DNA from: Arcobacter roscoffensis | Lineage (GTDB): Bacteria; Campylobacterota; Campylobacteria; Campylobacterales; Arcobacteraceae | Assembly (NCBI RefSeq): GCF_024267655.1 | Contig: NZ_CP100595.1 | Span: 2,356,001 to 2,420,000 of the forward strand | DNA length: 64,000 bases | Direction of reading: 5' to 3' | Shown: piece by piece, positions 1 to 64,000 of the stretch | Layout of the letters: each line of letters starts with the position of its first letter | Numbering within the stretch: position 1 is the stretch's first letter | Program-made: the position numbers and the translations under genes | The notes under the pieces: model-generated | The model's input: only the letters and a program-made list of their open reading frames with translations | Told to the model about the DNA's origin: nothing | Database searches by the model: none

Positions 1-2037
1 CTCTAATTTATCACCTGTACTATTTAATTGAACACTTCCTTTTAAAGGCTGAGTAAAACTACTTATTGATAAAGGAGAGTTTTCCACATCACTATCATTT
101 GATAAAACATCAATTTCTAAACTTTGTACATTTTCGCTTATTTCAAACCCACTGTCATTATTTGCAATAGGTACATCATTTACAGCTGTTACATTTACAT
201 TAAATGTTTTACTTGCAGTTGTTGTTCCATCATTTACATCTAAAGTTACAACAGCCATACCATTAAAGTTAGCATTTGGAGTAAATTCAATATTACCATC
301 ATTATTTATAATAGCTGCTCCATTTGTTGTACTAACTGTTTTTGTTAAATCATCACCATCAATATCACTTACATCAATTGTAACTATTTTTGTATTATCT
401 TCGGCTACTGTCTGAGTTGATATATTTTCAATTACTGGTGCATCATTTACACTATTTACTGTAACTTCTACTTCTTTTACTACTTTTGCTCCATCATCAT
501 CTGTTGTTGTTAAAGTTATTGTATCTCTTCCATTAAAGTTCTCATTTGGTGAGTATGTTATTTCACTTCCATTTATTACTACGCTTCCATTATTTGCAAT
601 TGCTGTCGTTGTTACTGTTCCATCTAAATCACTTGCTGTAAATGTGATTGTCTTACTACTATCTTCATCTAGTGTTGTAGCACTTACAACTTCTAATGTT
701 GGTGTATCAATTTCACCTGTTAATTTTATAGTAAATTTGTTTGAGCTTTGTTCACCTAGTTCATCTTCAACATCTATATTAATACTAATTATTTCTTCTT
801 CACCATTTTTCAAATAATCATAATCTGATGCATCAAATTCATAATTACCATCTTGGTCTATTGAAAAACCATCTACTATATCAATAGTACTAAATACAAG
901 TTTTTCACCTGAAGGTAAATCAATATCATTTGCAATAACTGTTCCTCTTAAAATCTGATCTTCTTGAACACTAATTGTCTGTGATTCAATTATTGGTGCA
1001 TCATTTACACTATTTACTGTAACTGCTACTTCTTTTACTACTTTAGCTCCATCATCATCAATTGTTGTTATTGTTAGTGTATCACTTCCATTGAAGTTTG
1101 CATTTGGTGTATATGTTATCTCATTTCCATTTACTACAACTGTTCCATTATTTGCTACTGCTGTTGTATTTACTGTTCCATCTATATCATTTGCTGCAAA
1201 TGTGATTGTCTTACTTCCATCTTCTTCTACTTCAAATGTAGAAACTGTTTCCAATTTAGGTTCATCATTTATATCACTTACAATTACATTAATACTTTTA
1301 GTAGTTATTGCCTTTCCATCACTTACATTTAATACAATTGTTGTTTGACCATTAAAATTTTCATTAGGAGTAAATATAATTTCATTTCCATTTAGTGAAA
1401 TAGTTCCATCAGAAGAACTTGCATTTACGATTAATGTATCATTGTCTCTATCTGTTGCATTAAATGTAAATATCAATGTTTTATCTTCATCTACTATCTG
1501 AGCATCTATATCATCAATTTTAGGAGCAAAGTTTCGTCTAGCTAAAGCATCTTGTGCATTTTGATTACCAAGGGCATTTGAAGGTAGGTTATTATCTCCC
1601 CCAATTCTAGCATTGTCATAATTTCTATTTTCTATACCATTTTCAGAAGCATTATTAAAACCTGGATTATTATATGTATCACCAGAACGAGCTTCTTCTG
1701 CTCCCGCAGCAGAAGCTTGAAGTGCAGTTGCTAAATCACTAATACTAGCAATAACTTCATCTTCTTCATTATCTTTAGTTAATATTAAATCTACTAGAGT
1801 AGTTCCATCATTTTGTGCTAATAATGTAGCCATATCTTTTAATATTAACTGAAAAGAATTTCCTTCTTTATCAATAAACTCAAATGCCAAATCTTCTTCA
1901 ACTAACTGAGAACTATACTTGATATCTTCTGATAATTTAATCTTAATAGTTTTATTTAACTCAAGATTATCAAGAATTAAAATATTTTGGTTCTCAACAA
2001 AAGATAAATTTTGCCCGTACTTTGAAATAGTAATCAT
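1..2037 (-). CDS. Giant tandem-repeat surface adhesin with LapA-like retention module (3' end outside window)
   Basis: The frame is open from an ATG at 2037 to the left edge, giving 679 residues. The start has a clear ribosome site (AGGAG, 7 nt upstream). Residues 1-100 form a compact module with no signal peptide. A linker follows with S-A-A-G at 109-112, in the place where LapA-type adhesins carry the dialanine-glycine site cut by a LapG protease. Residues 115-175 are Asn/Gly-rich and low complexity. From about 175 on there are repeated cadherin/Ig-like units ending in V-N-x-V-N-D-A-P, with many Asp/Asn/Gly residues that probably bind calcium. Known relatives are exported by a type I secretion system and held in the outer membrane to drive biofilm adhesion. 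The secretion genes and the C-terminal signal are not in the window. The family call is firm; retention and cleavage are inferred. Confidence 0.85.
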   Translation of the reverse strand, partial: MITISKYGQNLSFVENQNILILDNLELNKTIKIKLSEDIKYSSQLVEEDLAFEFIDKEGNSFQLILKDMATLLAQNDGTTLVDLILTKDNEEDEVIASISDLATALQASAAGAEEARSGDTYNNPGFNNASENGIENRNYDNARIGGDNNLPSNALGNQNAQDALARRNFAPKIDDIDAQIVDEDKTLIFTFNATDRDNDTLIVNASSSDGTISLNGNEIIFTPNENFNGQTTIVLNVSDGKAITTKSINVIVSDINDEPKLETVSTFEVEEDGSKTITFAANDIDGTVNTTAVANNGTVVVNGNEITYTPNANFNGSDTLTITTIDDDGAKVVKEVAVTVNSVNDAPIIESQTISVQEDQILRGTVIANDIDLPSGEKLVFSTIDIVDGFSIDQDGNYEFDASDYDYLKNGEEEIISINIDVEDELGEQSSNKFTIKLTGEIDTPTLEVVSATTLDEDSSKTITFTASDLDGTVTTTAIANNGSVVINGSEITYSPNENFNGRDTITLTTTDDDGAKVVKEVEVTVNSVNDAPVIENISTQTVAEDNTKIVTIDVSDIDGDDLTKTVSTTNGAAIINNDGNIEFTPNANFNGMAVVTLDVNDGTTTASKTFNVNVTAVNDVPIANNDSGFEISENVQSLEIDVLSNDSDVENSPLSISSFTQPLKGSVQLNSTGDKLE

Positions 2038-2106
2038 TATTTACTCCTAATAGTAATAAAACTATTGATATATTATCAAATAAGTAGTCACAAAATAGTC
2101 GCTTTA

Positions 2107-2134
2107 TTGTTTTATTAATAATTTTTAGTATAAT
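2107..2134 (+). promoter_or_regulatory. Candidate promoter of the response regulator gene
   Basis: TTGTTT (2107-2112) lies 16 nt before a perfect TATAAT (2129-2134). The expected transcription start falls at or next to the ATG at 2141, so the mRNA would be leaderless. No Shine-Dalgarno sequence precedes the ATG, which fits. Confidence 0.55.
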
Positions 2135-2140
2135 ATATTT

Positions 2141-2833
2141 ATGAGTATATCATTAAAAAAAATACTAAAAAATAAATATGTTCTTTATATCTCTAATAAA
2201 GATACTTCTTATACAAAAATAATAAAAATATTGGATATATTTTTTAAAAAAACACTTTGGACAGATAATCAAAAAGAAGCAAATAACTTATATGAAAAAG
2301 TGAATCCAAGAGTTATAGTTACAGATATCTTACTAGAAAAGCATGATGGTTTTGATTTTATAAAAGAGATTAGAAAAAGAGATGAAAAAATACCAATTAT
2401 AGTAATAAGCTCAAAAAAAGATACTACAACCCTCATAAAAGCAATTAAATTGAATTTAACAGATTATATACTAAAACCTGTTGATATAAATAGCCTAATT
2501 TATGCGCTAAATAATAGTGCTAAAAAACTTCTTAATGGAGAAAGTCATACAATTAGTATCAGTAGAAATAAACACTATAACTATATAGATAATAGTTTAT
2601 ATATAAATAAAAAAATTGTAAAACTAACAAAAAACGAAACTATACTTCTAGAATTACTACTTGAAAATAAAAGTAGTATAGTAAGAATAGAAAAAATAAA
2701 AAGTCACATTTGGAAAGATAAAGAAGTTAGTGAATCTGCCTTTAAATCATTAATTAGCAGACTTTCAAATAAAATAGGTAAAGAATCCATAACCAATAGC
2801 TTTGGTATTGGTTATGGAATTATTGATAATTAG
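2141..2833 (+). CDS. OmpR/PhoB-type response regulator
   Basis: A 230-residue two-domain transcription factor. The receiver domain (about 11-128) has a phosphoacceptor Asp62 (V-T-D-I-L), Ser90 at the switch position and Lys112 in L-K-P-V-D. The C-terminal winged helix (about 140-228) has the pattern L-T-K-N-E-T-I-L-L-E-L-L. The acidic pair that normally binds magnesium after the first strand is poorly kept (N19-K20-D21). It is divergent from the adhesin gene with about 100 bp between the starts, so it is a natural candidate regulator of that gene, although nothing in the sequence proves it. No kinase is adjacent. Its stop codon overlaps that of mtnN by four bases. Confidence 0.85.
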   Translation: MSISLKKILKNKYVLYISNKDTSYTKIIKILDIFFKKTLWTDNQKEANNLYEKVNPRVIVTDILLEKHDGFDFIKEIRKRDEKIPIIVISSKKDTTTLIKAIKLNLTDYILKPVDINSLIYALNNSAKKLLNGESHTISISRNKHYNYIDNSLYINKKIVKLTKNETILLELLLENKSSIVRIEKIKSHIWKDKEVSESAFKSLISRLSNKIGKESITNSFGIGYGIIDN

Positions 2834-3525
2834 TCTATTAACTTATCAACAATTTTAATCATATAGTTTGCAGAGTTTATAGCTGATGATTTTAAAAATT
2901 CATCAAAATCAATATCAGCTCCACCATCAGCACTATCAGAGATAGCTCTTAATACAAAAAATGGAACATTTAAAGAATCACAAACAACTGCAACACTTGC
3001 CCCCTCCATTTCTAATGCATCAGCTTTGAAAGTTGATTCAATAAAATCTTTTCGCTCACTTGAGTGAACAAATTGATCGCCTGTAGCAATAGTACCTTCA
3101 ATAACATTCAGTTCATTCTCTTTTGCTACATCTTTAGCAATTGTTCTTAGTTTTTCAGATGTTTCAACAAAAACACTTCCACCTGGAACAAAACCATTTG
3201 GATGACCAAATGCAGTAATATCTAAATCATGTTGACATAATTTATCAGCGATAATTAAATCACCAATTTTAAGTTTAGGATTAATTCCACCTGCAACACC
3301 TGAAAAAAGAAGTGTATCACACTCAAATTTTTCAATCATTGTTGCAGCTGTTAAACTTGCAAATACTTTTCCTATTTTAGAATAAGCAATAACAATTTCT
3401 ACACCTTTATAGCTTACTTCATAATATTTATTATTAGCAAACTCAACAATATTTACATTATCAAAATGAGCTAAAAGAGGTTCGATTTCCTCTTCCATAG
3501 CTCCCATAATTGCAATTTTAGTCAT
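2830..3525 (-). CDS. mtnN: 5'-methylthioadenosine/S-adenosylhomocysteine nucleosidase
   Basis: A 231-residue cytoplasmic enzyme of the PNP/UDP phosphorylase fold. The N-terminus M-G-A-M-E-E-E holds the catalytic Glu, and S-D-S-A-D-G-G near residue 200 holds the catalytic Asp. It splits adenine from methylthioadenosine and S-adenosylhomocysteine, and so supports methionine salvage. In Campylobacterota the same enzyme also acts on 6-amino-6-deoxyfutalosine in menaquinone synthesis. The gene overlaps fabD by 8 bp and is probably cotranscribed with it. Family length is normal. Confidence 0.95.
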   Translation of the reverse strand: MTKIAIMGAMEEEIEPLLAHFDNVNIVEFANNKYYEVSYKGVEIVIAYSKIGKVFASLTAATMIEKFECDTLLFSGVAGGINPKLKIGDLIIADKLCQHDLDITAFGHPNGFVPGGSVFVETSEKLRTIAKDVAKENELNVIEGTIATGDQFVHSSERKDFIESTFKADALEMEGASVAVVCDSLNVPFFVLRAISDSADGGADIDFDEFLKSSAINSANYMIKIVDKLID

Positions 3526-4447
3526 TTAATGCCTCAATTGTCTTTTCTAAAGACTTCATATCACTTACATTTAATGTAGGTACACCTTTTACAATTTTTC
3601 TATTTAAACCTTTTAATACAATACCATTTCCAAACTCAATAAATGCATCTACATTTTTATGAGCACTAATTGATTGCTTATATTTAACAGGTTTTGTAAG
3701 TTGTGAAGCTAAAAGTTCTATTGCATCACCTTTTGTTGTATATGCTTCTGTAGTTACATTTGAAATTACTTGTGCAAATTCATCCTTTAAATACTCATCT
3801 AAGTATGGTTTTAAGTTTTCAACAGCACTTTCAAGTAATTCACAATGGCTAGCAACAGACATATCTAAAACAATTGCTCTTTTAGCTCCTGCTTCTTTAA
3901 AAGTATCAACTAAACTCTCTAAATCAGACTTGATACCAGCTAAAACTAATTGACCATCCATATTATAATTTGCTGGCCAAACTTGCTTACCTGCATCTCT
4001 TTGTTCTTTACAAATATTCTCTACTGTAGTGTCATCAAGACCAACTAAAGCCATCATTCCTGCATTTCCACCTGAACAAGCTTCAGTCATAAATAAACCT
4101 CTTCTATGTACCAACTCAACAGCATCTAAATAGTCAATTGCTCCGGCACTAACTAATGCTGAAAACTCACCTAATGAGTGTCCTAAAACAAACTCTGGCT
4201 GAATCTCATATTTTTCTTTAAAAATTGCATTTGCTATAGAACTTACTAAAAGAATAGCAGGTTGAGTATATTCAGTTTTACCTAAGTTGTCATTCTCATC
4301 AAATAAAAGCTCTTCAAAATCAATTCCTAATCTTTCACTAGCTTTTGAAATCATCTCTTTTGCAATTTCGCTATTCTCAAAGAAATCTTTTCCCATTCCA
4401 ACACTTTGACTTCCTTGTCCTGGAAAAATAAAAGCAACTTTTTTCAT
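3518..4447 (-). CDS. fabD: Malonyl-CoA:ACP transacylase
   Basis: A 309-residue cytoplasmic enzyme that moves malonyl groups from CoA to acyl carrier protein to feed fatty-acid elongation. The N-terminal F-P-G-Q-G-S-Q loop forms the oxyanion hole. The nucleophile is Ser91 in G-H-S-L-G, and the catalytic His lies in V-A-S-H-C near residue 200. The start has a good ribosome site (AAAGGT, about 9 nt upstream). It is the first gene of a fabD-mtnN pair. Confidence 0.96.
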   Translation of the reverse strand: MKKVAFIFPGQGSQSVGMGKDFFENSEIAKEMISKASERLGIDFEELLFDENDNLGKTEYTQPAILLVSSIANAIFKEKYEIQPEFVLGHSLGEFSALVSAGAIDYLDAVELVHRRGLFMTEACSGGNAGMMALVGLDDTTVENICKEQRDAGKQVWPANYNMDGQLVLAGIKSDLESLVDTFKEAGAKRAIVLDMSVASHCELLESAVENLKPYLDEYLKDEFAQVISNVTTEAYTTKGDAIELLASQLTKPVKYKQSISAHKNVDAFIEFGNGIVLKGLNRKIVKGVPTLNVSDMKSLEKTIEALND

Positions 4448-4526
4448 TGTAAATACCTTTTTATTTAAAATAATTAGTTTATAAAAACTATTTGTTAAAG
4501 CTTATAAAACAAACCTTAAAAAATAG

Positions 4527-4558
4527 TTTTGCCCAAGTGTAAAATACACTTGGGCAAA
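4527..4558 (-). terminator. Hairpin between slyD and fabD, likely terminator
   Basis: A perfect inverted repeat has arms 4527/4531-4540 and 4546-4555/4558 (core GCCCAAGTGT) and a 5-nt loop, extended by T-A pairs to 13 bp. On the minus strand it is followed by an interrupted T-rich run. A second small inverted repeat (ACAAGTAT/ATACTTGT) lies at 4583-4600. It probably ends the long tol-slyD transcript. Confidence 0.6.
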
Positions 4559-4625
4559 TATGTGATTATTGTAATCTAAACTACAAGTATCTATACTTGT
4601 AAATGTTTTGCTAACCTAGCAACTA

Positions 4626-5159
4626 TTAATTACAACCACAACCACCAGTAGACTGTTGTGGTTGGCTTCCGCCACCACCACAACATCCACCGCTCATTGC
4701 AGCCATACCACCAACTACACCTGTTTGAAGTTCTTCTTCAGTTGCAGCTCTCATTGAAGTAACAACAACTGAAAACATTAAAGTTTTTCCAGCCATTGGG
4801 TGGTTATAGTCAATTGTAACTTCATTTTCATCAAATGATTTAACTACAACTTGTACAGTCTCACCATTTTGACCAGTACCATATAAAGACATTCCTTCAC
4901 TTAACTCAATACCAGCAAATTGCTCTTTTGGTAAAACTTGAATTGCTTCTTCATTGTACTCACCGTACCCATCTTTTGCTTCAACTAAAACATCAGCTTT
5001 ATCATTTTCTGACATATCAACTAATTTAGACTCTAAACCTGGAATAATTTGACCTTTTCCAGCAATAAATTCTAGTGGTGCTTGACCAACATTAGTGTCA
5101 AGTTGTTCACCGCTATTTGCGTCTTTTAAAGTATATTCAATACCTATAACTTTTGACAT
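4626..5159 (-). CDS. slyD: SlyD-like FKBP-type peptidyl-prolyl cis-trans isomerase
   Basis: A 177-residue cytoplasmic folding helper. The N-terminal FKBP half (1-65) has D-A-N-S-G-E-Q-L-D and P-L-E-F-I-A-G-K-G-Q-I-I-P-G. An insert-in-flap chaperone domain follows (about 70-120). The tail is rich in Cys and Gly, including C-C-G-G-G-G and C-G-C-N at the end, and resembles the nickel-binding tail of SlyD. In relatives this tail supplies nickel to hydrogenase or urease. The gene lies 18 nt after cpoB, at the end of the tol-pal run. Confidence 0.9.
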   Translation of the reverse strand: MSKVIGIEYTLKDANSGEQLDTNVGQAPLEFIAGKGQIIPGLESKLVDMSENDKADVLVEAKDGYGEYNEEAIQVLPKEQFAGIELSEGMSLYGTGQNGETVQVVVKSFDENEVTIDYNHPMAGKTLMFSVVVTSMRAATEEELQTGVVGGMAAMSGGCCGGGGSQPQQSTGGCGCN

Positions 5160-5177
5160 ATTCTTTCCTTATTAAAT

Positions 5178-6185
5178 TTATAATTTTTTAAAATTTTTCT
5201 TGGCTATCTTTGTTTCATCTGAACTTGGATAAAGATCTATTAAAGTACTATAAAAACTCTTTGCATTTTCTTTATCACCTGTATGTTCAAATGAGATAGC
5301 ACTGTGCAATAATAAAGATGGCATATAAGCTGCTTTATCATTTAATATAGCAGATTTTTTAAAATGACTTATTGCAAGATCATATTTCTTTCTTACATAC
5401 CACATTTCACCTAAATAATAATTACTCTCAGCAGGCTTATAATTTAAAGATATTAGCTGTTCAAACTTTGGAATAGCATATTTAAAATATTTTTTCTTGA
5501 ATAAACTCTTGGCATCTTTCATTATTTTAGCTTTATCATTAGCTACTAACTTTTTAGGTTCTTCTTTTTTTGTATCATTGTTTTTTGATACTTTTGATAC
5601 AACACTTGATGTAGTTTCAACACCAAGAGATTTTTTTAAACTTTCAAACTCAGCTCTTGTAATGAACTGGTCCATATTTTTTCTAAGTTCACTAGCTGAT
5701 ACATATTCTCTGTTTATTTTATTTACTAAACTAGAGATTTTTGTAACTGCTTTTTTTAAAGTTGCAATACTTGCTCTCATCTCTTTATCTGTTTCTTCTT
5801 TCATATTCAAAAGTTCTTCAGATACAGATTTTATTTCAGCTGTTTCAGTACTATTCTTTGAAGCTAATTGAGAAGACATTTCAACTTGTTTCATTAATTC
5901 ATTCATTCTTAATACTGTTGAATTAAGTTTTGAAGAATCACCTTCATATATTGATTCTAAGCCTTCTAATCTTTTCTTTAAAGTATCAATAAGTAAGTTA
6001 ACATCATTAATTTTAGAATTAAGCGTTGTTAATTTCTTTTGATTATTTAAGATATGTTTTTCAGCTGAATTTAATCCATAAGGATTTTTTGAATTTAAAT
6101 CACCTGCTCCAAATACAGAAACCTCTTCAGCAAAAGAGATTCCTATTGAAGCTGTGATTAAAAATGATGCAAGATATTTATTCAT
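5178..6185 (-). CDS. cpoB: Cell division coordinator CpoB (YbgF) of the Tol-Pal locus
   Basis: A 335-residue periplasmic protein. A signal peptide covers about residues 1-19, with cleavage near F-A-E-E. Heptad-rich coiled coil fills about 40-190. Low-complexity Lys/Asp sequence follows, then three TPR-type repeats from about 215 to the end. In E. coli CpoB binds TolA through the coiled coil and couples peptidoglycan synthesis to outer-membrane constriction. It starts 5 nt after pal, in the expected order. It is longer than the E. coli protein because of the extended coiled coil. Confidence 0.85.
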   Translation of the reverse strand: MNKYLASFLITASIGISFAEEVSVFGAGDLNSKNPYGLNSAEKHILNNQKKLTTLNSKINDVNLLIDTLKKRLEGLESIYEGDSSKLNSTVLRMNELMKQVEMSSQLASKNSTETAEIKSVSEELLNMKEETDKEMRASIATLKKAVTKISSLVNKINREYVSASELRKNMDQFITRAEFESLKKSLGVETTSSVVSKVSKNNDTKKEEPKKLVANDKAKIMKDAKSLFKKKYFKYAIPKFEQLISLNYKPAESNYYLGEMWYVRKKYDLAISHFKKSAILNDKAAYMPSLLLHSAISFEHTGDKENAKSFYSTLIDLYPSSDETKIAKKNFKKL

Positions 6186-6190
6186 AGAAC

Positions 6191-6745
6191 TTATTTAGCT
6201 AAAGTATGTTCAACTCTTCTGTTTTTTGACCAACAGTTTTTATTTTTTTCAGTACAAACTGGATTACTTTCACCTAATGAAATTAATGAAATATTAGCTT
6301 CTACACCATTATTCTCTAAAACATTCTTAACAGCTTTTGCTCTTTTTAAACCTAAAGCATAGTTGTACTCATCAGTTCCCCACTCATCTGTATTACCAGA
6401 AACTTTTACAGTTGTTGATGGGTTTAATGCAGATAATTTTGAAGCATTAGTCATTGCTTTTTCTTTCATATCAGCAGTTAAGTTATATTTATCAAATCCA
6501 AAATAAATATTTTCGATTAATACTTTTTTACCATTAATCATATAATAAGCACCATTTCCTGCTTTTTCAAGCATTGAAAAGCTACCATCCATTACTTGCT
6601 CTACATTTGTATCTGGAATAGTATTTAACGCAGTCTCAGAGTTTTGCTCAGGTGCATTATTTACATTCATATCTACGTTTTTTTCACTACACCCTGTAAA
6701 TAATACAGATGCTATCAAGAAAGAGTAAATGCTAATTTTTTTCAT
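6191..6745 (-). CDS. pal: Peptidoglycan-associated lipoprotein Pal
   Basis: A 184-residue outer-membrane lipoprotein. The lipobox is L-F-T-G-C with Cys19. A variable linker leads to an OmpA-like domain (about 75-184), with I-Y-F-G-F-D-K-Y at its start and the peptidoglycan-binding stretch G-N-T-D-E-W-G-T-D-E-Y-N. The C-terminus N-R-R-V-E matches the family. It tethers the outer membrane to the wall and binds TolB. A good ribosome site (AAGGAC) precedes the ATG. Confidence 0.95.
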   Translation of the reverse strand: MKKISIYSFLIASVLFTGCSEKNVDMNVNNAPEQNSETALNTIPDTNVEQVMDGSFSMLEKAGNGAYYMINGKKVLIENIYFGFDKYNLTADMKEKAMTNASKLSALNPSTTVKVSGNTDEWGTDEYNYALGLKRAKAVKNVLENNGVEANISLISLGESNPVCTEKNKNCWSKNRRVEHTLAK

Positions 6746-6814
6746 AAATTTGTCCTTAGAATTAAAAATTTACTTTGATTTTACAAAATCAAAACTTAAT
6801 TAATCATTATTTGG

Positions 6815-8086
6815 TTACCAATCAATAGATTGGATTCTTCCACCATCAAGATTAAATAGGTAAGACTTGTTAAAATTAAGCCTTATTATACCAACTGAAC
6901 TTTGAGAATTAAAGTTTTTAATAAACAGTAATGACTCACCATCTTTTGAAAATTTAGGGAATTGATTTATTCCACTTGAAGTTAATCTTTTTAAACTATC
7001 AGACTTTGTCGACATTAAGTATAAATTAAAAGTTCTGCTATTAAATTCATTATCACTTTCTCTACTTACATAAACAATATTATCTTTGTGAGATGTAGCC
7101 GAAGAGTTATTTCTACTATGATATACAAGTCTTTCAACACCTCTTGAGTTAAAAGATTTTGCAAAGATATTTGGATATCCTAATCTATCAGAAACAAACA
7201 CCATTTTTGAGCCATCATCAATAAACTGAGCACTAACATCAATACCACTGTAATTAGTTACTTGTTTAGCACTTTTTGTACTAGTATTATATAAATAAAC
7301 ATCAGGTTGATTATTAGGTGAAGCTGTAATTAAAACTTTTGAACCATCACTATTTACATCAGAAGCTACAATCATACCATCTGACTGCATTATAATACTT
7401 TTTTCTTGAGTGTATATATTCAATTTTACCAATGTTGGTTTAACATAGTTATATGATGTGTAATAAATTGATCTTTGATTTTTATCTGCCCATTTAGGGA
7501 AAATATTTAGTCCACCTCTAATTATAGTTTTCTTATAATTCAAAGTATAATCTCCAATCATAATATCTGCTTTTTTACTTTCTTTATATGTTGAGAATAC
7601 AACAAATTTATCCATCCAATCAATACTTGGTGCATCAAAATGATCATTAACACTAATAGCAGTTCTATGAGCTAAAAAAGGATATCTATCCTCTTTTAAT
7701 GTAGTATAACTTTTTTGTAGACTCAAAGTTTTTGCATTAATATCAAATAACTTAGTATAAAGTGTATAGGAACCATTTAAAGACCTTTTAGCACTAAGCA
7801 ATAGATATAAATCTAAACCTTCATTAGAAAGTCTTAAAGTATCTAATTCATCATCAAATTTAATTATTGAATTAGACAATGCAACATCAAAATGACCACT
7901 AATAATCAAGTCTTTTGTTAGTATCTCTTTAATTTTACTTAAAGTTGCAATTTCTGCTGAATCACTAGCAATGTTAACAGAAATTTTTGGTAATGTTTTA
8001 GCTTTTTTAACGATTTCAAGATTTGCATCTACTTGCGCAAATAAAAAACCACATAAAACAAATAAAAATATAAAAGTTTTTTTCAT
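6815..8086 (-). CDS. tolB: Tol-Pal system beta-propeller protein TolB
   Basis: About 423 residues with an N-terminal signal peptide (F-I-F-L-F-V-L-C-G-F-L-F-A). An alpha/beta N-domain is followed by WD40-like beta-propeller repeats, visible as recurring S-x-D-G-x-x-x-x-x and P-x-x-S-x-D-G strands from about residue 150. TolB sits in the periplasm and links Pal to TolA. I prefer the ATG at 8086 over a TTG one codon upstream because AAGGA stands 7-8 nt before it. It lies between tolA and pal, the canonical order. Confidence 0.93.
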   Translation of the reverse strand: MKKTFIFLFVLCGFLFAQVDANLEIVKKAKTLPKISVNIASDSAEIATLSKIKEILTKDLIISGHFDVALSNSIIKFDDELDTLRLSNEGLDLYLLLSAKRSLNGSYTLYTKLFDINAKTLSLQKSYTTLKEDRYPFLAHRTAISVNDHFDAPSIDWMDKFVVFSTYKESKKADIMIGDYTLNYKKTIIRGGLNIFPKWADKNQRSIYYTSYNYVKPTLVKLNIYTQEKSIIMQSDGMIVASDVNSDGSKVLITASPNNQPDVYLYNTSTKSAKQVTNYSGIDVSAQFIDDGSKMVFVSDRLGYPNIFAKSFNSRGVERLVYHSRNNSSATSHKDNIVYVSRESDNEFNSRTFNLYLMSTKSDSLKRLTSSGINQFPKFSKDGESLLFIKNFNSQSSVGIIRLNFNKSYLFNLDGGRIQSIDW

Positions 8087-8090
8087 CAAA

Positions 8091-8825
8091 TTATCCTTCA
8101 GATCTAAAGTTCACACTTATTTTAACAGATTTACCCTTTTTAGGTTTAGGATATATTATACTTTTTTGTTCTTCTAAAAAAGCTTTTAAAGATTCATCAA
8201 AATTGACATTTTGTGAAAATTTTGTAAATCTATACTCAAAATTTCCAGTTGGAGAAATTGTAACAATAATTGTAGCTAAGAGATTCTCTGCTCTTGTAGT
8301 TGGAGTCCATACTGAAAGCATTTCATTAACTTTTGAGAAGTATTCATCGCTTTCATCATTTTTACTTAAATTTTTTGAGCTTATATTTGTAGTTGTAATT
8401 TTATCATTTAAAAGTTTTTCTACTTTTACATTTGAAGATTTCTTTTCTCTTTCAAATTTAGCTTTAAATCTTTTAGGGTCAATAGATTCTTTAACATTAT
8501 TAACTTCTTCTTTTTTAACTTTTATCTCTTTAGTTTTAACATTACCAAAAAGCGATTTTAAATCAGGTCTTTTTTTATTTGAAATAGATGCAGCTTTTTT
8601 TATCTCTGTTACAGGTTCTTTTTCTTTTATTTTTTCTTTTTTAGCAACTCTTTTTTTATCACTTTTTTCTATAATCATATCTAATTGAATAACTGTCTCT
8701 TTTGTTTTAATATTAAAAGTTTTTGGTTTAGAACCAACAACATAATACATAAAAATGAAAGCAATGATAAAATAGATAAATAAAGAGATTATTCCTGAAA
8801 CATATAAGAAAGAGTTTTTTTGCAT
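8091..8825 (-). CDS. tolA: TolA-like energy transducer (TonB/TolA C-terminal domain)
   Basis: A 244-residue inner-membrane protein. One N-terminal membrane helix (about 8-30) is followed by a Lys/Glu-rich periplasmic spacer (about 45-150) and a small C-terminal domain (about 160-244) with the TonB/TolA pattern of a partner-binding beta sheet. It should relay proton-motive energy from TolQR to Pal and TolB. The spacer is short compared with E. coli TolA, as is usual in this phylum. It lies 3 nt after tolR. Confidence 0.85.
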   Translation of the reverse strand: MQKNSFLYVSGIISLFIYFIIAFIFMYYVVGSKPKTFNIKTKETVIQLDMIIEKSDKKRVAKKEKIKEKEPVTEIKKAASISNKKRPDLKSLFGNVKTKEIKVKKEEVNNVKESIDPKRFKAKFEREKKSSNVKVEKLLNDKITTTNISSKNLSKNDESDEYFSKVNEMLSVWTPTTRAENLLATIIVTISPTGNFEYRFTKFSQNVNFDESLKAFLEEQKSIIYPKPKKGKSVKISVNFRSEG

Positions 8826-8828
8826 AAA

Positions 8829-9221
8829 CTACCCATCAGTTACTAATGAGACTTTATAAAATCCAGCTTCTTTTACAGACTTTAGTACAAAAATGACATC
8901 ATTATATTTTAAATCTTTATCCGCTCTAATGTGAACAGGTGTTTTTTGATCTTTTCCATTTGAAAAAAGTACAAAAATATCGGGAAATTCATTTAAAGCA
9001 ATATTACTTCCCTTATTAATTTTTACAACTTTTTCTTTTGTTATGAAAATATTAATTTTTTTAAAGTCTTGTACTTGTTTAGATTTACTTCCTTTAGGAA
9101 GATTAACTGGCTCTTCAAACTCTATCACAGGTGCAGTTACCATCAATATAGCTAAAAGAACAAGCATAATATCTACTAAAGGAGTAATGTTTAAATCAGG
9201 TTTTTGGTTAAAATCGTACAA
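8829..9221 (-). CDS. tolR: Biopolymer transporter TolR/ExbD
   Basis: A 130-residue protein with one N-terminal membrane helix (about 11-32) and a periplasmic domain. The proton-conducting Asp17 lies in I-T-P-L-V-D-I-M-L-V-L. The start is TTG at 9221, two bases after the tolQ stop, with an AGGTTAGG ribosome site overlapping the end of tolQ. This suggests translational coupling. With TolQ it forms the motor of the Tol-Pal system. Confidence 0.93.
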   Translation of the reverse strand: MYDFNQKPDLNITPLVDIMLVLLAILMVTAPVIEFEEPVNLPKGSKSKQVQDFKKINIFITKEKVVKINKGSNIALNEFPDIFVLFSNGKDQKTPVHIRADKDLKYNDVIFVLKSVKEAGFYKVSLVTDG

Positions 9222-9223
9222 AC

Positions 9224-9784
9224 CTAACCTTTTGCAATTATAATTTCTGCTTGTGCCTTAATATAAGTATTTAATTCATATACTTTTCTAGTTAACACTT
9301 GGTGGAATGTATAAGCAAATATTGCTACAAAAATACCTGCAGCAGTTGCAACAAGTGCTTCTGAAATTGCAGGTGCAATTAAAGAAAAACCAACTTTTGA
9401 ATGTCCTGAAAACTTAGCAAATGACTCAAGAATTCCTATAACTGTACCAAATAAACCTATAAATGGAGACGTAGAAGAAATAATTGCTAACCAAGAAATA
9501 CCAGCACTTGCATCTTTAATAATATTTATTTCACATGCATGAAGTATTTCTCTTGAAGAACTATTATTTGAACATTTATTTAAAGACGAAAAAGGAGAAA
9601 AGCTTGAATCTCTTGAAGTTAGAGAATCTAAAGATTTTTTTTCATTTGTGATTAATCCTTTTAAAGAAACATATCTATAAATAAAAATCCAAAAAATGAT
9701 GATTAAGTAAATTGACAGCAGCGCTAAAACTATATAAGTTATAGCGCTACTATTTGCCAAATAATTTAGTATTGTGTTTGTCAT
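9224..9784 (-). CDS. tolQ: Motor protein TolQ/ExbB
   Basis: A 186-residue inner-membrane protein of the MotA/TolQ/ExbB family. There are three membrane segments: about 15-36, 95-120 with the motif P-F-I-G-L-F-G-T-V-I-G-I, and 135-165 with A-L-V-A-T-A-A-G-I-F-V-A-I. The gene starts 7 nt after atpC, so the tol operon probably receives transcription from the ATP synthase operon. It is a little shorter than E. coli TolQ. Confidence 0.93.
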   Translation of the reverse strand: MTNTILNYLANSSAITYIVLALLSIYLIIIFWIFIYRYVSLKGLITNEKKSLDSLTSRDSSFSPFSSLNKCSNNSSSREILHACEINIIKDASAGISWLAIISSTSPFIGLFGTVIGILESFAKFSGHSKVGFSLIAPAISEALVATAAGIFVAIFAYTFHQVLTRKVYELNTYIKAQAEIIIAKG

Positions 9785-9790
9785 AAGCTT

Positions 9791-10168
9791 TTATGCAAAT
9801 GAATTAATTTTTGCTTCAACTGCAGCAACAGAAACGTTAGAATCTTTTACAGAATTAACTAAGTCTTTTGCAGCATCAATATTTTTAGAGATTTCAGAAT
9901 CAGCACCTTGAGTTAATGCGATTGCTCCATCTACTAAAACATCTACAGATTTTTCATCTACCTTAACATGTCCCCAGTTAATAGCAACAGCTTCAGTAGA
10001 GTCGTCTTTTTCAATTACGATTACTCCAACAGTTAATGATGAAACTAATGATGCATGTCCTGCTAAAACACCGAACTCTCCCTCTTTTCCAGGAAGAGTT
10101 ACAGTTTTAACATCATCATTAAATATCTCACCGTTTGGACTAACGATTGATAGTTTAATTGTATCCAT
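9791..10168 (-). CDS. atpC: ATP synthase epsilon subunit
   Basis: A 125-residue F1 central-stalk subunit. The N-terminal beta sandwich (1-85) has the family motif G-E-F-G-V-L-A-G-H-A-S-L-V-S-S-L. A short C-terminal helical part follows. It couples rotation to catalysis and can inhibit ATP hydrolysis. It is the last gene of the atp operon, 17 nt after atpD. Confidence 0.96.
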   Translation of the reverse strand: MDTIKLSIVSPNGEIFNDDVKTVTLPGKEGEFGVLAGHASLVSSLTVGVIVIEKDDSTEAVAINWGHVKVDEKSVDVLVDGAIALTQGADSEISKNIDAAKDLVNSVKDSNVSVAAVEAKINSFA

Positions 10169-10185
10169 GTTATACCTTATGGTTA

Positions 10186-11598
<1,413 letters not shown>

Positions 11599-12483
11599 TT
11601 ATTTTAACGATTCAACACCACTGATAATTTCTATCAGCTCTGTTGTAATTGCAGCTTGTCTAGCTTTATTATATTCAACTGTCAAAGAATCAACTTTTTC
11701 TTTTGCATTCTTTGTAGCAGCTTCCATTGCTTGCATTCTTGCAGAATGTTCAGCAGCTAAAGAATCAATTAAACCGAAATACATATTGAAATCAATGTAT
11801 TTACCTGTTAATTCATCTAACACTTCTTCATCATCATCTGGCTCAATATCTAACATAGATTCAGTTTCGCTCGCTTCAACATTCTCTAAGCTAATTGGTA
11901 ACAATTCTCTTACTCTAATTTCTTGAGTAAGCATGTTTAAGAATCCATTATAAACTACGATCACTTTATCAGTTTTCTCATTTCTAAAGTCTTCTACAAC
12001 ATCTTTAATAAAATCAGCTGCTCTGTCATAATCAGGAGCAGAAGAAAGATCACTAACTGTTTGGTCTAATTCAACACCTTGGAAGTTAAAGAAATCTACA
12101 CCTTTTCTTCCAACAGCTCTTAATCTAACTGTAGCACCTTTTGCTTCTTGCTCAGCTTTAATTTTACTAACAGTTTTAATTGTTGCCATATTAAAACCAC
12201 CACAAAGTCCTTTGTCAGCAGTAACAAAAACAATATCAACTGTTTTTGGGTTATCATTTGGAACAAATGCTCTACCGATATTTCCTTCATCTTGAACTTT
12301 GCTAACTCTAGCAGCAATATCAGAAAGTACATCATTTATCTTAGTTGCGTAACTTTTAGCTTGCTCAGACAGTTGTCTAGTTCTAGTAAGTTTCGCAGAA
12401 GATACAAGCTTCATAGCTTTAGTTGTTTTCTGAGTATTTTTTACACTACCAATTTGTAATTTAATTTCTTTTAAGTTAGCCAT
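11599..12483 (-). CDS. atpG: ATP synthase gamma subunit
   Basis: A 294-residue rotating shaft of F1. The ends are well conserved: N-terminal I-K-L-Q-I-G-S-V-K-N-T-Q-K-T-T-K-A-M, middle T-A-D-K-G-L-C-G-G-F-N, and C-terminal Y-N-K-A-R-Q-A-A-I-T-T-E-L-I-E-I. An acidic stretch (about 205-220) is an insertion often seen in this phylum. It lies 10 nt after atpA. Confidence 0.97.
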   Translation of the reverse strand: MANLKEIKLQIGSVKNTQKTTKAMKLVSSAKLTRTRQLSEQAKSYATKINDVLSDIAARVSKVQDEGNIGRAFVPNDNPKTVDIVFVTADKGLCGGFNMATIKTVSKIKAEQEAKGATVRLRAVGRKGVDFFNFQGVELDQTVSDLSSAPDYDRAADFIKDVVEDFRNEKTDKVIVVYNGFLNMLTQEIRVRELLPISLENVEASETESMLDIEPDDDEEVLDELTGKYIDFNMYFGLIDSLAAEHSARMQAMEAATKNAKEKVDSLTVEYNKARQAAITTELIEIISGVESLK

Positions 12484-12493
12484 TAACTAATCC

Positions 12494-14011
12494 TTAGTTT
12501 GCACTAAATACTGTTTTAAACTCTTCTAAAGCAGCTTTTAATTCAGCTTCAGTATCATCATCGATTTTTTTCTTAGCTTTAATTGCATCTAAAATATTAG
12601 AATACTTTTGTTCAAAGAATGCATGTAATTCAGCTTCAAACTTAACAACATCACCAACAGCGATATCATTTAAGTAACCTTTAGTACCTGCATAAATAAT
12701 TACAATTTGTTTCTCAATTACTAATGGAGCATTAACACCTTGTTTTAATACTTCAACCATTCTTTGACCAAGTTCAAGTTCTTTTCTTGTAGACTCGTCT
12801 AAGTCTGATGCAAATTGAGCAAACGCTTCTAATTCTCTAAATTGTGCTAGTGATAATTTTAAAGTACCAGCAACTTGCTTAGTAGCTTTAATTTGTGCAG
12901 CACCACCAACTCTTGATACTGATAAACCTACGTTAATCGCTGGTCTAATACCTGAGTTAAATAGATTAGTTTCTAAGAAAATTTGTCCATCTGTAATAGA
13001 AATAACGTTTGTTGGAATATATGCCGCAACGTCTCCTGCTTGTGTTTCAATGATTGGTAATGCAGTCATAGAACCAGCACCCTTCTCATCTGACATTTTA
13101 GCAGCTCTTTCTAATAATCTTGAGTGTAGATAGAATACATCCCCTGGGAATGCCTCTCTACCCGGAGGTCTTCTTAATAATAATGACATTTCTCTATATG
13201 CAACTGCGTGCTTAGTTAAATCATCATATACGATTAATGCATGTTGACCATTATCTCTAAAGTACTCACCAATTGTAACACCTGTATAAGGAGCTAAGAA
13301 TTGTAATGCTGAAGAATCAGCTGCACCAGCGTTAACAATAGTAGTATACTCCATTGCTCCAGCTTCTTCTAATGTTCTAACAATAGAAGCAATAGTTGAT
13401 GCTTTTTGACCAATAGCAACATAAATACATTTTACGTCTTGATCTTTTTGGTTAAGAATTGTATCAATAGCAACTGTAGTTTTACCAGTTTGTCTATCAC
13501 CAATAATAAGCTCTCTTTGACCTCTTCCGATTGGAACTAGTGCATCAATTGCTTTAATACCAGTTTGTAATGGCTCATGTACAGATTTTCTTGCCATGAT
13601 TCCAGGAGCTTTTTCTTCAACAAATCTTGTTTCAGCAGCTTCAATAGCACCTTTACCATCAATTGGCTCACCTAGTGCATTTACAACTCTTCCTGTCATG
13701 TTAGGACCAACTGGAGTTTCTAATAATCTACCAAGTCTCTTACAAGAAGTCCCCTCTCTTAATCCTTCACCTTTTCCAAGTACAACAACACCTACAGAAG
13801 ATTCTTCTAAGTTTAAGGCAACACCTTTTTCACCATTGTCAAACTCAACAATCTCACCAGCCATAACATTTTTTAGACCGTAAACTTGAGCAACACCATC
13901 TGCAAAAGAGATGATCTTACCAGTTTCATTTACATCTACATTTAATTCAAAGTTATCAATTCTCTCTTTAATTATAGAACTGATTTCATCAGCTTGAATT
14001 TTTGCACCCAT
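12494..14011 (-). CDS. atpA: ATP synthase alpha subunit
   Basis: A 505-residue non-catalytic nucleotide-binding F1 subunit. The P-loop is G-D-R-Q-T-G-K-T near residue 170. The arginine finger falls in the conserved [10 protein letters not shown] region near 375. It carries the family length and termini. It lies 21 nt after atpH. Confidence 0.98.
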
Positions 14012-14032
14012 TCAATTTCTCCTTTATAAGTT

Positions 14033-14563
14033 CTAAACTGCTTTTAAAATATGATCAATCATTTGAGATTTTAATCTTTCTTTCGAGAAAGAAATTTCAA
14101 CCCCAAGTCCATCAATATCTACTTTAATACCATCATAATCACAAACATTTTGAGATAATGATAAGTTAACATCAAATTTTTTACTAAATTGTTTCTCAAT
14201 AGAAGAAACATAATCTTTTGAAAGTTCTTGGTTAGTATAAACAACACCAACATATTCATTATTTAATTTTGCAATTTGAACATCAAGTTCAGCTGCAATA
14301 TCAGTTAATAAAGAAAGTCTTCTTTTTTCACCAAGTAATTTCACGAAGTTAGTTAAAGTTTCATCAGCTTTTTTAACTAATGATAATACTAACTCTACTT
14401 TTTTACTATCACTTACTTCAGGAGAAGAAATAATAGAATTAAACTTTTCATCAGCGTAAGCTGTTGAAATAGTATTTAAGTTAGCACTTAATGCTTTGAT
14501 AGCTTTGCTATCTCTACCATCAACTAACGCTTTTACATATCTTTTTGCTATTAAATCATTCAT
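14033..14563 (-). CDS. atpH: ATP synthase delta subunit
   Basis: A 176-residue F1 subunit that joins alpha3beta3 to the peripheral stalk. The N-terminus L-I-A-K-R-Y-V-K-A-L is typical, and the C-terminus has G-V-E-I-S-F-S-K-E-R-L-K-S-Q, where most relatives read Y-D-x-S-V-R-x-x-L. It abuts atpF (stop and start are adjacent), which suggests coupled translation. Confidence 0.93.
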   Translation of the reverse strand: MNDLIAKRYVKALVDGRDSKAIKALSANLNTISTAYADEKFNSIISSPEVSDSKKVELVLSLVKKADETLTNFVKLLGEKRRLSLLTDIAAELDVQIAKLNNEYVGVVYTNQELSKDYVSSIEKQFSKKFDVNLSLSQNVCDYDGIKVDIDGLGVEISFSKERLKSQMIDHILKAV

Positions 14564-15082
14564 TTACGCTACCTTTTTAAGAACAATATTAGCTAACTCA
14601 TCTTGAGAAAGTTTAATATTATCTGATTTTAATAGCTCATCAAGAACTTCTGCAACAACTTCTCTTTTTGCTTTTGATGTTTCAACTTTAATCATCTCTT
14701 CTAGATTTTTTTCTAAATTAGCGATATCAGAATCAACTGCAACAGCAACTTTTTCTTTAACTGAATCAATATCAGCTTTTGCGTTTTCAACAATCTCAGC
14801 TGCAAGTTTTTTTGCATCATCAAGTTGTTTTTGAGCTTCATTTACTTTATCTTCAGAAGCTTTTAAAGTATCTTGTACTTTATCAAGTTCTGCTTGAATA
14901 GATAAAGTTCTATCAGCAAAAAATGCTTTAATTTTATCAGCAAGTAAATACCATAAAATTCCAACAAAAATTATAAAGTTAACGGTTCTCTGTACGATAT
15001 CGTAATCAGTTTCCGCACCAGCAGCAGCAAATAATGAAAGTGGAGCTAAAGCAGCTACACCAAGTATTAAAAGTTTCTTCAT
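14564..15082 (-). CDS. atpF: ATP synthase subunit b
   Basis: A 172-residue peripheral-stalk protein. A short hydrophobic start (1-20) resembles a signal peptide. A membrane helix at about 30-48 (R-T-V-N-F-I-I-F-V-G-I-L-W-Y-L-L) is followed by a long charged coiled coil. It pairs with the b' protein encoded just upstream, a split arrangement also found in cyanobacteria and other Campylobacterota. Confidence 0.94.
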   Translation of the reverse strand: MKKLLILGVAALAPLSLFAAAGAETDYDIVQRTVNFIIFVGILWYLLADKIKAFFADRTLSIQAELDKVQDTLKASEDKVNEAQKQLDDAKKLAAEIVENAKADIDSVKEKVAVAVDSDIANLEKNLEEMIKVETSKAKREVVAEVLDELLKSDNIKLSQDELANIVLKKVA

Positions 15083-15096
15083 ATCATTCTTCCTAA

Positions 15097-15519
15097 CTAA
15101 ATTGAGCTAAGCTTAGCTTTTAAGCTCTCATTAAATTGAGGCATTGACGATACTAAAGAATCTTTTAATGCTTTAGTTTCCTCTTCCAAATTCTTAGCAA
15201 ATTCTGCAGATTTTGCTTCCAAATTAGACTTAGCGCTAACAAGTTTTGCATCAGCACTCTCTTTTGCTTCCTTATAAGCTTGTTCTCTAATAACAGCTGC
15301 TTCTTTTTTCGCATCTGCAATTACTTTATTTGCTTCAGCGATCATACCATTTACATCGGCACCGTTTGACTTTGCATCTTCTAAATCTTTTTTTATAGAT
15401 TCTGCTCTATCATCCATGTGCTTTAATAAAGGCTTGAACAGACAGCTGTTTAGCCTAGCAACAACTAAAAGAAAGATGATACCAGAGCTAAGCAATAATA
15501 CAGGACTTATGTCTAACAT
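15097..15519 (-). CDS. atpF': ATP synthase subunit b'
   Basis: A 140-residue second peripheral-stalk subunit with a membrane helix at about 5-25 and a coiled coil to the end. The pattern F-K-P-L-L-K-H-M-D-D-R follows the membrane helix, as in b' proteins. It is the first gene of the atp cluster here. The a and c subunits (atpB, atpE) are not in the window, as is normal for this phylum. An AGGAATG ribosome site abuts the ATG. Confidence 0.93.
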   Translation of the reverse strand: MLDISPVLLLSSGIIFLLVVARLNSCLFKPLLKHMDDRAESIKKDLEDAKSNGADVNGMIAEANKVIADAKKEAAVIREQAYKEAKESADAKLVSAKSNLEAKSAEFAKNLEEETKALKDSLVSSMPQFNESLKAKLSSI

Positions 15520-15565
15520 TCATTCCTCCATATTTTTTACAGTTTAGTTTAACTAAAACTCGTAT

Positions 15566-15571
15566 ATTTTA
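15566..15571 (-). promoter_or_regulatory. Candidate -10 element of the atp operon
   Basis: TAAAAT on the minus strand, preceded by TTTGC, stands 47 nt before the atpF' start in the 116-bp gap after parB. No -35 box is clear, which is common for housekeeping promoters in Campylobacterota. Confidence 0.4.
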
Positions 15572-15635
15572 GCAAAGTTAAATATAAAGTAATATTAAAG
15601 GAATAAATTACATTTTAAATTTCTGTTTTTTGTTA

Positions 15636-16493
15636 CTATTGTAACTTAAAGTAAGAGGAAATCTTCTCAATATCTTCTTGTGAGTTGATTTCAATTTTAA
15701 AATAGTTTTTCTCAGCCTTTACCTTCAAATCGCTATTCTTAAGAGTTTTAACCACATCATTTAATGGATTAAAATCATATGATGTTACTTTTTTACTCTT
15801 TTTTGCTTGAGGATTGTTTTTTGTCTTCAAGTCTTTAATTAATTTTTCAGTTTCACGTACTGATAATTTTTGTCCAATGATAGAGTCAGCTACCATTTTT
15901 TGCTCATCTTCACTAAGTCCAAGCATAACTTTTGCATGACCTGCACTAATTTTGCTATTTGCTAATAATTGTTGTACATATGAGGATAATTGTAACAGTC
16001 TTAATGTGTTAGTAATTGATGTTCTTGACTTAAAAACTCTCTTTGATAATTCTTCGTGAGTTAAGTCATGCTCATTAATTAGTTGTGCATATGAGTATGC
16101 TAATTCTACAATATTTAAATCATCTCTTTGTATATTTTCAATTAAAGCAAGTTCTCTTAACTTAAATTCATCAGCATCTATTATAAATGCTTTTATTTTT
16201 TCTAAGTTGGCTAATTTATGAGCTCTTAATCTTCTCTCACCAGCTACTAAAATATATTCATCTTCATTTTTTTCAATTACTGTAACAGGTTGGAGTAGTC
16301 CATGTTCTACAATAGAATCACTTAACTCTTTTAATTTTTCTTCATCAAATATTTTTCTAGGCTGACTTGGATTTGCACTTATTTTTGAAATATCCAATTC
16401 CATACTATTACTATTTTCATCATATGTATTTGAGCTTTCATAAGCAGTTTCTACTTCACCTAGTAATTCCCCTAATCCTCTACCTAATGCCAT
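15636..16493 (-). CDS. parB: Chromosome-partitioning protein ParB (Spo0J family)
   Basis: A 285-residue centromere-binding protein. The N-terminus A-L-G-R-G-L-G-E-L-L interacts with ParA. The CTP-binding ParB/Srx domain (about 32-125) contains G-E-R-R-L-R-A-H and E-N-I-Q-R-D-D-L-N. A helix-turn-helix follows (about 135-190, with H-A-K-V-M-L-G-L), then a C-terminal dimer domain. It is separated from parA by 23 nt. No full parS site is visible nearby. Confidence 0.95.
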   Translation of the reverse strand: MALGRGLGELLGEVETAYESSNTYDENSNSMELDISKISANPSQPRKIFDEEKLKELSDSIVEHGLLQPVTVIEKNEDEYILVAGERRLRAHKLANLEKIKAFIIDADEFKLRELALIENIQRDDLNIVELAYSYAQLINEHDLTHEELSKRVFKSRTSITNTLRLLQLSSYVQQLLANSKISAGHAKVMLGLSEDEQKMVADSIIGQKLSVRETEKLIKDLKTKNNPQAKKSKKVTSYDFNPLNDVVKTLKNSDLKVKAEKNYFKIEINSQEDIEKISSYFKLQ

Positions 16494-16516
16494 ATTATCT
16501 CTTCCTAATTATATTT

Positions 16517-17293
16517 TTAACCTGCAATTGCTTTTGCAAGATTTGTGTAAGCTTTTGTACCAGTGGCACTTGCATCATATAACATAATTGGTTTACCAAA
16601 ACTTGGACTTTCTGCCAGTTTAATATTTCTTGGTATAACAACATAAGAACTCTCATCTATTTTAAATAGTTTACTTTCAAAATGTTGAGCTAAATCAGCA
16701 AATACTTGTTTTGACAAGTTATTTTGTGAACTATACATAGTTGGTAAAAAACCTCTAATTTGTAAAGATTTATTAATCGTTTGCTTTACTAATTTAATTG
16801 TGTTTAATAACTGTGCTAAACCCTCTAATGCAAAGAATTCACATTGAATAGGAATAAGTACAGAGTTTGAAGCACTTAGTGTGTTTATTGTAATTGGTCC
16901 TAGTGCAGGAGGTGAATCAATTATAATATAATCAAAATCTTTTTTGATAGGATCTATTTTTCTTTTTAGAACTAATTCTCTATCTTTCATGTTCTTATAG
17001 AACTCTTTTTCTATACCTACTAAACCTATGTTTGAAGGAGCTACTTTTAAGTTTTCAATTTCTGAGTCTAACATAATTTCAGTTAGCTCTTTTGTACCTA
17101 ACATTACATGGTAAATATTATACTCATAAGTGTCTCTTTGAAAACCTAATGATGTTGTTGCATTAGCTTGTGGATCTGCATCTATTAATAGTACTCTCTT
17201 ACCCTCTAGGGCAAGTGCAGCACTTAAGTTTACAGCTGTTGTAGTTTTACCTACTCCACCTTTTTGGTTAGCTATTGAAATAATCTCTGTCAT
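16517..17293 (-). CDS. parA: Chromosome-partitioning ATPase ParA (Soj)
   Basis: A 258-residue deviant Walker-type ATPase. The P-loop is K-G-G-V-G-K-T-T-T-A-V-N-L near the N-terminus, the A' motif is L-L-I-D-A-D-P-Q-A-N-A-T-T-S, and Walker B is Y-I-I-I-D-S-P-P-A-L-G. With ParB it segregates the origin region. It overlaps birA by 4 bp. Confidence 0.97.
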   Translation of the reverse strand: MTEIISIANQKGGVGKTTTAVNLSAALALEGKRVLLIDADPQANATTSLGFQRDTYEYNIYHVMLGTKELTEIMLDSEIENLKVAPSNIGLVGIEKEFYKNMKDRELVLKRKIDPIKKDFDYIIIDSPPALGPITINTLSASNSVLIPIQCEFFALEGLAQLLNTIKLVKQTINKSLQIRGFLPTMYSSQNNLSKQVFADLAQHFESKLFKIDESSYVVIPRNIKLAESPSFGKPIMLYDASATGTKAYTNLAKAIAG

Positions 17294-17925
17294 CTTAAAC
17301 TAAATACCTTTTTATTATTTAAGTTAATTGAACCATCACTATTAAGAATTGCATTTTTTAATGGAATTTTTTCATTTTCAATGGTTGCTTGGAACTTTCT
17401 ACTCTTCTGGAATTCTATCTTAAAATCACTAAAAATTTGCTTCCATGAAATCTGTTTCTCCAAATGTGAAAAATAGCTCTGCAATAATTCATCCTTATCT
17501 ATATGTATGTCCAATTTTCCAAACTCATCACTAACTTCAATTAAATTCAAACCAATACCACAAAAAATCATATTTTTATTTAAATTTGTAATAGTCCCGC
17601 CAACTTTTTTATCATCAATATAAAAATCATTTGGCCATTTCAACCAAATATTAGAAGAAAAGTTTTTCAATACAGTTTTTAAAATAAATGAAAAATATAT
17701 TGATGATGTTTGAAGAGGTAAATCTTCAGGTAACATATCTTTACACATAGAAAAAGAGAAAAAAAGATTTCCTTCTTTTCCAGTCCATGAATTGCCTCTA
17801 CTTCCTATCCCTTTTGTTTGCATATCAGCTACAACACAAGTGATTTCATCACTTGGATTATCTTTTATATACTCTTTTAAGTATGAATGTGTAGAATCTA
17901 CTTTATTTAATCTTATTATTTTCAT
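17290..17925 (-). CDS. birA: Biotin--[acetyl-CoA carboxylase] ligase
   Basis: About 211 residues. The ligase core is visible as S-T-x-S-Y-L-K near the N-terminus, then the biotinyl-AMP loop G-S-R-G-N-S-W and K-W-P-N-D-F-Y followed by K-V-G-G. It attaches biotin to the carboxyl-carrier protein. It lacks an N-terminal helix-turn-helix, so it is an enzyme without repressor function. The Met at 17925 fits the family better than one five codons upstream (17940). Neither has a strong ribosome site. Confidence 0.9.
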   Translation of the reverse strand: MKIIRLNKVDSTHSYLKEYIKDNPSDEITCVVADMQTKGIGSRGNSWTGKEGNLFFSFSMCKDMLPEDLPLQTSSIYFSFILKTVLKNFSSNIWLKWPNDFYIDDKKVGGTITNLNKNMIFCGIGLNLIEVSDEFGKLDIHIDKDELLQSYFSHLEKQISWKQIFSDFKIEFQKSRKFQATIENEKIPLKNAILNSDGSINLNNKKVFSLR

Positions 17926-17988
17926 CTTATAATTATACATTATTGCTTTACAAGATTGTATTAAATATAATCAATCAAAAAGGTTACT

Positions 17989-18882
17989 ATGCTTGATCCA
18001 GTTTTACCAATAGCCCTATATTTATTCTTAGGATATTTGTTTAAAGTCATTTTTCATGATAATTCAAAACAATTAATTGAATTTATTATTTACTTTTCAC
18101 TTCCTGCAATCGTTTTTTCTAAAATTTACCCTCTTACTTTAGATGAACGTATACTAAATCTAATTTTAATGTTTGTAGGGTTTATACTATTAAATTTAAG
18201 CCTCGCTTACTTTATTGGTAAACTAATGAAATTAGAAAGAGTAATTCTTGCTACATTTATGATTATGGCAACCTTTGGTAATACTTCTTTTATAGGTTTT
18301 TCATATATAGATGCTTTTTATGGTCAAGATTATATTGTATATGGTCTAATTTATGATTTATTTGGTTCATTTTTATTACTTGTATCAGTTGGTATGTTTA
18401 TAATCACTTGGGGTAGTGGAAGAAAGAATGATGTGAAATCAATATTTAAAAGTGTATTTTTATTTCCACCATCAATTATGTTTTTGATTACAGTATTAGC
18501 TAAAAACTTTGAAGTTCCAAATTTTTTAATTCTTACAACAGAAACATTAGGAGCTACACTAGTTCCTATTGCTATGATTGCTATTGGTATGAAGCTAGAG
18601 CTTAAACATATTTTTGCAAGATTTCATGTTGTCTCAATGGCAATGATCTTAAAAATGTTAATTGTTCCAATTATTGTACTTTTAGGCTTTCAGATATTTC
18701 ATGGAATAGAAGAAACTTGGGTTAAAGTTACAATTATAGAAGTTGCAATGCCACCAATGACTATGGCAACAGTCTTAGCTATAAAAGGTGGTTTAGATGA
18801 AAAAGTTGCAATTAACTCTTTGGTTTTAGGAGTTTTATTAAGTCTATTTACAATAACAGCGTATACAACATACTTAGGCTAA
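17989..18882 (+). CDS. AEC-family transporter (auxin efflux carrier-like permease)
   Basis: A 297-residue membrane protein with about ten hydrophobic segments in two related halves, as in the AEC family (PF03547). The pattern M-A-T-F-G-N-T-S-F-I-G in the first half and V-A-M-P-P-M-T-M-A in the second match the family crossover regions. Bacterial members carry dicarboxylates or other small anions; the substrate cannot be read here. It is a lone plus-strand gene set between birA and fmt. An AAAAAGGTT ribosome site precedes the ATG. Confidence 0.85.
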   Translation: MLDPVLPIALYLFLGYLFKVIFHDNSKQLIEFIIYFSLPAIVFSKIYPLTLDERILNLILMFVGFILLNLSLAYFIGKLMKLERVILATFMIMATFGNTSFIGFSYIDAFYGQDYIVYGLIYDLFGSFLLLVSVGMFIITWGSGRKNDVKSIFKSVFLFPPSIMFLITVLAKNFEVPNFLILTTETLGATLVPIAMIAIGMKLELKHIFARFHVVSMAMILKMLIVPIIVLLGFQIFHGIEETWVKVTIIEVAMPPMTMATVLAIKGGLDEKVAINSLVLGVLLSLFTITAYTTYLG

Positions 18883-18893
18883 GTATGTTGTAT
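18863..18893. terminator. Bidirectional hairpin between the AEC gene and fmt
   Basis: A perfect 14-bp inverted repeat (18863-18876 with 18880-18893) has a 3-nt loop. It overlaps the last codons of the AEC gene and sits just before the fmt stop, where two convergent transcripts meet. No long U-run is present on either side. Confidence 0.55.
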
Positions 18894-18899
18894 CTTTGA

Positions 18900-19820
18900 T
18901 TAAACTAGAATGTCACCCACGTTTAATCTTTGTCCTCTAATATAATCAACAGAAGATACAGCTTTTTTTGAAGGAGCTTGAATAGTTTTAATCTCTAAAG
19001 AGCCTCTTTTACAAGCCACTACAATACTATCATTATTAATTTCTAAAATCTCACCCTCTTTATTTACAGAGTTCTCATCTATTAAATTTATATCTTTGAT
19101 TTTAAGTTTTGATTCTAAAAATACTCCAGGCCAAAAACTATAGGCTTTGTACTTTAAATATAGTTTTTTTGCATCTTCAAAAGATACTAAACCATACTCT
19201 TTTTTTATTTTCCCACAAAAACTAACTTCTGCATCATTTTGTTTTTTTGGTTTTATATTTTCAAAATTATCTAAAGTAGTTATTGTTAGTTTTGCTGCAA
19301 TTTCTGAAAGTTTATTAAAAGCTTCTGCAACTTCCATTTTTGGTGTAATTTTCAAGTATTGTAAACCTAAAATATCTCCACTATCAAGTCCTTCTTCCAT
19401 AAACATAGATGTAACACCAGTAAATTTATCATCATTTATTAAAGATTCTTGAATTGGACTAGCACCTCTATATTTAGGTAAAAGTGAAGCATGTAAATTA
19501 ATACAAGGAGCAATATCTAAAATCTCTTTTGGTAATATTTGTCCATATGCGGCAACAATGATAAAATCAGGCTTAAAGCTTTCAATTTGTGTTTTTGCTT
19601 CATCATTGTTTCTTAATCTCTCAGGCTGAAAAATTGGAATATCTAAATTCTTGTCTAAACAATACTGTTTTATATGAGGAGGAGTTAAGACTTGTTTTCT
19701 TCCTACTTTTTTATCAGGTTGTGTAAAAAGTGCAACAACTTCATATGAACTAGCTAATAACTCTTCAAATATTTTTGTTGCATAATCAGGTGTCCCCATA
19801 AATAAAACTTTTTTCGACAT
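18900..19820 (-). CDS. fmt: Methionyl-tRNA formyltransferase
   Basis: A 306-residue enzyme that formylates initiator Met-tRNA with 10-formyl-THF. The catalytic region has I-N-L-H-A-S-L-L-P-K-Y-R-G-A-S-P-I-Q. The N-terminus F-M-G-T-P-D-Y-A matches the family, and a C-terminal OB-fold domain follows from about 205. It lies 9 nt after proB in the conserved obgE-proB-fmt run. Confidence 0.96.
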   Translation of the reverse strand: MSKKVLFMGTPDYATKIFEELLASSYEVVALFTQPDKKVGRKQVLTPPHIKQYCLDKNLDIPIFQPERLRNNDEAKTQIESFKPDFIIVAAYGQILPKEILDIAPCINLHASLLPKYRGASPIQESLINDDKFTGVTSMFMEEGLDSGDILGLQYLKITPKMEVAEAFNKLSEIAAKLTITTLDNFENIKPKKQNDAEVSFCGKIKKEYGLVSFEDAKKLYLKYKAYSFWPGVFLESKLKIKDINLIDENSVNKEGEILEINNDSIVVACKRGSLEIKTIQAPSKKAVSSVDYIRGQRLNVGDILV

Positions 19821-19829
19821 ATTAAACCT

Positions 19830-20594
19830 TTACTTTTTAAATATTGTTCCATTTTTATGATTATCATCTACTAAAAAATCATAAGCATTTGTTAAATCAA
19901 ATCCAGATGAAAGATACATGGGAATATTGTTTTTCATTAAAAAGTCAGCAGCTTTTAGTTTAGTTACAATTCCACCAGTTGCAAACTCTGAATTTGCAGT
20001 ATGTTTCATTTGTAATTCTTCTTCATTTATTGATGAAACCACTTTTAACATAACAGCATCATCATATTCACGAGGATTTTTATTATAATATCCATCTATA
20101 TCACTTAAAATTGCTAACATATCTGCATTAAAATGATATGCAACATGGGCTGCCAATTGATCATTATCACCAAATAAAAGTTCATCATTTGCAATAACAT
20201 CATTTTCATTTATAATAGGAAGTATTTTATTTTCAAGTAATATTTCCATTACATTTTGAGCATTTTTAGTTCTTTTTCTAGAATCAAAATCATCAGCAAT
20301 TAAAAGCATTTGAGCACAGGTAATTCCATGTTCTTTGAATCTTTTTTTATAATTTTTTAATAAAAGAGGTTGACCAATTGCAGCTAGAGCTTGTCTGTTT
20401 GCAATTTGAGTTTTATCTAGCTGGAGAGAAGTAAAACCTGCTCCAACTGCTCCTGATGACACTAAGATAACTTCATAATTTTTGTCATTTTTTAATTTAG
20501 CAATTAAATCAACTAAAGCTGATAATCTTTCAATTGCTAACTGCCCGTCTTGTGTTAAGACAGCAGTTCCTACTTTTATTACTAATCTTTTCAT
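19830..20594 (-). CDS. proB: Glutamate 5-kinase, short form
   Basis: A 254-residue amino-acid kinase that phosphorylates glutamate in the first step of proline synthesis. It starts [10 protein letters not shown], and S-S-G-A-V-G-A-G and I-N-E-N-D-V are conserved. The C-terminal PUA domain of E. coli ProB is absent, a form common in Campylobacterota. proA is not adjacent. It overlaps obgE by 4 bp. Confidence 0.94.
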
Positions 20595-21682
20595 TTACCT
20601 TGTTCCAACAATTTATATAACGAAAACTTAATAGCTTCAATATTTTTTCTTGTAATTGAAGAAATTGGTAAGACAAAAAATGGTTTACTATTATCAAATC
20701 TATTATAAGTTAAATCTTGTACATAATATGGTAATTCTTTCCCAAAACCAAACTCATTTGAGTTTGACTCTTCTAAGCCAATGTCAGCAATGAATTTTTT
20801 AATATCACCAATTAAATCTTCGCCATAATATCCATCAGTTTTACTTAAAGCTATTGCAAAGTTTCTTGTTGATAATTCACTTGAGAATTTAGAAACTTCT
20901 TCTTTTAAAACATTATATTGATCAATCATAGTTCTGTAATTTGCCACATCAATTAAGAAAAGTAGCGTTTTTGTTCTTTCAATATGTTTTAAGAATTCTA
21001 AACCTAAACCTCTACCATCAGCAGCACCATCAATAATCCCTGGAATATCTGCCATTACAAATGAGTTATAATCACCAACTTCAACAACTCCAAGCTTTGG
21101 AGTAAGTGTAGTAAACTCATAATTAGCTACTTCTGGACTTGCATTTGATGTTGTAGAAATAAGTGTTGATTTACCAACATTTGGATATCCAACTAAACCT
21201 ACATCTGCAATTAGTTTTAATTCTAATCTAATATTTTTTGTTTGACCTGGAAGTCCTGGTTGAAAATATGTTGGTCTTTGATTTCTAGAGTTTTTAAAGT
21301 GTACATTACCTAGTCCACCTTTTCCACCTTCTAAAAGTTTAACCTTTTCACCCTCTTCTACTAAATCTAATAAAAGCTCTCCTGAATCTTCATCAATAAC
21401 TTGTGTTCCAGGAGGAACTGTAAGAATTAAAGCATCTGCTGACTTTCCAGTCATTCTAGAACCCATTCCTTGTTTTCCATTATCAGCTCTAAAAACTTTT
21501 CTTCCCTTGTAAAAAGATAAAGTGTCGGTGTTGTTATCTACTACAAAATAAACATCACCACCTTTTCCACCATCTCCTCCGTCAGGACCACCTTTTACTA
21601 CAAATTTTTCTCTTCTAAACGAAGCACAACCTTGTCCACCTTTACCCGATGAAACTGAAAATTTGGCACTATCTATAAACAT
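20591..21682 (-). CDS. obgE: Obg-family GTPase
   Basis: A 363-residue ribosome-associated GTPase. The N-terminal glycine-rich Obg fold (1-157) starts [18 protein letters not shown]. The G domain has G-Y-P-N-V-G-K-S-T (G1), the D-I-P-G-I switch II (G3) and L-S-K-T-D (G4). It is involved in large-subunit assembly and stress control. A terminator separates it from rpmA, so it probably has its own promoter in the 128-bp gap. Confidence 0.96.
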
Positions 21683-21751
21683 TATAAACCTCCACGGTAT
21701 ATGTAAAATAAAAAATCAACTAATATTAACTTTTTATTTTACATTTTAAAT

Positions 21752-21788
21752 AAAAAAAGGGTGCAGGCAAAGAAGCCATACACCCTTT
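21752..21788 (-). terminator. Rho-independent terminator after rplU-rpmA
   Basis: On the minus strand, AAAGGGTG and CACCCTTT arms (21756-21763 and 21781-21788), with inner GGC/GCC pairs, are followed by a run of seven T and more T-rich sequence. It sits 23 nt after the rpmA stop. Confidence 0.85.
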
Positions 21789-21810
21789 AAATCATTTTTC
21801 TCTTCAGAAA

Positions 21811-22065
21811 TTATGAAGCGTAAACTGAAACTTTTTTTCTTTTTTTATCTTTAGTTTCAAATTTAACAACACCATCAATTAAAGAATAAATTGTATGATC
21901 TTTTCCGATACCAACGTTTGCACCTACGTGTACTTTTGTTCCTCTTTGTCTTAAGATGATGTTACCAGCTCTTACTACTTCCCCACCAAATTTCTTAACA
22001 CCAAGTCTTTTTCCAGCTGAATCTCTATTATTTTGTGTAGATCCTTGACCTTTTTTGTGAGCCAT
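21811..22065 (-). CDS. rpmA: 50S ribosomal protein L27
   Basis: An 84-residue protein with the L27 signature: N-terminal A-H-K-K-G-Q-G-S-T and G-x-I-I-x-R-Q-R-G-T near residue 35. Its N-terminus reaches the peptidyl-transferase centre. There is no N-terminal pre-peptide of the kind found in Firmicutes. It follows rplU by 25 nt. Confidence 0.98.
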
Positions 22066-22090
22066 ACTATTATCTCCTTGAAATTATTGC

Positions 22091-22408
22091 TTATGCAGCA
22101 ATTTTAGTAATTCTAATTTTTGTGAAGCTTTTTCTGAAACCTCTTTTTAACTTAGAATCTTTTCTTCTTCTTTTTTTGTAAATAATTACTTTTCTATCTC
22201 TATTTACACCTGTACCATCTAAAACTACTTCTGCTTCAACTTTTGCAGCTGATACAGCATCACCAGTTTTTAATTCACCATCGTTTACAGCTAAAACATC
22301 AGTGATTTCTAAAGTTTCTTTAGCAGCTTTACCAGTATAATCAATGTTCAGGATATCTCCCTCAGAAACTTTATACTGTTTTCCACCACACTTAATAATT
22401 GCGTACAT
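22091..22408 (-). CDS. rplU: 50S ribosomal protein L21
   Basis: A 105-residue protein with the family start [14 protein letters not shown] and the C-terminal [13 protein letters not shown] block that binds 23S rRNA. It is the first gene of the rplU-rpmA operon and is preceded by a leader of about 80 nt. Confidence 0.98.
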
Positions 22409-22496
22409 TTTTCTTCCTCATAATATTCAGTTCTCTATGCTAACTTCTCGTTGACAGTTCATGCTAACTTTAATTTTCGAACCGGAATACTATCTT

Positions 22497-22524
22497 ATTT
22501 TACTTTAAACTTTGTTTAAGTCAA
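22497..22524 (-). promoter_or_regulatory. Candidate rplU promoter
   Basis: On the minus strand TTGACT (22519-22524) and TAAAAT (22497-22502) are separated by 16 nt. Transcription would begin near 22490, leaving a leader of about 80 nt before rplU that contains a direct repeat (see findings). Confidence 0.55.
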
Positions 22525-22537
22525 GTTTCTTAATTGC

Positions 22538-22921
22538 TTAATGGTAATCACTTGCCATTGCAACAGCATCAATCATTATTAAAGAATTCATTGGTAAACC
22601 ATTAGTAGAGATTGTACTTCTAGCAGGTTTATGTTCACCAAATGCTTCTGCAAAAAGTACATTTACTACACCAAAATCTTCAATATTTTCTAAGTAAATC
22701 GATACTTTTACAACATTATTCATACCACTTTCAGCATCTTCTAAAAGTGTTCTTAAATTTGATAAAACTTGTCTTGTTTGTATTTTTATATCTCTTTCAA
22801 CTAAAGTTCCATCTAAAGTTACAGGAACTTGTGCTGATGTATAAATCATACCATTTACTTTTATCGCAGGAGAGTAAGGTCCAATTGCTGCAGGTAAATT
22901 ATCACTTTCTATAAATTTCAT
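22538..22921 (-). CDS. ridA: RidA/YjgF-family enamine/imine deaminase
   Basis: A 127-residue cytoplasmic protein. The start is L-P-A-A-I-G-P-Y-S-P-A, and the active-site Arg lies in K-P-A-R-S-T-I, a key RidA residue. It removes reactive 2-aminoacrylate made by PLP enzymes. It stands alone between the rplU promoter and dnaG. Confidence 0.93.
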   Translation of the reverse strand: MKFIESDNLPAAIGPYSPAIKVNGMIYTSAQVPVTLDGTLVERDIKIQTRQVLSNLRTLLEDAESGMNNVVKVSIYLENIEDFGVVNVLFAEAFGEHKPARSTISTNGLPMNSLIMIDAVAMASDYH

Positions 22922-22999
22922 TATTCTTTCCTCTTTTCTTATTCAATATACGAAATTCTACAGAAACTATACTAGTAAAAAAATAAAAAGAAAAATTAA

Positions 23000-24634
23000 T
23001 TATAAATCATAAGTTACAAGTTTACCTAATTTAAGTTGCCTTAAGGCATCTTGAGTTTTTCTAAGTAGAGAACCTTTTTCTCTTAAAGATAAGTTCTTAT
23101 CATATTTTAACTCATTAAGTTTTTTGGTATAAAACTTATAAAGTAAAATTAACAGCTCTTTATCTAATCTTTCATCATCATAATTTTCTAATTTCTCATT
23201 TAAAGTAATTGCATTTAAAGATATGTTCTTAATATCACTAATCAATAATTCAAACTCATTTCTGTGTACTTCAAACATAGAAGAATCAATTAAATCTAAA
23301 ACTGAATCTAATCTACTTGGTTTTTCTAAAATAGCTTTTATAATACATAATTCTTGAATATTTACTTTTGATAAATCAACTTGCATTGGCCTACTAATAT
23401 CAGTTGACACTTTCACAAGATTTTCTCTAATGTTTAATTTTTGTGCAATGTATCTTTTATACTCATCTTGATATAAAACACCTAATGATTTTAAATAGTC
23501 ATTTGCCTCAATTAATGCTTTTTGTTTTTGTGCAGCATTATTTATGTCATATTTTGAGACAATATAATCAATACTATATGGAATAAAATCAACAGGACTT
23601 GTAAACATCCTATCTAGTTCTTCAATCTTTCCATCTTTTACCATATCAGCTGGGTCTTTTCCCTCACCAAAGATAACAACACCACCTTCAAATTCACCTT
23701 GTGACAACATAACAGATGCTTTAAAAGCAGCAGCAAGTCCTGCTTTGTCACCATCATAAGCAAGAATCACCTTTGGTTCACCTCTTCTAATAAGTGGTAA
23801 GTGATCTTTTGTAAGAGCAGTTCCTAAGGTTGCAACTGCTGTATTAAAGCCTGCTTGATGAAGCATTATTACATCTAGATAACCTTCACAAACAATTAAT
23901 CTATTTTTTTTATAAATATTCTCTTTTGCTAAATGATAACCGTATAAAAGTCTTGATTTATTAAAAAGTTTTGTTTGCGGAGAGTTTACATATTTTGCAT
24001 TATGCCCTGTGATTGTTCTACCACCAAAGCCTACTATTTTTCCATTTATAGCATATATAGGAAAGGTGATTCTTTCAATAAATCTTGAGTATAAGCCATT
24101 TGTACCTGTGTCAATTACACCTAAATCAATGGCTTCATTTAAATTATAATGATTTGATTTTAGAAAATTTATTGTGTCATTTGATTTTGGAGCATAGCCT
24201 ATTTCAAATTTTTCTATAAAAAACTCGGAAATACCCCTACTTTTTATATATTCTTTAGCAGTATTATTATTTACAAATAATTTTTGATAAAATCTATTTA
24301 CATCTTCTAAAACTTTTACGTCTTGTTTTTTTTGCTTCACATTATCGTACTCTAAATTTACATTGTACATTGAAGCTAGTTTTTCTAAAGATTCAGGATA
24401 AGATAGTTTTTCATACTCCATAACAAATTTTATAGAATCACCACCTGCTCCACAACCAAAGCAGTGATAAATCTGTTTTGAAGGGCTAACTACAAAAGAT
24501 GGAGTATCTTCGCCATGGAAGGGACAACAAGCCTTAAAATTTGCCCCAGATTTTTTCAATTCTAAAGATTGAGATACTACATCCACAATATCTAGATGGT
24601 TTTTTAAATTATCAATTGATTCTTTTTTTATCAT
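23000..24634 (-). CDS. dnaG: DNA primase
   Basis: A 544-residue enzyme that makes RNA primers for replication. The N-terminal zinc finger (about 37-64) shows C-P-F-H-G-E-D-T-P-S-F and H-C-F-G-C-G. The TOPRIM core has V-C-E-G-Y-L-D-V-I and L-A-Y-D-G-D-K-A-G. The C-terminal helicase-binding part is short and diverged, which is usual in this phylum. It is divergent from the lapB-like gene. Confidence 0.96.
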   Translation of the reverse strand: MIKKESIDNLKNHLDIVDVVSQSLELKKSGANFKACCPFHGEDTPSFVVSPSKQIYHCFGCGAGGDSIKFVMEYEKLSYPESLEKLASMYNVNLEYDNVKQKKQDVKVLEDVNRFYQKLFVNNNTAKEYIKSRGISEFFIEKFEIGYAPKSNDTINFLKSNHYNLNEAIDLGVIDTGTNGLYSRFIERITFPIYAINGKIVGFGGRTITGHNAKYVNSPQTKLFNKSRLLYGYHLAKENIYKKNRLIVCEGYLDVIMLHQAGFNTAVATLGTALTKDHLPLIRRGEPKVILAYDGDKAGLAAAFKASVMLSQGEFEGGVVIFGEGKDPADMVKDGKIEELDRMFTSPVDFIPYSIDYIVSKYDINNAAQKQKALIEANDYLKSLGVLYQDEYKRYIAQKLNIRENLVKVSTDISRPMQVDLSKVNIQELCIIKAILEKPSRLDSVLDLIDSSMFEVHRNEFELLISDIKNISLNAITLNEKLENYDDERLDKELLILLYKFYTKKLNELKYDKNLSLREKGSLLRKTQDALRQLKLGKLVTYDL

Positions 24635-24718
24635 TAGGTATTATACACTTTTATTATTTTATATGAACTTTTATGATAATATACCTACTTATATTAAAAG
24701 TATGGTAAAAGGTATAGC

Positions 24719-25768
24719 TTGGACAATATAGTTTTAGAGTATAGAGACCCATTATTTGGGCTTATGATACTTGTGGCACTAATCTTTTTAATATCATTTT
24801 TTACTTATTCTTATGGAATATATAAAGAACGAGTTGCTAGAAAAGATTATAGAAAACTATCACGTAGATTTGAACTTGGAAAATTGAAAGAAGAAGATTA
24901 TGTACATCTTTATAAAACTTACAATTTACCCTTTGATTCAATTTTACTTTTAGCATCTACTTTCCTTCACAAAGGAAACTATAATAAAGCTATAAATGTA
25001 TATTTAACGCTACTTGAACATGTAAAAGATAGAGTAAAAAAAGAAGAAGTTTTAGAACTTTTAGGTGAGACATACTTCAAGGGTGGTTTTTTACAAAGAT
25101 CAAAAGATATTTTTTTAAGAATCTTAAAATTCTCACCAAGAAATAAAAATGCCTTAGTGAAACTACTTATAATTTATGAAAAATTAAATGAATTTGAAAA
25201 AGCCAAAGAAGTAACTACTTGCATAGAAGAGTTGAACGAAGATATGCAAAAAGATAAAGTTTATTTAGATGCTTTAATAATCATAAATGATCCAGTTTAC
25301 TCTTATGAAAAAAGAAGCGAACTTCTATATAAAATCTTTATAGAGAATCCAAGCATTCAAAGATTGTTTGCAGAGTTTTTATTACAATTTAATAAAGCAT
25401 TTTTTTGGGAAAATGTGGATAAATTTGATATGAAAAACTTTATGGATTTAATGTGGTACTTAAATTTTGACGATATTGATTTTGACAAAGTATACAAAAA
25501 TGAATTTCTTGTAGAACTTTACAATGCAAAAGGATATCTTGATAATTTAAATCATAGTGAAGATTTTGTATTTGATATACTAATAGCTTTAAACAAACAC
25601 GAGCATAAAACAAATGCAACTTTAGATTTTGAGTTTATTTGTTCAAGCTGTAAAAATGTACATCCAGTTTATGATAGTAGATGTCCCCATTGTCATAGTA
25701 TTTTAACTTTTAATGTAAAACATAATTTATCTAAGGGATTTGATGAAGCAAATCAATCTTTACAGTGA
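24719..25768 (+). CDS. LapB-like membrane-anchored TPR protein with rubredoxin-type zinc knuckle
   Basis: A 349-residue protein with a TTG start at 24719, supported by AAAGG about 8 nt upstream. One membrane helix (about 14-31) is followed by TPR-like helices through about 200. A C-terminal C-x2-C-x12-C-x2-C knuckle (F-I-C-S-S-C-K ... C-P-H-C-H) lies at about 307-328. This order matches E. coli LapB/YciM, which controls lipopolysaccharide synthesis by steering FtsH to LpxC. Orthology is inferred from architecture only. The end overlaps rnhA. Confidence 0.7.
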   Translation: MDNIVLEYRDPLFGLMILVALIFLISFFTYSYGIYKERVARKDYRKLSRRFELGKLKEEDYVHLYKTYNLPFDSILLLASTFLHKGNYNKAINVYLTLLEHVKDRVKKEEVLELLGETYFKGGFLQRSKDIFLRILKFSPRNKNALVKLLIIYEKLNEFEKAKEVTTCIEELNEDMQKDKVYLDALIIINDPVYSYEKRSELLYKIFIENPSIQRLFAEFLLQFNKAFFWENVDKFDMKNFMDLMWYLNFDDIDFDKVYKNEFLVELYNAKGYLDNLNHSEDFVFDILIALNKHEHKTNATLDFEFICSSCKNVHPVYDSRCPHCHSILTFNVKHNLSKGFDEANQSLQ

Positions 25769-26186
25769 TGGTTCTAGTTTAGGAAATCCAGGTCCTGGTG
25801 GCTGGGGTACAATTCTAGAATACAATGGAAATGAAAAAGAGTTATGTGGTGGACAAATGAACACTACTAATAATCAAATGGAATTAAAAGGTGTAATTGA
25901 AGGACTTAGAGCCTTAAAAGAGCCTTGTGAAGTTCATATTATATCTGATTCTACATATGTAGTAAAAGCAATAAATGAATGGTTAGCAGGATGGATAAGA
26001 AATAACTGGAAAAATGCCAGTAAAAAGCCTGTGAAAAATATAGAATTTTGGCAAGAGTACCTAGAAGTTTCAAAACACCACAAAGTAAAAGCAACTTGGG
26101 TAAAAGGTCATGCAGGACACGAACATAATGAAAGATGTGATATACTTGCAAGAACCTTTGCAGAAGAGCTAAGAGATAATCAATAA
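25743..26186 (+). CDS. rnhA: Ribonuclease HI
   Basis: About 147 residues. It starts [17 protein letters not shown], with the first catalytic Asp in Y-S-D. The acidic set continues with Glu in Q-M-E-L-K and Asp in I-S-D-S-T-Y. K-G-H-A-G-H holds the flexible His. It removes RNA from RNA-DNA hybrids. I chose the ATG at 25743 (AAGGG about 7 nt upstream) over the TTG one codon earlier. The start lies inside the preceding gene. Confidence 0.95.
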
Positions 26187-26199
26187 AGAAAGGAAAAAA

Positions 26200-26877
26200 A
26201 TGAGTGATTATACAAAATTAGAGAAGTGTTTGGGTTATCAGTTTAAAGATAAAAATCTGATAATCGAAGCACTTACTCACAAAAGTTTTAAAAAACCATA
26301 CAATAATGAAAGATTAGAGTTTTTAGGTGATGCAGTTTTAAACTTAATAGTTGGAGAATATTTATTTAAGAAGTTCCCTAAATCAAATGAAGGTGAATTA
26401 TCAAAAATAAGAGCATCATTAGTAAATGAAACAGGTTTTACAAAACTTGCAAATGAAATAAAACTTGGCGAATATATATTTATATCAACAGCTGAAGAAA
26501 GAAACAAAGGTAGAAGTAAAGCTTCAATTCTTTCTGATGCTTTTGAAGCAATCATGGGTGCTGTATATTTAGAGTCAGGTTTAGAAACTTTAAAGCCAAT
26601 AATTCTAAAACTACTAGAAGAGTCTTATGACAAAATTAATCTAGATGTGTTATTTAGTGATTATAAAACTGCTCTACAAGAAATAACTCAAGCACAGTTT
26701 GGTTCTATTCCTGAATATAAAATCGAAGGTTCATATGGACCAGATCATAAAAAAGAGTTTGAAGTCTCAATTTGGATTGATGGTCAAACATACGGAACAG
26801 CAAAAGGAAAAAGTAAAAAACTAGCACAGCAAGCTGTTGCTAAAATAGCTATTAAAAAGTTAAAAGGAAGTAAGTAA
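26200..26877 (+). CDS. rnc: Ribonuclease III
   Basis: A 225-residue double-strand RNA endonuclease. The signature [12 protein letters not shown] lies near residue 37. [10 protein letters not shown] holds the second catalytic acidic pair. The C-terminal dsRNA-binding domain (about 155-225) ends [12 protein letters not shown]. It processes rRNA. Its stop overlaps the aroC start by one base. Confidence 0.97.
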
Positions 26878-27956
26878 TGAATACCTTTGGACATAGATTT
26901 AAATTTACTACATTTGGAGAATCACACGGTAAAGCCTTAGGTTGTATTGTAGATGGTGTTCCAGCAGGTATTAAAATTGATGAAGAGTTTATCCAAAGTG
27001 AAATGGATAGAAGAAAACCTGGTCAAAACAAATACGCAACATCTAGAAAAGAAGGTGATAAAGTAGAGATACTTTCTGGGGTATTTGAAGGAATAACAAC
27101 AGGAACTCCTATTTCAATGGTAATTTTTAATGAAAATCAAAAATCAAAAGATTACACAAATGTAAAAGACCTTTTTAGACCAGGTCATGCAGACTTTACT
27201 TATTTTAATAAATATGGAACAAGAGACTATAGAGGTGGTGGAAGATCTAGTGCAAGAGAAACAGCTGCTAGAGTTGCAGCAGGTGCTATTGCAAAACTAA
27301 TGCTAAAAGAGCTTGATATAAAAGTACAAAGTGGTATTTGTGAAATTGATGGGGTAAAATCTGAAGAATTAAATTTTGCAAATGTATCAGATTCAGAAAT
27401 CTTCGCGCTAGACAAAAATGTAGAACAAGCTCAAAAAGATGCAATATTAGCTGCAAAAAATAAACACAATTCAGTAGGAGGAGTTGCACTTGTAAATGTT
27501 CAAGGTGCTCCTTTGGGTCTTGGTGAACCTTTATATTTTAAACTTGATTCTCAAATTGCAAATGCTATGATGAGTATAAATGCTGTAAAAGCTGTGGAAA
27601 TTGGTGATGGGACTTTAAGCTCGAGAGTTAAAGGTTATGATAATAATGACCAAATAAGAAAAGATGGTTTTAAAACAAACCACTCAGGTGGAATTCTTGG
27701 TGGTATTTCAAATGGTGATGATATAAATATAAAAGTATATTTTAAATCAACACCATCAATCTTTATCAAGCAAGAAACAGTTGATATTCATAATAATGAA
27801 GTTGATTGTGAATTAAAAGGAAGACATGATCCTTGTGTAGCAGTAAGAGGAAGTGTTGTTGCTGAATCTATGATGGCATTAGTATTGGCTGATATGGCAC
27901 TACTTAATATGTCTTCAAGAATAGAAAATGTAAAAAAAGTATATACAAAAGCATAG
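26877..27956 (+). CDS. aroC: Chorismate synthase
   Basis: A 359-residue flavin-dependent enzyme that converts EPSP to chorismate, the last shikimate step. The N-terminal F-G-E-S-H-G-K-A-L-G, the middle R-G-G-G-R-S-S-A-R-E-T and the C-terminal G-R-H-D-P-C signatures are all present. It ends the lapB-like-rnhA-rnc-aroC run and is followed by a strong terminator. Confidence 0.97.
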   Translation: MNTFGHRFKFTTFGESHGKALGCIVDGVPAGIKIDEEFIQSEMDRRKPGQNKYATSRKEGDKVEILSGVFEGITTGTPISMVIFNENQKSKDYTNVKDLFRPGHADFTYFNKYGTRDYRGGGRSSARETAARVAAGAIAKLMLKELDIKVQSGICEIDGVKSEELNFANVSDSEIFALDKNVEQAQKDAILAAKNKHNSVGGVALVNVQGAPLGLGEPLYFKLDSQIANAMMSINAVKAVEIGDGTLSSRVKGYDNNDQIRKDGFKTNHSGGILGGISNGDDINIKVYFKSTPSIFIKQETVDIHNNEVDCELKGRHDPCVAVRGSVVAESMMALVLADMALLNMSSRIENVKKVYTKA

Positions 27957-27987
27957 TTTAAACTTTTTTATATATAATTTCACTCTT

Positions 27988-28020
27988 AAGCATCTCTTTG
28001 GTCAAGGGATGCTTTTTTTA
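27988..28020 (+). terminator. Rho-independent terminator after aroC
   Basis: AAGCATC (27988-27994) pairs with GATGCTT (28008-28014), extended inward with a wobble pair, and is followed by a run of T. The position is about 30 nt after the aroC stop. Confidence 0.85.
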
Positions 28021-28030
28021 TGTTTAAAAA

Positions 28031-28144
28031 CTATTTATATTTTTTGTCTATAAAAGGAAGTATAAACTTAAAAAATATAAATACTAAAACTGCAACTACA
28101 AAAACAACTGATAAAATTACATCTATATTACTTGATTCACCCAT
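28031..28144 (-). CDS. Tiny single-pass membrane protein downstream of htpX
   Basis: A 37-residue frame with ATG at 28144, one base after the htpX stop, and a good ribosome site (AGGGAG, about 8 nt upstream). The first eight residues are polar. A hydrophobic helix spans about 9-31 (V-I-L-S-V-V-F-V-V-A-V-L), and a charged tail K-K-Y-K ends the protein. It is likely translated together with htpX. I recognise no family. A role as an HtpX partner is only a guess from position. Confidence 0.6.
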   Translation of the reverse strand: MGESSNIDVILSVVFVVAVLVFIFFKFILPFIDKKYK

Positions 28145-28145
28145 T

Positions 28146-28988
28146 TTAAAGCTCCCTTTTTAATTCTTCTAATCTAGCAATTCTATCTTCTGTTGTAGGA
28201 TGAGTTCTAAAAAAGTCTGAAAAAGATGATTTTTTAGCTGAAAAAGGATTAATTATAAACATATGAGCAGTTTGCTCTGTAGCATTATGAACTTCTCCTC
28301 TTTTTGCATAGTTCTCGAGTTTAGATAAGGCCTTTTGTAGCCCTACTGGGTTTCTAGTCATACGTGCAGCACCCTCATCTGCTAAATACTCCCTACTTCT
28401 ACTTACACTCATTTGAATAACAGTGGCTGCAATAGGAAGTAATATAGCCATAACTATTAGCATAATAGGATTTGAGTTTTGTCTACTATTTCCAAGCATT
28501 GCACCAAATTGCATCATATTAGCAAGCATTGCAATTGCACCTGCAAAAACAGCGGCAATAGTACCAATTAAGATATCATAATGTTTTATGTGAGATAACT
28601 CATGGGCAATTACGCCCTCAAGTTCTTCTTCACTTAGCATTTCATATAAACCCATTGTAACAGCAACTGCTGCGTTGTTATAGTTTCTTCCTGTTGCAAA
28701 AGCATTTGGTGTATGATCAGGGATTAAATAAACCTTTGGCATAGGAAGGTTTGCTTTTTGTACTAATCTTTCTGTGATTCTATAAATAGGATGTCTTTTA
28801 TCTTCAATTAGTGTTGCATTAAACTGTTTTAAAACATGTTTATCTGAATAGTAATAGGCATAAAAATTCATACCACTTGCTATTAAAAATGCAATAAGCA
28901 TACCATTTGTACCCGCAAAATAATAACCTATAAAAACAAAAAATACTGTAAGTAATGTCAATAAAAAAACTGTTTTGATCTGTTCCAT
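28146..28988 (-). CDS. htpX: Membrane zinc metalloprotease HtpX
   Basis: About 280 residues of the M48 family. Two N-terminal membrane helices (about 5-45) precede the zinc site H-E-L-S-H near residue 130, and two more helices lie at about 145-190. The third ligand is a Glu in S-R-E-Y-L-A-D-E. It degrades misfolded inner-membrane proteins. I place the start at 28988, where AAAGGAGT stands 7-8 nt upstream. An in-frame ATG eleven codons earlier has no such support. Confidence 0.93.
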
Positions 28989-29057
28989 ACCTACTCCTTT
29001 TCTAATATAATATTCTATCAAATATTTTTTAATAAATATTTAATTTTTATAAATTAA

Positions 29058-29072
29058 TTGGAAAGTTTCCAA
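29058..29072. promoter_or_regulatory. 15-bp palindrome in the htpX/sixA divergent region
   Basis: TTGGAAA-G-TTTCCAA is a perfect palindrome around one central base, about 70 nt upstream of htpX and 130 nt upstream of sixA. It could be an operator for a dimeric repressor. The rest of this 207-bp gap shows only AT-rich sequence. Confidence 0.35.
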
Positions 29073-29201
29073 GTGAAGAATTCAAGCAGTTTTATAAGTA
29101 TAAATCTAAATATAACTTATATTTTACATTTAGTAAAAAATTTTATAACAAAAAAAGCTAAAATGCTTTAAAATCTTATATATAAAACAAAAAGAGTGAA
29201 G

Positions 29202-29684
29202 ATGAAAAAGTTATTTATAGTTAGACACGCACAAAAAGAAGTAGAAAAAGCAGGTCAAGATGATTATGATAGACCTTTAAGTAAAAAAGGATTAAAAGAT
29301 TCTCAAGATATGGCAAATAAACTTTTTGAAAAAAGTTTCAGACCTGATTTAATAGTTTCAAGTCCATCAGTAAGAACAAGACAAACATCAGAAATTTTTG
29401 CTAAAACATTAAGATATACAAAATCAATAATGTATAATGAAGTATTATATATGGCTTATCTAAATGAATTACAAGAAACCTTAACATATACATTTGATAC
29501 AGTTGATAGCATGATTCTTGTAGGGCATAATCCATCTTTAACAACACTTGCTTTTACACTAGCAGATTTCAAAGAAGAAATAGAAATGGGTGGTATGATT
29601 GAAATAGAGTTTGATTGTAACTCTTGGATAGAAATATCAAAAGATAACGCAAGATTAATATCTTACGAAAAGCCAATTAATTAA
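29202..29684 (+). CDS. sixA: SixA-type histidine phosphatase
   Basis: About 160 residues of the histidine phosphatase superfamily. The catalytic start is F-I-V-R-H-A-Q-K, and the second His lies in I-L-V-G-H-N-P-S near residue 110. SixA removes phosphate from phosphohistidine in phosphotransfer proteins, which may matter in a region so rich in histidine kinases. The ATG at 29202 (AAGAG upstream) is preferred to the GTG two codons earlier. Confidence 0.85.
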   Translation: MKKLFIVRHAQKEVEKAGQDDYDRPLSKKGLKDSQDMANKLFEKSFRPDLIVSSPSVRTRQTSEIFAKTLRYTKSIMYNEVLYMAYLNELQETLTYTFDTVDSMILVGHNPSLTTLAFTLADFKEEIEMGGMIEIEFDCNSWIEISKDNARLISYEKPIN

Positions 29685-29690
29685 GAGCTT

Positions 29691-29718
29691 AAAATAAAGA
29701 GTAAAAACTCTTTATTTT
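29691..29718. terminator. Bidirectional terminator between sixA and mnmE
   Basis: A perfect 11-bp inverted repeat (29691-29701 with 29708-29718) has a TAAAAA loop, with A-runs on one side and T-runs on the other. It overlaps the mnmE stop codon, at the meeting point of convergent genes. Confidence 0.75.
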
Positions 29719-31082
29719 CCTAAGCAAAATTCTCCAAACATTACATCTAACATTTGTTCATTTTCATATGGCCTTGTAATATTTGATATAGACTCTAAAG
29801 CCTCTTTTATATGATGTGCAAAGAACTCAAATTCTCCAGTTTCTAATGGGAATAAAGAAGTGTTTATATGGCTTAAAGTATCTTCTACAGCTTGAACTTG
29901 TCTTTTTGAAATAAGTGTCATTTCATCACTATGTGTGTTGTTATCTAAAATAGTTTCGATTTTACTTACTAAATCTTTTATACTATTTTTAGTAGAAAGC
30001 TCAATAAAATCCATGATTTTATTTTTATCAAAAGCATTATCTAAATCAGTTTTATTCAAAACCTTTATGATTTGTTTATGAGAGTTTTCTTCTAAAAGTG
30101 AAATAATCTTTTTATCTTCCTCATCACAAGCTTTACTATTATCAAATAGAGCTATTACAATGTCAGCTTCATTTATTGCTTCAATAGATTTTTCAATTCC
30201 TATTTGCTCAATTACATCACTCGCATTTCTAATACCAGCTGTATCTACTATTTTTATAATATGAGTTCCAATTTTTACAGACTCCTCAATAGTATCTCTT
30301 GTAGTACCTGCAATATCTGAAATAATAGCTCTATCAAAGTTTAATAGCTTATTTAATAAAGAAGATTTTCCAACATTTGGCTTTCCAACAATTGCTATTT
30401 TGAAGCCTTCAATCATTCCTTCTCTTCTTTTACTAGCATCTAAAGTTTCATTTAATTTGATTTGAATCTTATCTATCTTAGATTTTATTTGTTCTAAAAT
30501 ATCACTTGGTAAATCCTCTTCAGCATAATCAATTGATACTTCTGTATAAGCTAACATAAAAAGTAAATCTTCTCTAATATCATTTACAAAATCACTTAGT
30601 TCACCCTTTAACTGTTTAGCTAAAAGTTTTACAGCATCTTCACTTCTTGCTTCTATCATTTTTGATATAGCTTCTGCTTTAGATAAATCTATTTTATTAT
30701 TCAAAAAAGCTCTTTTTGAAAACTCACCCGGATTTGCCATTCTTGCACCATTATGTAAAACTTCATTTACAATCATGTTTGCAATAGCAACTCCGCCATG
30801 ACATTGAAACTCTACTATATCTTCACCTGTGAAAGAAAAAGGCGCTTTAAAATAAAGTACTAAAGACTCATCTATTAATTCATCATTGTGATTATATACA
30901 GGGCTTAAGCTAGCAAGTCTAGGTTTAAAATTGTTTTTTTTAGTAATTCTTGAAGCAATTTCAAGAGCATTTGCTCCTGAAATTCTAACTATTGAGATTG
31001 AACCAATTCCATTGGCTGTTGCAATTGCAACTATTGTATTATCATCTAGTAACAAACTATTGCTCTTTACTTCTGTACTCAT
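29712..31082 (-). CDS. mnmE: tRNA uridine-5-carboxymethylaminomethyl GTPase
   Basis: A 456-residue tRNA-modifying GTPase that works with MnmG on wobble U34. The N-terminal THF-binding domain is followed by a G domain inserted at about 215-380, with G-K-P-N-V-G-K-S-S and D-T-A-G-I-R, and a helical domain. The protein ends in the required C-L-G-K. Its start overlaps jag by 26 bp. Confidence 0.97.
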   Translation of the reverse strand: MSTEVKSNSLLLDDNTIVAIATANGIGSISIVRISGANALEIASRITKKNNFKPRLASLSPVYNHNDELIDESLVLYFKAPFSFTGEDIVEFQCHGGVAIANMIVNEVLHNGARMANPGEFSKRAFLNNKIDLSKAEAISKMIEARSEDAVKLLAKQLKGELSDFVNDIREDLLFMLAYTEVSIDYAEEDLPSDILEQIKSKIDKIQIKLNETLDASKRREGMIEGFKIAIVGKPNVGKSSLLNKLLNFDRAIISDIAGTTRDTIEESVKIGTHIIKIVDTAGIRNASDVIEQIGIEKSIEAINEADIVIALFDNSKACDEEDKKIISLLEENSHKQIIKVLNKTDLDNAFDKNKIMDFIELSTKNSIKDLVSKIETILDNNTHSDEMTLISKRQVQAVEDTLSHINTSLFPLETGEFEFFAHHIKEALESISNITRPYENEQMLDVMFGEFCLGK

Positions 31083-31926
31083 TTACAAGTACATATTTAT
31101 CACCTCTAACATTTGTTTTAACTGCAACATATTTGTCAGGGAACTCTTCTCTTAATCTTTTAAGAGCAATATGTACTAATATTCCATCCAAAGGTTTAGT
31201 TTTAAACATACCTTTTTCTTTTATCGTTTCAATAACAGGTTCTAAATAAGCATGAATTGCTGTTTCTTGATTCTTTAAGAATTCTGCAACTTCAAGTCTT
31301 AACATTAAACCATATTTTTCATTTATCCAGTTAAATAAAATATAAGATAAAGCTTTATATCTATATCCTTCTTTACCTATAAGTAAAGCTGAGTCTTCAC
31401 CTGTAAACTCTATATATAAAGTATCTTCATCATAAAATTCAATCTTTATATTTTCAATTCCATAACAGCTATCAGCAAATAAAGTATTTATTCCTGCTCT
31501 TACTTCATCTAATATATTTTGTTTATCTTTTTTTACTATAATATTTGAAACTTGAGTTTGTGATTCATCTTCATTATAAAAGTTATCAAAGATCTTCTCT
31601 TTTGACTCAACTTTTCTAACTTTTGAAGGTGATACTTCCTCTTTTTTTTCAACTACTTTAGGTTTGTTAGAATCTTCAATTCTTTTAGAAACCTCTTCAA
31701 TTTTTATATCTTTTTTTTCAAAAGAGTTATTTGAAGAAGCCTTTTCATAGGTTTTGCAATTATCCTTAAAACATACTTGGATAATTGCTGTTTTTTTACC
31801 AAAGCCAAAAAAACCCTTACTTGGCTGTTGGATGATTTCAATCTCTAAATCAGTAATAGAACAGTTAAAATCAGCTGTTGCTAATTCGTATACTTCTTCT
31901 AAACACTTAGCTTCAAATTTTTTCAT
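31057..31926 (-). CDS. jag: Jag/KhpB RNA-binding protein
   Basis: A 289-residue protein. The Jag-N domain (1-50) contains S-K-G-F-F-G-F-G-K-K. A charged linker follows (about 60-130). The KH domain (about 165-215) has L-L-I-G-K-E-G-Y-R-Y-K-A-L, and an R3H-like end follows. It partners small KH proteins in RNA binding and envelope homeostasis. It has its usual place between yidC and mnmE. Confidence 0.9.
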   Translation of the reverse strand: MKKFEAKCLEEVYELATADFNCSITDLEIEIIQQPSKGFFGFGKKTAIIQVCFKDNCKTYEKASSNNSFEKKDIKIEEVSKRIEDSNKPKVVEKKEEVSPSKVRKVESKEKIFDNFYNEDESQTQVSNIIVKKDKQNILDEVRAGINTLFADSCYGIENIKIEFYDEDTLYIEFTGEDSALLIGKEGYRYKALSYILFNWINEKYGLMLRLEVAEFLKNQETAIHAYLEPVIETIKEKGMFKTKPLDGILVHIALKRLREEFPDKYVAVKTNVRGDKYVLVNEYRSKEQ

Positions 31927-31935
31927 AGTTAATTC

Positions 31936-33543
31936 CTATTTTTTTGCAGCTCTTTTTTTCTCGAACAGTTTATTAATATAATATTGTTGTCCAATTGTAA
32001 ATACATTATTTACGAACCAGTAAAGAGTTAAACCTGCTGGGAACCATAAGAAGAAGAATGTAAAGATAACCGGTAAGAACTGGAATATCTTCTTTTGCAT
32101 CTCATCTTGCATTGTATTTGGAGTAATTCTTTGTTGGATATACATAGAAGCACCCATTAAAATTGGTAATACAAAATATGGATCCATTTCTGCTAAATCT
32201 TGTACCCAGAAAATCCACTCAGCACCTTTTAACTCAATAGCATTTAATAAAACTCTATAGATTGCAAAGAATACTGGAATTTGTAAGATTAATGGTAAAC
32301 ATCCACCCATTGGGTTAGCACCATGTTTCTTATATAATTCCATCATATGCATTGATTGTTTTTGTTTATCATCTTTATATTTAGCTTGGATTTCTTTCAT
32401 TTTTGGAGCTAATTCTTTTAGCTTATTCATAGAAACCATACCTTTGTAAGATAAAGGATATAAAACTAATTTAACTAAGATTGTTAAAATAACAATAGTC
32501 CATCCCCAGTTACCCACATAAGACTGAATAAACTGAAGTAATATAAACATAGGTTTTGCAATAAATGTAAACCAACCATACTCAATTACGTCAGTTAATT
32601 CAGGATTTAAAGCTGCCAAGTCTTTAAAGTTCTTAGGACCAGCGTAACCAGAAAAAGTTATAGAATTTCCACCATGAATAAATCCTTGTGGGTTTCCATC
32701 ATTATCAGGCATTAGTGTTATAGCTAGTGATTTTTCAAAATTGTAAATTACAGTTGCATAATATCTATCAAAGTTAGATATGAACTTTGCACCTGTAAGA
32801 TTTTCATTTTTATCTAAATCCCCATCTTCAATAATTGTTAATGTACCATCATTTAATTTAGCCATAGCACCATGGTCAGCATACATATCTGCTAATACAT
32901 TAGGTCTAAATCCATTTGTTATAAAGAATTTTTTTCCATTTGTAGAAGTTGTAGTTAAATCATAATGTCCATCTGGGTAAAAAGTGAACTTTTTAGTTAA
33001 AACAGTTTCACCTAAGTTTTGCGTAATAATTAATTCTTGCTTTTGATTCTTAACATCTAATTCACTTTTACTAGCCACCGCAGCTACTTTAAATGCTTTT
33101 GAATTTATATTTGTATCAGCAAATCTAACTTCTAAAGGTCTTAATTGATTAGATTCAAATAATTTAATTTGATGTTCTTCTTCATCTTTATAAATTGTAT
33201 CTAACAATGTAACTTGAGCAATTCTACCTTTGTTATCAATTTCAATGATATTTTTTGCAGTTTTAATAACTGAAATAATTTCTTGAGTTGCAATTGCTTT
33301 TGATGATAAAGACTCAACTGATTTTGACATATCAATAGGATTACCTGATACGTCTGTTTCTTGCATTCCCTCAACAGGTGTTGATTTTGCTTGTGTAACT
33401 TGTTCTTGTTTTGCTTGTGCTTCTTTTGCCTCTTTTTGAGGTTTTAACACTAAAAACTCATATGCGATGAAAAATACAAAAACGACTAATGTCATTATTA
33501 ACATTCGTTTTTGCATACCGTTATTTTGATTCATGTTGTTCAT
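31936..33543 (-). CDS. yidC: Membrane protein insertase YidC
   Basis: A 535-residue insertase. A membrane helix at about 12-30 is followed by a large periplasmic beta domain (about 60-320). Five C-terminal membrane segments from about 340 include M-G-G-C-L-P-L-I-L-Q-I-P-V-F-F-A. The tail is basic (K-K-R-A-A-K-K). It inserts proteins such as the ATP synthase c subunit. The start overlaps yidD by 23 bp. Confidence 0.97.
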   Translation of the reverse strand: MNNMNQNNGMQKRMLIMTLVVFVFFIAYEFLVLKPQKEAKEAQAKQEQVTQAKSTPVEGMQETDVSGNPIDMSKSVESLSSKAIATQEIISVIKTAKNIIEIDNKGRIAQVTLLDTIYKDEEEHQIKLFESNQLRPLEVRFADTNINSKAFKVAAVASKSELDVKNQKQELIITQNLGETVLTKKFTFYPDGHYDLTTTSTNGKKFFITNGFRPNVLADMYADHGAMAKLNDGTLTIIEDGDLDKNENLTGAKFISNFDRYYATVIYNFEKSLAITLMPDNDGNPQGFIHGGNSITFSGYAGPKNFKDLAALNPELTDVIEYGWFTFIAKPMFILLQFIQSYVGNWGWTIVILTILVKLVLYPLSYKGMVSMNKLKELAPKMKEIQAKYKDDKQKQSMHMMELYKKHGANPMGGCLPLILQIPVFFAIYRVLLNAIELKGAEWIFWVQDLAEMDPYFVLPILMGASMYIQQRITPNTMQDEMQKKIFQFLPVIFTFFFLWFPAGLTLYWFVNNVFTIGQQYYINKLFEKKRAAKK

Positions 33544-33868
33544 TCGTACTTTTCCACTCCCGATTTTTAACTACAATATATTTATTGTCTTTATTTGGAA
33601 CTAACCAATAAATGACTTTAATTTTTTTATAATCTACTCTTTGAATTCTATTTTTTGAGATAATTGGATAGTCAAATCCACCATCAAAAAGTTGATTACA
33701 TTTTAATACGCGTGTAATTGTAAAATAAATAGCCTTAAAAAATGTATTATTATCTAGTTGCCATAGTGCATATTGTGAACATGTTGGATAATATCTACAC
33801 GAACCAAATGAAATTACACTTAAATATCTTTGATAAAATTTTATGAAATATTTGAAAATCTTTTTCAT
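33521..33868 (-). CDS. yidD: Membrane protein insertion efficiency factor YidD
   Basis: A 115-residue protein. The family signature is S-C-R-Y-Y-P-T-C-S-Q-Y-A, preceded by F-I-K-F-Y-Q-R-Y-L-S. An amphipathic N-terminus binds the inner face of the membrane. It aids YidC-dependent insertion. Its C-terminus is longer than that of many homologues. It overlaps rnpA by 4 bp (ATGA). Confidence 0.93.
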   Translation of the reverse strand: MKKIFKYFIKFYQRYLSVISFGSCRYYPTCSQYALWQLDNNTFFKAIYFTITRVLKCNQLFDGGFDYPIISKNRIQRVDYKKIKVIYWLVPNKDNKYIVVKNREWKSTNEQHESK

Positions 33869-34200
33869 TTAAATAGGTTTAATCTTCTAAAAGCAAAGTC
33901 AAAATCTTTTTTTACTTTATTAAAGTCATTCTCATGTATACTATTTTTTGCAACAAATATATATTTACCTGTTTCTATTTGATTTTCGTATGAAGCAAAT
34001 AAAGCTCGTAATCTTCGCCTAGCTTTATTTCTTAAAACCGCGTTGCCTACTTTTTTTGAAGTAACAAAAGCAGCTTTTAAATCTGTGTCAGAACTAAAAA
34101 AAGCGACAAAAGAGCTTGTATGCCACTTTTTGCCGCTTTTATATAGTTTGTTAAAATCTCTTTGACTATTTAGTCGATGTTGTTTGCTTAAACAGCTAAT
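33865..34200 (-). CDS. rnpA: Ribonuclease P protein component with apparent ATT start
   Basis: A 111-residue basic protein. The RNR signature [17 protein letters not shown] lies at about 54-70, with a typical beta-strand start F-V-A-F-F and end F-A-F-R-R-L. It is the protein cofactor of RNase P in tRNA maturation. A stop codon (TAG) lies three codons before the ATT at 34200, and no ATG, GTG or TTG occurs between that stop and the conserved Q-R-D-F-N region. ATT inside the end of rpmH is therefore the likely start. It overlaps rpmH by 13 bp and yidD by 4 bp. Confidence 0.85.
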
Positions 34201-34322
34201 CTTTTTCTACCTTTAGCTCTTCTTGCTTTAATAACTCTTCTACCGTTTTTAGTCGACATTCTAACTCTGAAACCATGTGTTCTCTTTTTAGGAGTATTGT
34301 GTGGTTGATATGTTCTTTTCAT
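34188..34322 (-). CDS. rpmH: 50S ribosomal protein L34
   Basis: A 44-residue, very basic protein beginning [11 protein letters not shown] and continuing [15 protein letters not shown], an unmistakable L34. The start has AGAGGAAA upstream. It heads the rpmH-rnpA-yidD-yidC-jag-mnmE block that often lies near the replication origin; no dnaA or origin is seen here. Confidence 0.98.
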
Positions 34323-34358
34323 GATAGTTTTCCTCTACATTCACTAATTAAGTTGCGG

Positions 34359-34364
34359 ATTATA
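34359..34364 (-). promoter_or_regulatory. Candidate -10 element of rpmH
   Basis: A perfect TATAAT on the minus strand lies 37 nt before the rpmH ATG, in the short gap after the kinase gene. No convincing -35 box is visible. Confidence 0.5.
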
Positions 34365-34371
34365 GTTAAAG

Positions 34372-36303
34372 CTAACTTAAATCTTCATTAGTCTTACTAT
34401 CAATAATTGGTAAAATAATCGTAAATTTTGCACCTTTATAGTTAATATCATCAATATTAAATTCGCTATTCTCAACATACATCTTTCCATTTAAATGCTT
34501 AATAATAATCTCTTTACACATAAACAAACCTATTCCAGTGCCCTGATCATCATCTTTTGTCGTAAAATAAGCTTCAAAAACACTATCAATAATACTTATG
34601 TCGATTCCACCTGCATTATCAATAAAAGTAATTTCTAAATAATCTTCTTTATTTTTGCAATCAATTTTTATAAATCTTTTTGTATTTAATTTTAAAAGTT
34701 CATCTTTAGAGTTATTTATAATATTTATAAATACTTGAATTAATTCATTCTCTAAACTATTTATTTCAACACTATCAATATCTTTTATTAGATTTATATA
34801 TTTACTTTCTAATTGCGCTTCAACTAAATCAAAAGTTTTTACAAAAGTCTCATCTATATAAAATTTCTCGTAATCTTTTTGAGGTTTAAAAAAGTCTCTA
34901 AAATCATCTATAGTTTTAGATAAGTATTGAATTTGTCTATTTATCTTATCATAAGAGTTTTTTTCTAATTCTAAGTCTTGTTCACCTAATTCTCTTTTTA
35001 CTTTTAAGCCTGTAACCATTGTAGAAATAATTGATAATGGTTGTCTCCATTGATGAGCAATATTTCCTAACATTTCACCCATTGATGCCATTTTTGATTG
35101 GTGAGCTAATATATTATCTTTTTTTATACTTTCATCAACCTTTCTTTTTATCTCTTTTTTATATGATTCAAACTTACTTTCTAAAATAGATGAAATATAA
35201 ATAAATATTACTAATAAAATTATTGTAATAAATAAACTTACAACTACTAGTTTCATTAAAGATTTATTATTTGCTTTTTTTAATAATTCTTTTTTTTCAT
35301 TAATTTCTTCGTATAAATCATCCATATAAAAACCAGTACCAATAATCCATTCCCAATTCTTTAAACCATTTACATAGCTAATTTTTGTAACACTTGATAT
35401 GCTATTTGGTTTTTGATTATGAGAATAAGAGATAAATCCTCCATCCTTTTTTGCTAATTCAATCATTTTATTTTGAGTTGTAGTTATATCATCAGTAATA
35501 TTTAGATCTTTTACATTTTTTCCAATTAAGTCTTCTAGATAATAACTTACATACTCACCTTCAAAAGTTAATGCAAAAAAGTAGCCATTTTTTTTATATC
35601 TTAGATTTGTAATTGATTGTGCTACATCTTTTTTTAGTTGTTCTTGGGAATCATAGACATATTCACCTGTACCAATAAACCAATCAAATGGTTCAAACTT
35701 TTTAAAGTAGCCTAATTTTTCATACTCTTTTTCCAAATCATTAGGTTTATTCCAATACCAGGTATAATAAGTTGAGTCTTGTTTTTTTAAGATTTTATTC
35801 ATTTCTTGAAGTAAATAAGTTCCTTTTTTATCCTGATAATTCCATAGATTCTTATTTTCTAAATGTGGCTTTAAAGGGTGTAGAATATTTACTCCACTCA
35901 TTTCATAAATAAATAGATATCCTCTATTTTCATTAAATCTAATATTCCGTAATGAGTCTTTTATTAACTTTTTTATTTCTTCTTTTGTTTTATCTTGATT
36001 GTTTTCATAAATAGATAAAGCAATACTATAAGCATTGTTAACTTGTACTTTAATATCATTTCTAAGTCTTTTTTTTGAAAGTTTTTTTTCGTAGCTTACA
36101 GTTTCAATTACTTTTTTTACTTGAAACTCTATTTCGTCTTTATTTTTTTGTATATATTTCTCTTCTAAATTTTTAAGTTCTGATTCAAATCTACTTTGAT
36201 TTTCGCCATATAAAAAAATTGTAATAAGAAAAGAAAAAAATATTATTAATATTACAGGTAAATATTTTATTAGATTTACAATATCTCTTTCAGTTTTTAA
36301 CAT
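34372..36303 (-). CDS. Sensor histidine kinase with two tandem Cache_2 domains
   Basis: A 643-residue inner-membrane kinase. TM1 spans about 13-32. Two periplasmic Cache_2-type domains (about 85-215 and 225-335) each end in a W-(F/I)-I-G-T-G motif. TM2 spans about 350-372. The cytoplasmic part has the phosphoacceptor His417 in A-H-Q-W-R-Q-P-L, an N box with I-I-N-N-S-K-D-E-L and a G2 loop G-T-G-I-G-L-F-M. Cache_2 domains usually sense small organic acids or related ligands; the ligand is unknown here. No response regulator is adjacent. The ATG lies at the base of a hairpin. Confidence 0.88.
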   Translation of the reverse strand: MLKTERDIVNLIKYLPVILIIFFSFLITIFLYGENQSRFESELKNLEEKYIQKNKDEIEFQVKKVIETVSYEKKLSKKRLRNDIKVQVNNAYSIALSIYENNQDKTKEEIKKLIKDSLRNIRFNENRGYLFIYEMSGVNILHPLKPHLENKNLWNYQDKKGTYLLQEMNKILKKQDSTYYTWYWNKPNDLEKEYEKLGYFKKFEPFDWFIGTGEYVYDSQEQLKKDVAQSITNLRYKKNGYFFALTFEGEYVSYYLEDLIGKNVKDLNITDDITTTQNKMIELAKKDGGFISYSHNQKPNSISSVTKISYVNGLKNWEWIIGTGFYMDDLYEEINEKKELLKKANNKSLMKLVVVSLFITIILLVIFIYISSILESKFESYKKEIKRKVDESIKKDNILAHQSKMASMGEMLGNIAHQWRQPLSIISTMVTGLKVKRELGEQDLELEKNSYDKINRQIQYLSKTIDDFRDFFKPQKDYEKFYIDETFVKTFDLVEAQLESKYINLIKDIDSVEINSLENELIQVFINIINNSKDELLKLNTKRFIKIDCKNKEDYLEITFIDNAGGIDISIIDSVFEAYFTTKDDDQGTGIGLFMCKEIIIKHLNGKMYVENSEFNIDDINYKGAKFTIILPIIDSKTNEDLS

Positions 36304-36304
36304 T

Positions 36305-36351
36305 ATATAACTCTTTTTGCTTTTTCTAATTATAGCAAAAAAGAGTTATAT
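36305..36351 (-). promoter_or_regulatory. Long hairpin with a TATAAT in its loop, upstream of the kinase gene
   Basis: Arms at 36305-36320 and 36335-36351 pair over about 16 bp with one bulged base. The loop carries TATAAT on the minus strand (36329-36334). The promoter-distal arm contains the kinase ribosome site (AAAGAG). No U-run follows, so a simple clpB terminator is less likely. Confidence 0.5.
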
Positions 36352-36371
36352 ATAGTGTTATAATATTTAGA

Positions 36372-38948
36372 TTATTTTATCTGCACTTTAATGTCATCAT
36401 TTTCAATGTCAAATATAACCTTTGAACCTTCTGTTATTTTATCCTCTAGGATTAAATCAGCAAGTCTATCTTCTACTATCTCATAAATTGCTCTTTTAAG
36501 AGGTCTTGCACCATAAACAGGGTCAAAACCAACTTTTGCAATAAAGTCTTTTGCATTTTTTGTTAAAGTTATCTCTATATCCTTTTGCTCAACTTTTTTT
36601 CTAATTCCTTCAAACAAAATATCTACAATATTTGTAATTGCTTCAAGATTTAGCTGCTCAAAAATAACAATATCATCCAATCTATTTAAAAACTCTGGTC
36701 TAAAGTGGACTTTTAATTCATCTAAAACCTCTTTTTTTCTATTATTCTTATCACTAATCTCAATTATTTTAGAACTACCTATATTTGAAGTAAGTATTAT
36801 AATAGTATTTTTAAAATCAACAGTAACACCTTTATTGTCTGTTAATCTTCCATCATCTAAAACCTGTAGTAAAATATTAAATACATCAGGATGTGCTTTT
36901 TCTATCTCATCAAAAAGTATTACACTATATGGCTTTCTTCTAACAGCTTCTGTTAATTGCCCTCCTTCATCATATCCTACGTAACCAGGGGCTGCACCAA
37001 TTAGTCTTGAAACAGCATGTTTTTCCATATACTCACTCATATCAAATCTAATCAATGATTTTTCATCATCAAACAAGAATCTTGCAAGTGTCTTTGCACT
37101 TTCTGTTTTACCAACACCTGTTGGTCCTAAAAACATAAATGATCCAATAGGTCTACTATCTTCACTAAGTCCTGCTTTATTTCTTTTTATTGCTCTAGAT
37201 ATAGCCTTTAAAGCTTCATCTTGTCCTATAACATCTTGCTTTAAAACTGACTCAACTTTTAAAACTCTTTGCTTTTCACTATCCATCATTTTATTTACAG
37301 GAATACCTGTCCATCTAGATACAATACTAGCAATTGCTTCTTCATCTACAGAATTTCTAAGCAAAGTACCCTCTTCTTGCATTCTATTCCATTTTTCTTC
37401 ATTTTCTTTTATTTTAGCTTCAAGTGTTGGTATCTCACCATACTCTATAGATGCAGCTTCTTCAAATTTTGACTCTCTTTTTGCTCTTTCTGCCTTTGTT
37501 TTTAACTGATCAATTTTTGCTTTTAATTCACTTGTTGCATTGAAAGTCTGTTTTTCATTATCAAATCTAGCCTCAAGACTTTGCATTTCTTCATTTAAAT
37601 TCGCAAGCTCTTTTTCAATCTCTATTAATCTATCTTCATTCTTTTTTGTTTTTTCCATTTTTAATGCTTCTTTTTCTACATTAATCGTCTGGATTTTTCT
37701 TTTTATATTTGACAAGGCAATTGGTTCACTCTCAATTTGCATTTTAAGTTCTGCTGCGGCTTCATCTATTAAATCAATTGCCTTATCTGGTAAAAATCTA
37801 TCTGTAATATATCTATTTGACAGTTTTGCAGCACTTACTAATGCACTATCATTAATAGTCACATTATGGTGTGTTTCCAGCTTCTCTTTTATACCTCTAA
37901 GTATTGATAAGGCTTCATTTACACTTGGTTCATTTACATTTACAGGCTGAAATCTTCTTTGCATTGCAGTGTCTTTTTCAAAATACTTTCTATACTCTTT
38001 TAGTGTTGTTGCACCAATTGTATGAAGTTCACCTCTTGCTAATGATGGCTTTAAAATATTGGCTGCATCCATACTTCCTTCACTAGCACCTGCTCCAATA
38101 ATTGTATGAATTTCATCAATAAATAATATTATGTTTCCAGCTTTTTTAACCTCATCAACTACTTTTTTTAACCTATCCTCAAATTCACCTCTATATTTAG
38201 CACCTGCGATTAATGCACTCATATCTAAAGTTACTACTTTTTTGTTTTGTAATGATGTTGGAACTTGTTTTTCTACAATTCTTTGTGCTAAACCTTCTGC
38301 AATAGCTGTTTTACCAGTACCTGGTTCTCCTAATAAAATTGGATTGTTTTTTGTTTTTCTAATTAGAATTTGCATCATTCTATTAATTTGCTCATCTCTT
38401 CCAATTACTAAATCAAGCTCTCCATCTATAGCCTTCTTATTTAAATCGATACCATATTTTTCTAAAGCTTCTAAATTTTCATCACTTGAAGCACTATCTA
38501 TTGTACTTCCAGCTCTCATTGTTTCAAGCTGTTTTTTTGCTTCATATAAATCTATATATTTACCCAATACATCTTTTAAAACTGATAATTCAAAATTTGC
38601 AATAAGCCACGTATCTACAGCAATAAATTTGTCACCATTTTTTACCATTAAACCTTCTGCTTTTTCTAAGCTTGATATAAAGTTTCTAGATAGTTTGATA
38701 TTCTCTTTTGTTACACTTGAAACAGATGTAAGTTTTGATGCATATGATTTAGCTTCAAGTTCAATTGCTGCTTTATCAACATTCATTTTATTTAATAACT
38801 GATTTAAAACTGAGTTTGTATTTGTTAATAATGCCCATACAAAGTGAATCACTTCTATTTCTTGGTTTTTATTATGTAAGGCTAAAGATACTGAGGAATC
38901 AATACTCTCAGCCATTTGGTTAGTTAATTTTTCAAATAATTTATTCAT
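36372..38948 (-). CDS. clpB: ATP-dependent disaggregase ClpB
   Basis: An 858-residue Hsp100 chaperone. The N-domain (1-145) is followed by AAA-1 with G-E-P-G-T-G-K-T near 206, a long coiled-coil M domain (about 400-520), AAA-2 with G-P-T-G-V-G-K-T near 605, and a C-terminal domain. It rescues aggregated proteins with DnaK. It lacks a ClpP-binding loop of the I-G-F/L type, as expected. A very strong promoter with an HspR-like operator lies upstream. Confidence 0.97.
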
Positions 38949-38980
38949 TTTAGCACTCCTTAATCTTAACTGCTAATAAA

Positions 38981-39010
38981 ATTATAGCAATTGAGTGCAT
39001 ATTTGTCAAG
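38981..39010 (-). promoter_or_regulatory. clpB promoter with HAIR-like HspR operator
   Basis: On the minus strand TTGACA (39004-39009) and TATAAT (38981-38986) are exact consensus boxes with a 17-nt spacer. Overlapping them, CTTGACA-N7-ACTCAAT (38990-39010) matches the HAIR operator of HspR (CTTGAGT-N7-ACTCAAG) at 11 of 14 positions. A repressor bound there would block the -35 box. Confidence 0.75.
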
Positions 39011-41164
39011 TTAGATACTATAGTTTAATATATAGTTGTTTTTGTTAAGTGGAATACTTATTGTAAAACTACATCCTTTATATTTTTTTTCATCAAGAAT
39101 ATATTCACAATTTTTTACATCAATAAGTCCATCAAAGTGTTCTGTAATAATTTGGTGAGACATATATAAACCTATTCCTGTACCTTTTGATTTATGTTTT
39201 GTAGTAAAATAAGGCTCAAATATTTTATCAATAATAGTCTCATTTATTCCCCCTGCACCATCAACTACTTCTATTACAATATCATTATTTATTTTTTTAC
39301 TTTTTATCCATATAGTTCTACTAGCTATATTATTTAATATAAATGCATCTTTTGAATTGTTTATTAAGTTTATTATAACTTGCATAAACTCACTTGGTAC
39401 ACCCTTTAAATATAAATCATCTTTAAAATCAAGTTTTACAATAATATCATTGTTCTTAAGACTAGAACCAAGTAACTTTAAAACCTTGTTTATATATTCA
39501 TTTACATTAAATTCTTCAATCTGTCTATCTTGTTTAAAAAAATTTCTAAAATCATCAATTGTTTTTGATAAATATCTACAATTTTCAATTATATTATCTA
39601 CGCTTTTATTTAATCGTTCATCATTCAAAGAACCTATTTCATTTTCTAATTTAATACCACTAGAACAAGTTGTAATGACACTTAAAGGTTGTCTCCATTG
39701 ATGAGCAATATTACCTATCATTTCTCCCATTGATGCCATTTTTGATTGCTGGAAAAGTAGCCTGTCTTTTTGTTTTACTTCTGTGATATCAATTATTGCA
39801 GTAACTCTAACTGTTTGTCCTAAAAACTTTAATAATTTACCTTGAACAAAAACATTTATTTTTTCACCTGTCAATGTTATAAGTTCCACTTCATAAGGAA
39901 GAGTATCTTTATGTAAATTATTTTTAACTATTTCTCTATACTCCTCAGATACAAATATCATCATATTTTTTCCAATAAAATCACTTTTATCTTTAGCTTT
40001 TAATAAATCTAATGTTACATTATTCACATCAATTATTTCAGAATCTTTAGTTAAAACAATAGATTCCAAAGTTGAATTAAAAAGAGTTTTAAAACTCTCT
40101 AGTGAATCTTCTAAGTAGTCCTCTCTTTTATCAATCTCACTTCTCATCTTATTAAAACTACTTATAAGTTTATTAAACTCCAAATAATCACTTTTTTCCA
40201 TATTAGTGTCATAATTTCCATTTGAAATTTCACTTGTTGTACTTTGAAGTTTATCAAAAACATCAAATATTTTTTTGGAAAATTTTAAAGAGACCACAAC
40301 CGAAATCAATGAAAAAAGTACTATTGATAAAAATGTTAAATAAATGATATTGTTTAAACTTTCCAATACTTTTGTGTAATCATCCCTTACCACAACTTTC
40401 CAGTTTGTTTTATTTATATTTACATATGTTCCATATTGTGTTTTTAAACTTTTAATAGCTTCGAAACTTACTTGTTGGTATGCTTGTACTTTATTTATCA
40501 TACTTTCATATACATCTGAGTAACTCGCATTATACCTTTGAAGAACCATTTCATTTGAATCTGGATTTATAATTATTGTTCCATTTGAATCAAAAACTCT
40601 AATCATATGTGAGTTATCTATATTTTTAAAACGTTTAATAAAATCTGACATATTTGTAAACTTGATAAAAAAAACAAAAACCTTTTCATTATGCATAAAA
40701 CTATAAGAGATTGAAGGTTCTTCATCTACACTAGATAGAAACACACTTGACCAGTAAGTATCATCAGTACTTTTTATTTTTTTAAAATAGTTTTTATTAG
40801 AGTAATCAAAACCTTTATAAACATTTAGATTATGTAAGGCTGCAAAGTTTTCAATTATTCCATTTTTATTTAAGACCAATATACTTGATATACTTCTATC
40901 TATTTGAACTATATTATTTAAACTATATTCATCATTTTTGTATTCTTTTTTTAAATAGTTTGATACCTTAATAATATTATCAATAAAATTGTTTATTTCA
41001 TACTCAACTTGAAGTAATACTTGTTCTTGGTTATGATCAATACTATTTAATCTACTTTTATATAAACTATAAGCAGAAAATGAACCTATTATAATTATAA
41101 TTGAAATACTAAATACTATAAATAATAAAGAGATTTCTTTTTTTAAACTTTTTATTTTTTTCAT
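39011..41164 (-). CDS. Sensor histidine kinase: dCache-HAMP-PAS-HisKA-HATPase
   Basis: A 717-residue inner-membrane kinase. TM1 spans about 12-35, a double-Cache periplasmic domain about 40-268, TM2 about 272-294, HAMP about 295-345 and PAS about 355-465. The phosphoacceptor is His488 in A-H-Q-W-R-Q-P-L. The ATP-binding domain has I-N-N-S-K-D-A, D-G-A-G-G (635-639) and G-T-G-I-G-L-Y-M (from 661). Its start overlaps the stop of the substrate-binding protein gene by 4 bp, which suggests that the binding protein and kinase form one sensing unit. No receiver gene is next to it. Confidence 0.88.
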   Translation of the reverse strand: MKKIKSLKKEISLLFIVFSISIIIIIGSFSAYSLYKSRLNSIDHNQEQVLLQVEYEINNFIDNIIKVSNYLKKEYKNDEYSLNNIVQIDRSISSILVLNKNGIIENFAALHNLNVYKGFDYSNKNYFKKIKSTDDTYWSSVFLSSVDEEPSISYSFMHNEKVFVFFIKFTNMSDFIKRFKNIDNSHMIRVFDSNGTIIINPDSNEMVLQRYNASYSDVYESMINKVQAYQQVSFEAIKSLKTQYGTYVNINKTNWKVVVRDDYTKVLESLNNIIYLTFLSIVLFSLISVVVSLKFSKKIFDVFDKLQSTTSEISNGNYDTNMEKSDYLEFNKLISSFNKMRSEIDKREDYLEDSLESFKTLFNSTLESIVLTKDSEIIDVNNVTLDLLKAKDKSDFIGKNMMIFVSEEYREIVKNNLHKDTLPYEVELITLTGEKINVFVQGKLLKFLGQTVRVTAIIDITEVKQKDRLLFQQSKMASMGEMIGNIAHQWRQPLSVITTCSSGIKLENEIGSLNDERLNKSVDNIIENCRYLSKTIDDFRNFFKQDRQIEEFNVNEYINKVLKLLGSSLKNNDIIVKLDFKDDLYLKGVPSEFMQVIINLINNSKDAFILNNIASRTIWIKSKKINNDIVIEVVDGAGGINETIIDKIFEPYFTTKHKSKGTGIGLYMSHQIITEHFDGLIDVKNCEYILDEKKYKGCSFTISIPLNKNNYILNYSI

Positions 41165-42270
41165 TTTATTTTTATAAACTCACCATTTTCTACTTCAAAA
41201 GTGTAATAAGTTCTAACAACATCACCATATTGATCAAATACAATTTTATCAATCAATCCTTCAAAGTTTTTTTGTTTTAATAAGTTATATTTTATTTGTC
41301 TTTCATCACCTTTTTTCAGCATTTCTATTATGATTTGTGCAAGTTCATATGCTTTTGCAGCATACATAGATGGTTCATGATTGTATTTTTGTTTATAATT
41401 TTTTACAAAGTTTTTGTATTTAGGTTTTTCTGATTTAGGATTAAAATCAATATTAAAAATAACTCCTTCTGAAGATTTTCCTGCATTTTCTAGAAAAGAC
41501 TTTGTCATAGCCCATTCTGCAAGGGCAATTTTTGTAGTTACACCCTTTAATCTTAAAAACTGTATTATTTTTGCTGAATCAACAGAATTTGCACACATTA
41601 AAATCATGTCTGGATTTTTCTTTTTTATATCTAGGACTAAAGTATCTAAACTCTTATTAGTACTTTCCAAACTTATAAGTTTAGTTCCTCCATTGTTTAT
41701 AAAACTTTTTTCAAAATTAATTAGATAATCTTTTGTGTAAGTTATATTATCAGGATCATACAAACCATAAATTTTATTGTAATTATTTTGTATTATATAT
41801 TTTGAGAAAGAATCAAACCTTGAAGGATTATTTGCAACATGGACTCTAAAAAATTGATCATCTATTCCAGTAAATTCATTACTAGCTGATGCTGCTGATA
41901 TCATAAACATATCGGAGTGTTTATTTATAATTGACATTGAAATTTTTGACATTGTACTAGTTACATTACCGATAACTATCTTAATATCATTTTCAATAAA
42001 TTCATTTACAATTTGCTTATTAAGTTCTGGATTTTTTTTATCATCTTTAAATATTATTTCAATATTCTTATTATTAATTTTATAATCTATTTCATCAAAG
42101 GCTAGCAGTACACCATTCATCATAGCATTTCCTAAAACAGAGTATTTAGAGGTTAAAGCCCCTACAAACCCTATTTTAACACTTTCGCTTTCACTTGTTT
42201 TATAAAAGTAATATACTACTAAAATTATAAAAAGGAAAAAAGCTATCATAAATCTTGAGATATTTTGCAT
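41161..42270 (-). CDS. Membrane-tethered type I periplasmic binding protein (LivJ-like)
   Basis: A 369-residue protein of the branched-chain amino-acid binding family (Peripla_BP_6). It begins V-K-I-G-F-V-G-A-L-T-S-K-Y-S-V-L-G after one hydrophobic helix (about 7-23). No lipobox or clear signal-peptidase site follows the helix, so it may stay anchored. No permease or ATPase genes are nearby. It sits between two kinase genes and is coupled by a 4-bp overlap to the dCache kinase, so a sensory rather than transport role is likely. Confidence 0.8.
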   Translation of the reverse strand: MQNISRFMIAFFLFIILVVYYFYKTSESESVKIGFVGALTSKYSVLGNAMMNGVLLAFDEIDYKINNKNIEIIFKDDKKNPELNKQIVNEFIENDIKIVIGNVTSTMSKISMSIINKHSDMFMISAASASNEFTGIDDQFFRVHVANNPSRFDSFSKYIIQNNYNKIYGLYDPDNITYTKDYLINFEKSFINNGGTKLISLESTNKSLDTLVLDIKKKNPDMILMCANSVDSAKIIQFLRLKGVTTKIALAEWAMTKSFLENAGKSSEGVIFNIDFNPKSEKPKYKNFVKNYKQKYNHEPSMYAAKAYELAQIIIEMLKKGDERQIKYNLLKQKNFEGLIDKIVFDQYGDVVRTYYTFEVENGEFIKIK

Positions 42271-42333
42271 ATATAGCCTTTATAGTTTAGAATTCCTTTA
42301 TTATATACTTTTTATGCTGATTATATTCTATAC

Positions 42334-43341
42334 CTATCTTTTGTTATTAAAGGGTAATTCAATTGTAAAAATAGTTTGATTATCAATACTTTTGACATTT
42401 AACTTACCATTCATATTTTTTTCAATAATATTTTTAGACATATAAAGACCAATTCCCGTACCCTTACCTTCAGCTTTAGTTGTAAAATATGGATCAAATA
42501 TCTTTTCTAGGATTTCTTCTGGAATACCACCTGCATTATCCCTTATTTCAATGATAATAGATTTTTCATTTTTATTAATGTTTATATTAATGATTCTATT
42601 TTCAATTTTCTTTTCTTCAAAAGCATCTTTAGAATTATTTAAAATATTTAAGATAGAATGCAAAAATTCATTGGGAAAACCTTCAAACTTTATTTCTTCT
42701 TTAATTTCTTTTACAATCTCAATATTACTCTGATTAAAAGAACCACTAAGCAAAAATAATGACTCATTTACTTTTTTACCTATATCAAACTCTTGTTTTG
42801 TTTTATTAGGTTTAAAAAAGTTTCTAAAATCATCTATAGTTTGTGACATCTCATTTGTTAAAAAGTTTGCCTTTTTTAAGGATTTATCCATAAATTCATC
42901 ATCTAATTCATTCATATAATAAGAGACTTCTATATTTTGAATAACTAAACCAATAGCATTTAATGGTTGTCTCCATTGGTGAGCTATATTACCTATCATT
43001 TCTCCCATAGCTGCTGATCTAGCTTGATTTACTAATAGTGCTTGTTGTTCTTCGTTTTCTTTTATTGCTCTTTTTATTCTATCTTCTAAATTTTTATTTA
43101 ATTGTAATAATTGTTTATTTACTTTATTTGCCTCGATAACTCTTCTAATGGCAAAAACAGTTGATATAAGTCCTGAAATGATAAATAAAAGTAGTATTTC
43201 GTCTAATTCATACTCTTCATGAGTTTCTAAATATTCAATTGTTAATTCAAATGCATCATAAGCAGAAAAAACTAACCATAAAAAAAATATTAAAATAGTA
43301 GAAAAGATAAATTCTTTTTTAGCATTTAAATTATCAATCAT
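42334..43341 (-). CDS. Small membrane sensor histidine kinase
   Basis: A 335-residue kinase with two membrane helices (about 11-30 and 47-66) and almost no periplasmic part between them. A coiled-coil linker (about 70-110) leads to the phosphoacceptor His121 in A-H-Q-W-R-Q-P-L. The ATP-binding domain has L-N-N-S-K-D-A, D-N-A-G-G and G-T-G-I-G-L-Y-M. Lacking a sensor domain, it may sense membrane state or act with its neighbours. It lies 57 nt after the 43399-45516 kinase gene on the same strand. Confidence 0.85.
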
Positions 43342-43398
43342 AATTATTCCTATATAACAAACAAAGTTAACAAATATTATATAGTCATTATACTAAAT

Positions 43399-45516
43399 CT
43401 AAGTAATTTTAAATTCTATTATAACTTCTAATCCATATAGTTTTTTATCATCTACTTCAAATGCATTATTTTTAATTTTTATATTACCCTTCATATGTTT
43501 AGTAATAATATAATGTGCCATATATAAACCAATACCTGCGCCAACTTCTTTTATTTTTGTTGTATAATATGGCTCAAATATTTTTTCAATCTCAGTCTTT
43601 TTTATTCCTAAGCCTGAATCATTTATTTTAATAAAAACTTTTTTATCAACTTTTTTTGTCTCAATTAATATATATTTATCTTTTACTTTTGAGTTTAATA
43701 TAGCATCTTTTGCATTATCTAATAGATTAAAAATTATTTGAGAGAACTCAGTTAAATATCCTTGAACAAAAAGCTCTTTTAATTGATGTTTTTGTATTAG
43801 CTTTATTTCATACTTAAAGAGTAGTGGTTCTATAAAAACTAAAGAAGCATCCAAACTTTTGATTAAATCAAAGTTTTCTTGCCTTTTATTTAATTCAAAA
43901 TATGAAGAGCATCTATCAATTATTGAAGATAGCTCTTTTGTTGTTTTATTTATTTTGTCTAAACCTCGAACTAATTCCTTATCTCCAAGAACATCTAATT
44001 CTTTTTCTAATTTCATTCCAGAGGATAAAACACTAATAGTAGATAATGGTTGTCTCCAATGATGGGCTATGTTTGTTAACATTTGAGCAATTGATGATAA
44101 TTTTGATTGTTCCATTATTATTCTATTTTGTTCTTTTAAATCAGTAATATCTAAAAAAAGTGAAATTCTCAATTTATTATCTTTGAAGTTTATCTCTTGA
44201 TCTTTTGCTAACACATATACAATAGTATTATCTTTTTTCAGTAGTTTAAACTCTTTAGGCTCATCTATATCAATATCATTATTAAAACAATCTTCCAATA
44301 TCTTTTTATATTTATTTGGTATTATTTTAAAAATACTATCACCTTCTAATTCATATTTATTATTAAAGCCTAAAATATTTGCTGCTGCATTATTTACTTT
44401 TATACATTCATTCTTATCATGAATAATAATCCCTTCCATAGTAGAGTCAACTAGGTGTTTAAAGCTATCTAAGTTTTTAGTAAGGGATATTTCCCTTTTA
44501 TTTAACTCTAATCTCATTTTGTCAAAAGATTTAATAAAACTATTTAATTCATAAAAATCTGTATATTGAAGTTTATTTTGATACTCACCATTTGAAATAT
44601 TTTTAAACTGTAGCTTAAATTTATTTAATCTAAAAAAAACTTTTTTCAGATACTTATTAATAAACAACAACATTAATAAAGTAAATACAAATATAATAAC
44701 ACTTAAAGTGAATACCACTTTTAAGATATAACTTTCTAATACATTTATATTTTCTCTAATTAGAAGTTTCCATGAGGTTTTTTCAATTGTAGTATACATT
44801 CCATAGTCAACAGAACCTAAACATATATTTTCAAACTTTTCCAAAACAAACTCATCATTTTTTTCAATTAAATTAGTGAAGTAAGTTTTTGACTTAGAAT
44901 CAAATTTTTCAAGGTTTTGGGTATCTAAGTCATTATTTATAATAAATCTCTTATTTTTATCAAAAAGTCTAAATCTAGAAGTATTATCACTATTTTTAAA
45001 AGTTTTTGTTAACTCTTGAATTTTCTTAAGTGATACTAAAAAAACAACTCGATTTTTATCTAAAGTAAAAGAGTATGCAATTGAAGGTGTTTTTTTAAAA
45101 TTTAAAAATAATAAATCAGACCAAGTGTTTTTTATATTTATTTCATTTTTTGATAAATCATCTAAAAAATTTAAATAGATATCTGTTTTAGAGTATATCT
45201 GCTTAACATTATTATAATTGTCAAATATAATAATTGTTGATATTTCATCGTTAGTGTTTAATATATTTTGAAAAGTTATTTGAAGATTAGTATTATTCTG
45301 TACAAGATAAAGAGATAAATTTTCAATTTTATTTATAAAAGAGTTTATTTGTTCCTTTACATGAATTAAAATCTCTTTTTGAGAATGTTGCATAGACTGA
45401 TGTTTTAAGTTAAAAAAAGAAAAAATAGTTATTGCTAAAATTACGCTTGTAAAAAACAAAGTAAAAATAATCACAACTGATATGATACTCTTTTTCAAAC
45501 TTTTTACTTTAAACAA
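43399..45516 (-). CDS. Sensor histidine kinase, dCache-HAMP-PAS type, with HHWRQPL box
   Basis: A 705-residue paralogue of the 39011-41164 kinase with the same order: TM1 about 12-35, double-Cache about 40-262, TM2 about 265-287, HAMP, PAS about 350-462. The phosphoacceptor is His485, but the box reads A-H-H-W-R-Q-P-L, with the usual Gln replaced by His. The ATP-binding domain has L-D-N-A-K-D-A, N-D-S-G-L-G and a G2 loop G-A-G-I-G-L-Y-M, where the second residue is Ala instead of Thr. It is the first gene of the kinase run. Confidence 0.85.
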   Translation of the reverse strand: MFKVKSLKKSIISVVIIFTLFFTSVILAITIFSFFNLKHQSMQHSQKEILIHVKEQINSFINKIENLSLYLVQNNTNLQITFQNILNTNDEISTIIIFDNYNNVKQIYSKTDIYLNFLDDLSKNEINIKNTWSDLLFLNFKKTPSIAYSFTLDKNRVVFLVSLKKIQELTKTFKNSDNTSRFRLFDKNKRFIINNDLDTQNLEKFDSKSKTYFTNLIEKNDEFVLEKFENICLGSVDYGMYTTIEKTSWKLLIRENINVLESYILKVVFTLSVIIFVFTLLMLLFINKYLKKVFFRLNKFKLQFKNISNGEYQNKLQYTDFYELNSFIKSFDKMRLELNKREISLTKNLDSFKHLVDSTMEGIIIHDKNECIKVNNAAANILGFNNKYELEGDSIFKIIPNKYKKILEDCFNNDIDIDEPKEFKLLKKDNTIVYVLAKDQEINFKDNKLRISLFLDITDLKEQNRIIMEQSKLSSIAQMLTNIAHHWRQPLSTISVLSSGMKLEKELDVLGDKELVRGLDKINKTTKELSSIIDRCSSYFELNKRQENFDLIKSLDASLVFIEPLLFKYEIKLIQKHQLKELFVQGYLTEFSQIIFNLLDNAKDAILNSKVKDKYILIETKKVDKKVFIKINDSGLGIKKTEIEKIFEPYYTTKIKEVGAGIGLYMAHYIITKHMKGNIKIKNNAFEVDDKKLYGLEVIIEFKIT

Positions 45517-45644
45517 AGTAATAACCTTTAATATATTCTATGTTTGTATCTTATAATATTTTTACTTAGTAAACTATTTACTTATTTATGTATATATAAT
45601 GTATATTATACTTATTTTAAACATATTAAAATTATTTATATAAG

Positions 45645-45650
45645 TATAAT
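45645..45650 (+). promoter_or_regulatory. Candidate -10 element of rnhB
   Basis: A perfect TATAAT lies 42 nt before the rnhB ATG in the 175-bp divergent gap after the first kinase gene. Nothing else stands out in this AT-rich gap. Confidence 0.4.
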
Positions 45651-45691
45651 TTTATTTTAGCTATATTTGAAAAAAAATTATTGGATAGTAT

Positions 45692-46264
45692 ATGTTATGT
45701 GGAATTGATGAGGCAGGGAGAGGTCCTATAGCTGGACCTTTAGTCGTTGCAGGTGTAATATTAAAAAATGATGTTGAAAAGTTAAATGATTCAAAAGTTT
45801 TAAGTGAAAAGAAAAGAGAGTTATTATTTGATGAGATTATAAAAAATTCTTATTATCATATAGTTTTCAAAAGTGCAAAAGAAATTGATGACATGGGAAT
45901 AAGTGCTTGTTTGAAACAATCAATTAAAGAAATTATGGAAAAGCTTACATCTAATGCAAATGAGTTTTTAATGGATGGTAATACCTCATTTGGTATTTCA
46001 AACTTACAATATAAGATAAAAGCTGATGCTACAATAAAAGAAGTAAGTGCAGCTTCAATTTTAGCAAAAGTATCAAGAGATAGATACATGTGTGAAATAG
46101 CTTCTAATTATAGTGAATATGATTTTGAAAAACACAAAGGCTATGGAACTAAAGCTCATGTAGAAAAAATTAAAGAGTTTGGAAGAAGCGATGAGCATAG
46201 ATATACTTTTAGATTAAAAGCTTTAGGAGAAGAAAAATTAGGAGTTCAAAAAAGCCTTTTTTAG
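45692..46264 (+). CDS. rnhB: Ribonuclease HII
   Basis: A 190-residue enzyme that cuts at ribonucleotides in DNA. It starts C-G-I-D-E-A-G-R-G-P-I-A-G-P-L-V, which holds the first Asp-Glu pair. D-G-N-T near residue 95 and the middle A-A-S-I-L-A-K-V-S-R-D are conserved. It converges on the thiamine-binding gene with a one-base gap. Confidence 0.96.
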   Translation: MLCGIDEAGRGPIAGPLVVAGVILKNDVEKLNDSKVLSEKKRELLFDEIIKNSYYHIVFKSAKEIDDMGISACLKQSIKEIMEKLTSNANEFLMDGNTSFGISNLQYKIKADATIKEVSAASILAKVSRDRYMCEIASNYSEYDFEKHKGYGTKAHVEKIKEFGRSDEHRYTFRLKALGEEKLGVQKSLF

Positions 46265-46265
46265 G

Positions 46266-46580
46266 CTATTTTGAAACTTCTCCTATATGATTTTCTACTG
46301 ATTTAATTTTTTCTTCTAATCTATTTTCATGACCTTGTCTTATATCAAACTTTAAAGTTGCATATACTCTATTACAATTTAGCTCTTCTAATTTTTCATA
46401 ACATCTTTGTACAATTTCTAAGGCTTCTGAGACTTTTGAAGTCTCAATTAAAGTGGCCATAGCTGTTAATTGATAAGGATGTCCAGAGTTTTTAATAATC
46501 TTTACAACCTGAGCAACATATTCACTTTTACTCTCACTTTGATCTGTAGGAAACATACTCATTTCTAATAATACTGACAT
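46266..46580 (-). CDS. MTH1187-family thiamine-binding protein
   Basis: A 104-residue protein of the UPF0045/YqgV family. The start S-V-L-L-E-M-S-M-F-P and the region I-I-K-N-S-G-H-P-Y-Q-L-T-A-M-A-T match. Structures of relatives bind thiamine-like molecules or ions; the cellular role is unclear. Its first nine codons and upstream region are duplicated at 49233-49345, where the island ends. Confidence 0.88.
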   Translation of the reverse strand: MSVLLEMSMFPTDQSESKSEYVAQVVKIIKNSGHPYQLTAMATLIETSKVSEALEIVQRCYEKLEELNCNRVYATLKFDIRQGHENRLEEKIKSVENHIGEVSK

Positions 46581-46664
46581 CTTATAGCCTTTTAAATAAT
46601 TTTGATAGTAATATTAAATTGTAGCACTATTTATTTAAATAATTCTTTTGTTAAAGTATATATT
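46552..46664. repeat. 113-bp direct repeat, left copy
   Basis: Identical over all 113 bases to 49233-49345 (offset 2681). It covers the first nine codons of the thiamine-binding gene and its upstream region. Outside the repeat the two copies diverge at once. Confidence 0.95.
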
Positions 46665-46684
46665 ACTATATATATCGTGTCGAT

Positions 46685-47383
46685 TTAAGCTCTTGATAGA
46701 TACCATTTAGACATTTCAATTCTACTATGATTAAGCCCTTCTGATACTTCTCTCAAAGCTTTTTTATAAGCTGTACCTTGTTCAATTTTTTTGTTAAATT
46801 CATTTTTCGCATAGTTATATCGAAGTGAATGAGTTGAATGTTAAGAAGACCGTTCTTTAATATCATTTCTATATGTATTTTGACTTGGTATATTTTCTAC
46901 TATGGATATTTTAGCTTGTAGTTCTTTTGAGATTGGTTTATCATGGTACTTATGATTGCCTTTTCCAACCATTTCAACCACACTACTATTTTTAATATAA
47001 TTTAAAGGATTAGATATAAGCTTTATAGCTTCACTAACTCTAAATCCTAACTCATATTGAATTTGAGATAATACTCCTGATTCAAACCTTTTATCATATA
47101 GATTTTGAATAAAATTTGAAACATTATTTATGGCTCTGTTTGTTTTTACTAACTCTTTTGGGGTTGTGCTTTTAATCTCATTAATCTTAATATTGAAATA
47201 CTCTTTAGATATAGGAGTTGATATATTTACCTCTCTTAATCCTTGTGTTAGAGAATACCACCCTCTTATATAAAGATAAATTTTAAAATTTGCAAGAAAT
47301 ACTCTGATAGATATGATGAACCCAATATTGTCAAAATACTTCTCAGAGCTAGTAAAAATACAAAATTGATATTTTTGAAGCTT
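46685..47383 (-). pseudogene. Broken tyrosine recombinase (integrase) remnant
   Basis: One reading frame runs from about 47383 to 46685 with a single internal stop (TAA at 46841-46843). The sequence keeps the catalytic Arg in E-L-G-F-R-V-S-E-A, the hairpin V-G-K-G-N-H, the H-S-L-R-Y box, L-N-H-S-R-I and a Tyr in M-S-K-W-Y-L near the end. The stop falls just before H-S-T-H-S-L-R-Y; CAA to TAA is the simplest cause. The N-terminal part is missing: stops occur above 47383 and no start is evident. It is probably the former integrase of the island. Confidence 0.85.
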
Positions 47384-47451
47384 TTAATATTAAAGTGTTT
47401 AGAATCGTGGATATTTTAATTTTTGGAAGTAAAAATGAAGTTTAAAGACAC

Positions 47452-47493
47452 AGTCGGTCTCTCTACAATTTTTCAATTATAGAGAGACCGACT
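47452..47493. terminator. 14-bp perfect hairpin after the island operon
   Basis: Arms 47452-47465 and 47480-47493 (core AGTCGGTCTCTCTA) pair perfectly around a 14-nt loop that has its own AATT/AATT pairing. It lies 15 nt after the stop at 47508. It is far more GC-rich than its surroundings and lacks a clear U-run on the minus strand. It is probably a terminator, possibly an element-borne site. Confidence 0.5.
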
Positions 47494-47507
47494 ATAAAGA
47501 ATTTTAA

Positions 47508-48488
47508 TTAAGTAAATATTTTCTCAATTACTTCTTTACCAGAATTTGTTATCCTATAATAACCTCCGTCAACTCTTACTAATCCCAATGCAGATAATTC
47601 ATTAATTCTAACTTCTACTAATGTTTTTGAAAGTTTAAAATTACTATTTATATAATTTTTCAATTTTACTGAAGATAAAAGTGAATCATTAGTAAAGAAA
47701 GTAGCTAAAACTTTTATCTGCTCAATTGTTAAACCATTTATTATAGAATCATTACTTTCATTTGCTTTTTTGAATGCATTGTCAATAATTGGTAATTCTT
47801 TTGTAACAGGCTTAAGCTTAGTTACTTCAGCTTCTAATTCAGAGATTTTAGTTTCTAAGGTATTAATAGTTTTTTGCTTATCATTTATTTCATTATTTCT
47901 ATCTTCAATAACTTTATATGTTTTTTCTAGTTTATCACTCAAGTCTTTTACTTTACTTTCAACTTCACTATTAATTTTTTCTTCAAGTTGAGATTCTTTT
48001 TTGCTAAAGTTCTCTTCTAAAGTCTTTTCTTTTTCACTAAACTGACTAATCAAAATTTTTTCTTTACTTGAATATTCCAATTGAACTTTTTCTATTTTTT
48101 CCATTACTTCTCTATGCTCTAAAGTCAATTTAATATTTTCTTCTCTAATTGTATTTGCTTGTTCTTGAGGTAATGGGGTTTTATCTTGTATTTTCTGCTG
48201 AATCCAATTCATTAAAGCTTTATATCCCAAAGTTACGGCATAAAACAATGCTGTTGCAAGAGGGAAAATGAATACATAGGCTAATGCAAAATATAATGGC
48301 GTTTCATAATTGATTTGTCCCCATGATAACATTTCAATTTTCTTTTCAACAGATAATTTAGGTGCAGCAAAAATAAGAATTAATTTACTATTGAAGTATA
48401 TCCATGAAAAAATATATGCACTTAAGAATGGTGTATATTTAAAATCATATAAACGAGCTTTTATTGAGTCTTTTAAATCTTTTTGCAA
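47508..48488 (-). CDS. Unrecognised two-helix membrane protein with coiled coil and C-terminal winged helix
   Basis: A 326-residue protein with a TTG start at 48488 (AAAGGA upstream, 12 nt after the neighbour's stop). The N-terminus S-I-K-A-R-L-Y-D-F-K-Y-T-P-F leads into TM1 (about 21-42, with I-Y-F-N-S-K-L-I-L-I-F). TM2 is about 64-88. A long Lys/Glu coiled coil fills about 112-227. The end (about 253-325) looks like a winged-helix domain: T-I-E-Q-I-K-V-L, then L-S-A-L-G-L-V-R-V-D-G-G-Y-Y-R-I-T. I know no function for this arrangement. Its place in a small integrated island suggests accessory cargo, perhaps defence, but this is inference. Confidence 0.8.
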   Translation of the reverse strand: MQKDLKDSIKARLYDFKYTPFLSAYIFSWIYFNSKLILIFAAPKLSVEKKIEMLSWGQINYETPLYFALAYVFIFPLATALFYAVTLGYKALMNWIQQKIQDKTPLPQEQANTIREENIKLTLEHREVMEKIEKVQLEYSSKEKILISQFSEKEKTLEENFSKKESQLEEKINSEVESKVKDLSDKLEKTYKVIEDRNNEINDKQKTINTLETKISELEAEVTKLKPVTKELPIIDNAFKKANESNDSIINGLTIEQIKVLATFFTNDSLLSSVKLKNYINSNFKLSKTLVEVRINELSALGLVRVDGGYYRITNSGKEVIEKIFT

Positions 48489-48500
48489 TTATAATTTCCT

Positions 48501-49079
48501 TTAATCAAAATTTATTTTTTTCTTTAATATACTGATTTCATTTTCAATTAACTTAAATAAATCAAGAATTTTGTCTTTATGTTCACCATAAAAGTCTTTT
48601 ACATTTTTTTCTTCTTCACCTGATAAATTAGAATAATCAATCATTCCCTCATAAATTTCATATTTAAATAGTTCCTCATTCTTTTGAAGTGCTAAATTTA
48701 TTTCAGAGAATTTTTTTTCAAGTGTTTCAGAAACATAAAATATATTATCTTTAAAATAATCATTAAGACCATTTATTAGACTAACATTGATTTTATCTTC
48801 TGTAATTTCAGTTATAATGTGTCCTTCATATTCATTGAAATCATGTTCTATAAACCCAATAGTTAAAAGATTTAATTCATGTTTTCTCAATCTATTATGG
48901 AGTTCCATATAAACTTCAATTTTTTTTTGGAATATTTTTTGATAAGTTTCTTGTGTTAGTTTATGATTGTTTTCTAATTTAAGTTTTTCTAAATCATGTT
49001 GATTCTTTTGCCATGTCACTAATAAATTTAGTAAGAAAGTAACTCCCATTCCTACTAATGTAAATATTGCATTTTCCAT
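48501..49079 (-). CDS. Unrecognised membrane-anchored helical protein
   Basis: A 192-residue protein with one N-terminal membrane helix (about 4-23: I-F-T-L-V-G-M-G-V-T-F-L-L-N-L-L). A mainly helical, highly charged cytoplasmic part has heptad-like stretches at about 25-65 and 165-190. The start has AAGGATT upstream. It is the first gene of the island operon, 12 nt before the winged-helix protein gene, so the two are probably made together and may interact through their coiled coils at the membrane. I recognise no family. Confidence 0.75.
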   Translation of the reverse strand: MENAIFTLVGMGVTFLLNLLVTWQKNQHDLEKLKLENNHKLTQETYQKIFQKKIEVYMELHNRLRKHELNLLTIGFIEHDFNEYEGHIITEITEDKINVSLINGLNDYFKDNIFYVSETLEKKFSEINLALQKNEELFKYEIYEGMIDYSNLSGEEEKNVKDFYGEHKDKILDLFKLIENEISILKKKINFD

Positions 49080-49232
49080 ATGATAATCCTTAGAAAAAAG
49101 ATTCTATCATATAAATAATTTATTTAAGTATAAATAATATATAATACAAAAAATTGATACAAAGTTTCCAACAGAAAGAAAAAGGAAACTCCCTAATAAT
49201 AAGTGTTTATATTCTAATCTAGTGTAAATGAT

Positions 49233-49345
49233 AACATACTCATTTCTAATAATACTGACATCTTATAGCCTTTTAAATAATTTTGATAGTAATATTAAAT
49301 TGTAGCACTATTTATTTAAATAATTCTTTTGTTAAAGTATATATT
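49233..49345. repeat. 113-bp direct repeat, right copy
   Basis: Identical to 46552-46664. It includes a stub of the thiamine-binding gene: ATG at 49261 on the minus strand, nine matching codons, then unrelated sequence and a stop after 15 codons. The copy also lies within the upstream region of the gene at 49416. Confidence 0.95.
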
Positions 49346-49415
49346 TTATATATATTTTTACTTAGATTTTAAAATATTTTTGTTATTATTAACTATTAAT
49401 AAAAGGAGAAATAAT

Positions 49416-49754
49416 ATGCAAATAGATGTATCTGCAGAAGTGATTTTATCACAACTTGGGTATTCGAAAAGTGACGCTTCTATGAAGCAAGCTGAAAAGA
49501 TGATATCAATTACAGACAACTTTGATAAGTTTTCTAAACATATCTTTTCTTTAAATGACCATTTAAAGAAAATGAACGCTTATGTTGGACTTTCAAATAA
49601 GACTGATTACTTAAAAATTAAATGTGATGAAAACGATGCAAAAGAGATTCTAGAAGAGTTTCATGAAGAAGTTTCACACTGGGCTAATAAGTACAATGTA
49701 AAACTTCAACAGTTAGATAAAAAACCTATATATTATATTTTAGGAACTCACTAA
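49416..49754 (+). CDS. Small conserved-looking cytoplasmic protein, unknown function
   Basis: A 112-residue protein starting at the ATG at 49416, where AAAAGGAG gives a strong ribosome site. An open frame extends further upstream but is low complexity and lacks such a signal. The protein is hydrophilic and mixed alpha/beta, with I-D-V-S-A-E-V-I-L-S-Q-L near the start. I recognise no family. It flanks the right repeat, and before the island arrived it was probably divergent from the thiamine-binding gene. Its stop overlaps that of msrA. Confidence 0.75.
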   Translation: MQIDVSAEVILSQLGYSKSDASMKQAEKMISITDNFDKFSKHIFSLNDHLKKMNAYVGLSNKTDYLKIKCDENDAKEILEEFHEEVSHWANKYNVKLQQLDKKPIYYILGTH

Positions 49755-50236
49755 AAAATCTTTTTATATGAGTGACAATAAGGCACCTTTTGGTGTCTTT
49801 CATAATAGTCCTGATGATAATCCTCAGCCTCATAAAAAGGAACCATTTCATATAAACTTGTAGCAACCTTATATTCCATCGAATTTAATTTTTCTATTAA
49901 CTCTTCACTGATCTTCTTTTCATCTTCGTCATTATAAAAAATTGCTGATAAGTATTGACTTCCAATATCAGGACCTTGGCCGTTTGTTTGAGTAAAATCA
50001 TGTGTTTCAAAAAATTGAATTGCAAGTTCTTTAAAACTAACTTCATTTGAATTATATTGAACTTTTACAACTTCTAAATGACCTGTTTGACCTGTGCAAA
50101 CACTTCTATAATCAGGATTAGGAAAATGACCTCCCATATAGCCAGATACAGCTGATATTACACCCTTGAAGTTTTCAAAATAATATTCAGTTCCCCAAAA
50201 ACATCCACTTGCAAAATATGCTTCTTTAATTGCCAT
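49751..50236 (-). CDS. msrA: Peptide-methionine (S)-S-oxide reductase MsrA
   Basis: A 161-residue cytoplasmic repair enzyme. The nucleophile is Cys12 in A-S-G-C-F-W-G-T-E. It continues with G-Y-M-G-G and the typical H-Q-D-Y-Y near the end, followed by C-H-S-Y, a likely resolving Cys. It reduces the S form of methionine sulfoxide. It follows msrB by 26 nt, so both sulfoxide forms are handled by one operon. Confidence 0.96.
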   Translation of the reverse strand: MAIKEAYFASGCFWGTEYYFENFKGVISAVSGYMGGHFPNPDYRSVCTGQTGHLEVVKVQYNSNEVSFKELAIQFFETHDFTQTNGQGPDIGSQYLSAIFYNDEDEKKISEELIEKLNSMEYKVATSLYEMVPFYEAEDYHQDYYERHQKVPYCHSYKKIF

Positions 50237-50262
50237 AAAATCTACCTTTTTATTAAGTTATT

Positions 50263-50622
50263 TTATTTATTTACAAAGTTTAGAGATATTGAGTTTACAC
50301 AATGTCTTGTATTTTTAGAAGTGAAACCCTCACCTTCAAATACATGTCCTAAGTGACCACCACAAGTTGCACATACAATCTCTACTCTTCTTCCATCTGC
50401 ATCAGGAACTCTTTTTACTGCACCTTTTATTTCATCATCAAAACTTGGCCATCCACAGCCTGAGCTAAACTTATCACTTGAAGTATATAAAGGTGTATCA
50501 CATTTTTTACATGTGAAAACACCTTCTTCATAAAAATCATTATATTTTCCAGAAAAAGGCATTTCAGTTCCTTTATTCTCTATTACTCTTATTTCTTCTT
50601 CATTTAACTTATTATAATTCAT
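50263..50622 (-). CDS. msrB: Peptide-methionine (R)-S-oxide reductase MsrB
   Basis: A 119-residue enzyme. The zinc site has C-K-K-C and C-A-T-C-G-G. The catalytic Cys is in R-H-C-V-N-S-I-S-L near residue 108. S-G-C-G-W-P-S-F and L-G-H-V-F-E-G-E-G are hallmarks. It reduces the R form of methionine sulfoxide. It follows the FAH-family gene by 26 nt. Confidence 0.96.
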
Positions 50623-50648
50623 AAAATATCCTTTTGTATCTAGTTAAA

Positions 50649-51263
50649 TTAAATTGCTTTAAATTTTTCTTCCACTAATACTTTCCCATCATAAAGTATT
50701 TTTCCTAAAAACTCATCACCAATATTAAACTTTCCTACACCCTTTGGTGTTCCTGTCATCAAAATATCACCATCTTCAAAGCTTAAAAAACTTTTAGCAT
50801 CATCAATAATTTCTGAGGGCTTATTTATCATAAGTGATACATCCCCTTTTTGTTTTAATTCATCATTTATGTATAATTCAACTTCTAATTTTGAAATATC
50901 ATCATTGAAACTTACAAACTTTGAAAATACTGCTGAGTTATCAAAAGCCTTAGCTCTCTCCCAAGGTAAACCTTTTTTCTTTAGTTTTGATTGAACTTCT
51001 CTTAATGTCAAATCTAAACCAAATCCAACAGCAGAGATCTTACCCTCTTCCATCAAGAAAGATATTTCTGCCTCATAATGACATGATTCATGTCCTTGTG
51101 GGAAAATAAGTTCTTGAGAAACTGATGAGTTTGGTTTAATAAAAAAAACCATTTCATCTGGAGTGTCATTGTTTAACTCTGCAATATGTTCAGTATAATT
51201 TCTTCCAATACAAACAACTTTTGATGGAAATATATCTTGTCCTTGTAAATCAATGTTTTTCAT
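50649..51263 (-). CDS. Fumarylacetoacetate hydrolase-family protein
   Basis: A 204-residue FAH-fold enzyme. The start V-V-C-I-G-R-N-Y-T-E-H and the metal-binding Glu residues in H-Y-E-A-E-I-S-F-L are typical, and the end has M-T-G-T-P-K-G-V-G. Relatives split acylpyruvates or decarboxylate oxaloacetate (FAHD1/YcgM). The substrate cannot be fixed. It is shorter than the canonical fumarylacetoacetase. Confidence 0.88.
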   Translation of the reverse strand: MKNIDLQGQDIFPSKVVCIGRNYTEHIAELNNDTPDEMVFFIKPNSSVSQELIFPQGHESCHYEAEISFLMEEGKISAVGFGLDLTLREVQSKLKKKGLPWERAKAFDNSAVFSKFVSFNDDISKLEVELYINDELKQKGDVSLMINKPSEIIDDAKSFLSFEDGDILMTGTPKGVGKFNIGDEFLGKILYDGKVLVEEKFKAI

Positions 51264-51267
51264 ATTT

Positions 51268-52059
51268 TTATCCTTTATTACTTAAAATCTTTAGTCTTTT
51301 TTTAGAGTATTTTGTATTTGCTTGTTCATACCAATATTTTGCTTTTTCTAAATCTTTTTCAATACCTAAACCTTTCTCATATAAAAAACCAAGCCATGAT
51401 TTAGAATAAGTACTTTGAAGACTTGCTGCTTTTTCAAACCACTTAAAAGCCTCTTCATAATCTTGTTTTACACCATAACCTTTAGCATATAAATAGCCTA
51501 ATTCCGACATAGAAAAGACATCACCTTCTTTTGCACTTTTAGTATAAAGTTCATGGGCTTTTAGATAGTCTTGTTTTACAGAAATTCCTCTTTTATAAAA
51601 GTATGCTACTTCTCTTTGAATTATAATATCAGAGTTTTTCTCTAGGAATCTATTAAAGTACTCAAAAGACTTTTGATAATCTTTTTGAACTCCTAAACCA
51701 TTATGGTAAATTAATCCAAGTTTTTTTATAGCTTGTAAATCTGCATTTGAAGCTAGTTTCTCATACCAAAATATAGCTTTTTGTGTATTTTTTGGTACAT
51801 TAATACCATTTTCATAAAAACTTGCAATCTTTTTTGATGCTTTCATATCACCTTTTAAAGCTTTTTCCATATAACATTCAAATTTTTCTGATTGCAAAGT
51901 TACACTCTTACAATCAATTATTTTAGGTTTTATTACTTTTTTTGTAGCTTTTTTTATAACTTTTTGTTTTTCAACTTTTGGTATTTGTTTTTCTTTTATA
52001 TTAGTAAATGAACATGCGGTAAAAAAAATACAAATAAAAACAAAAAATAGAATTCTCAT
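51268..52059 (-). CDS. Sel1-repeat lipoprotein
   Basis: A 263-residue protein. A signal peptide with lipobox F-F-T-A-C (Cys16) precedes a Lys-rich linker and about six Sel1-like repeats from about 60 to the end. Repeats show A-x-x-x-Y-x-x-G-x-G-V-x-x-D-x-x-x-A. Such proteins are periplasmic or outer-membrane scaffolds. It lies just upstream of the FAH-family gene on the same strand. Confidence 0.85.
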   Translation of the reverse strand: MRILFFVFICIFFTACSFTNIKEKQIPKVEKQKVIKKATKKVIKPKIIDCKSVTLQSEKFECYMEKALKGDMKASKKIASFYENGINVPKNTQKAIFWYEKLASNADLQAIKKLGLIYHNGLGVQKDYQKSFEYFNRFLEKNSDIIIQREVAYFYKRGISVKQDYLKAHELYTKSAKEGDVFSMSELGYLYAKGYGVKQDYEEAFKWFEKAASLQSTYSKSWLGFLYEKGLGIEKDLEKAKYWYEQANTKYSKKRLKILSNKG

Positions 52060-52216
52060 ATATACTCCTATTTTAGACAGTAGTATTTTATCTAAAAATA
52101 CTATTAATCAAATGAAGCAAAAAAATAAGATGAAAGAAGATTCAAATATAAAGATAAATCATACAGGAGATTTTTTATAAAGCTCTTAAGTATGATTTAT
52201 ACTCAGTAGTTACTAT

Positions 52217-52873
52217 CTAGTATTTTTCTAATAAGTCATTTATAATAACAGAAGTAATCCCCCAGATTACTTCATCTTCATATTTATAAACCCAGATTTT
52301 ATGTCTTTTATTTCCCCAAGGTTTCTTGTATGTATCAGGGAGTCCCAATTCTTCAACTGGGAATAGAATCTCTTTATTGCCTTCTTCATCAACCTTAAAT
52401 GGCTGAATTTCATGAGAAAGAGTATATTCTAAAGCTTTTGTTTCTTTAAAAAATTTCAAGGGAATTAAAATAGTCTTTTCAACTTCATTTTCATCAATTT
52501 TCATTGTTTTTAAAGCTCTTTTTTTTACAACTGCAACAAAAGATTCAATTACTGCACCAATAGGTGCTACATAAGAGTCTAATTGACCTATGATTTTTAT
52601 ATCTTTTTTTTCAATTCCAACTTCTTCATATGTCTCTCTTAATGCAGTTTGCTTAAAATTCTTATCAATTCCTTCTTCAAACTTTCCACCAGGGAAACAA
52701 ATATCTCCACCTTGTCTGATATGTGCTGCTCTTTTTTGAAAAAGTAAATGGTATTCCCCTTTTATTTTAATAAGAGGTATCAACACAGCTGAGTTAAAAA
52801 ATCTATCTCTTCCTAGTACACTTGGGTTTTTAGGCATATTTGAAACTAATTGTTTTAAATCACTTTTTTTCAT
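52217..52873 (-). CDS. Nudix hydrolase, CoA pyrophosphatase-like
   Basis: A 218-residue enzyme. The Nudix box starts at G-G-K-F-E-E-G near residue 61 and continues R-E-T-Y-E-E-V-G-I. I-C-F-P-G-G-K just before it resembles NudL/CoAse proteins, which cleave CoA. The substrate call is a family inference. It lies 2 nt after bioA. An 11-bp inverted repeat (52154-52164 with 52190-52200) downstream may be its terminator. Confidence 0.85.
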   Translation of the reverse strand: MKKSDLKQLVSNMPKNPSVLGRDRFFNSAVLIPLIKIKGEYHLLFQKRAAHIRQGGDICFPGGKFEEGIDKNFKQTALRETYEEVGIEKKDIKIIGQLDSYVAPIGAVIESFVAVVKKRALKTMKIDENEVEKTILIPLKFFKETKALEYTLSHEIQPFKVDEEGNKEILFPVEELGLPDTYKKPWGNKRHKIWVYKYEDEVIWGITSVIINDLLEKY

Positions 52874-52875
52874 AT

Positions 52876-54141
52876 TTAACTCTTTATTGACTTTATAGCT
52901 TCAATCATCGTTTTTACTATTTTTCTTAAGTCTTCTTCACTTATAGTATATGCAACAATTGAATAAATAAGTTTTCCAAAAGGTCTAATCCAAATACCTT
53001 TTGAAACACAATAATCTTGAATATATTGAGCATGGGAATCATCTTTTAATTCAATAACTCCAATAGCTCCAATATTTCTAATACTCTTAACTAAAGCTAT
53101 ATCTTTTGCTTTTGTTAACTCATCTGCAAAAATCTCTTCTATTTTAAAAACTTTTTCTTGCCAATTTGTTTGTTCTAAAAGATTTATACTCTCAATAGCA
53201 ACACTACAAGCTAAAGGATTTCCCATAAAAGTTGGTCCATGCATTAAAATACCAAGCTTTGAATTACTAATAGTTGAAGAAACTTTTTTAGATGTTATCA
53301 TAGCAGCCATAGTCATATAACCACCTGTTAAACCTTTACCAACTGTCATAATATCAGGTTTTATATCAGCCCATTCACAAGCAAACATTTTTCCCGTATG
53401 TCCAAAACCTGTTGCTATTTCATCTGCTATTAAGAGAACATCATATTTATCACATAGTTGTCTAGCTTTTTTTAAATATAAAGGATTATATATTCTCATA
53501 CCTCCTGCACCTTGTACAATTGGCTCTAAAATAAACCCTGCTAATTCTTTATGATTTTGTTCAAATATATTTTCTAAAGCTTCTATAGCTTCATCACAGT
53601 TTTTATCAAAACCAATGTCAGGAGTTTTAGTGAAAATATGTTTTGGTAAATATGAACCATAGATACTATGCATTGAGTTATTTGGATCACATACACTCAT
53701 TGCAGCTAAAGTATCACCATGATAAGCATTTTCTAAAGCTAAAAATTTATATTTTTTCAAACCTTTTGCTTCTTGATATTGAATAGCTGTTTTTAAAGCT
53801 ACCTCAACAGAAACAGAACCACTATCACATAAAAAAACACTATTTAAGCCAGTTATGTCAACTAGTTTTTTTGACAAAATAGCTGCATTTTCATGTGCAA
53901 GTCCACCAAACATTATATGAGGCATTATTTCGACTTGTTTTTTTAAAGCTTCATTTAGTTTTGGGTGATTATAACCATGAATAGCACTCCACCAAGAACT
54001 CATTGCATCAATAAGCTCTTCACCTGATGATAAAAAAATTGATGTTTTATCTGTTCTTTCAACAGGTAATATTTTAGTTCTTGAAGGCAATGAATTATAA
54101 GGATGCCATACATGTTCTTTGTCTATATCTAACCAATTCAA
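52876..54141 (-). CDS. bioA: Adenosylmethionine--8-amino-7-oxononanoate aminotransferase
   Basis: A 421-residue PLP enzyme of biotin synthesis. It has the bioA N-terminal H-V-W-H-P-Y-N-S and S-S-W-W-S-A-I-H-G-Y-N-H-P. The PLP Lys is in T-V-G-K-G-L-T-G-G-Y near residue 275, and the Asp in L-L-I-A-D-E-I-A-T-G-F-G-H. Other bio genes are absent here; birA is 35 kb away. Confidence 0.96.
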   Translation of the reverse strand: MNWLDIDKEHVWHPYNSLPSRTKILPVERTDKTSIFLSSGEELIDAMSSWWSAIHGYNHPKLNEALKKQVEIMPHIMFGGLAHENAAILSKKLVDITGLNSVFLCDSGSVSVEVALKTAIQYQEAKGLKKYKFLALENAYHGDTLAAMSVCDPNNSMHSIYGSYLPKHIFTKTPDIGFDKNCDEAIEALENIFEQNHKELAGFILEPIVQGAGGMRIYNPLYLKKARQLCDKYDVLLIADEIATGFGHTGKMFACEWADIKPDIMTVGKGLTGGYMTMAAMITSKKVSSTISNSKLGILMHGPTFMGNPLACSVAIESINLLEQTNWQEKVFKIEEIFADELTKAKDIALVKSIRNIGAIGVIELKDDSHAQYIQDYCVSKGIWIRPFGKLIYSIVAYTISEEDLRKIVKTMIEAIKSIKS

Positions 54142-54177
54142 TAAAATTCCTATTATCTAATATTTATTGATTATATC

Positions 54178-56781
54178 CTAATCCAAATTATCATCATATA
54201 ATATTACACTAAATTCAGCACCTTTATATTTTTCATCTTTATACTCAAACCTTTTATTTGATACATCTATAACACCATTCATATACTTTGAAATAATTTG
54301 ATCACACATATATAATCCAATTCCAGTACCTGTTGAATTATGTTTTGTTGTAAAATAAGGTTCAAATATCTTGTCTAATATCTTAGGTTTGATACCACCA
54401 GCATTGTCTCTAATTTTTACAAGTGTTTTATTTTTTCTTTTTTTAATCTCAACAAAAATTACTCTATTTTCAGCTAAATTTAAAACCAAAGCATCTTTTG
54501 CATTATTTAAAATATTTATAAATACTTGAATAAACTCTGTTTCATGTCCTTGTATTACTATATTTTCAAAGCTTCTAATCACAGTAATATTTTCTTGTTC
54601 AAATTTAGAGTTAAGTAAATTTATTGTTTTTTCTAAAGTATCTGCTATATCAAATCTTACTTTTTCATCCTGAGGCTTAAAGAAGTATCTAAAATCATCA
54701 ATTGTATGAGATAAATAATTAGAAGAATTTACAATGCAATCAACCGTATCATAGAAGAATTTATCATCTAAATCGTCAACTTGCTTTTTAACTTTTAAAC
54801 CACTTGCACTTGTACTAATAACAGATAAAGGCTGTCTCCATTGATGTGCAATGTTTTCAAGCATTTCACCCATAGCTGCCATTTTTGATTGCCTTGCAAG
54901 CAATCTATCTTTTTTTAAATTCTCTTCAACTTCTTCTTTTACTCTATGCTCTAAGGTTTCATTTATTCTTTTTAGTTCTTGTGTCTTTTCTTCAACTTTT
55001 TTATTTAATTTTTCATTCATCTTTTTTAATAGATTTTGTCTGTAAAGTAATAAAGCACTTAAAATAAAAATAGCAAAGGTGATTTTAAATAAAAGCGCAT
55101 AATCAAACTCTTTTTCATGTTGTACATAAACCCATTTATTACTTAAAGCTTCTACTTTTTCATCATCAAGACTATTTACAAATTTTGACATTATTTTATA
55201 AAGTTTAACATCACCTTTTTTTACACCAATTCTAATATCAATCTTCTCATCAATTTTTCCTGATATTTTCATATGAGATAAAAAATCTTTTTGAAGTATA
55301 TACCAAGCTTTTCCCATAGCAGTAATTTGACCATAAAGCTCATCTTCATAAACTCTTTCTAAACCATCCTCTAAACTTTTAACTTTCACAAACTCTATAT
55401 TAGGATATTTTGGTTTTAAAATTTCATATAAAGAAAAGCCATCTACAATTCCTATTTTTACATCTTTTAAACTTGATAGATTTTCAATAAAAGGTTTTTC
55501 ATCTTTTGTCATAATTACAGATGGAACATCAACATATGCATTTGTAAAATTCATAAAAGATTTTCTATCTTGAGTTAACTGTGCAGTAGGAATAATATCA
55601 CACTGATTACTTTTAATTAATTCTAAACTATTTTTTAAACTACTTGCTGGAATATAAGTTAAAGGTATTTTTATTTTTTCTTCAAGAATTTTTACAAAAT
55701 CTGCAACTGAACCATATACTTTTCCATCTTTTATATCACTATATGGCATAGCATTTGGAATAATACAAGTTTTAATAAAAGCCTTTTGCTTTAAATACTC
55801 TTTTTCTTTATTTGTTAAAACAAGCTTATTATCTTCAAAATATATAAAATCATCAAAATCAATTACATTATTTGTAAGTCCCATGATATTATATAAATCA
55901 TATATTCTTTGTAATTTCTCTTTTTTTATATGACCTAATTCTTTAGTATTAAAGTAAGACAGTTTCTTAAGCTGTTCACCCTCATAGATAAGCTCAGCTT
56001 TTGAAAGATTTTGAGAATTATACTTTTGTAAGATTAAATCTGCACTTTTTTCAATATTAGAATAGGCATATTCCCATCCTTTTAAAGAGGCATTTTTAAA
56101 AGCTAATGCAGTATCAATATCATTTTGAATCATTTTTTTACTTGTAAAAAGCAAATCACTATACATATCAAATCCAAATTTTTTTGGATCAAATACATTA
56201 TATTCTATACCTCTTTGTTTTAATTCAAAAGGAGATTTTGAAATATATGCTGAAATTACATCTGTTTTTTTATCAATTAAATCATTGATATTATGAGTGT
56301 GTTTTATAAAATCAAGCTCTTCTAATCTTATATTTTTTGATCTTATCATAGCTTTTAGAGAAACTTCACTTGCATCATCTATAGTAGTCATTATATTTTT
56401 ATTTTTAAAATCTTCAATAGAGTTTATACCTGATTCTTTAGTACTTACTAAAATTAAAGGTGTTGCTTGAAAAAGTGCGTACAAGGCTACTATATCTGTA
56501 CCTTTTGACTTATCTAAAATTAAAGTTTCTCGCCCAACAGCAAAATCAAACTTTTGTTTTGCAACATCATTTGGAATATCTAAACCAAACTCAAAAGCTT
56601 TTATAGTTACATCTAATCCTGCTTCTTCATAAAAGCCTTTTTCTTTTGCCATATAATATCCAGCAAATTGGAATTGATCAAACCATGATAGCTGAATAGT
56701 AACTTTTTTTAAATCTTTTGAAAAAAGAAGACTTTGAGAAATTAGAAAAACAAAAATAAAATAGAATATACCTCTAAGCAT
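54178..56781 (-). CDS. Hybrid sensor: two periplasmic binding domains fused to a histidine kinase
   Basis: An 867-residue protein with a signal peptide at about 1-21. Residues 25-300 form an NMT1/THI5-like binding domain (S-W-F-D-Q-F-Q-F-A-G-Y-Y-M-A-K-E-K-G-F). Residues 330-550 form a second, SBP_bac_3-like domain with its own lobes. One membrane helix follows at about 562-580, then a coiled coil and His646 in A-H-Q-W-R-Q-P-L, with D-N-A-G-G and G-T-G-I-G-L-Y-M in the ATP domain. THI5-like domains bind pyrimidines, nitrate or sulfonates and SBP_bac_3 binds amino acids; the actual ligands are unknown. Confidence 0.88.
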   Translation of the reverse strand: MLRGIFYFIFVFLISQSLLFSKDLKKVTIQLSWFDQFQFAGYYMAKEKGFYEEAGLDVTIKAFEFGLDIPNDVAKQKFDFAVGRETLILDKSKGTDIVALYALFQATPLILVSTKESGINSIEDFKNKNIMTTIDDASEVSLKAMIRSKNIRLEELDFIKHTHNINDLIDKKTDVISAYISKSPFELKQRGIEYNVFDPKKFGFDMYSDLLFTSKKMIQNDIDTALAFKNASLKGWEYAYSNIEKSADLILQKYNSQNLSKAELIYEGEQLKKLSYFNTKELGHIKKEKLQRIYDLYNIMGLTNNVIDFDDFIYFEDNKLVLTNKEKEYLKQKAFIKTCIIPNAMPYSDIKDGKVYGSVADFVKILEEKIKIPLTYIPASSLKNSLELIKSNQCDIIPTAQLTQDRKSFMNFTNAYVDVPSVIMTKDEKPFIENLSSLKDVKIGIVDGFSLYEILKPKYPNIEFVKVKSLEDGLERVYEDELYGQITAMGKAWYILQKDFLSHMKISGKIDEKIDIRIGVKKGDVKLYKIMSKFVNSLDDEKVEALSNKWVYVQHEKEFDYALLFKITFAIFILSALLLYRQNLLKKMNEKLNKKVEEKTQELKRINETLEHRVKEEVEENLKKDRLLARQSKMAAMGEMLENIAHQWRQPLSVISTSASGLKVKKQVDDLDDKFFYDTVDCIVNSSNYLSHTIDDFRYFFKPQDEKVRFDIADTLEKTINLLNSKFEQENITVIRSFENIVIQGHETEFIQVFINILNNAKDALVLNLAENRVIFVEIKKRKNKTLVKIRDNAGGIKPKILDKIFEPYFTTKHNSTGTGIGLYMCDQIISKYMNGVIDVSNKRFEYKDEKYKGAEFSVILYDDNLD

Positions 56782-56808
56782 GAACCCTTACCTTTTCTTA
56801 TTGACAAT

Positions 56809-56814
56809 ATTATA
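56809..56814 (-). promoter_or_regulatory. Candidate -10 element of the hybrid sensor gene
   Basis: TATAAT on the minus strand lies 28 nt before the ATG at 56781, which is preceded by AAAAGGTAAGGG. The rest of the 187-bp divergent gap is AT-rich without clear structure. Confidence 0.45.
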
Positions 56815-56968
56815 ACGAAGAATGTTTAGTTTATCTTTTTTTAGAGGCTAAAAAATAAAGGTTTTTCTAAAAAATACGAATAAAAAAATTTATTAAGTAT
56901 ATTAATAACATATCATTTTTTTATCACACCATTTTTATATAATTAGAAAAAATTTAGGAGTATTTTCA

Positions 56969-57247
56969 ATGGAACATCAAGATTTAGAATTAAAACATAT
57001 TGGAACAGTTGATGATAAAAGATATTTTATTTCAACAATAAAAATGCATGTAAGACACTCATGGCTAAATCAACACAACAATGTGTTTGTATATGAAACA
57101 ATGATATTCAAAAAAGAAGACGGAAAAGTTATATACCATGAACCTGTATATAATAAAAGATACAACAGCTATGAAGATGCAATCAATGGTCATCAATATG
57201 TAGTTGAAAATACTGCTAAAATCATCAAAGAAGGTATTCTTTGTTAA
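56969..57247 (+). CDS. Small hydrophilic protein, unknown function
   Basis: A 92-residue protein rich in His, Tyr and charged residues. It reads as an alternating beta-rich fold with a C-terminal helix (Y-V-V-E-N-T-A-K-I-I-K-E). A clean TATAAT at 56938-56943 and TTAGGAG before the ATG make it a real gene. I recognise no family. It is a single-gene unit ended by a shared terminator with the YeiH gene. Confidence 0.75.
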   Translation: MEHQDLELKHIGTVDDKRYFISTIKMHVRHSWLNQHNNVFVYETMIFKKEDGKVIYHEPVYNKRYNSYEDAINGHQYVVENTAKIIKEGILC

Positions 57248-57272
57248 ATTCATAGGTTTATCCTATGAATTT
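57246..57272. terminator. Bidirectional terminator between the small gene and yeiH
   Basis: AAATTCATAGG (57246-57256) and CCTATGAATTT (57262-57272) form a perfect 11-bp stem with a 5-nt loop. It overlaps both stop codons at the meeting of convergent genes. Confidence 0.7.
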
Positions 57273-58275
57273 ATAATAAAACAACTAAAGCATATCCTAC
57301 AAAAATAAGCAACATAAATAAAATAAAACCTAATAATAAAGGCTTTAAGCCAACACTAATAATCTCTTTAATTTTCGTATTATATCCCAGTGCAAACATT
57401 GCCATAGCTAATAAAAATAAATCAATTTCATTAATCAAATCAATTGTCTTTGCTTCAAGAATATTAAAAGAGTTAAATAAAATCACTATTATAAATAAAA
57501 CTGCAAACCAAGGAATAGCAAGTTTTGTTTTTTGTGTATTTTTTGGAACAAAATTTAAAGCTACAAAAATCAAAAAAGGAGCTAAAAACATTACTCTTAT
57601 CATTTTTACAACAACTGCATTATCTGATATTAGTTCATTATCTAAGCTATTAGCAGCTCCGACTACATGAGCTACCTCATGCAATGTTCCTCCTATGTAT
57701 AAAGCCATTTTTTTCTCATTTAAACTTAATAATCCAAGATTATAAAAATAAGGATATATAAACATTGCTAGTGTTCCAAAAAGAACAACTGTTGATATTG
57801 CAAGACTAGTTTTATAAGCTTTGTTTTTTAGTACAGATTCAGTTGCTAAAACAGCTGCTGCTCCACATATAGAACTTCCAGCACTAATTAAAATAGCTAT
57901 TTGCTTATCTATTTTAAGAAATTTAACGCCTATTATATATCCAAAAATAAAAGTAGTACATACAATAATAAAGCTATAAATAATTCCTTGCATTCCTATA
58001 TCTTGTAGGTCACTTACTGTTAATCTAAAACCATACAAGACTATTGCAAGACGTAAAAGTTGTTTTGTACAAAAGCTTAGACTACTTTTGTTTTCTATAA
58101 AATTAAATCTATCTAAAACATTTGACAAAAATATACCTAGAAGTATTGCTATTATTAAAATTGAGAATCCTAGGTTTTCAATAAATGCTATTTTTGAAAT
58201 ATAAAAACTGAAAACTGTAAACACTAAAATATAAGCTATGCCTTTATAAAACTTAAAATCTTTAAAGTTTTGCAT
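57271..58275 (-). CDS. yeiH: YeiH-family membrane transporter (putative sulfate exporter)
   Basis: About 334 residues with around ten hydrophobic segments. The family motifs G-S-S-I-C-G-A-A-A-V and G-G-T-L-H-E-V-A-H-V-V-G-A are clear (Cons_hypoth698). I place the start at 58275, with AAAAGGAA upstream, instead of nine codons earlier. YeiH relatives are annotated as sulfate or sulfonate exporters on limited evidence. The gene is divergent from a LysR regulator, as in the yeiE-yeiH pair of E. coli. Confidence 0.85.
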   Translation of the reverse strand: MQNFKDFKFYKGIAYILVFTVFSFYISKIAFIENLGFSILIIAILLGIFLSNVLDRFNFIENKSSLSFCTKQLLRLAIVLYGFRLTVSDLQDIGMQGIIYSFIIVCTTFIFGYIIGVKFLKIDKQIAILISAGSSICGAAAVLATESVLKNKAYKTSLAISTVVLFGTLAMFIYPYFYNLGLLSLNEKKMALYIGGTLHEVAHVVGAANSLDNELISDNAVVVKMIRVMFLAPFLIFVALNFVPKNTQKTKLAIPWFAVLFIIVILFNSFNILEAKTIDLINEIDLFLLAMAMFALGYNTKIKEIISVGLKPLLLGFILFMLLIFVGYALVVLL

Positions 58276-58376
58276 GATTTTTCCTTTTAATCTTGACTCC
58301 ATTATAAAGGATTAATTTTTATTTGTAAAATTAATTAATTTTGCTATAATAATAAAAAAAATTTATAGGATATATT

Positions 58377-59264
58377 TTGATTACAATTAAAGAACTAGAT
58401 ATATTTTTTAAACTTTGTGAAGATTCTCATATATCAAATCTTGCAAAGCAAATAAATATGACCCAAGCAGCAATTTCATCAAGTCTTAACTCTTTGGAAA
58501 AAAAACTTGAAGAAAAGCTTTTTGATAGAGTTGGAAAAAGACTAATTTTAAATGAAAGGGGTAGACTTTTTAAAGAATACTCTTACAGTCCATACTTAGA
58601 ACTTTTGTATAGTACTGAGATATTTAGTAATGATAAATTAAAAGGCAATTTAAAAATAGCTTCAAGTAAAACCTTCAACTGTATTGATTTATCATTATAT
58701 GTATATGATTTTATATCAAAACACAATGTACAAATCACAAAACACTCAAATAATACAAAACAGATTATTCAATCTATTGTTGATTCTTCAATTGATATAG
58801 GTTTTATAGAAAATGAGTTTAATGACCCACATATAATAAAAGAAAAACTTAGTGATGATGAACTTATTATTGTAAGTGCAAATGAGCTTTATACTAATGA
58901 GAGTTATTTTATAGATGAATTATATAAAATGAATTGGATATTAAGAGAAAAAGGCTCTGCAACTAGAGAAATATTTTTAAATAAAATTCCAGATCCTGGA
59001 AATATAAATATAGCAATGGAAATATCAAATTTTGATGAAATCAAAGCCATATTACTTCATGATAAAAATAGCATTACTTGTATTTCAAAACTTGCAGTAC
59101 AAAAAGAAGTAGAAGATAAAAAACTATTTAAGATAAAGGTTAAAAACATTGATTTTAAAAGGGAGCTTTTCATGATTTACCATAGAGACAAATATAAAAG
59201 TAAACTCTTTTTAGAATTCACTTCATACATACGAGATTGTTTTTATAAAAACTTTTATGAATGA
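58377..59264 (+). CDS. LysR-family transcriptional regulator
   Basis: A 295-residue regulator with a TTG start at 58377 (AGGAT about 8 nt upstream). The N-terminal winged helix-turn-helix (1-60) has I-S-N-L-A-K-Q-I-N-M-T-Q-A-A-I-S-S-S-L. The effector domain spans about 90-290. It is divergent from yeiH with about 100 bp between the starts, and likely controls that gene and itself. The neighbourhood mirrors yeiE-yeiH of enterobacteria. Confidence 0.9.
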   Translation: MITIKELDIFFKLCEDSHISNLAKQINMTQAAISSSLNSLEKKLEEKLFDRVGKRLILNERGRLFKEYSYSPYLELLYSTEIFSNDKLKGNLKIASSKTFNCIDLSLYVYDFISKHNVQITKHSNNTKQIIQSIVDSSIDIGFIENEFNDPHIIKEKLSDDELIIVSANELYTNESYFIDELYKMNWILREKGSATREIFLNKIPDPGNINIAMEISNFDEIKAILLHDKNSITCISKLAVQKEVEDKKLFKIKVKNIDFKRELFMIYHRDKYKSKLFLEFTSYIRDCFYKNFYE

Positions 59265-59363
59265 TTACAAAGTAATTACAGTTACAATTTGATTACATAA
59301 AAAAGAAGATATATTTAGTAATAATTTGTCATGATTCCACCAACATAATAAAAAAGGATATTC

Positions 59364-59576
59364 ATGACATTTATTCCAGTCTCAACACAACTTTTACAAG
59401 CTGTAAAATCTAATAATGCAATAAAAGTAGAAGAGCTTATTTTAAACTCTGATACAAAAAGAGAACTTATCTTAGAACATGTATTAGAACATGGAGAAAA
59501 GTCTTTAGCTAATTTACTTCCAAGGTTTAGAAGTAAAGGATTAGTTTTAAATATTCAAAGTTTATTAAATATCTAA
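59364..59576 (+). CDS. Small protein of unknown function
   Basis: A 70-residue, mostly helical, hydrophilic protein with a strong ribosome site (AAAAAAGGATATTC-ATG). The middle L-I-L-N-S-D-T-K-R-E-L-I-L-E-H-V-L-E-H-G suggests paired helices. I recognise no family. Its stop overlaps that of the DUF2161 gene on the other strand by four bases. Confidence 0.65.
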   Translation: MTFIPVSTQLLQAVKSNNAIKVEELILNSDTKRELILEHVLEHGEKSLANLLPRFRSKGLVLNIQSLLNI

Positions 59577-60244
59577 AAACTAGACTTTTTTTCTAACCAA
59601 AGGCTAATTTCTTCCTTGCCTTTAGAGTTTAAGGAATAAATACCCTTTCCAACTCTATCAAACCAAGCATAAAAATTATTGTACATAATATCCCTAGCTT
59701 TAGGTTCATCCAAATCTTTAGCTATAGCTGAGGCTTTACTATCTCCATGTTCTTGTAAATATATAGCTACTTTTAAAGCTTTTTGCCTATAAGAAGTAAG
59801 TACTCCTTTTTTACTTGCCATTCCACCAAGATTTGGATCCCCTATTCTACTTTGAAATTCTGCTAAAAGTTTTTCTTTTTTTTGTTTTATTTTTCTTGGT
59901 TTATACTCAGTTGGGTCTAATACTACTTCAACACTATTTTTAGTTACATCTATTAAAATAAGTCCAAACCCTAAAATTTTTAGAAGTTTAACAGTTAGTT
60001 TTCTCTTCTTTTTAAAAGCTTTTGAGTCCTTGGGAATACCTATATAAACTACAGATGATAAGCTAAGTCTATCTACACTTTGAAGTAAAACATCGAGATT
60101 TAAAGAGAGTTTTAACTCAACAATAAGAGGTTCTTCATCTTCTCTTATTGCTAAAACATCACAGTCACAAACTTCCCCTTTAACTTTATAGTTTTGTCCT
60201 TCTAAATATTGTTTTAGAGGTAGATATAAATCAGATTCTTTCAT
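59573..60244 (-). CDS. DUF2161-family protein with PD-(D/E)XK nuclease-like core
   Basis: A 223-residue protein. The N-terminal region L-Y-L-P-L-K-Q-Y-L-E-G-Q-N-Y-K-V-K-G-E-V, then Asp29 in C-D-V-L-A-I and Glu43-x-Lys45 in I-V-E-L-K-L, fit a PD-(D/E)XK active site. The C-terminal part (about 150-220) looks like a winged helix: G-V-L-T-S-Y-R-Q-K-A-L-K-V-A, then Y-S-L-N-S-K-G. No substrate is known. It stands alone with no restriction or methylase partner. Confidence 0.8.
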   Translation of the reverse strand: MKESDLYLPLKQYLEGQNYKVKGEVCDCDVLAIREDEEPLIVELKLSLNLDVLLQSVDRLSLSSVVYIGIPKDSKAFKKKRKLTVKLLKILGFGLILIDVTKNSVEVVLDPTEYKPRKIKQKKEKLLAEFQSRIGDPNLGGMASKKGVLTSYRQKALKVAIYLQEHGDSKASAIAKDLDEPKARDIMYNNFYAWFDRVGKGIYSLNSKGKEEISLWLEKKSSF

Positions 60245-60385
60245 ATATTATTACTTTTCAAAATTTTTTATTTAGTTTACCTTTTATTAGTTTTTATTGT
60301 ATTGAAAATAGCTTATTTTTATTATATAAATGTGTGCAAAAGAAATACTTTGATAATATCTTATAATTAAAACTCAAGGTAGATT

Positions 60386-61603
60386 ATGAGAATTTTACAT
60401 GCATTAGCACAAAGACCAGGCAGAACAGGAAGTGGTGTATTTTTACAACAGTTATTTAAAGCAGGCTTAGAAAAAGGTTATGAACAAGCTGTATTAGCAG
60501 GAGTTCCACTAGAAGAGAAAGAACCTGATATAGATAATCTTGATATAAAAAACTTCTATCCTATACTATTTGAAACAGCAGAACTTCCTTTTCCTGTTGT
60601 TGGAATGAGTGATATAATGCCTTATAAAAGTACAAAGTATAGTGATATAGATGAAACTATGTATAATATGTATGAAAAAGAGTTCAAAAAAGTAATCAAA
60701 AAAGCAGTTGAAGAGTTCAAACCTGATGTTGTTATTTCAAATCATATTTGGCTTTTATCTACATTTATCAAAGATTTATACCCAAATCTTAAAACATTAG
60801 TTTTATGTCATGGAACGGATTTGAGGCAAATGGAACTTTCAAAACATCTATTGCCTATTGTAAAAGAAAAAATTCCTAAATGTGATTATCTTTTTGCTTT
60901 AAATTCTGTACAAGCACAAAGTATTAAAAACTTATATGATGTAGAAGATGAGCAAGTTATTACAAGTGGTAGCGGATATAATCCTCAGATGTTCTTTCCT
61001 ATAAAAAGAGAAAAAAACAAAAAAGTAAAAATTACTTATGTTGGAAAAATAGCCAATGCAAAGGGCCTTCCACATCTGATAAATGCAATTGAAAATACTA
61101 CAAATTGTGAACACTTAGAACTAAACCTTATAGGAAAAGGAAGTGGAGATGAGAGTAAAAATATAATTGAGAGTATTAAAACAAAAAAAGCAGATATAAA
61201 ATACTTAGGTGCTTTACCTCAAAATGAATTAGAAAACCAACTGAGACATAGTGATATTTTTATACTTCCATCTTTTTATGAAGGTCTTCCATTAGTTGTA
61301 ATTGAAGCTTTAGCATCTGGTGCAAAAGTAATTGCCACAGATTTACCAGGTCTTGATGACTTCTTAGGAGATAAGATAAAAGAACTAGATGCAATAAGAT
61401 ATATCAGTATGCCAAAACTTGAAACTGTAGATACTCCATATCAAAATGAAATTGAATGTTTTGAAAAAGATATAACTTCTAAACTAGATGAAGTAAGTAA
61501 TGAAATATTAAATGACAAAGAGTATAAAATAGATGAAGTAATCAAACTACTTGAAGATAAAACTTGGCTAGGATTATTTAACAGATTAGAGAAGAGATTT
61601 TAA
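60386..61603 (+). CDS. GT4-family glycosyltransferase
   Basis: A 405-residue GT-B enzyme. The N-terminal domain starts R-I-L-H-A-L-A-Q-R-P-G-R-T-G-S-G-V-F. The C-terminal Rossmann domain has Y-V-G-K-I-A-N-A-K-G-L-P-H-L and the nucleotide-sugar site E-G-L-P-L-V-V-I-E-A-L-A-S-G (E-x7-E type). Both substrates are unknown. It is a single gene with TATAAT at 60362-60367, not in a polysaccharide cluster. Confidence 0.9.
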   Translation: MRILHALAQRPGRTGSGVFLQQLFKAGLEKGYEQAVLAGVPLEEKEPDIDNLDIKNFYPILFETAELPFPVVGMSDIMPYKSTKYSDIDETMYNMYEKEFKKVIKKAVEEFKPDVVISNHIWLLSTFIKDLYPNLKTLVLCHGTDLRQMELSKHLLPIVKEKIPKCDYLFALNSVQAQSIKNLYDVEDEQVITSGSGYNPQMFFPIKREKNKKVKITYVGKIANAKGLPHLINAIENTTNCEHLELNLIGKGSGDESKNIIESIKTKKADIKYLGALPQNELENQLRHSDIFILPSFYEGLPLVVIEALASGAKVIATDLPGLDDFLGDKIKELDAIRYISMPKLETVDTPYQNEIECFEKDITSKLDEVSNEILNDKEYKIDEVIKLLEDKTWLGLFNRLEKRF

Positions 61604-61618
61604 TAAACCTTCTTTACT

Positions 61619-62440
61619 CTAATTGTCAATTAAAAATTTCCTTATCTCTTTATATAAAGAATCTGGATTTTCTTCAATAACTAAATGACCAGTATCTTCA
61701 ATAGTGACTAATTTTGAGTTTTTAATATGAGAATGAAGCTTGTAGGCTTGTTCTACGGGAATCCACTCATCCTTTTTTCCCCATAAGATAAGTACTTCAC
61801 TTTTAATCTCATCAAACTTATCTTGAAATTCATCTGTATATTTTGAACTAGCTTGTGCAATTTGTCTATAAAAAGCAGCTTTCCCATCCTCAGCAGTCCA
61901 AGGAGTTAATATTCCTTCAATTGTTTCTTTATTTAACTCTTGATAAGCAGCTGTTTTAATGTAAGCCTCAACTATAGCTTTGTGAATATAATCTGGAACT
62001 TGGGCAAAAGCTTCTTCATGTTTTTCCACATGTTTAAAAAATGGTGAACCCCAAGGTGAAATTGCAACAGGGTCAATAAGAACAATTTTTTTATAATTTA
62101 TTTTATCAAGAATATGACTTCTTAAAACTGTAGTTCCACCAAAATCATGACCAATAATATATGGATTTTCTAAACCCCAGTGACTAATTAACTCTTTTAA
62201 AACTTTGTTTTGTACAGCTAGTGATACATCAGCATCTTTTTTATTAGATTGTCCATAACCTAGTAAATCAAAATAGTAAACCTTGAAGGAGGAAGATAGT
62301 TTATTTATTAAGTGTCTTAAATTAAAAGATGACCAAGGTGTTCCATGAACTAATATCAAAGCTTCACCTTTACCTTTTATAGCATATTTTATCTCTTTAT
62401 TATCATAACTATAAGAATAAGGAAGTTTCCAGTTTTTCAT
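61619..62440 (-). CDS. Alpha/beta hydrolase of the haloalkane dehalogenase/epoxide hydrolase type
   Basis: A 273-residue cytoplasmic enzyme. The oxyanion motif is V-H-G-T-P (His32 on). The nucleophile is Asp99 in G-H-D-F-G-G, so an acid, not Ser, attacks, as in dehalogenases and epoxide hydrolases. The base is likely His252 in T-G-H-L. A Trp usually follows the nucleophile in dehalogenases; here it is Phe, which weakens that call. The substrate is unknown. Confidence 0.85.
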   Translation of the reverse strand: MKNWKLPYSYSYDNKEIKYAIKGKGEALILVHGTPWSSFNLRHLINKLSSSFKVYYFDLLGYGQSNKKDADVSLAVQNKVLKELISHWGLENPYIIGHDFGGTTVLRSHILDKINYKKIVLIDPVAISPWGSPFFKHVEKHEEAFAQVPDYIHKAIVEAYIKTAAYQELNKETIEGILTPWTAEDGKAAFYRQIAQASSKYTDEFQDKFDEIKSEVLILWGKKDEWIPVEQAYKLHSHIKNSKLVTIEDTGHLVIEENPDSLYKEIRKFLIDN

Positions 62441-62555
62441 TATCTCTCTTTTTTAATATTTAAGGTATTGTACTTTATTTTTCTGATAAAAAGTAGAAAT
62501 ATTACATAATGAAATGAAAATATTTTAATGAATTAATGAAGAATGTAAAAGAGTA

Positions 62556-62584
62556 AGAAAAACTGAATTAAATTCAGTTTTTCT
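62556..62584. terminator. Terminator after purH
   Basis: AGAAAAACTGAATT and AATTCAGTTTTTCT arms form a near-perfect stem between 62556 and 62584, with A- and T-rich edges that would serve either strand. It lies just after the purH stop. Confidence 0.75.
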
Positions 62585-62592
62585 AAAACTAA

Positions 62593-64000
62593 TTAATGTA
62601 AGAAGTGTCTTTTATTTGAAAAATAAAGTGCCATACCAAATTCATTAGCAGCTTCTATAATTTCTTCATCTCTAATACTTCCACCTGGTTCTATTACACA
62701 CTTAACACCAGCTTCTTGTGCAGCGTCAATTGAGTCTCTAAATGGGAAGAATGCTTCAGATGCTAAAGCAGCACCAGTTACATCAATACCTAAATCTTCT
62801 GCTTTTCTTAAAGCAGCTTTTGCAGCATCAACTCTTGAAGTCATACCCATACCAACAGCAACCATAGCAGAATCTTTTACATATACCACACAGTTTGATT
62901 TAGTTAATGAAGCTACTTTATAAGCAATCTCCATATCTTTTTTCTCTTGTGCAGATGCTTCTCTAGTTGATTTTAATTCAGAGTTTGCAACTTCATCATC
63001 TTCAACTTTATCAGCATCTTGGAATACAAAACCACCATCAACAATTTTGAAGTTAATATCATCATTTGCCATTTCTAACTTAGTAGTACCTTGTTTAAAT
63101 AGTTTAATTCTTTTCTTTTTGTTTAACTCTTCTTCTGCTTCAGGAGTGAAATCAGCAGCAAATACTACTTCTAAAAAGATTTCATTCATTTTAACAGCTA
63201 AGGGTAAATCTACAATACCATTTACAGCAACTACTCCACCAAATGCAGAGATTGGGTCACATCTTAAAGCACTCTCATAAGACTCTAATAATGTATCTTT
63301 AATAGCAAATCCACATGGGTTTCCATGTTTTACAATACATACAGCGTTTTCATCACCAAAAGCAGATGCAATTTTTGCAGCTCCTGAAATATCACCCATA
63401 TTATTAAATGATGCTTCACCTTTTAAAGTGATAAATTTATTTGATAAGTGATTATCAAACTCATATAATGCACCTTTTTGATGAGGGTTTTCTCCATATC
63501 TAGTATCAAATACTTTAACACCCGTGATAAATTGTTTATCACCCATACCATTGTTAAATCTTTTATTCATATAATTAGCAATCATAGAATCATAAGCAGC
63601 TGTATGCTCATATGCTTTAATCATCATATTTCTTCTGAACTCAGCAGTATTTGTGTCATTTTTTAAGTTGTTAAGTACTAAATCATAATCAACAACATCA
63701 GTTACAATAATTACAGAATCATGGTTTTTAGCTGCACTTCTAACCATAGCAGGTCCACCAATATCAATATTCTCAATAATTTCTTCAAAATCATCAGTTT
63801 TTTCAATAGTAGCTTTAAATGGATATAAATTAACACATACTAAATCAATACCTTCAACACCTAATTCTTTTGCTTGATCTAAGTGTGATTGTTTATCTCT
63901 TCTATGTAAGATACCACCATGAATATATGGATTTAAAGTTTTAACTCTACCTTCAAAACACTCTGGAAATTTAGTAACTTCATTTGCTTCAATTACTGCA
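62593..64000 (-). CDS. purH: Bifunctional AICAR transformylase/IMP cyclohydrolase (5' end outside window)
   Basis: The frame is open from the stop at 62593 to the right edge, giving 469 codons; about the first 40 residues are missing. The N-terminal cyclohydrolase part shows [15 protein letters not shown] and [14 protein letters not shown]. The transformylase part has K-H-G-N-P-C-G and the conserved end G-G-S-I-R-D-E-E-I. It makes IMP in the last two steps of purine synthesis. Confidence 0.97.

Follow-up and report, generated by a model that had tools for sequence, protein, structure and literature searches.

The 64,000-nucleotide stretch of Arcobacter roscoffensis DNA analysed here (the window; NZ_CP100595.1, positions 2,356,001 to 2,420,000) carries on a small integrated island a two-gene operon, ORF192-ORF326, whose larger product belongs to a membrane protein family that is found in phages and beside immune genes. 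We hold with moderate confidence that the pair is a membrane-anchored phage-exclusion cassette, abortive or entry-blocking in action, on an integrative element that is now immobile. The features on which this reading is built are listed in Table 1.

Table 1. Features of the ORF192-ORF326 element and its insertion site, numbered from the first nucleotide of the window
Feature	Position	Strand	Basis or remark
Target gene Thiamine_BP	46266..46580	-	PF01910; gene still intact
Direct repeat, att-like copy 1	46552..46664	.	Repeat comparison; covers first 29 nt of the thiamine-binding-protein gene
Tyrosine integrase remnant	46685..47353	-	N-terminus missing; one in-frame stop near 46841-46843
Intrinsic terminator of the ORF192-ORF326 operon	47451..47494	-	Hairpin scan and fold z-score
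ORF326	47508..48488	-	Predicted two-TM hairpin, long coiled-coil helix and C-terminal winged helix; TTG start
ORF326 predicted winged helix, MarR/MotA-like	47514..47726	-	Residues 255-325; AlphaFold2 and Foldseek
ORF326 predicted continuous helix, coiled-coil-like	47757..48167	-	Residues 108-244; AlphaFold2 and heptad test
ORF326 predicted TM2	48228..48299	-	Residues about 64-87; hydrophobicity and AlphaFold2
ORF326 predicted TM1	48366..48431	-	Residues 20-41; hydrophobicity and AlphaFold2
ORF192	48501..49079	-	Predicted N-terminal TM at residues 4-22, remainder helical; no relative in the collections searched
Direct repeat, att-like copy 2	49233..49345	.	100% identical to copy 1

The preliminary description of this region had proposed a 12-nt spacing of the two genes and an integrated island with no other intact gene, and both statements were borne out. 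The insertion unit is 2,681 bp long, this being the distance between two flanking 113-bp direct repeats that are identical to one another. Between the first repeat and the operon terminator lies the remnant of a tyrosine integrase, which was assigned by PF00589 and PF12835 with both scores below the curated cut-off. The uninserted gene order is kept in six related genomes, where thiBP-orf141 is found in all six, rnhB before it in five and msrA plus msrB after it in four; excision of one 2,681-bp unit in silico leaves ~155 bp between the flanking genes, compared with ~140 bp in the relative L034. The tyrosine integrase, flanking direct repeats and empty site of an integrative element are thus all present. 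Because the integrase is broken the island is not autonomous now, and the repeats, the broken integrase and the empty sites in relatives together identify ORF192 and ORF326 as its only intact genes. The gap between the flanking genes in genome G327 was considered as a second remnant of such an element and rejected, as it holds a polyphosphate-kinase-like gene. Elsewhere in the window, positions 39011-45516 and 54178-56781 contain a run of sensor histidine kinases, some of which are fused to domains like periplasmic binding proteins or lie next to them.

The type of element is a local one: of the 103 other genomes of the family, 11 have intact integrases with 36-44% identity to the fragment. 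Three of these 11 have the integrase in insertions of ~9 kb in the msrA-msrB interval, and a fourth has an insertion in the 5' end of msrA that is marked by a 31-bp repeat; from these and the thiamine-binding-protein site we conclude that both types of element insert at the 5' ends of conserved genes that are neighbours. The msrA-region elements (L168, L170, L171 and L176) are apparently undescribed. They are ~9-10 kb long, lie in the 5' end of msrA or in the msrA-msrB interval and have an integrase of this family; their other genes include those for a replicase/PriCT-1-like protein, for DnaJ-like and HTH proteins and for a 658-aa product that has no Pfam match.

The operon itself is compact: both reading frames are open, and a ribosome-site-like stretch of ORF326, AAAGGAA, overlaps the stop codon of ORF192. 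GC content declines from the first to the third codon position in both (0.36/0.26/0.15 for ORF326 and 0.39/0.15/0.13 for ORF192), which is the pattern of real genes, and the TTG start of ORF326 is supported by the fact that its homologues begin M-x-K-D-[LI]-K-D-S-I-K-A-R-L-Y-D. The hairpin that ends the operon, read from 47494 to 47451, has 20 pairs by the scan (one such hairpin found where 0.3 was expected) and a fold z of -9.2; the two genes have this terminator in common. Matches to sigma-70 promoters were at chance level.

ORF326 has two hydrophobic segments, followed by a predicted helix of ~137 residues and then by a C-terminal domain predicted to be a winged helix. The AlphaFold2 model was made from six sequences and has a mean pLDDT of 73.5, being weak at the N-terminus and reaching 80-90 in the winged helix. 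A heptad test for coiled coil in the long helix gave P=0.003 when windowed and was not significant when the whole segment was held to a single register. Foldseek matched the C-terminus to MarR proteins (4b8x, E 5e-4) and to T4 MotA (TM-score 0.71 by target), and the same region has weak HTH_45 and Sso10a matches. By positive-inside reasoning both termini are predicted to be cytoplasmic, so the models agree with the earlier proposal that the larger protein ends in a winged helix facing the cytoplasm. The domain has a net charge of +3 and its predicted recognition helix is net neutral, and DNA binding by ORF326 is therefore possible but not assured. ORF326 was also considered as a Zorya ZorA, a Lamassu LmuB or an SMC or similar protein, and this was rejected: the PADLOC ZorA/LmuB matches (residues about 90-290, E 1e-5 to 1e-2) span the coiled coil only, and PADLOC identified neither a MotA/ExbB-type motor domain nor an SMC-type ATPase in ORF326.

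ORF192 has a single N-terminal hydrophobic segment and is otherwise helical, and its structure model (pLDDT 42) is too poor for a fold search. Both proteins had been thought to be membrane-anchored and rich in coiled coil; the hydrophobic segments are present in both and the long helix in ORF326, but a coiled coil in ORF192 is not well supported. Searches for ORF192 relatives (tblastn in phages and plasmids, a scan of IMG/VR, and the class and family genomes) gave only coiled-coil-type noise. No relative was detected in 297 further genomes of the class or 103 of the family, nor in phages, plasmids or IMG/VR, and the exact pair recurs nowhere in the genomes, phages, plasmids and IMG/VR searched.

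Are the two genes nevertheless a unit? The arrangement, an N-terminally anchored helical protein followed by a two-TM coiled-coil protein, recurs in two further loci. In G292 the order is a TIR gene, a 186-aa one-TM helical protein and the two-TM coiled-coil protein, with gaps of about 10 nt, and in G448 a 222-aa protein with N-terminal and C-terminal hydrophobic segments overlaps a winged-helix member. The genes that precede the coiled-coil member in G292 and G448 have no detectable homology to ORF192: BLAST and hhalign found none between ORF192 and the partner proteins in L062 and L130, and homology is not claimed; it is fair to state that ORF192 and these genes have the same slot and the same general build, with homology unproven. 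Alternatively, ORF326 may exclude phage by itself, ORF192 being a passenger of the insertion with no connection to it, a reading that we put at somewhat less than an even chance: most ORF326 relatives do stand alone and ORF192 is an orphan, but the 12-nt spacing, the ribosome site over the upstream stop, the common terminator and the similarly anchored helical proteins in the same slot of G292 and G448 argue against it. That ORF192 partners functionally with ORF326 has, in our estimate, very nearly an even chance.

Full-length relatives of ORF326, 30-52% identical, were found in a Sulfurimonas MAG (frame-shifted) and in three other Campylobacterota, with full-length identities of 41% to L003, 33% to L130 and 30% to L131. 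Further relatives are Vibrio L009 (BLAST) and L062 (profile match; L110 and L111 are duplicates of the L062 contig and were not counted as independent). Distant relatives have the first ~90 residues in common with ORF326 and diverge beyond, and it is this homologous N-terminal two-TM module that places them with it in a two-TM coiled-coil family; N33, I51 and P76 are invariant in an alignment of 13 of its sequences. No family model in Pfam, NCBIfam or PADLOC (2023 library) covers the module. PHROG 4780 and 13369, which are of unknown function, match ORF326 weakly (E about 1e-4) over a stretch that includes the N-terminal membrane part. The module is a widespread membrane family, uncatalogued and unnamed, that occurs in Campylobacterota, Enterobacteriaceae, Vibrio, Leptospira plasmids and tailed and filamentous phages, and within the class its distribution is patchy: about 11 of 397 genomes have a recognisable ORF326-type copy, others holding fragments or decayed copies.

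The winged helix is less widely distributed than the module. It aligns in L130, L131 and L003 and is apparently retained in L009, a Vibrio gene adjoining Mu-like tail genes, but is missing from most enterobacterial phage members. Because so many phage members do without it, the winged helix cannot be the family's core function, and since the hairpin and coiled coil are the part kept throughout, the core act should be at the membrane. This bears on the possibility that ORF326 is a membrane-bound transcription regulator or maintenance module, with the winged helix acting on genes of the element itself or on others close by. The MarR/MotA-like fold and the isolation of the unit by a strong terminator would suit such a role; retention of the membrane and coiled-coil part by phage members that mostly have no winged helix does not, no regulated neighbour or conserved operator was seen, and the domain order differs from that of ToxR and CadC. 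We consider a regulator improbable.

The positions of the relatives make an anti-phage or exclusion role the preferred reading. The IMG/VR phage set was obtained with the KO-TP1 protein as query (scans of IMG/VR with ORF326, L009, L064 and L131 as queries yielded no usable set, nor did scans based on alignments), and in its enterobacterial phage loci, about 45 in number, the relative is a lone gene that is antisense to both neighbours in 36 of 45 and whose usual position is next to the terminase gene or else in the interval from lambdoid P to ninB. Two Vibrio filamentous phages have a relative in the accessory region, and two others have relatives of the G292 partner protein in the same kind of position. 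Relatives also occur on phage-plasmids, and plasmid copies adjoin TA, Shedu or RM genes; on a Vibrio aerogenes plasmid the relative lies 20 nt after a DUF262-HNH (GmrSD-like) gene, which itself follows a type I S subunit. In G237 the relative follows HsdS and precedes SMEK/MC6/DUF2326 genes (type I RM plus ABC-3C), in G416 it overlaps the KAP NTPase gene immediately upstream (PADLOC PDC-S20, like the exclusion protein PifA) and precedes HsdR, and in G292, inside a Mu-like prophage, its operon also includes, two genes upstream, a TIR gene of the CAP12-PCTIR type (PDC-S35). These are associations and not homologies, and the window's island, by contrast, has no NTPase or TIR gene. An RM, TIR, KAP or ABC-3C gene is present in 3 of 10 ORF326-type loci and in none of 20 control stretches of 8 kb, taken arbitrarily from this class, which gave only broad ATPase/GTPase-type PADLOC matches (one-sided Fisher P = 0.03, with a small control set and with "dedicated defence gene" being our own reading of PADLOC names). 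Four of the 10 Campylobacterota loci (G282, G339, G366 and G419) have a lone gene and no dedicated defence neighbours, and the L064 and L130 loci lie in surface-polysaccharide clusters.

Several of these loci are of interest in their own right. L131:5988-11403 (G416) has the PifA-like KAP NTPase and the ORF326 relative inserted just before a type I HsdR, and the TIR, one-TM and two-TM genes at L062:7712-10139 (G292) make a candidate multi-gene TIR system. In the Vibrio filamentous phages L022, L023 and L112 the same accessory region is occupied either by a two-TM coiled-coil gene or by one whose product is related to the one-TM protein of G292. The members within surface-polysaccharide clusters (L064:8405-10743 and L130:7502-9141) have the winged helix, and a DUF4062/RecG-C-type ATPase gene follows the former. 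Lone relatives at L133:7197-8087 and L134:7198-8064, from two genera, are positioned alike, each behind nrdAB-like genes, which reflects either a shared insertion spot or old inheritance.

The presence of relatives among phage accessory genes and in immune loci, and the speed with which they are gained and lost, suggest that other phages are being excluded, and we give an anti-phage or exclusion role about an even chance. The preliminary description had suggested an anti-phage membrane effector with a sensor and had looked to homologues for co-occurrence in variable loci. For ORF326 this was found, in phages, phage-plasmids and type I RM, TIR, KAP and ABC-3C loci, rather than single genes scattered with no link to islands; for ORF192 it was not, and only the arrangement recurs. 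The plasmid and phage-plasmid copies could also be taken to mean that ORF326, with its membrane anchor, long arm and DNA-binding-like tip, tethers DNA of the element or of the chromosome to the membrane as an aid to segregation or replication, but in temperate phages it is a single antisense gene that no partition gene adjoins, and the plasmid copies neighbour TA, Shedu or RM genes, and we think a tether very improbable.

How might an exclusion cassette of this build act? The two-helix hairpin would anchor ORF326 in the inner membrane and the long helix would hold the winged helix deep in the cytoplasm, where it might bind the DNA of an infecting phage or a phage protein-DNA complex; a signal would then travel along the helix to the hairpin, which, with ORF192, would alter the membrane so that infection stops. 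The winged helix of the ORF326 subtype suggests sensing of DNA or of a DNA-bound phage protein, but that DNA itself is the ligand is a tentative proposal, and membrane damage as the output is a slightly more doubtful one. The logic is like that of the RexAB-type systems (lambda RexA/RexB and prophage relatives), for which sensing followed by a membrane effect has been proposed, and which are likewise two-gene cassettes of integrated elements with one DNA-binding-like partner and at least one partner in the membrane (PMC12894663). Here, however, each of the two proteins has a predicted membrane anchor, and the DNA-binding-like domain is part of the membrane protein ORF326 itself. PADLOC and Pfam gave no Rex homology for either ORF; there is no RexB-like multi-TM ion-channel protein (no PADLOC, Pfam or PHROG match, with one TM in ORF192 and two in ORF326) and no soluble RexA-like DNA-binding sensor (no RexA match in PADLOC).

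The main mechanistic rival is an entry block like that of SNIPE without cleavage, in which ORF326 at the inner membrane would disturb the incoming genome during injection, ORF192 would be accessory or irrelevant and the cell would survive. SNIPE is a membrane-bound DUF4041/GIY-YIG nuclease that acts at injection, and its N-terminal inner-membrane anchor, elongated cytoplasmic part and DNA-binding module resemble the anchor, long cytoplasmic arm and DNA-binding-like domain of ORF326 (PMC13190303). The frequency of the family in temperate phages, where superinfection exclusion is selected, fits an entry block as well. On the other hand, ORF326 has two TM helices and a winged-helix tip but neither DUF4041 nor GIY-YIG (no Pfam matches) nor any other nuclease domain, many phage relatives have no winged helix, and a link with injection or receptor genes was not seen; we consider an entry block of this kind unlikely. 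As RexB, RexA, DUF4041 and GIY-YIG are all absent, the pair at most works like RexAB or SNIPE and is neither.

Returning to the family as a whole, it may, as a speculative proposal, be an exchangeable membrane module of anti-phage immunity, which phages would use by itself for exclusion and which elsewhere would work with TIR, KAP-NTPase, restriction or small membrane partners. The winged-helix subtype would then be a sensor, tethered to the membrane, that searches the cytoplasm for phage DNA to a distance of about 20 nm. If so, phage detection at the inner membrane, for which few designs are known, would gain another: a DNA-binding-like tip at the end of a long arm with a membrane anchor. Its members adjoin several unrelated immune systems, and the family can be tested through the single genes that enterobacterial phages already carry; should it prove protective, current annotation would be overlooking a common component of immunity.
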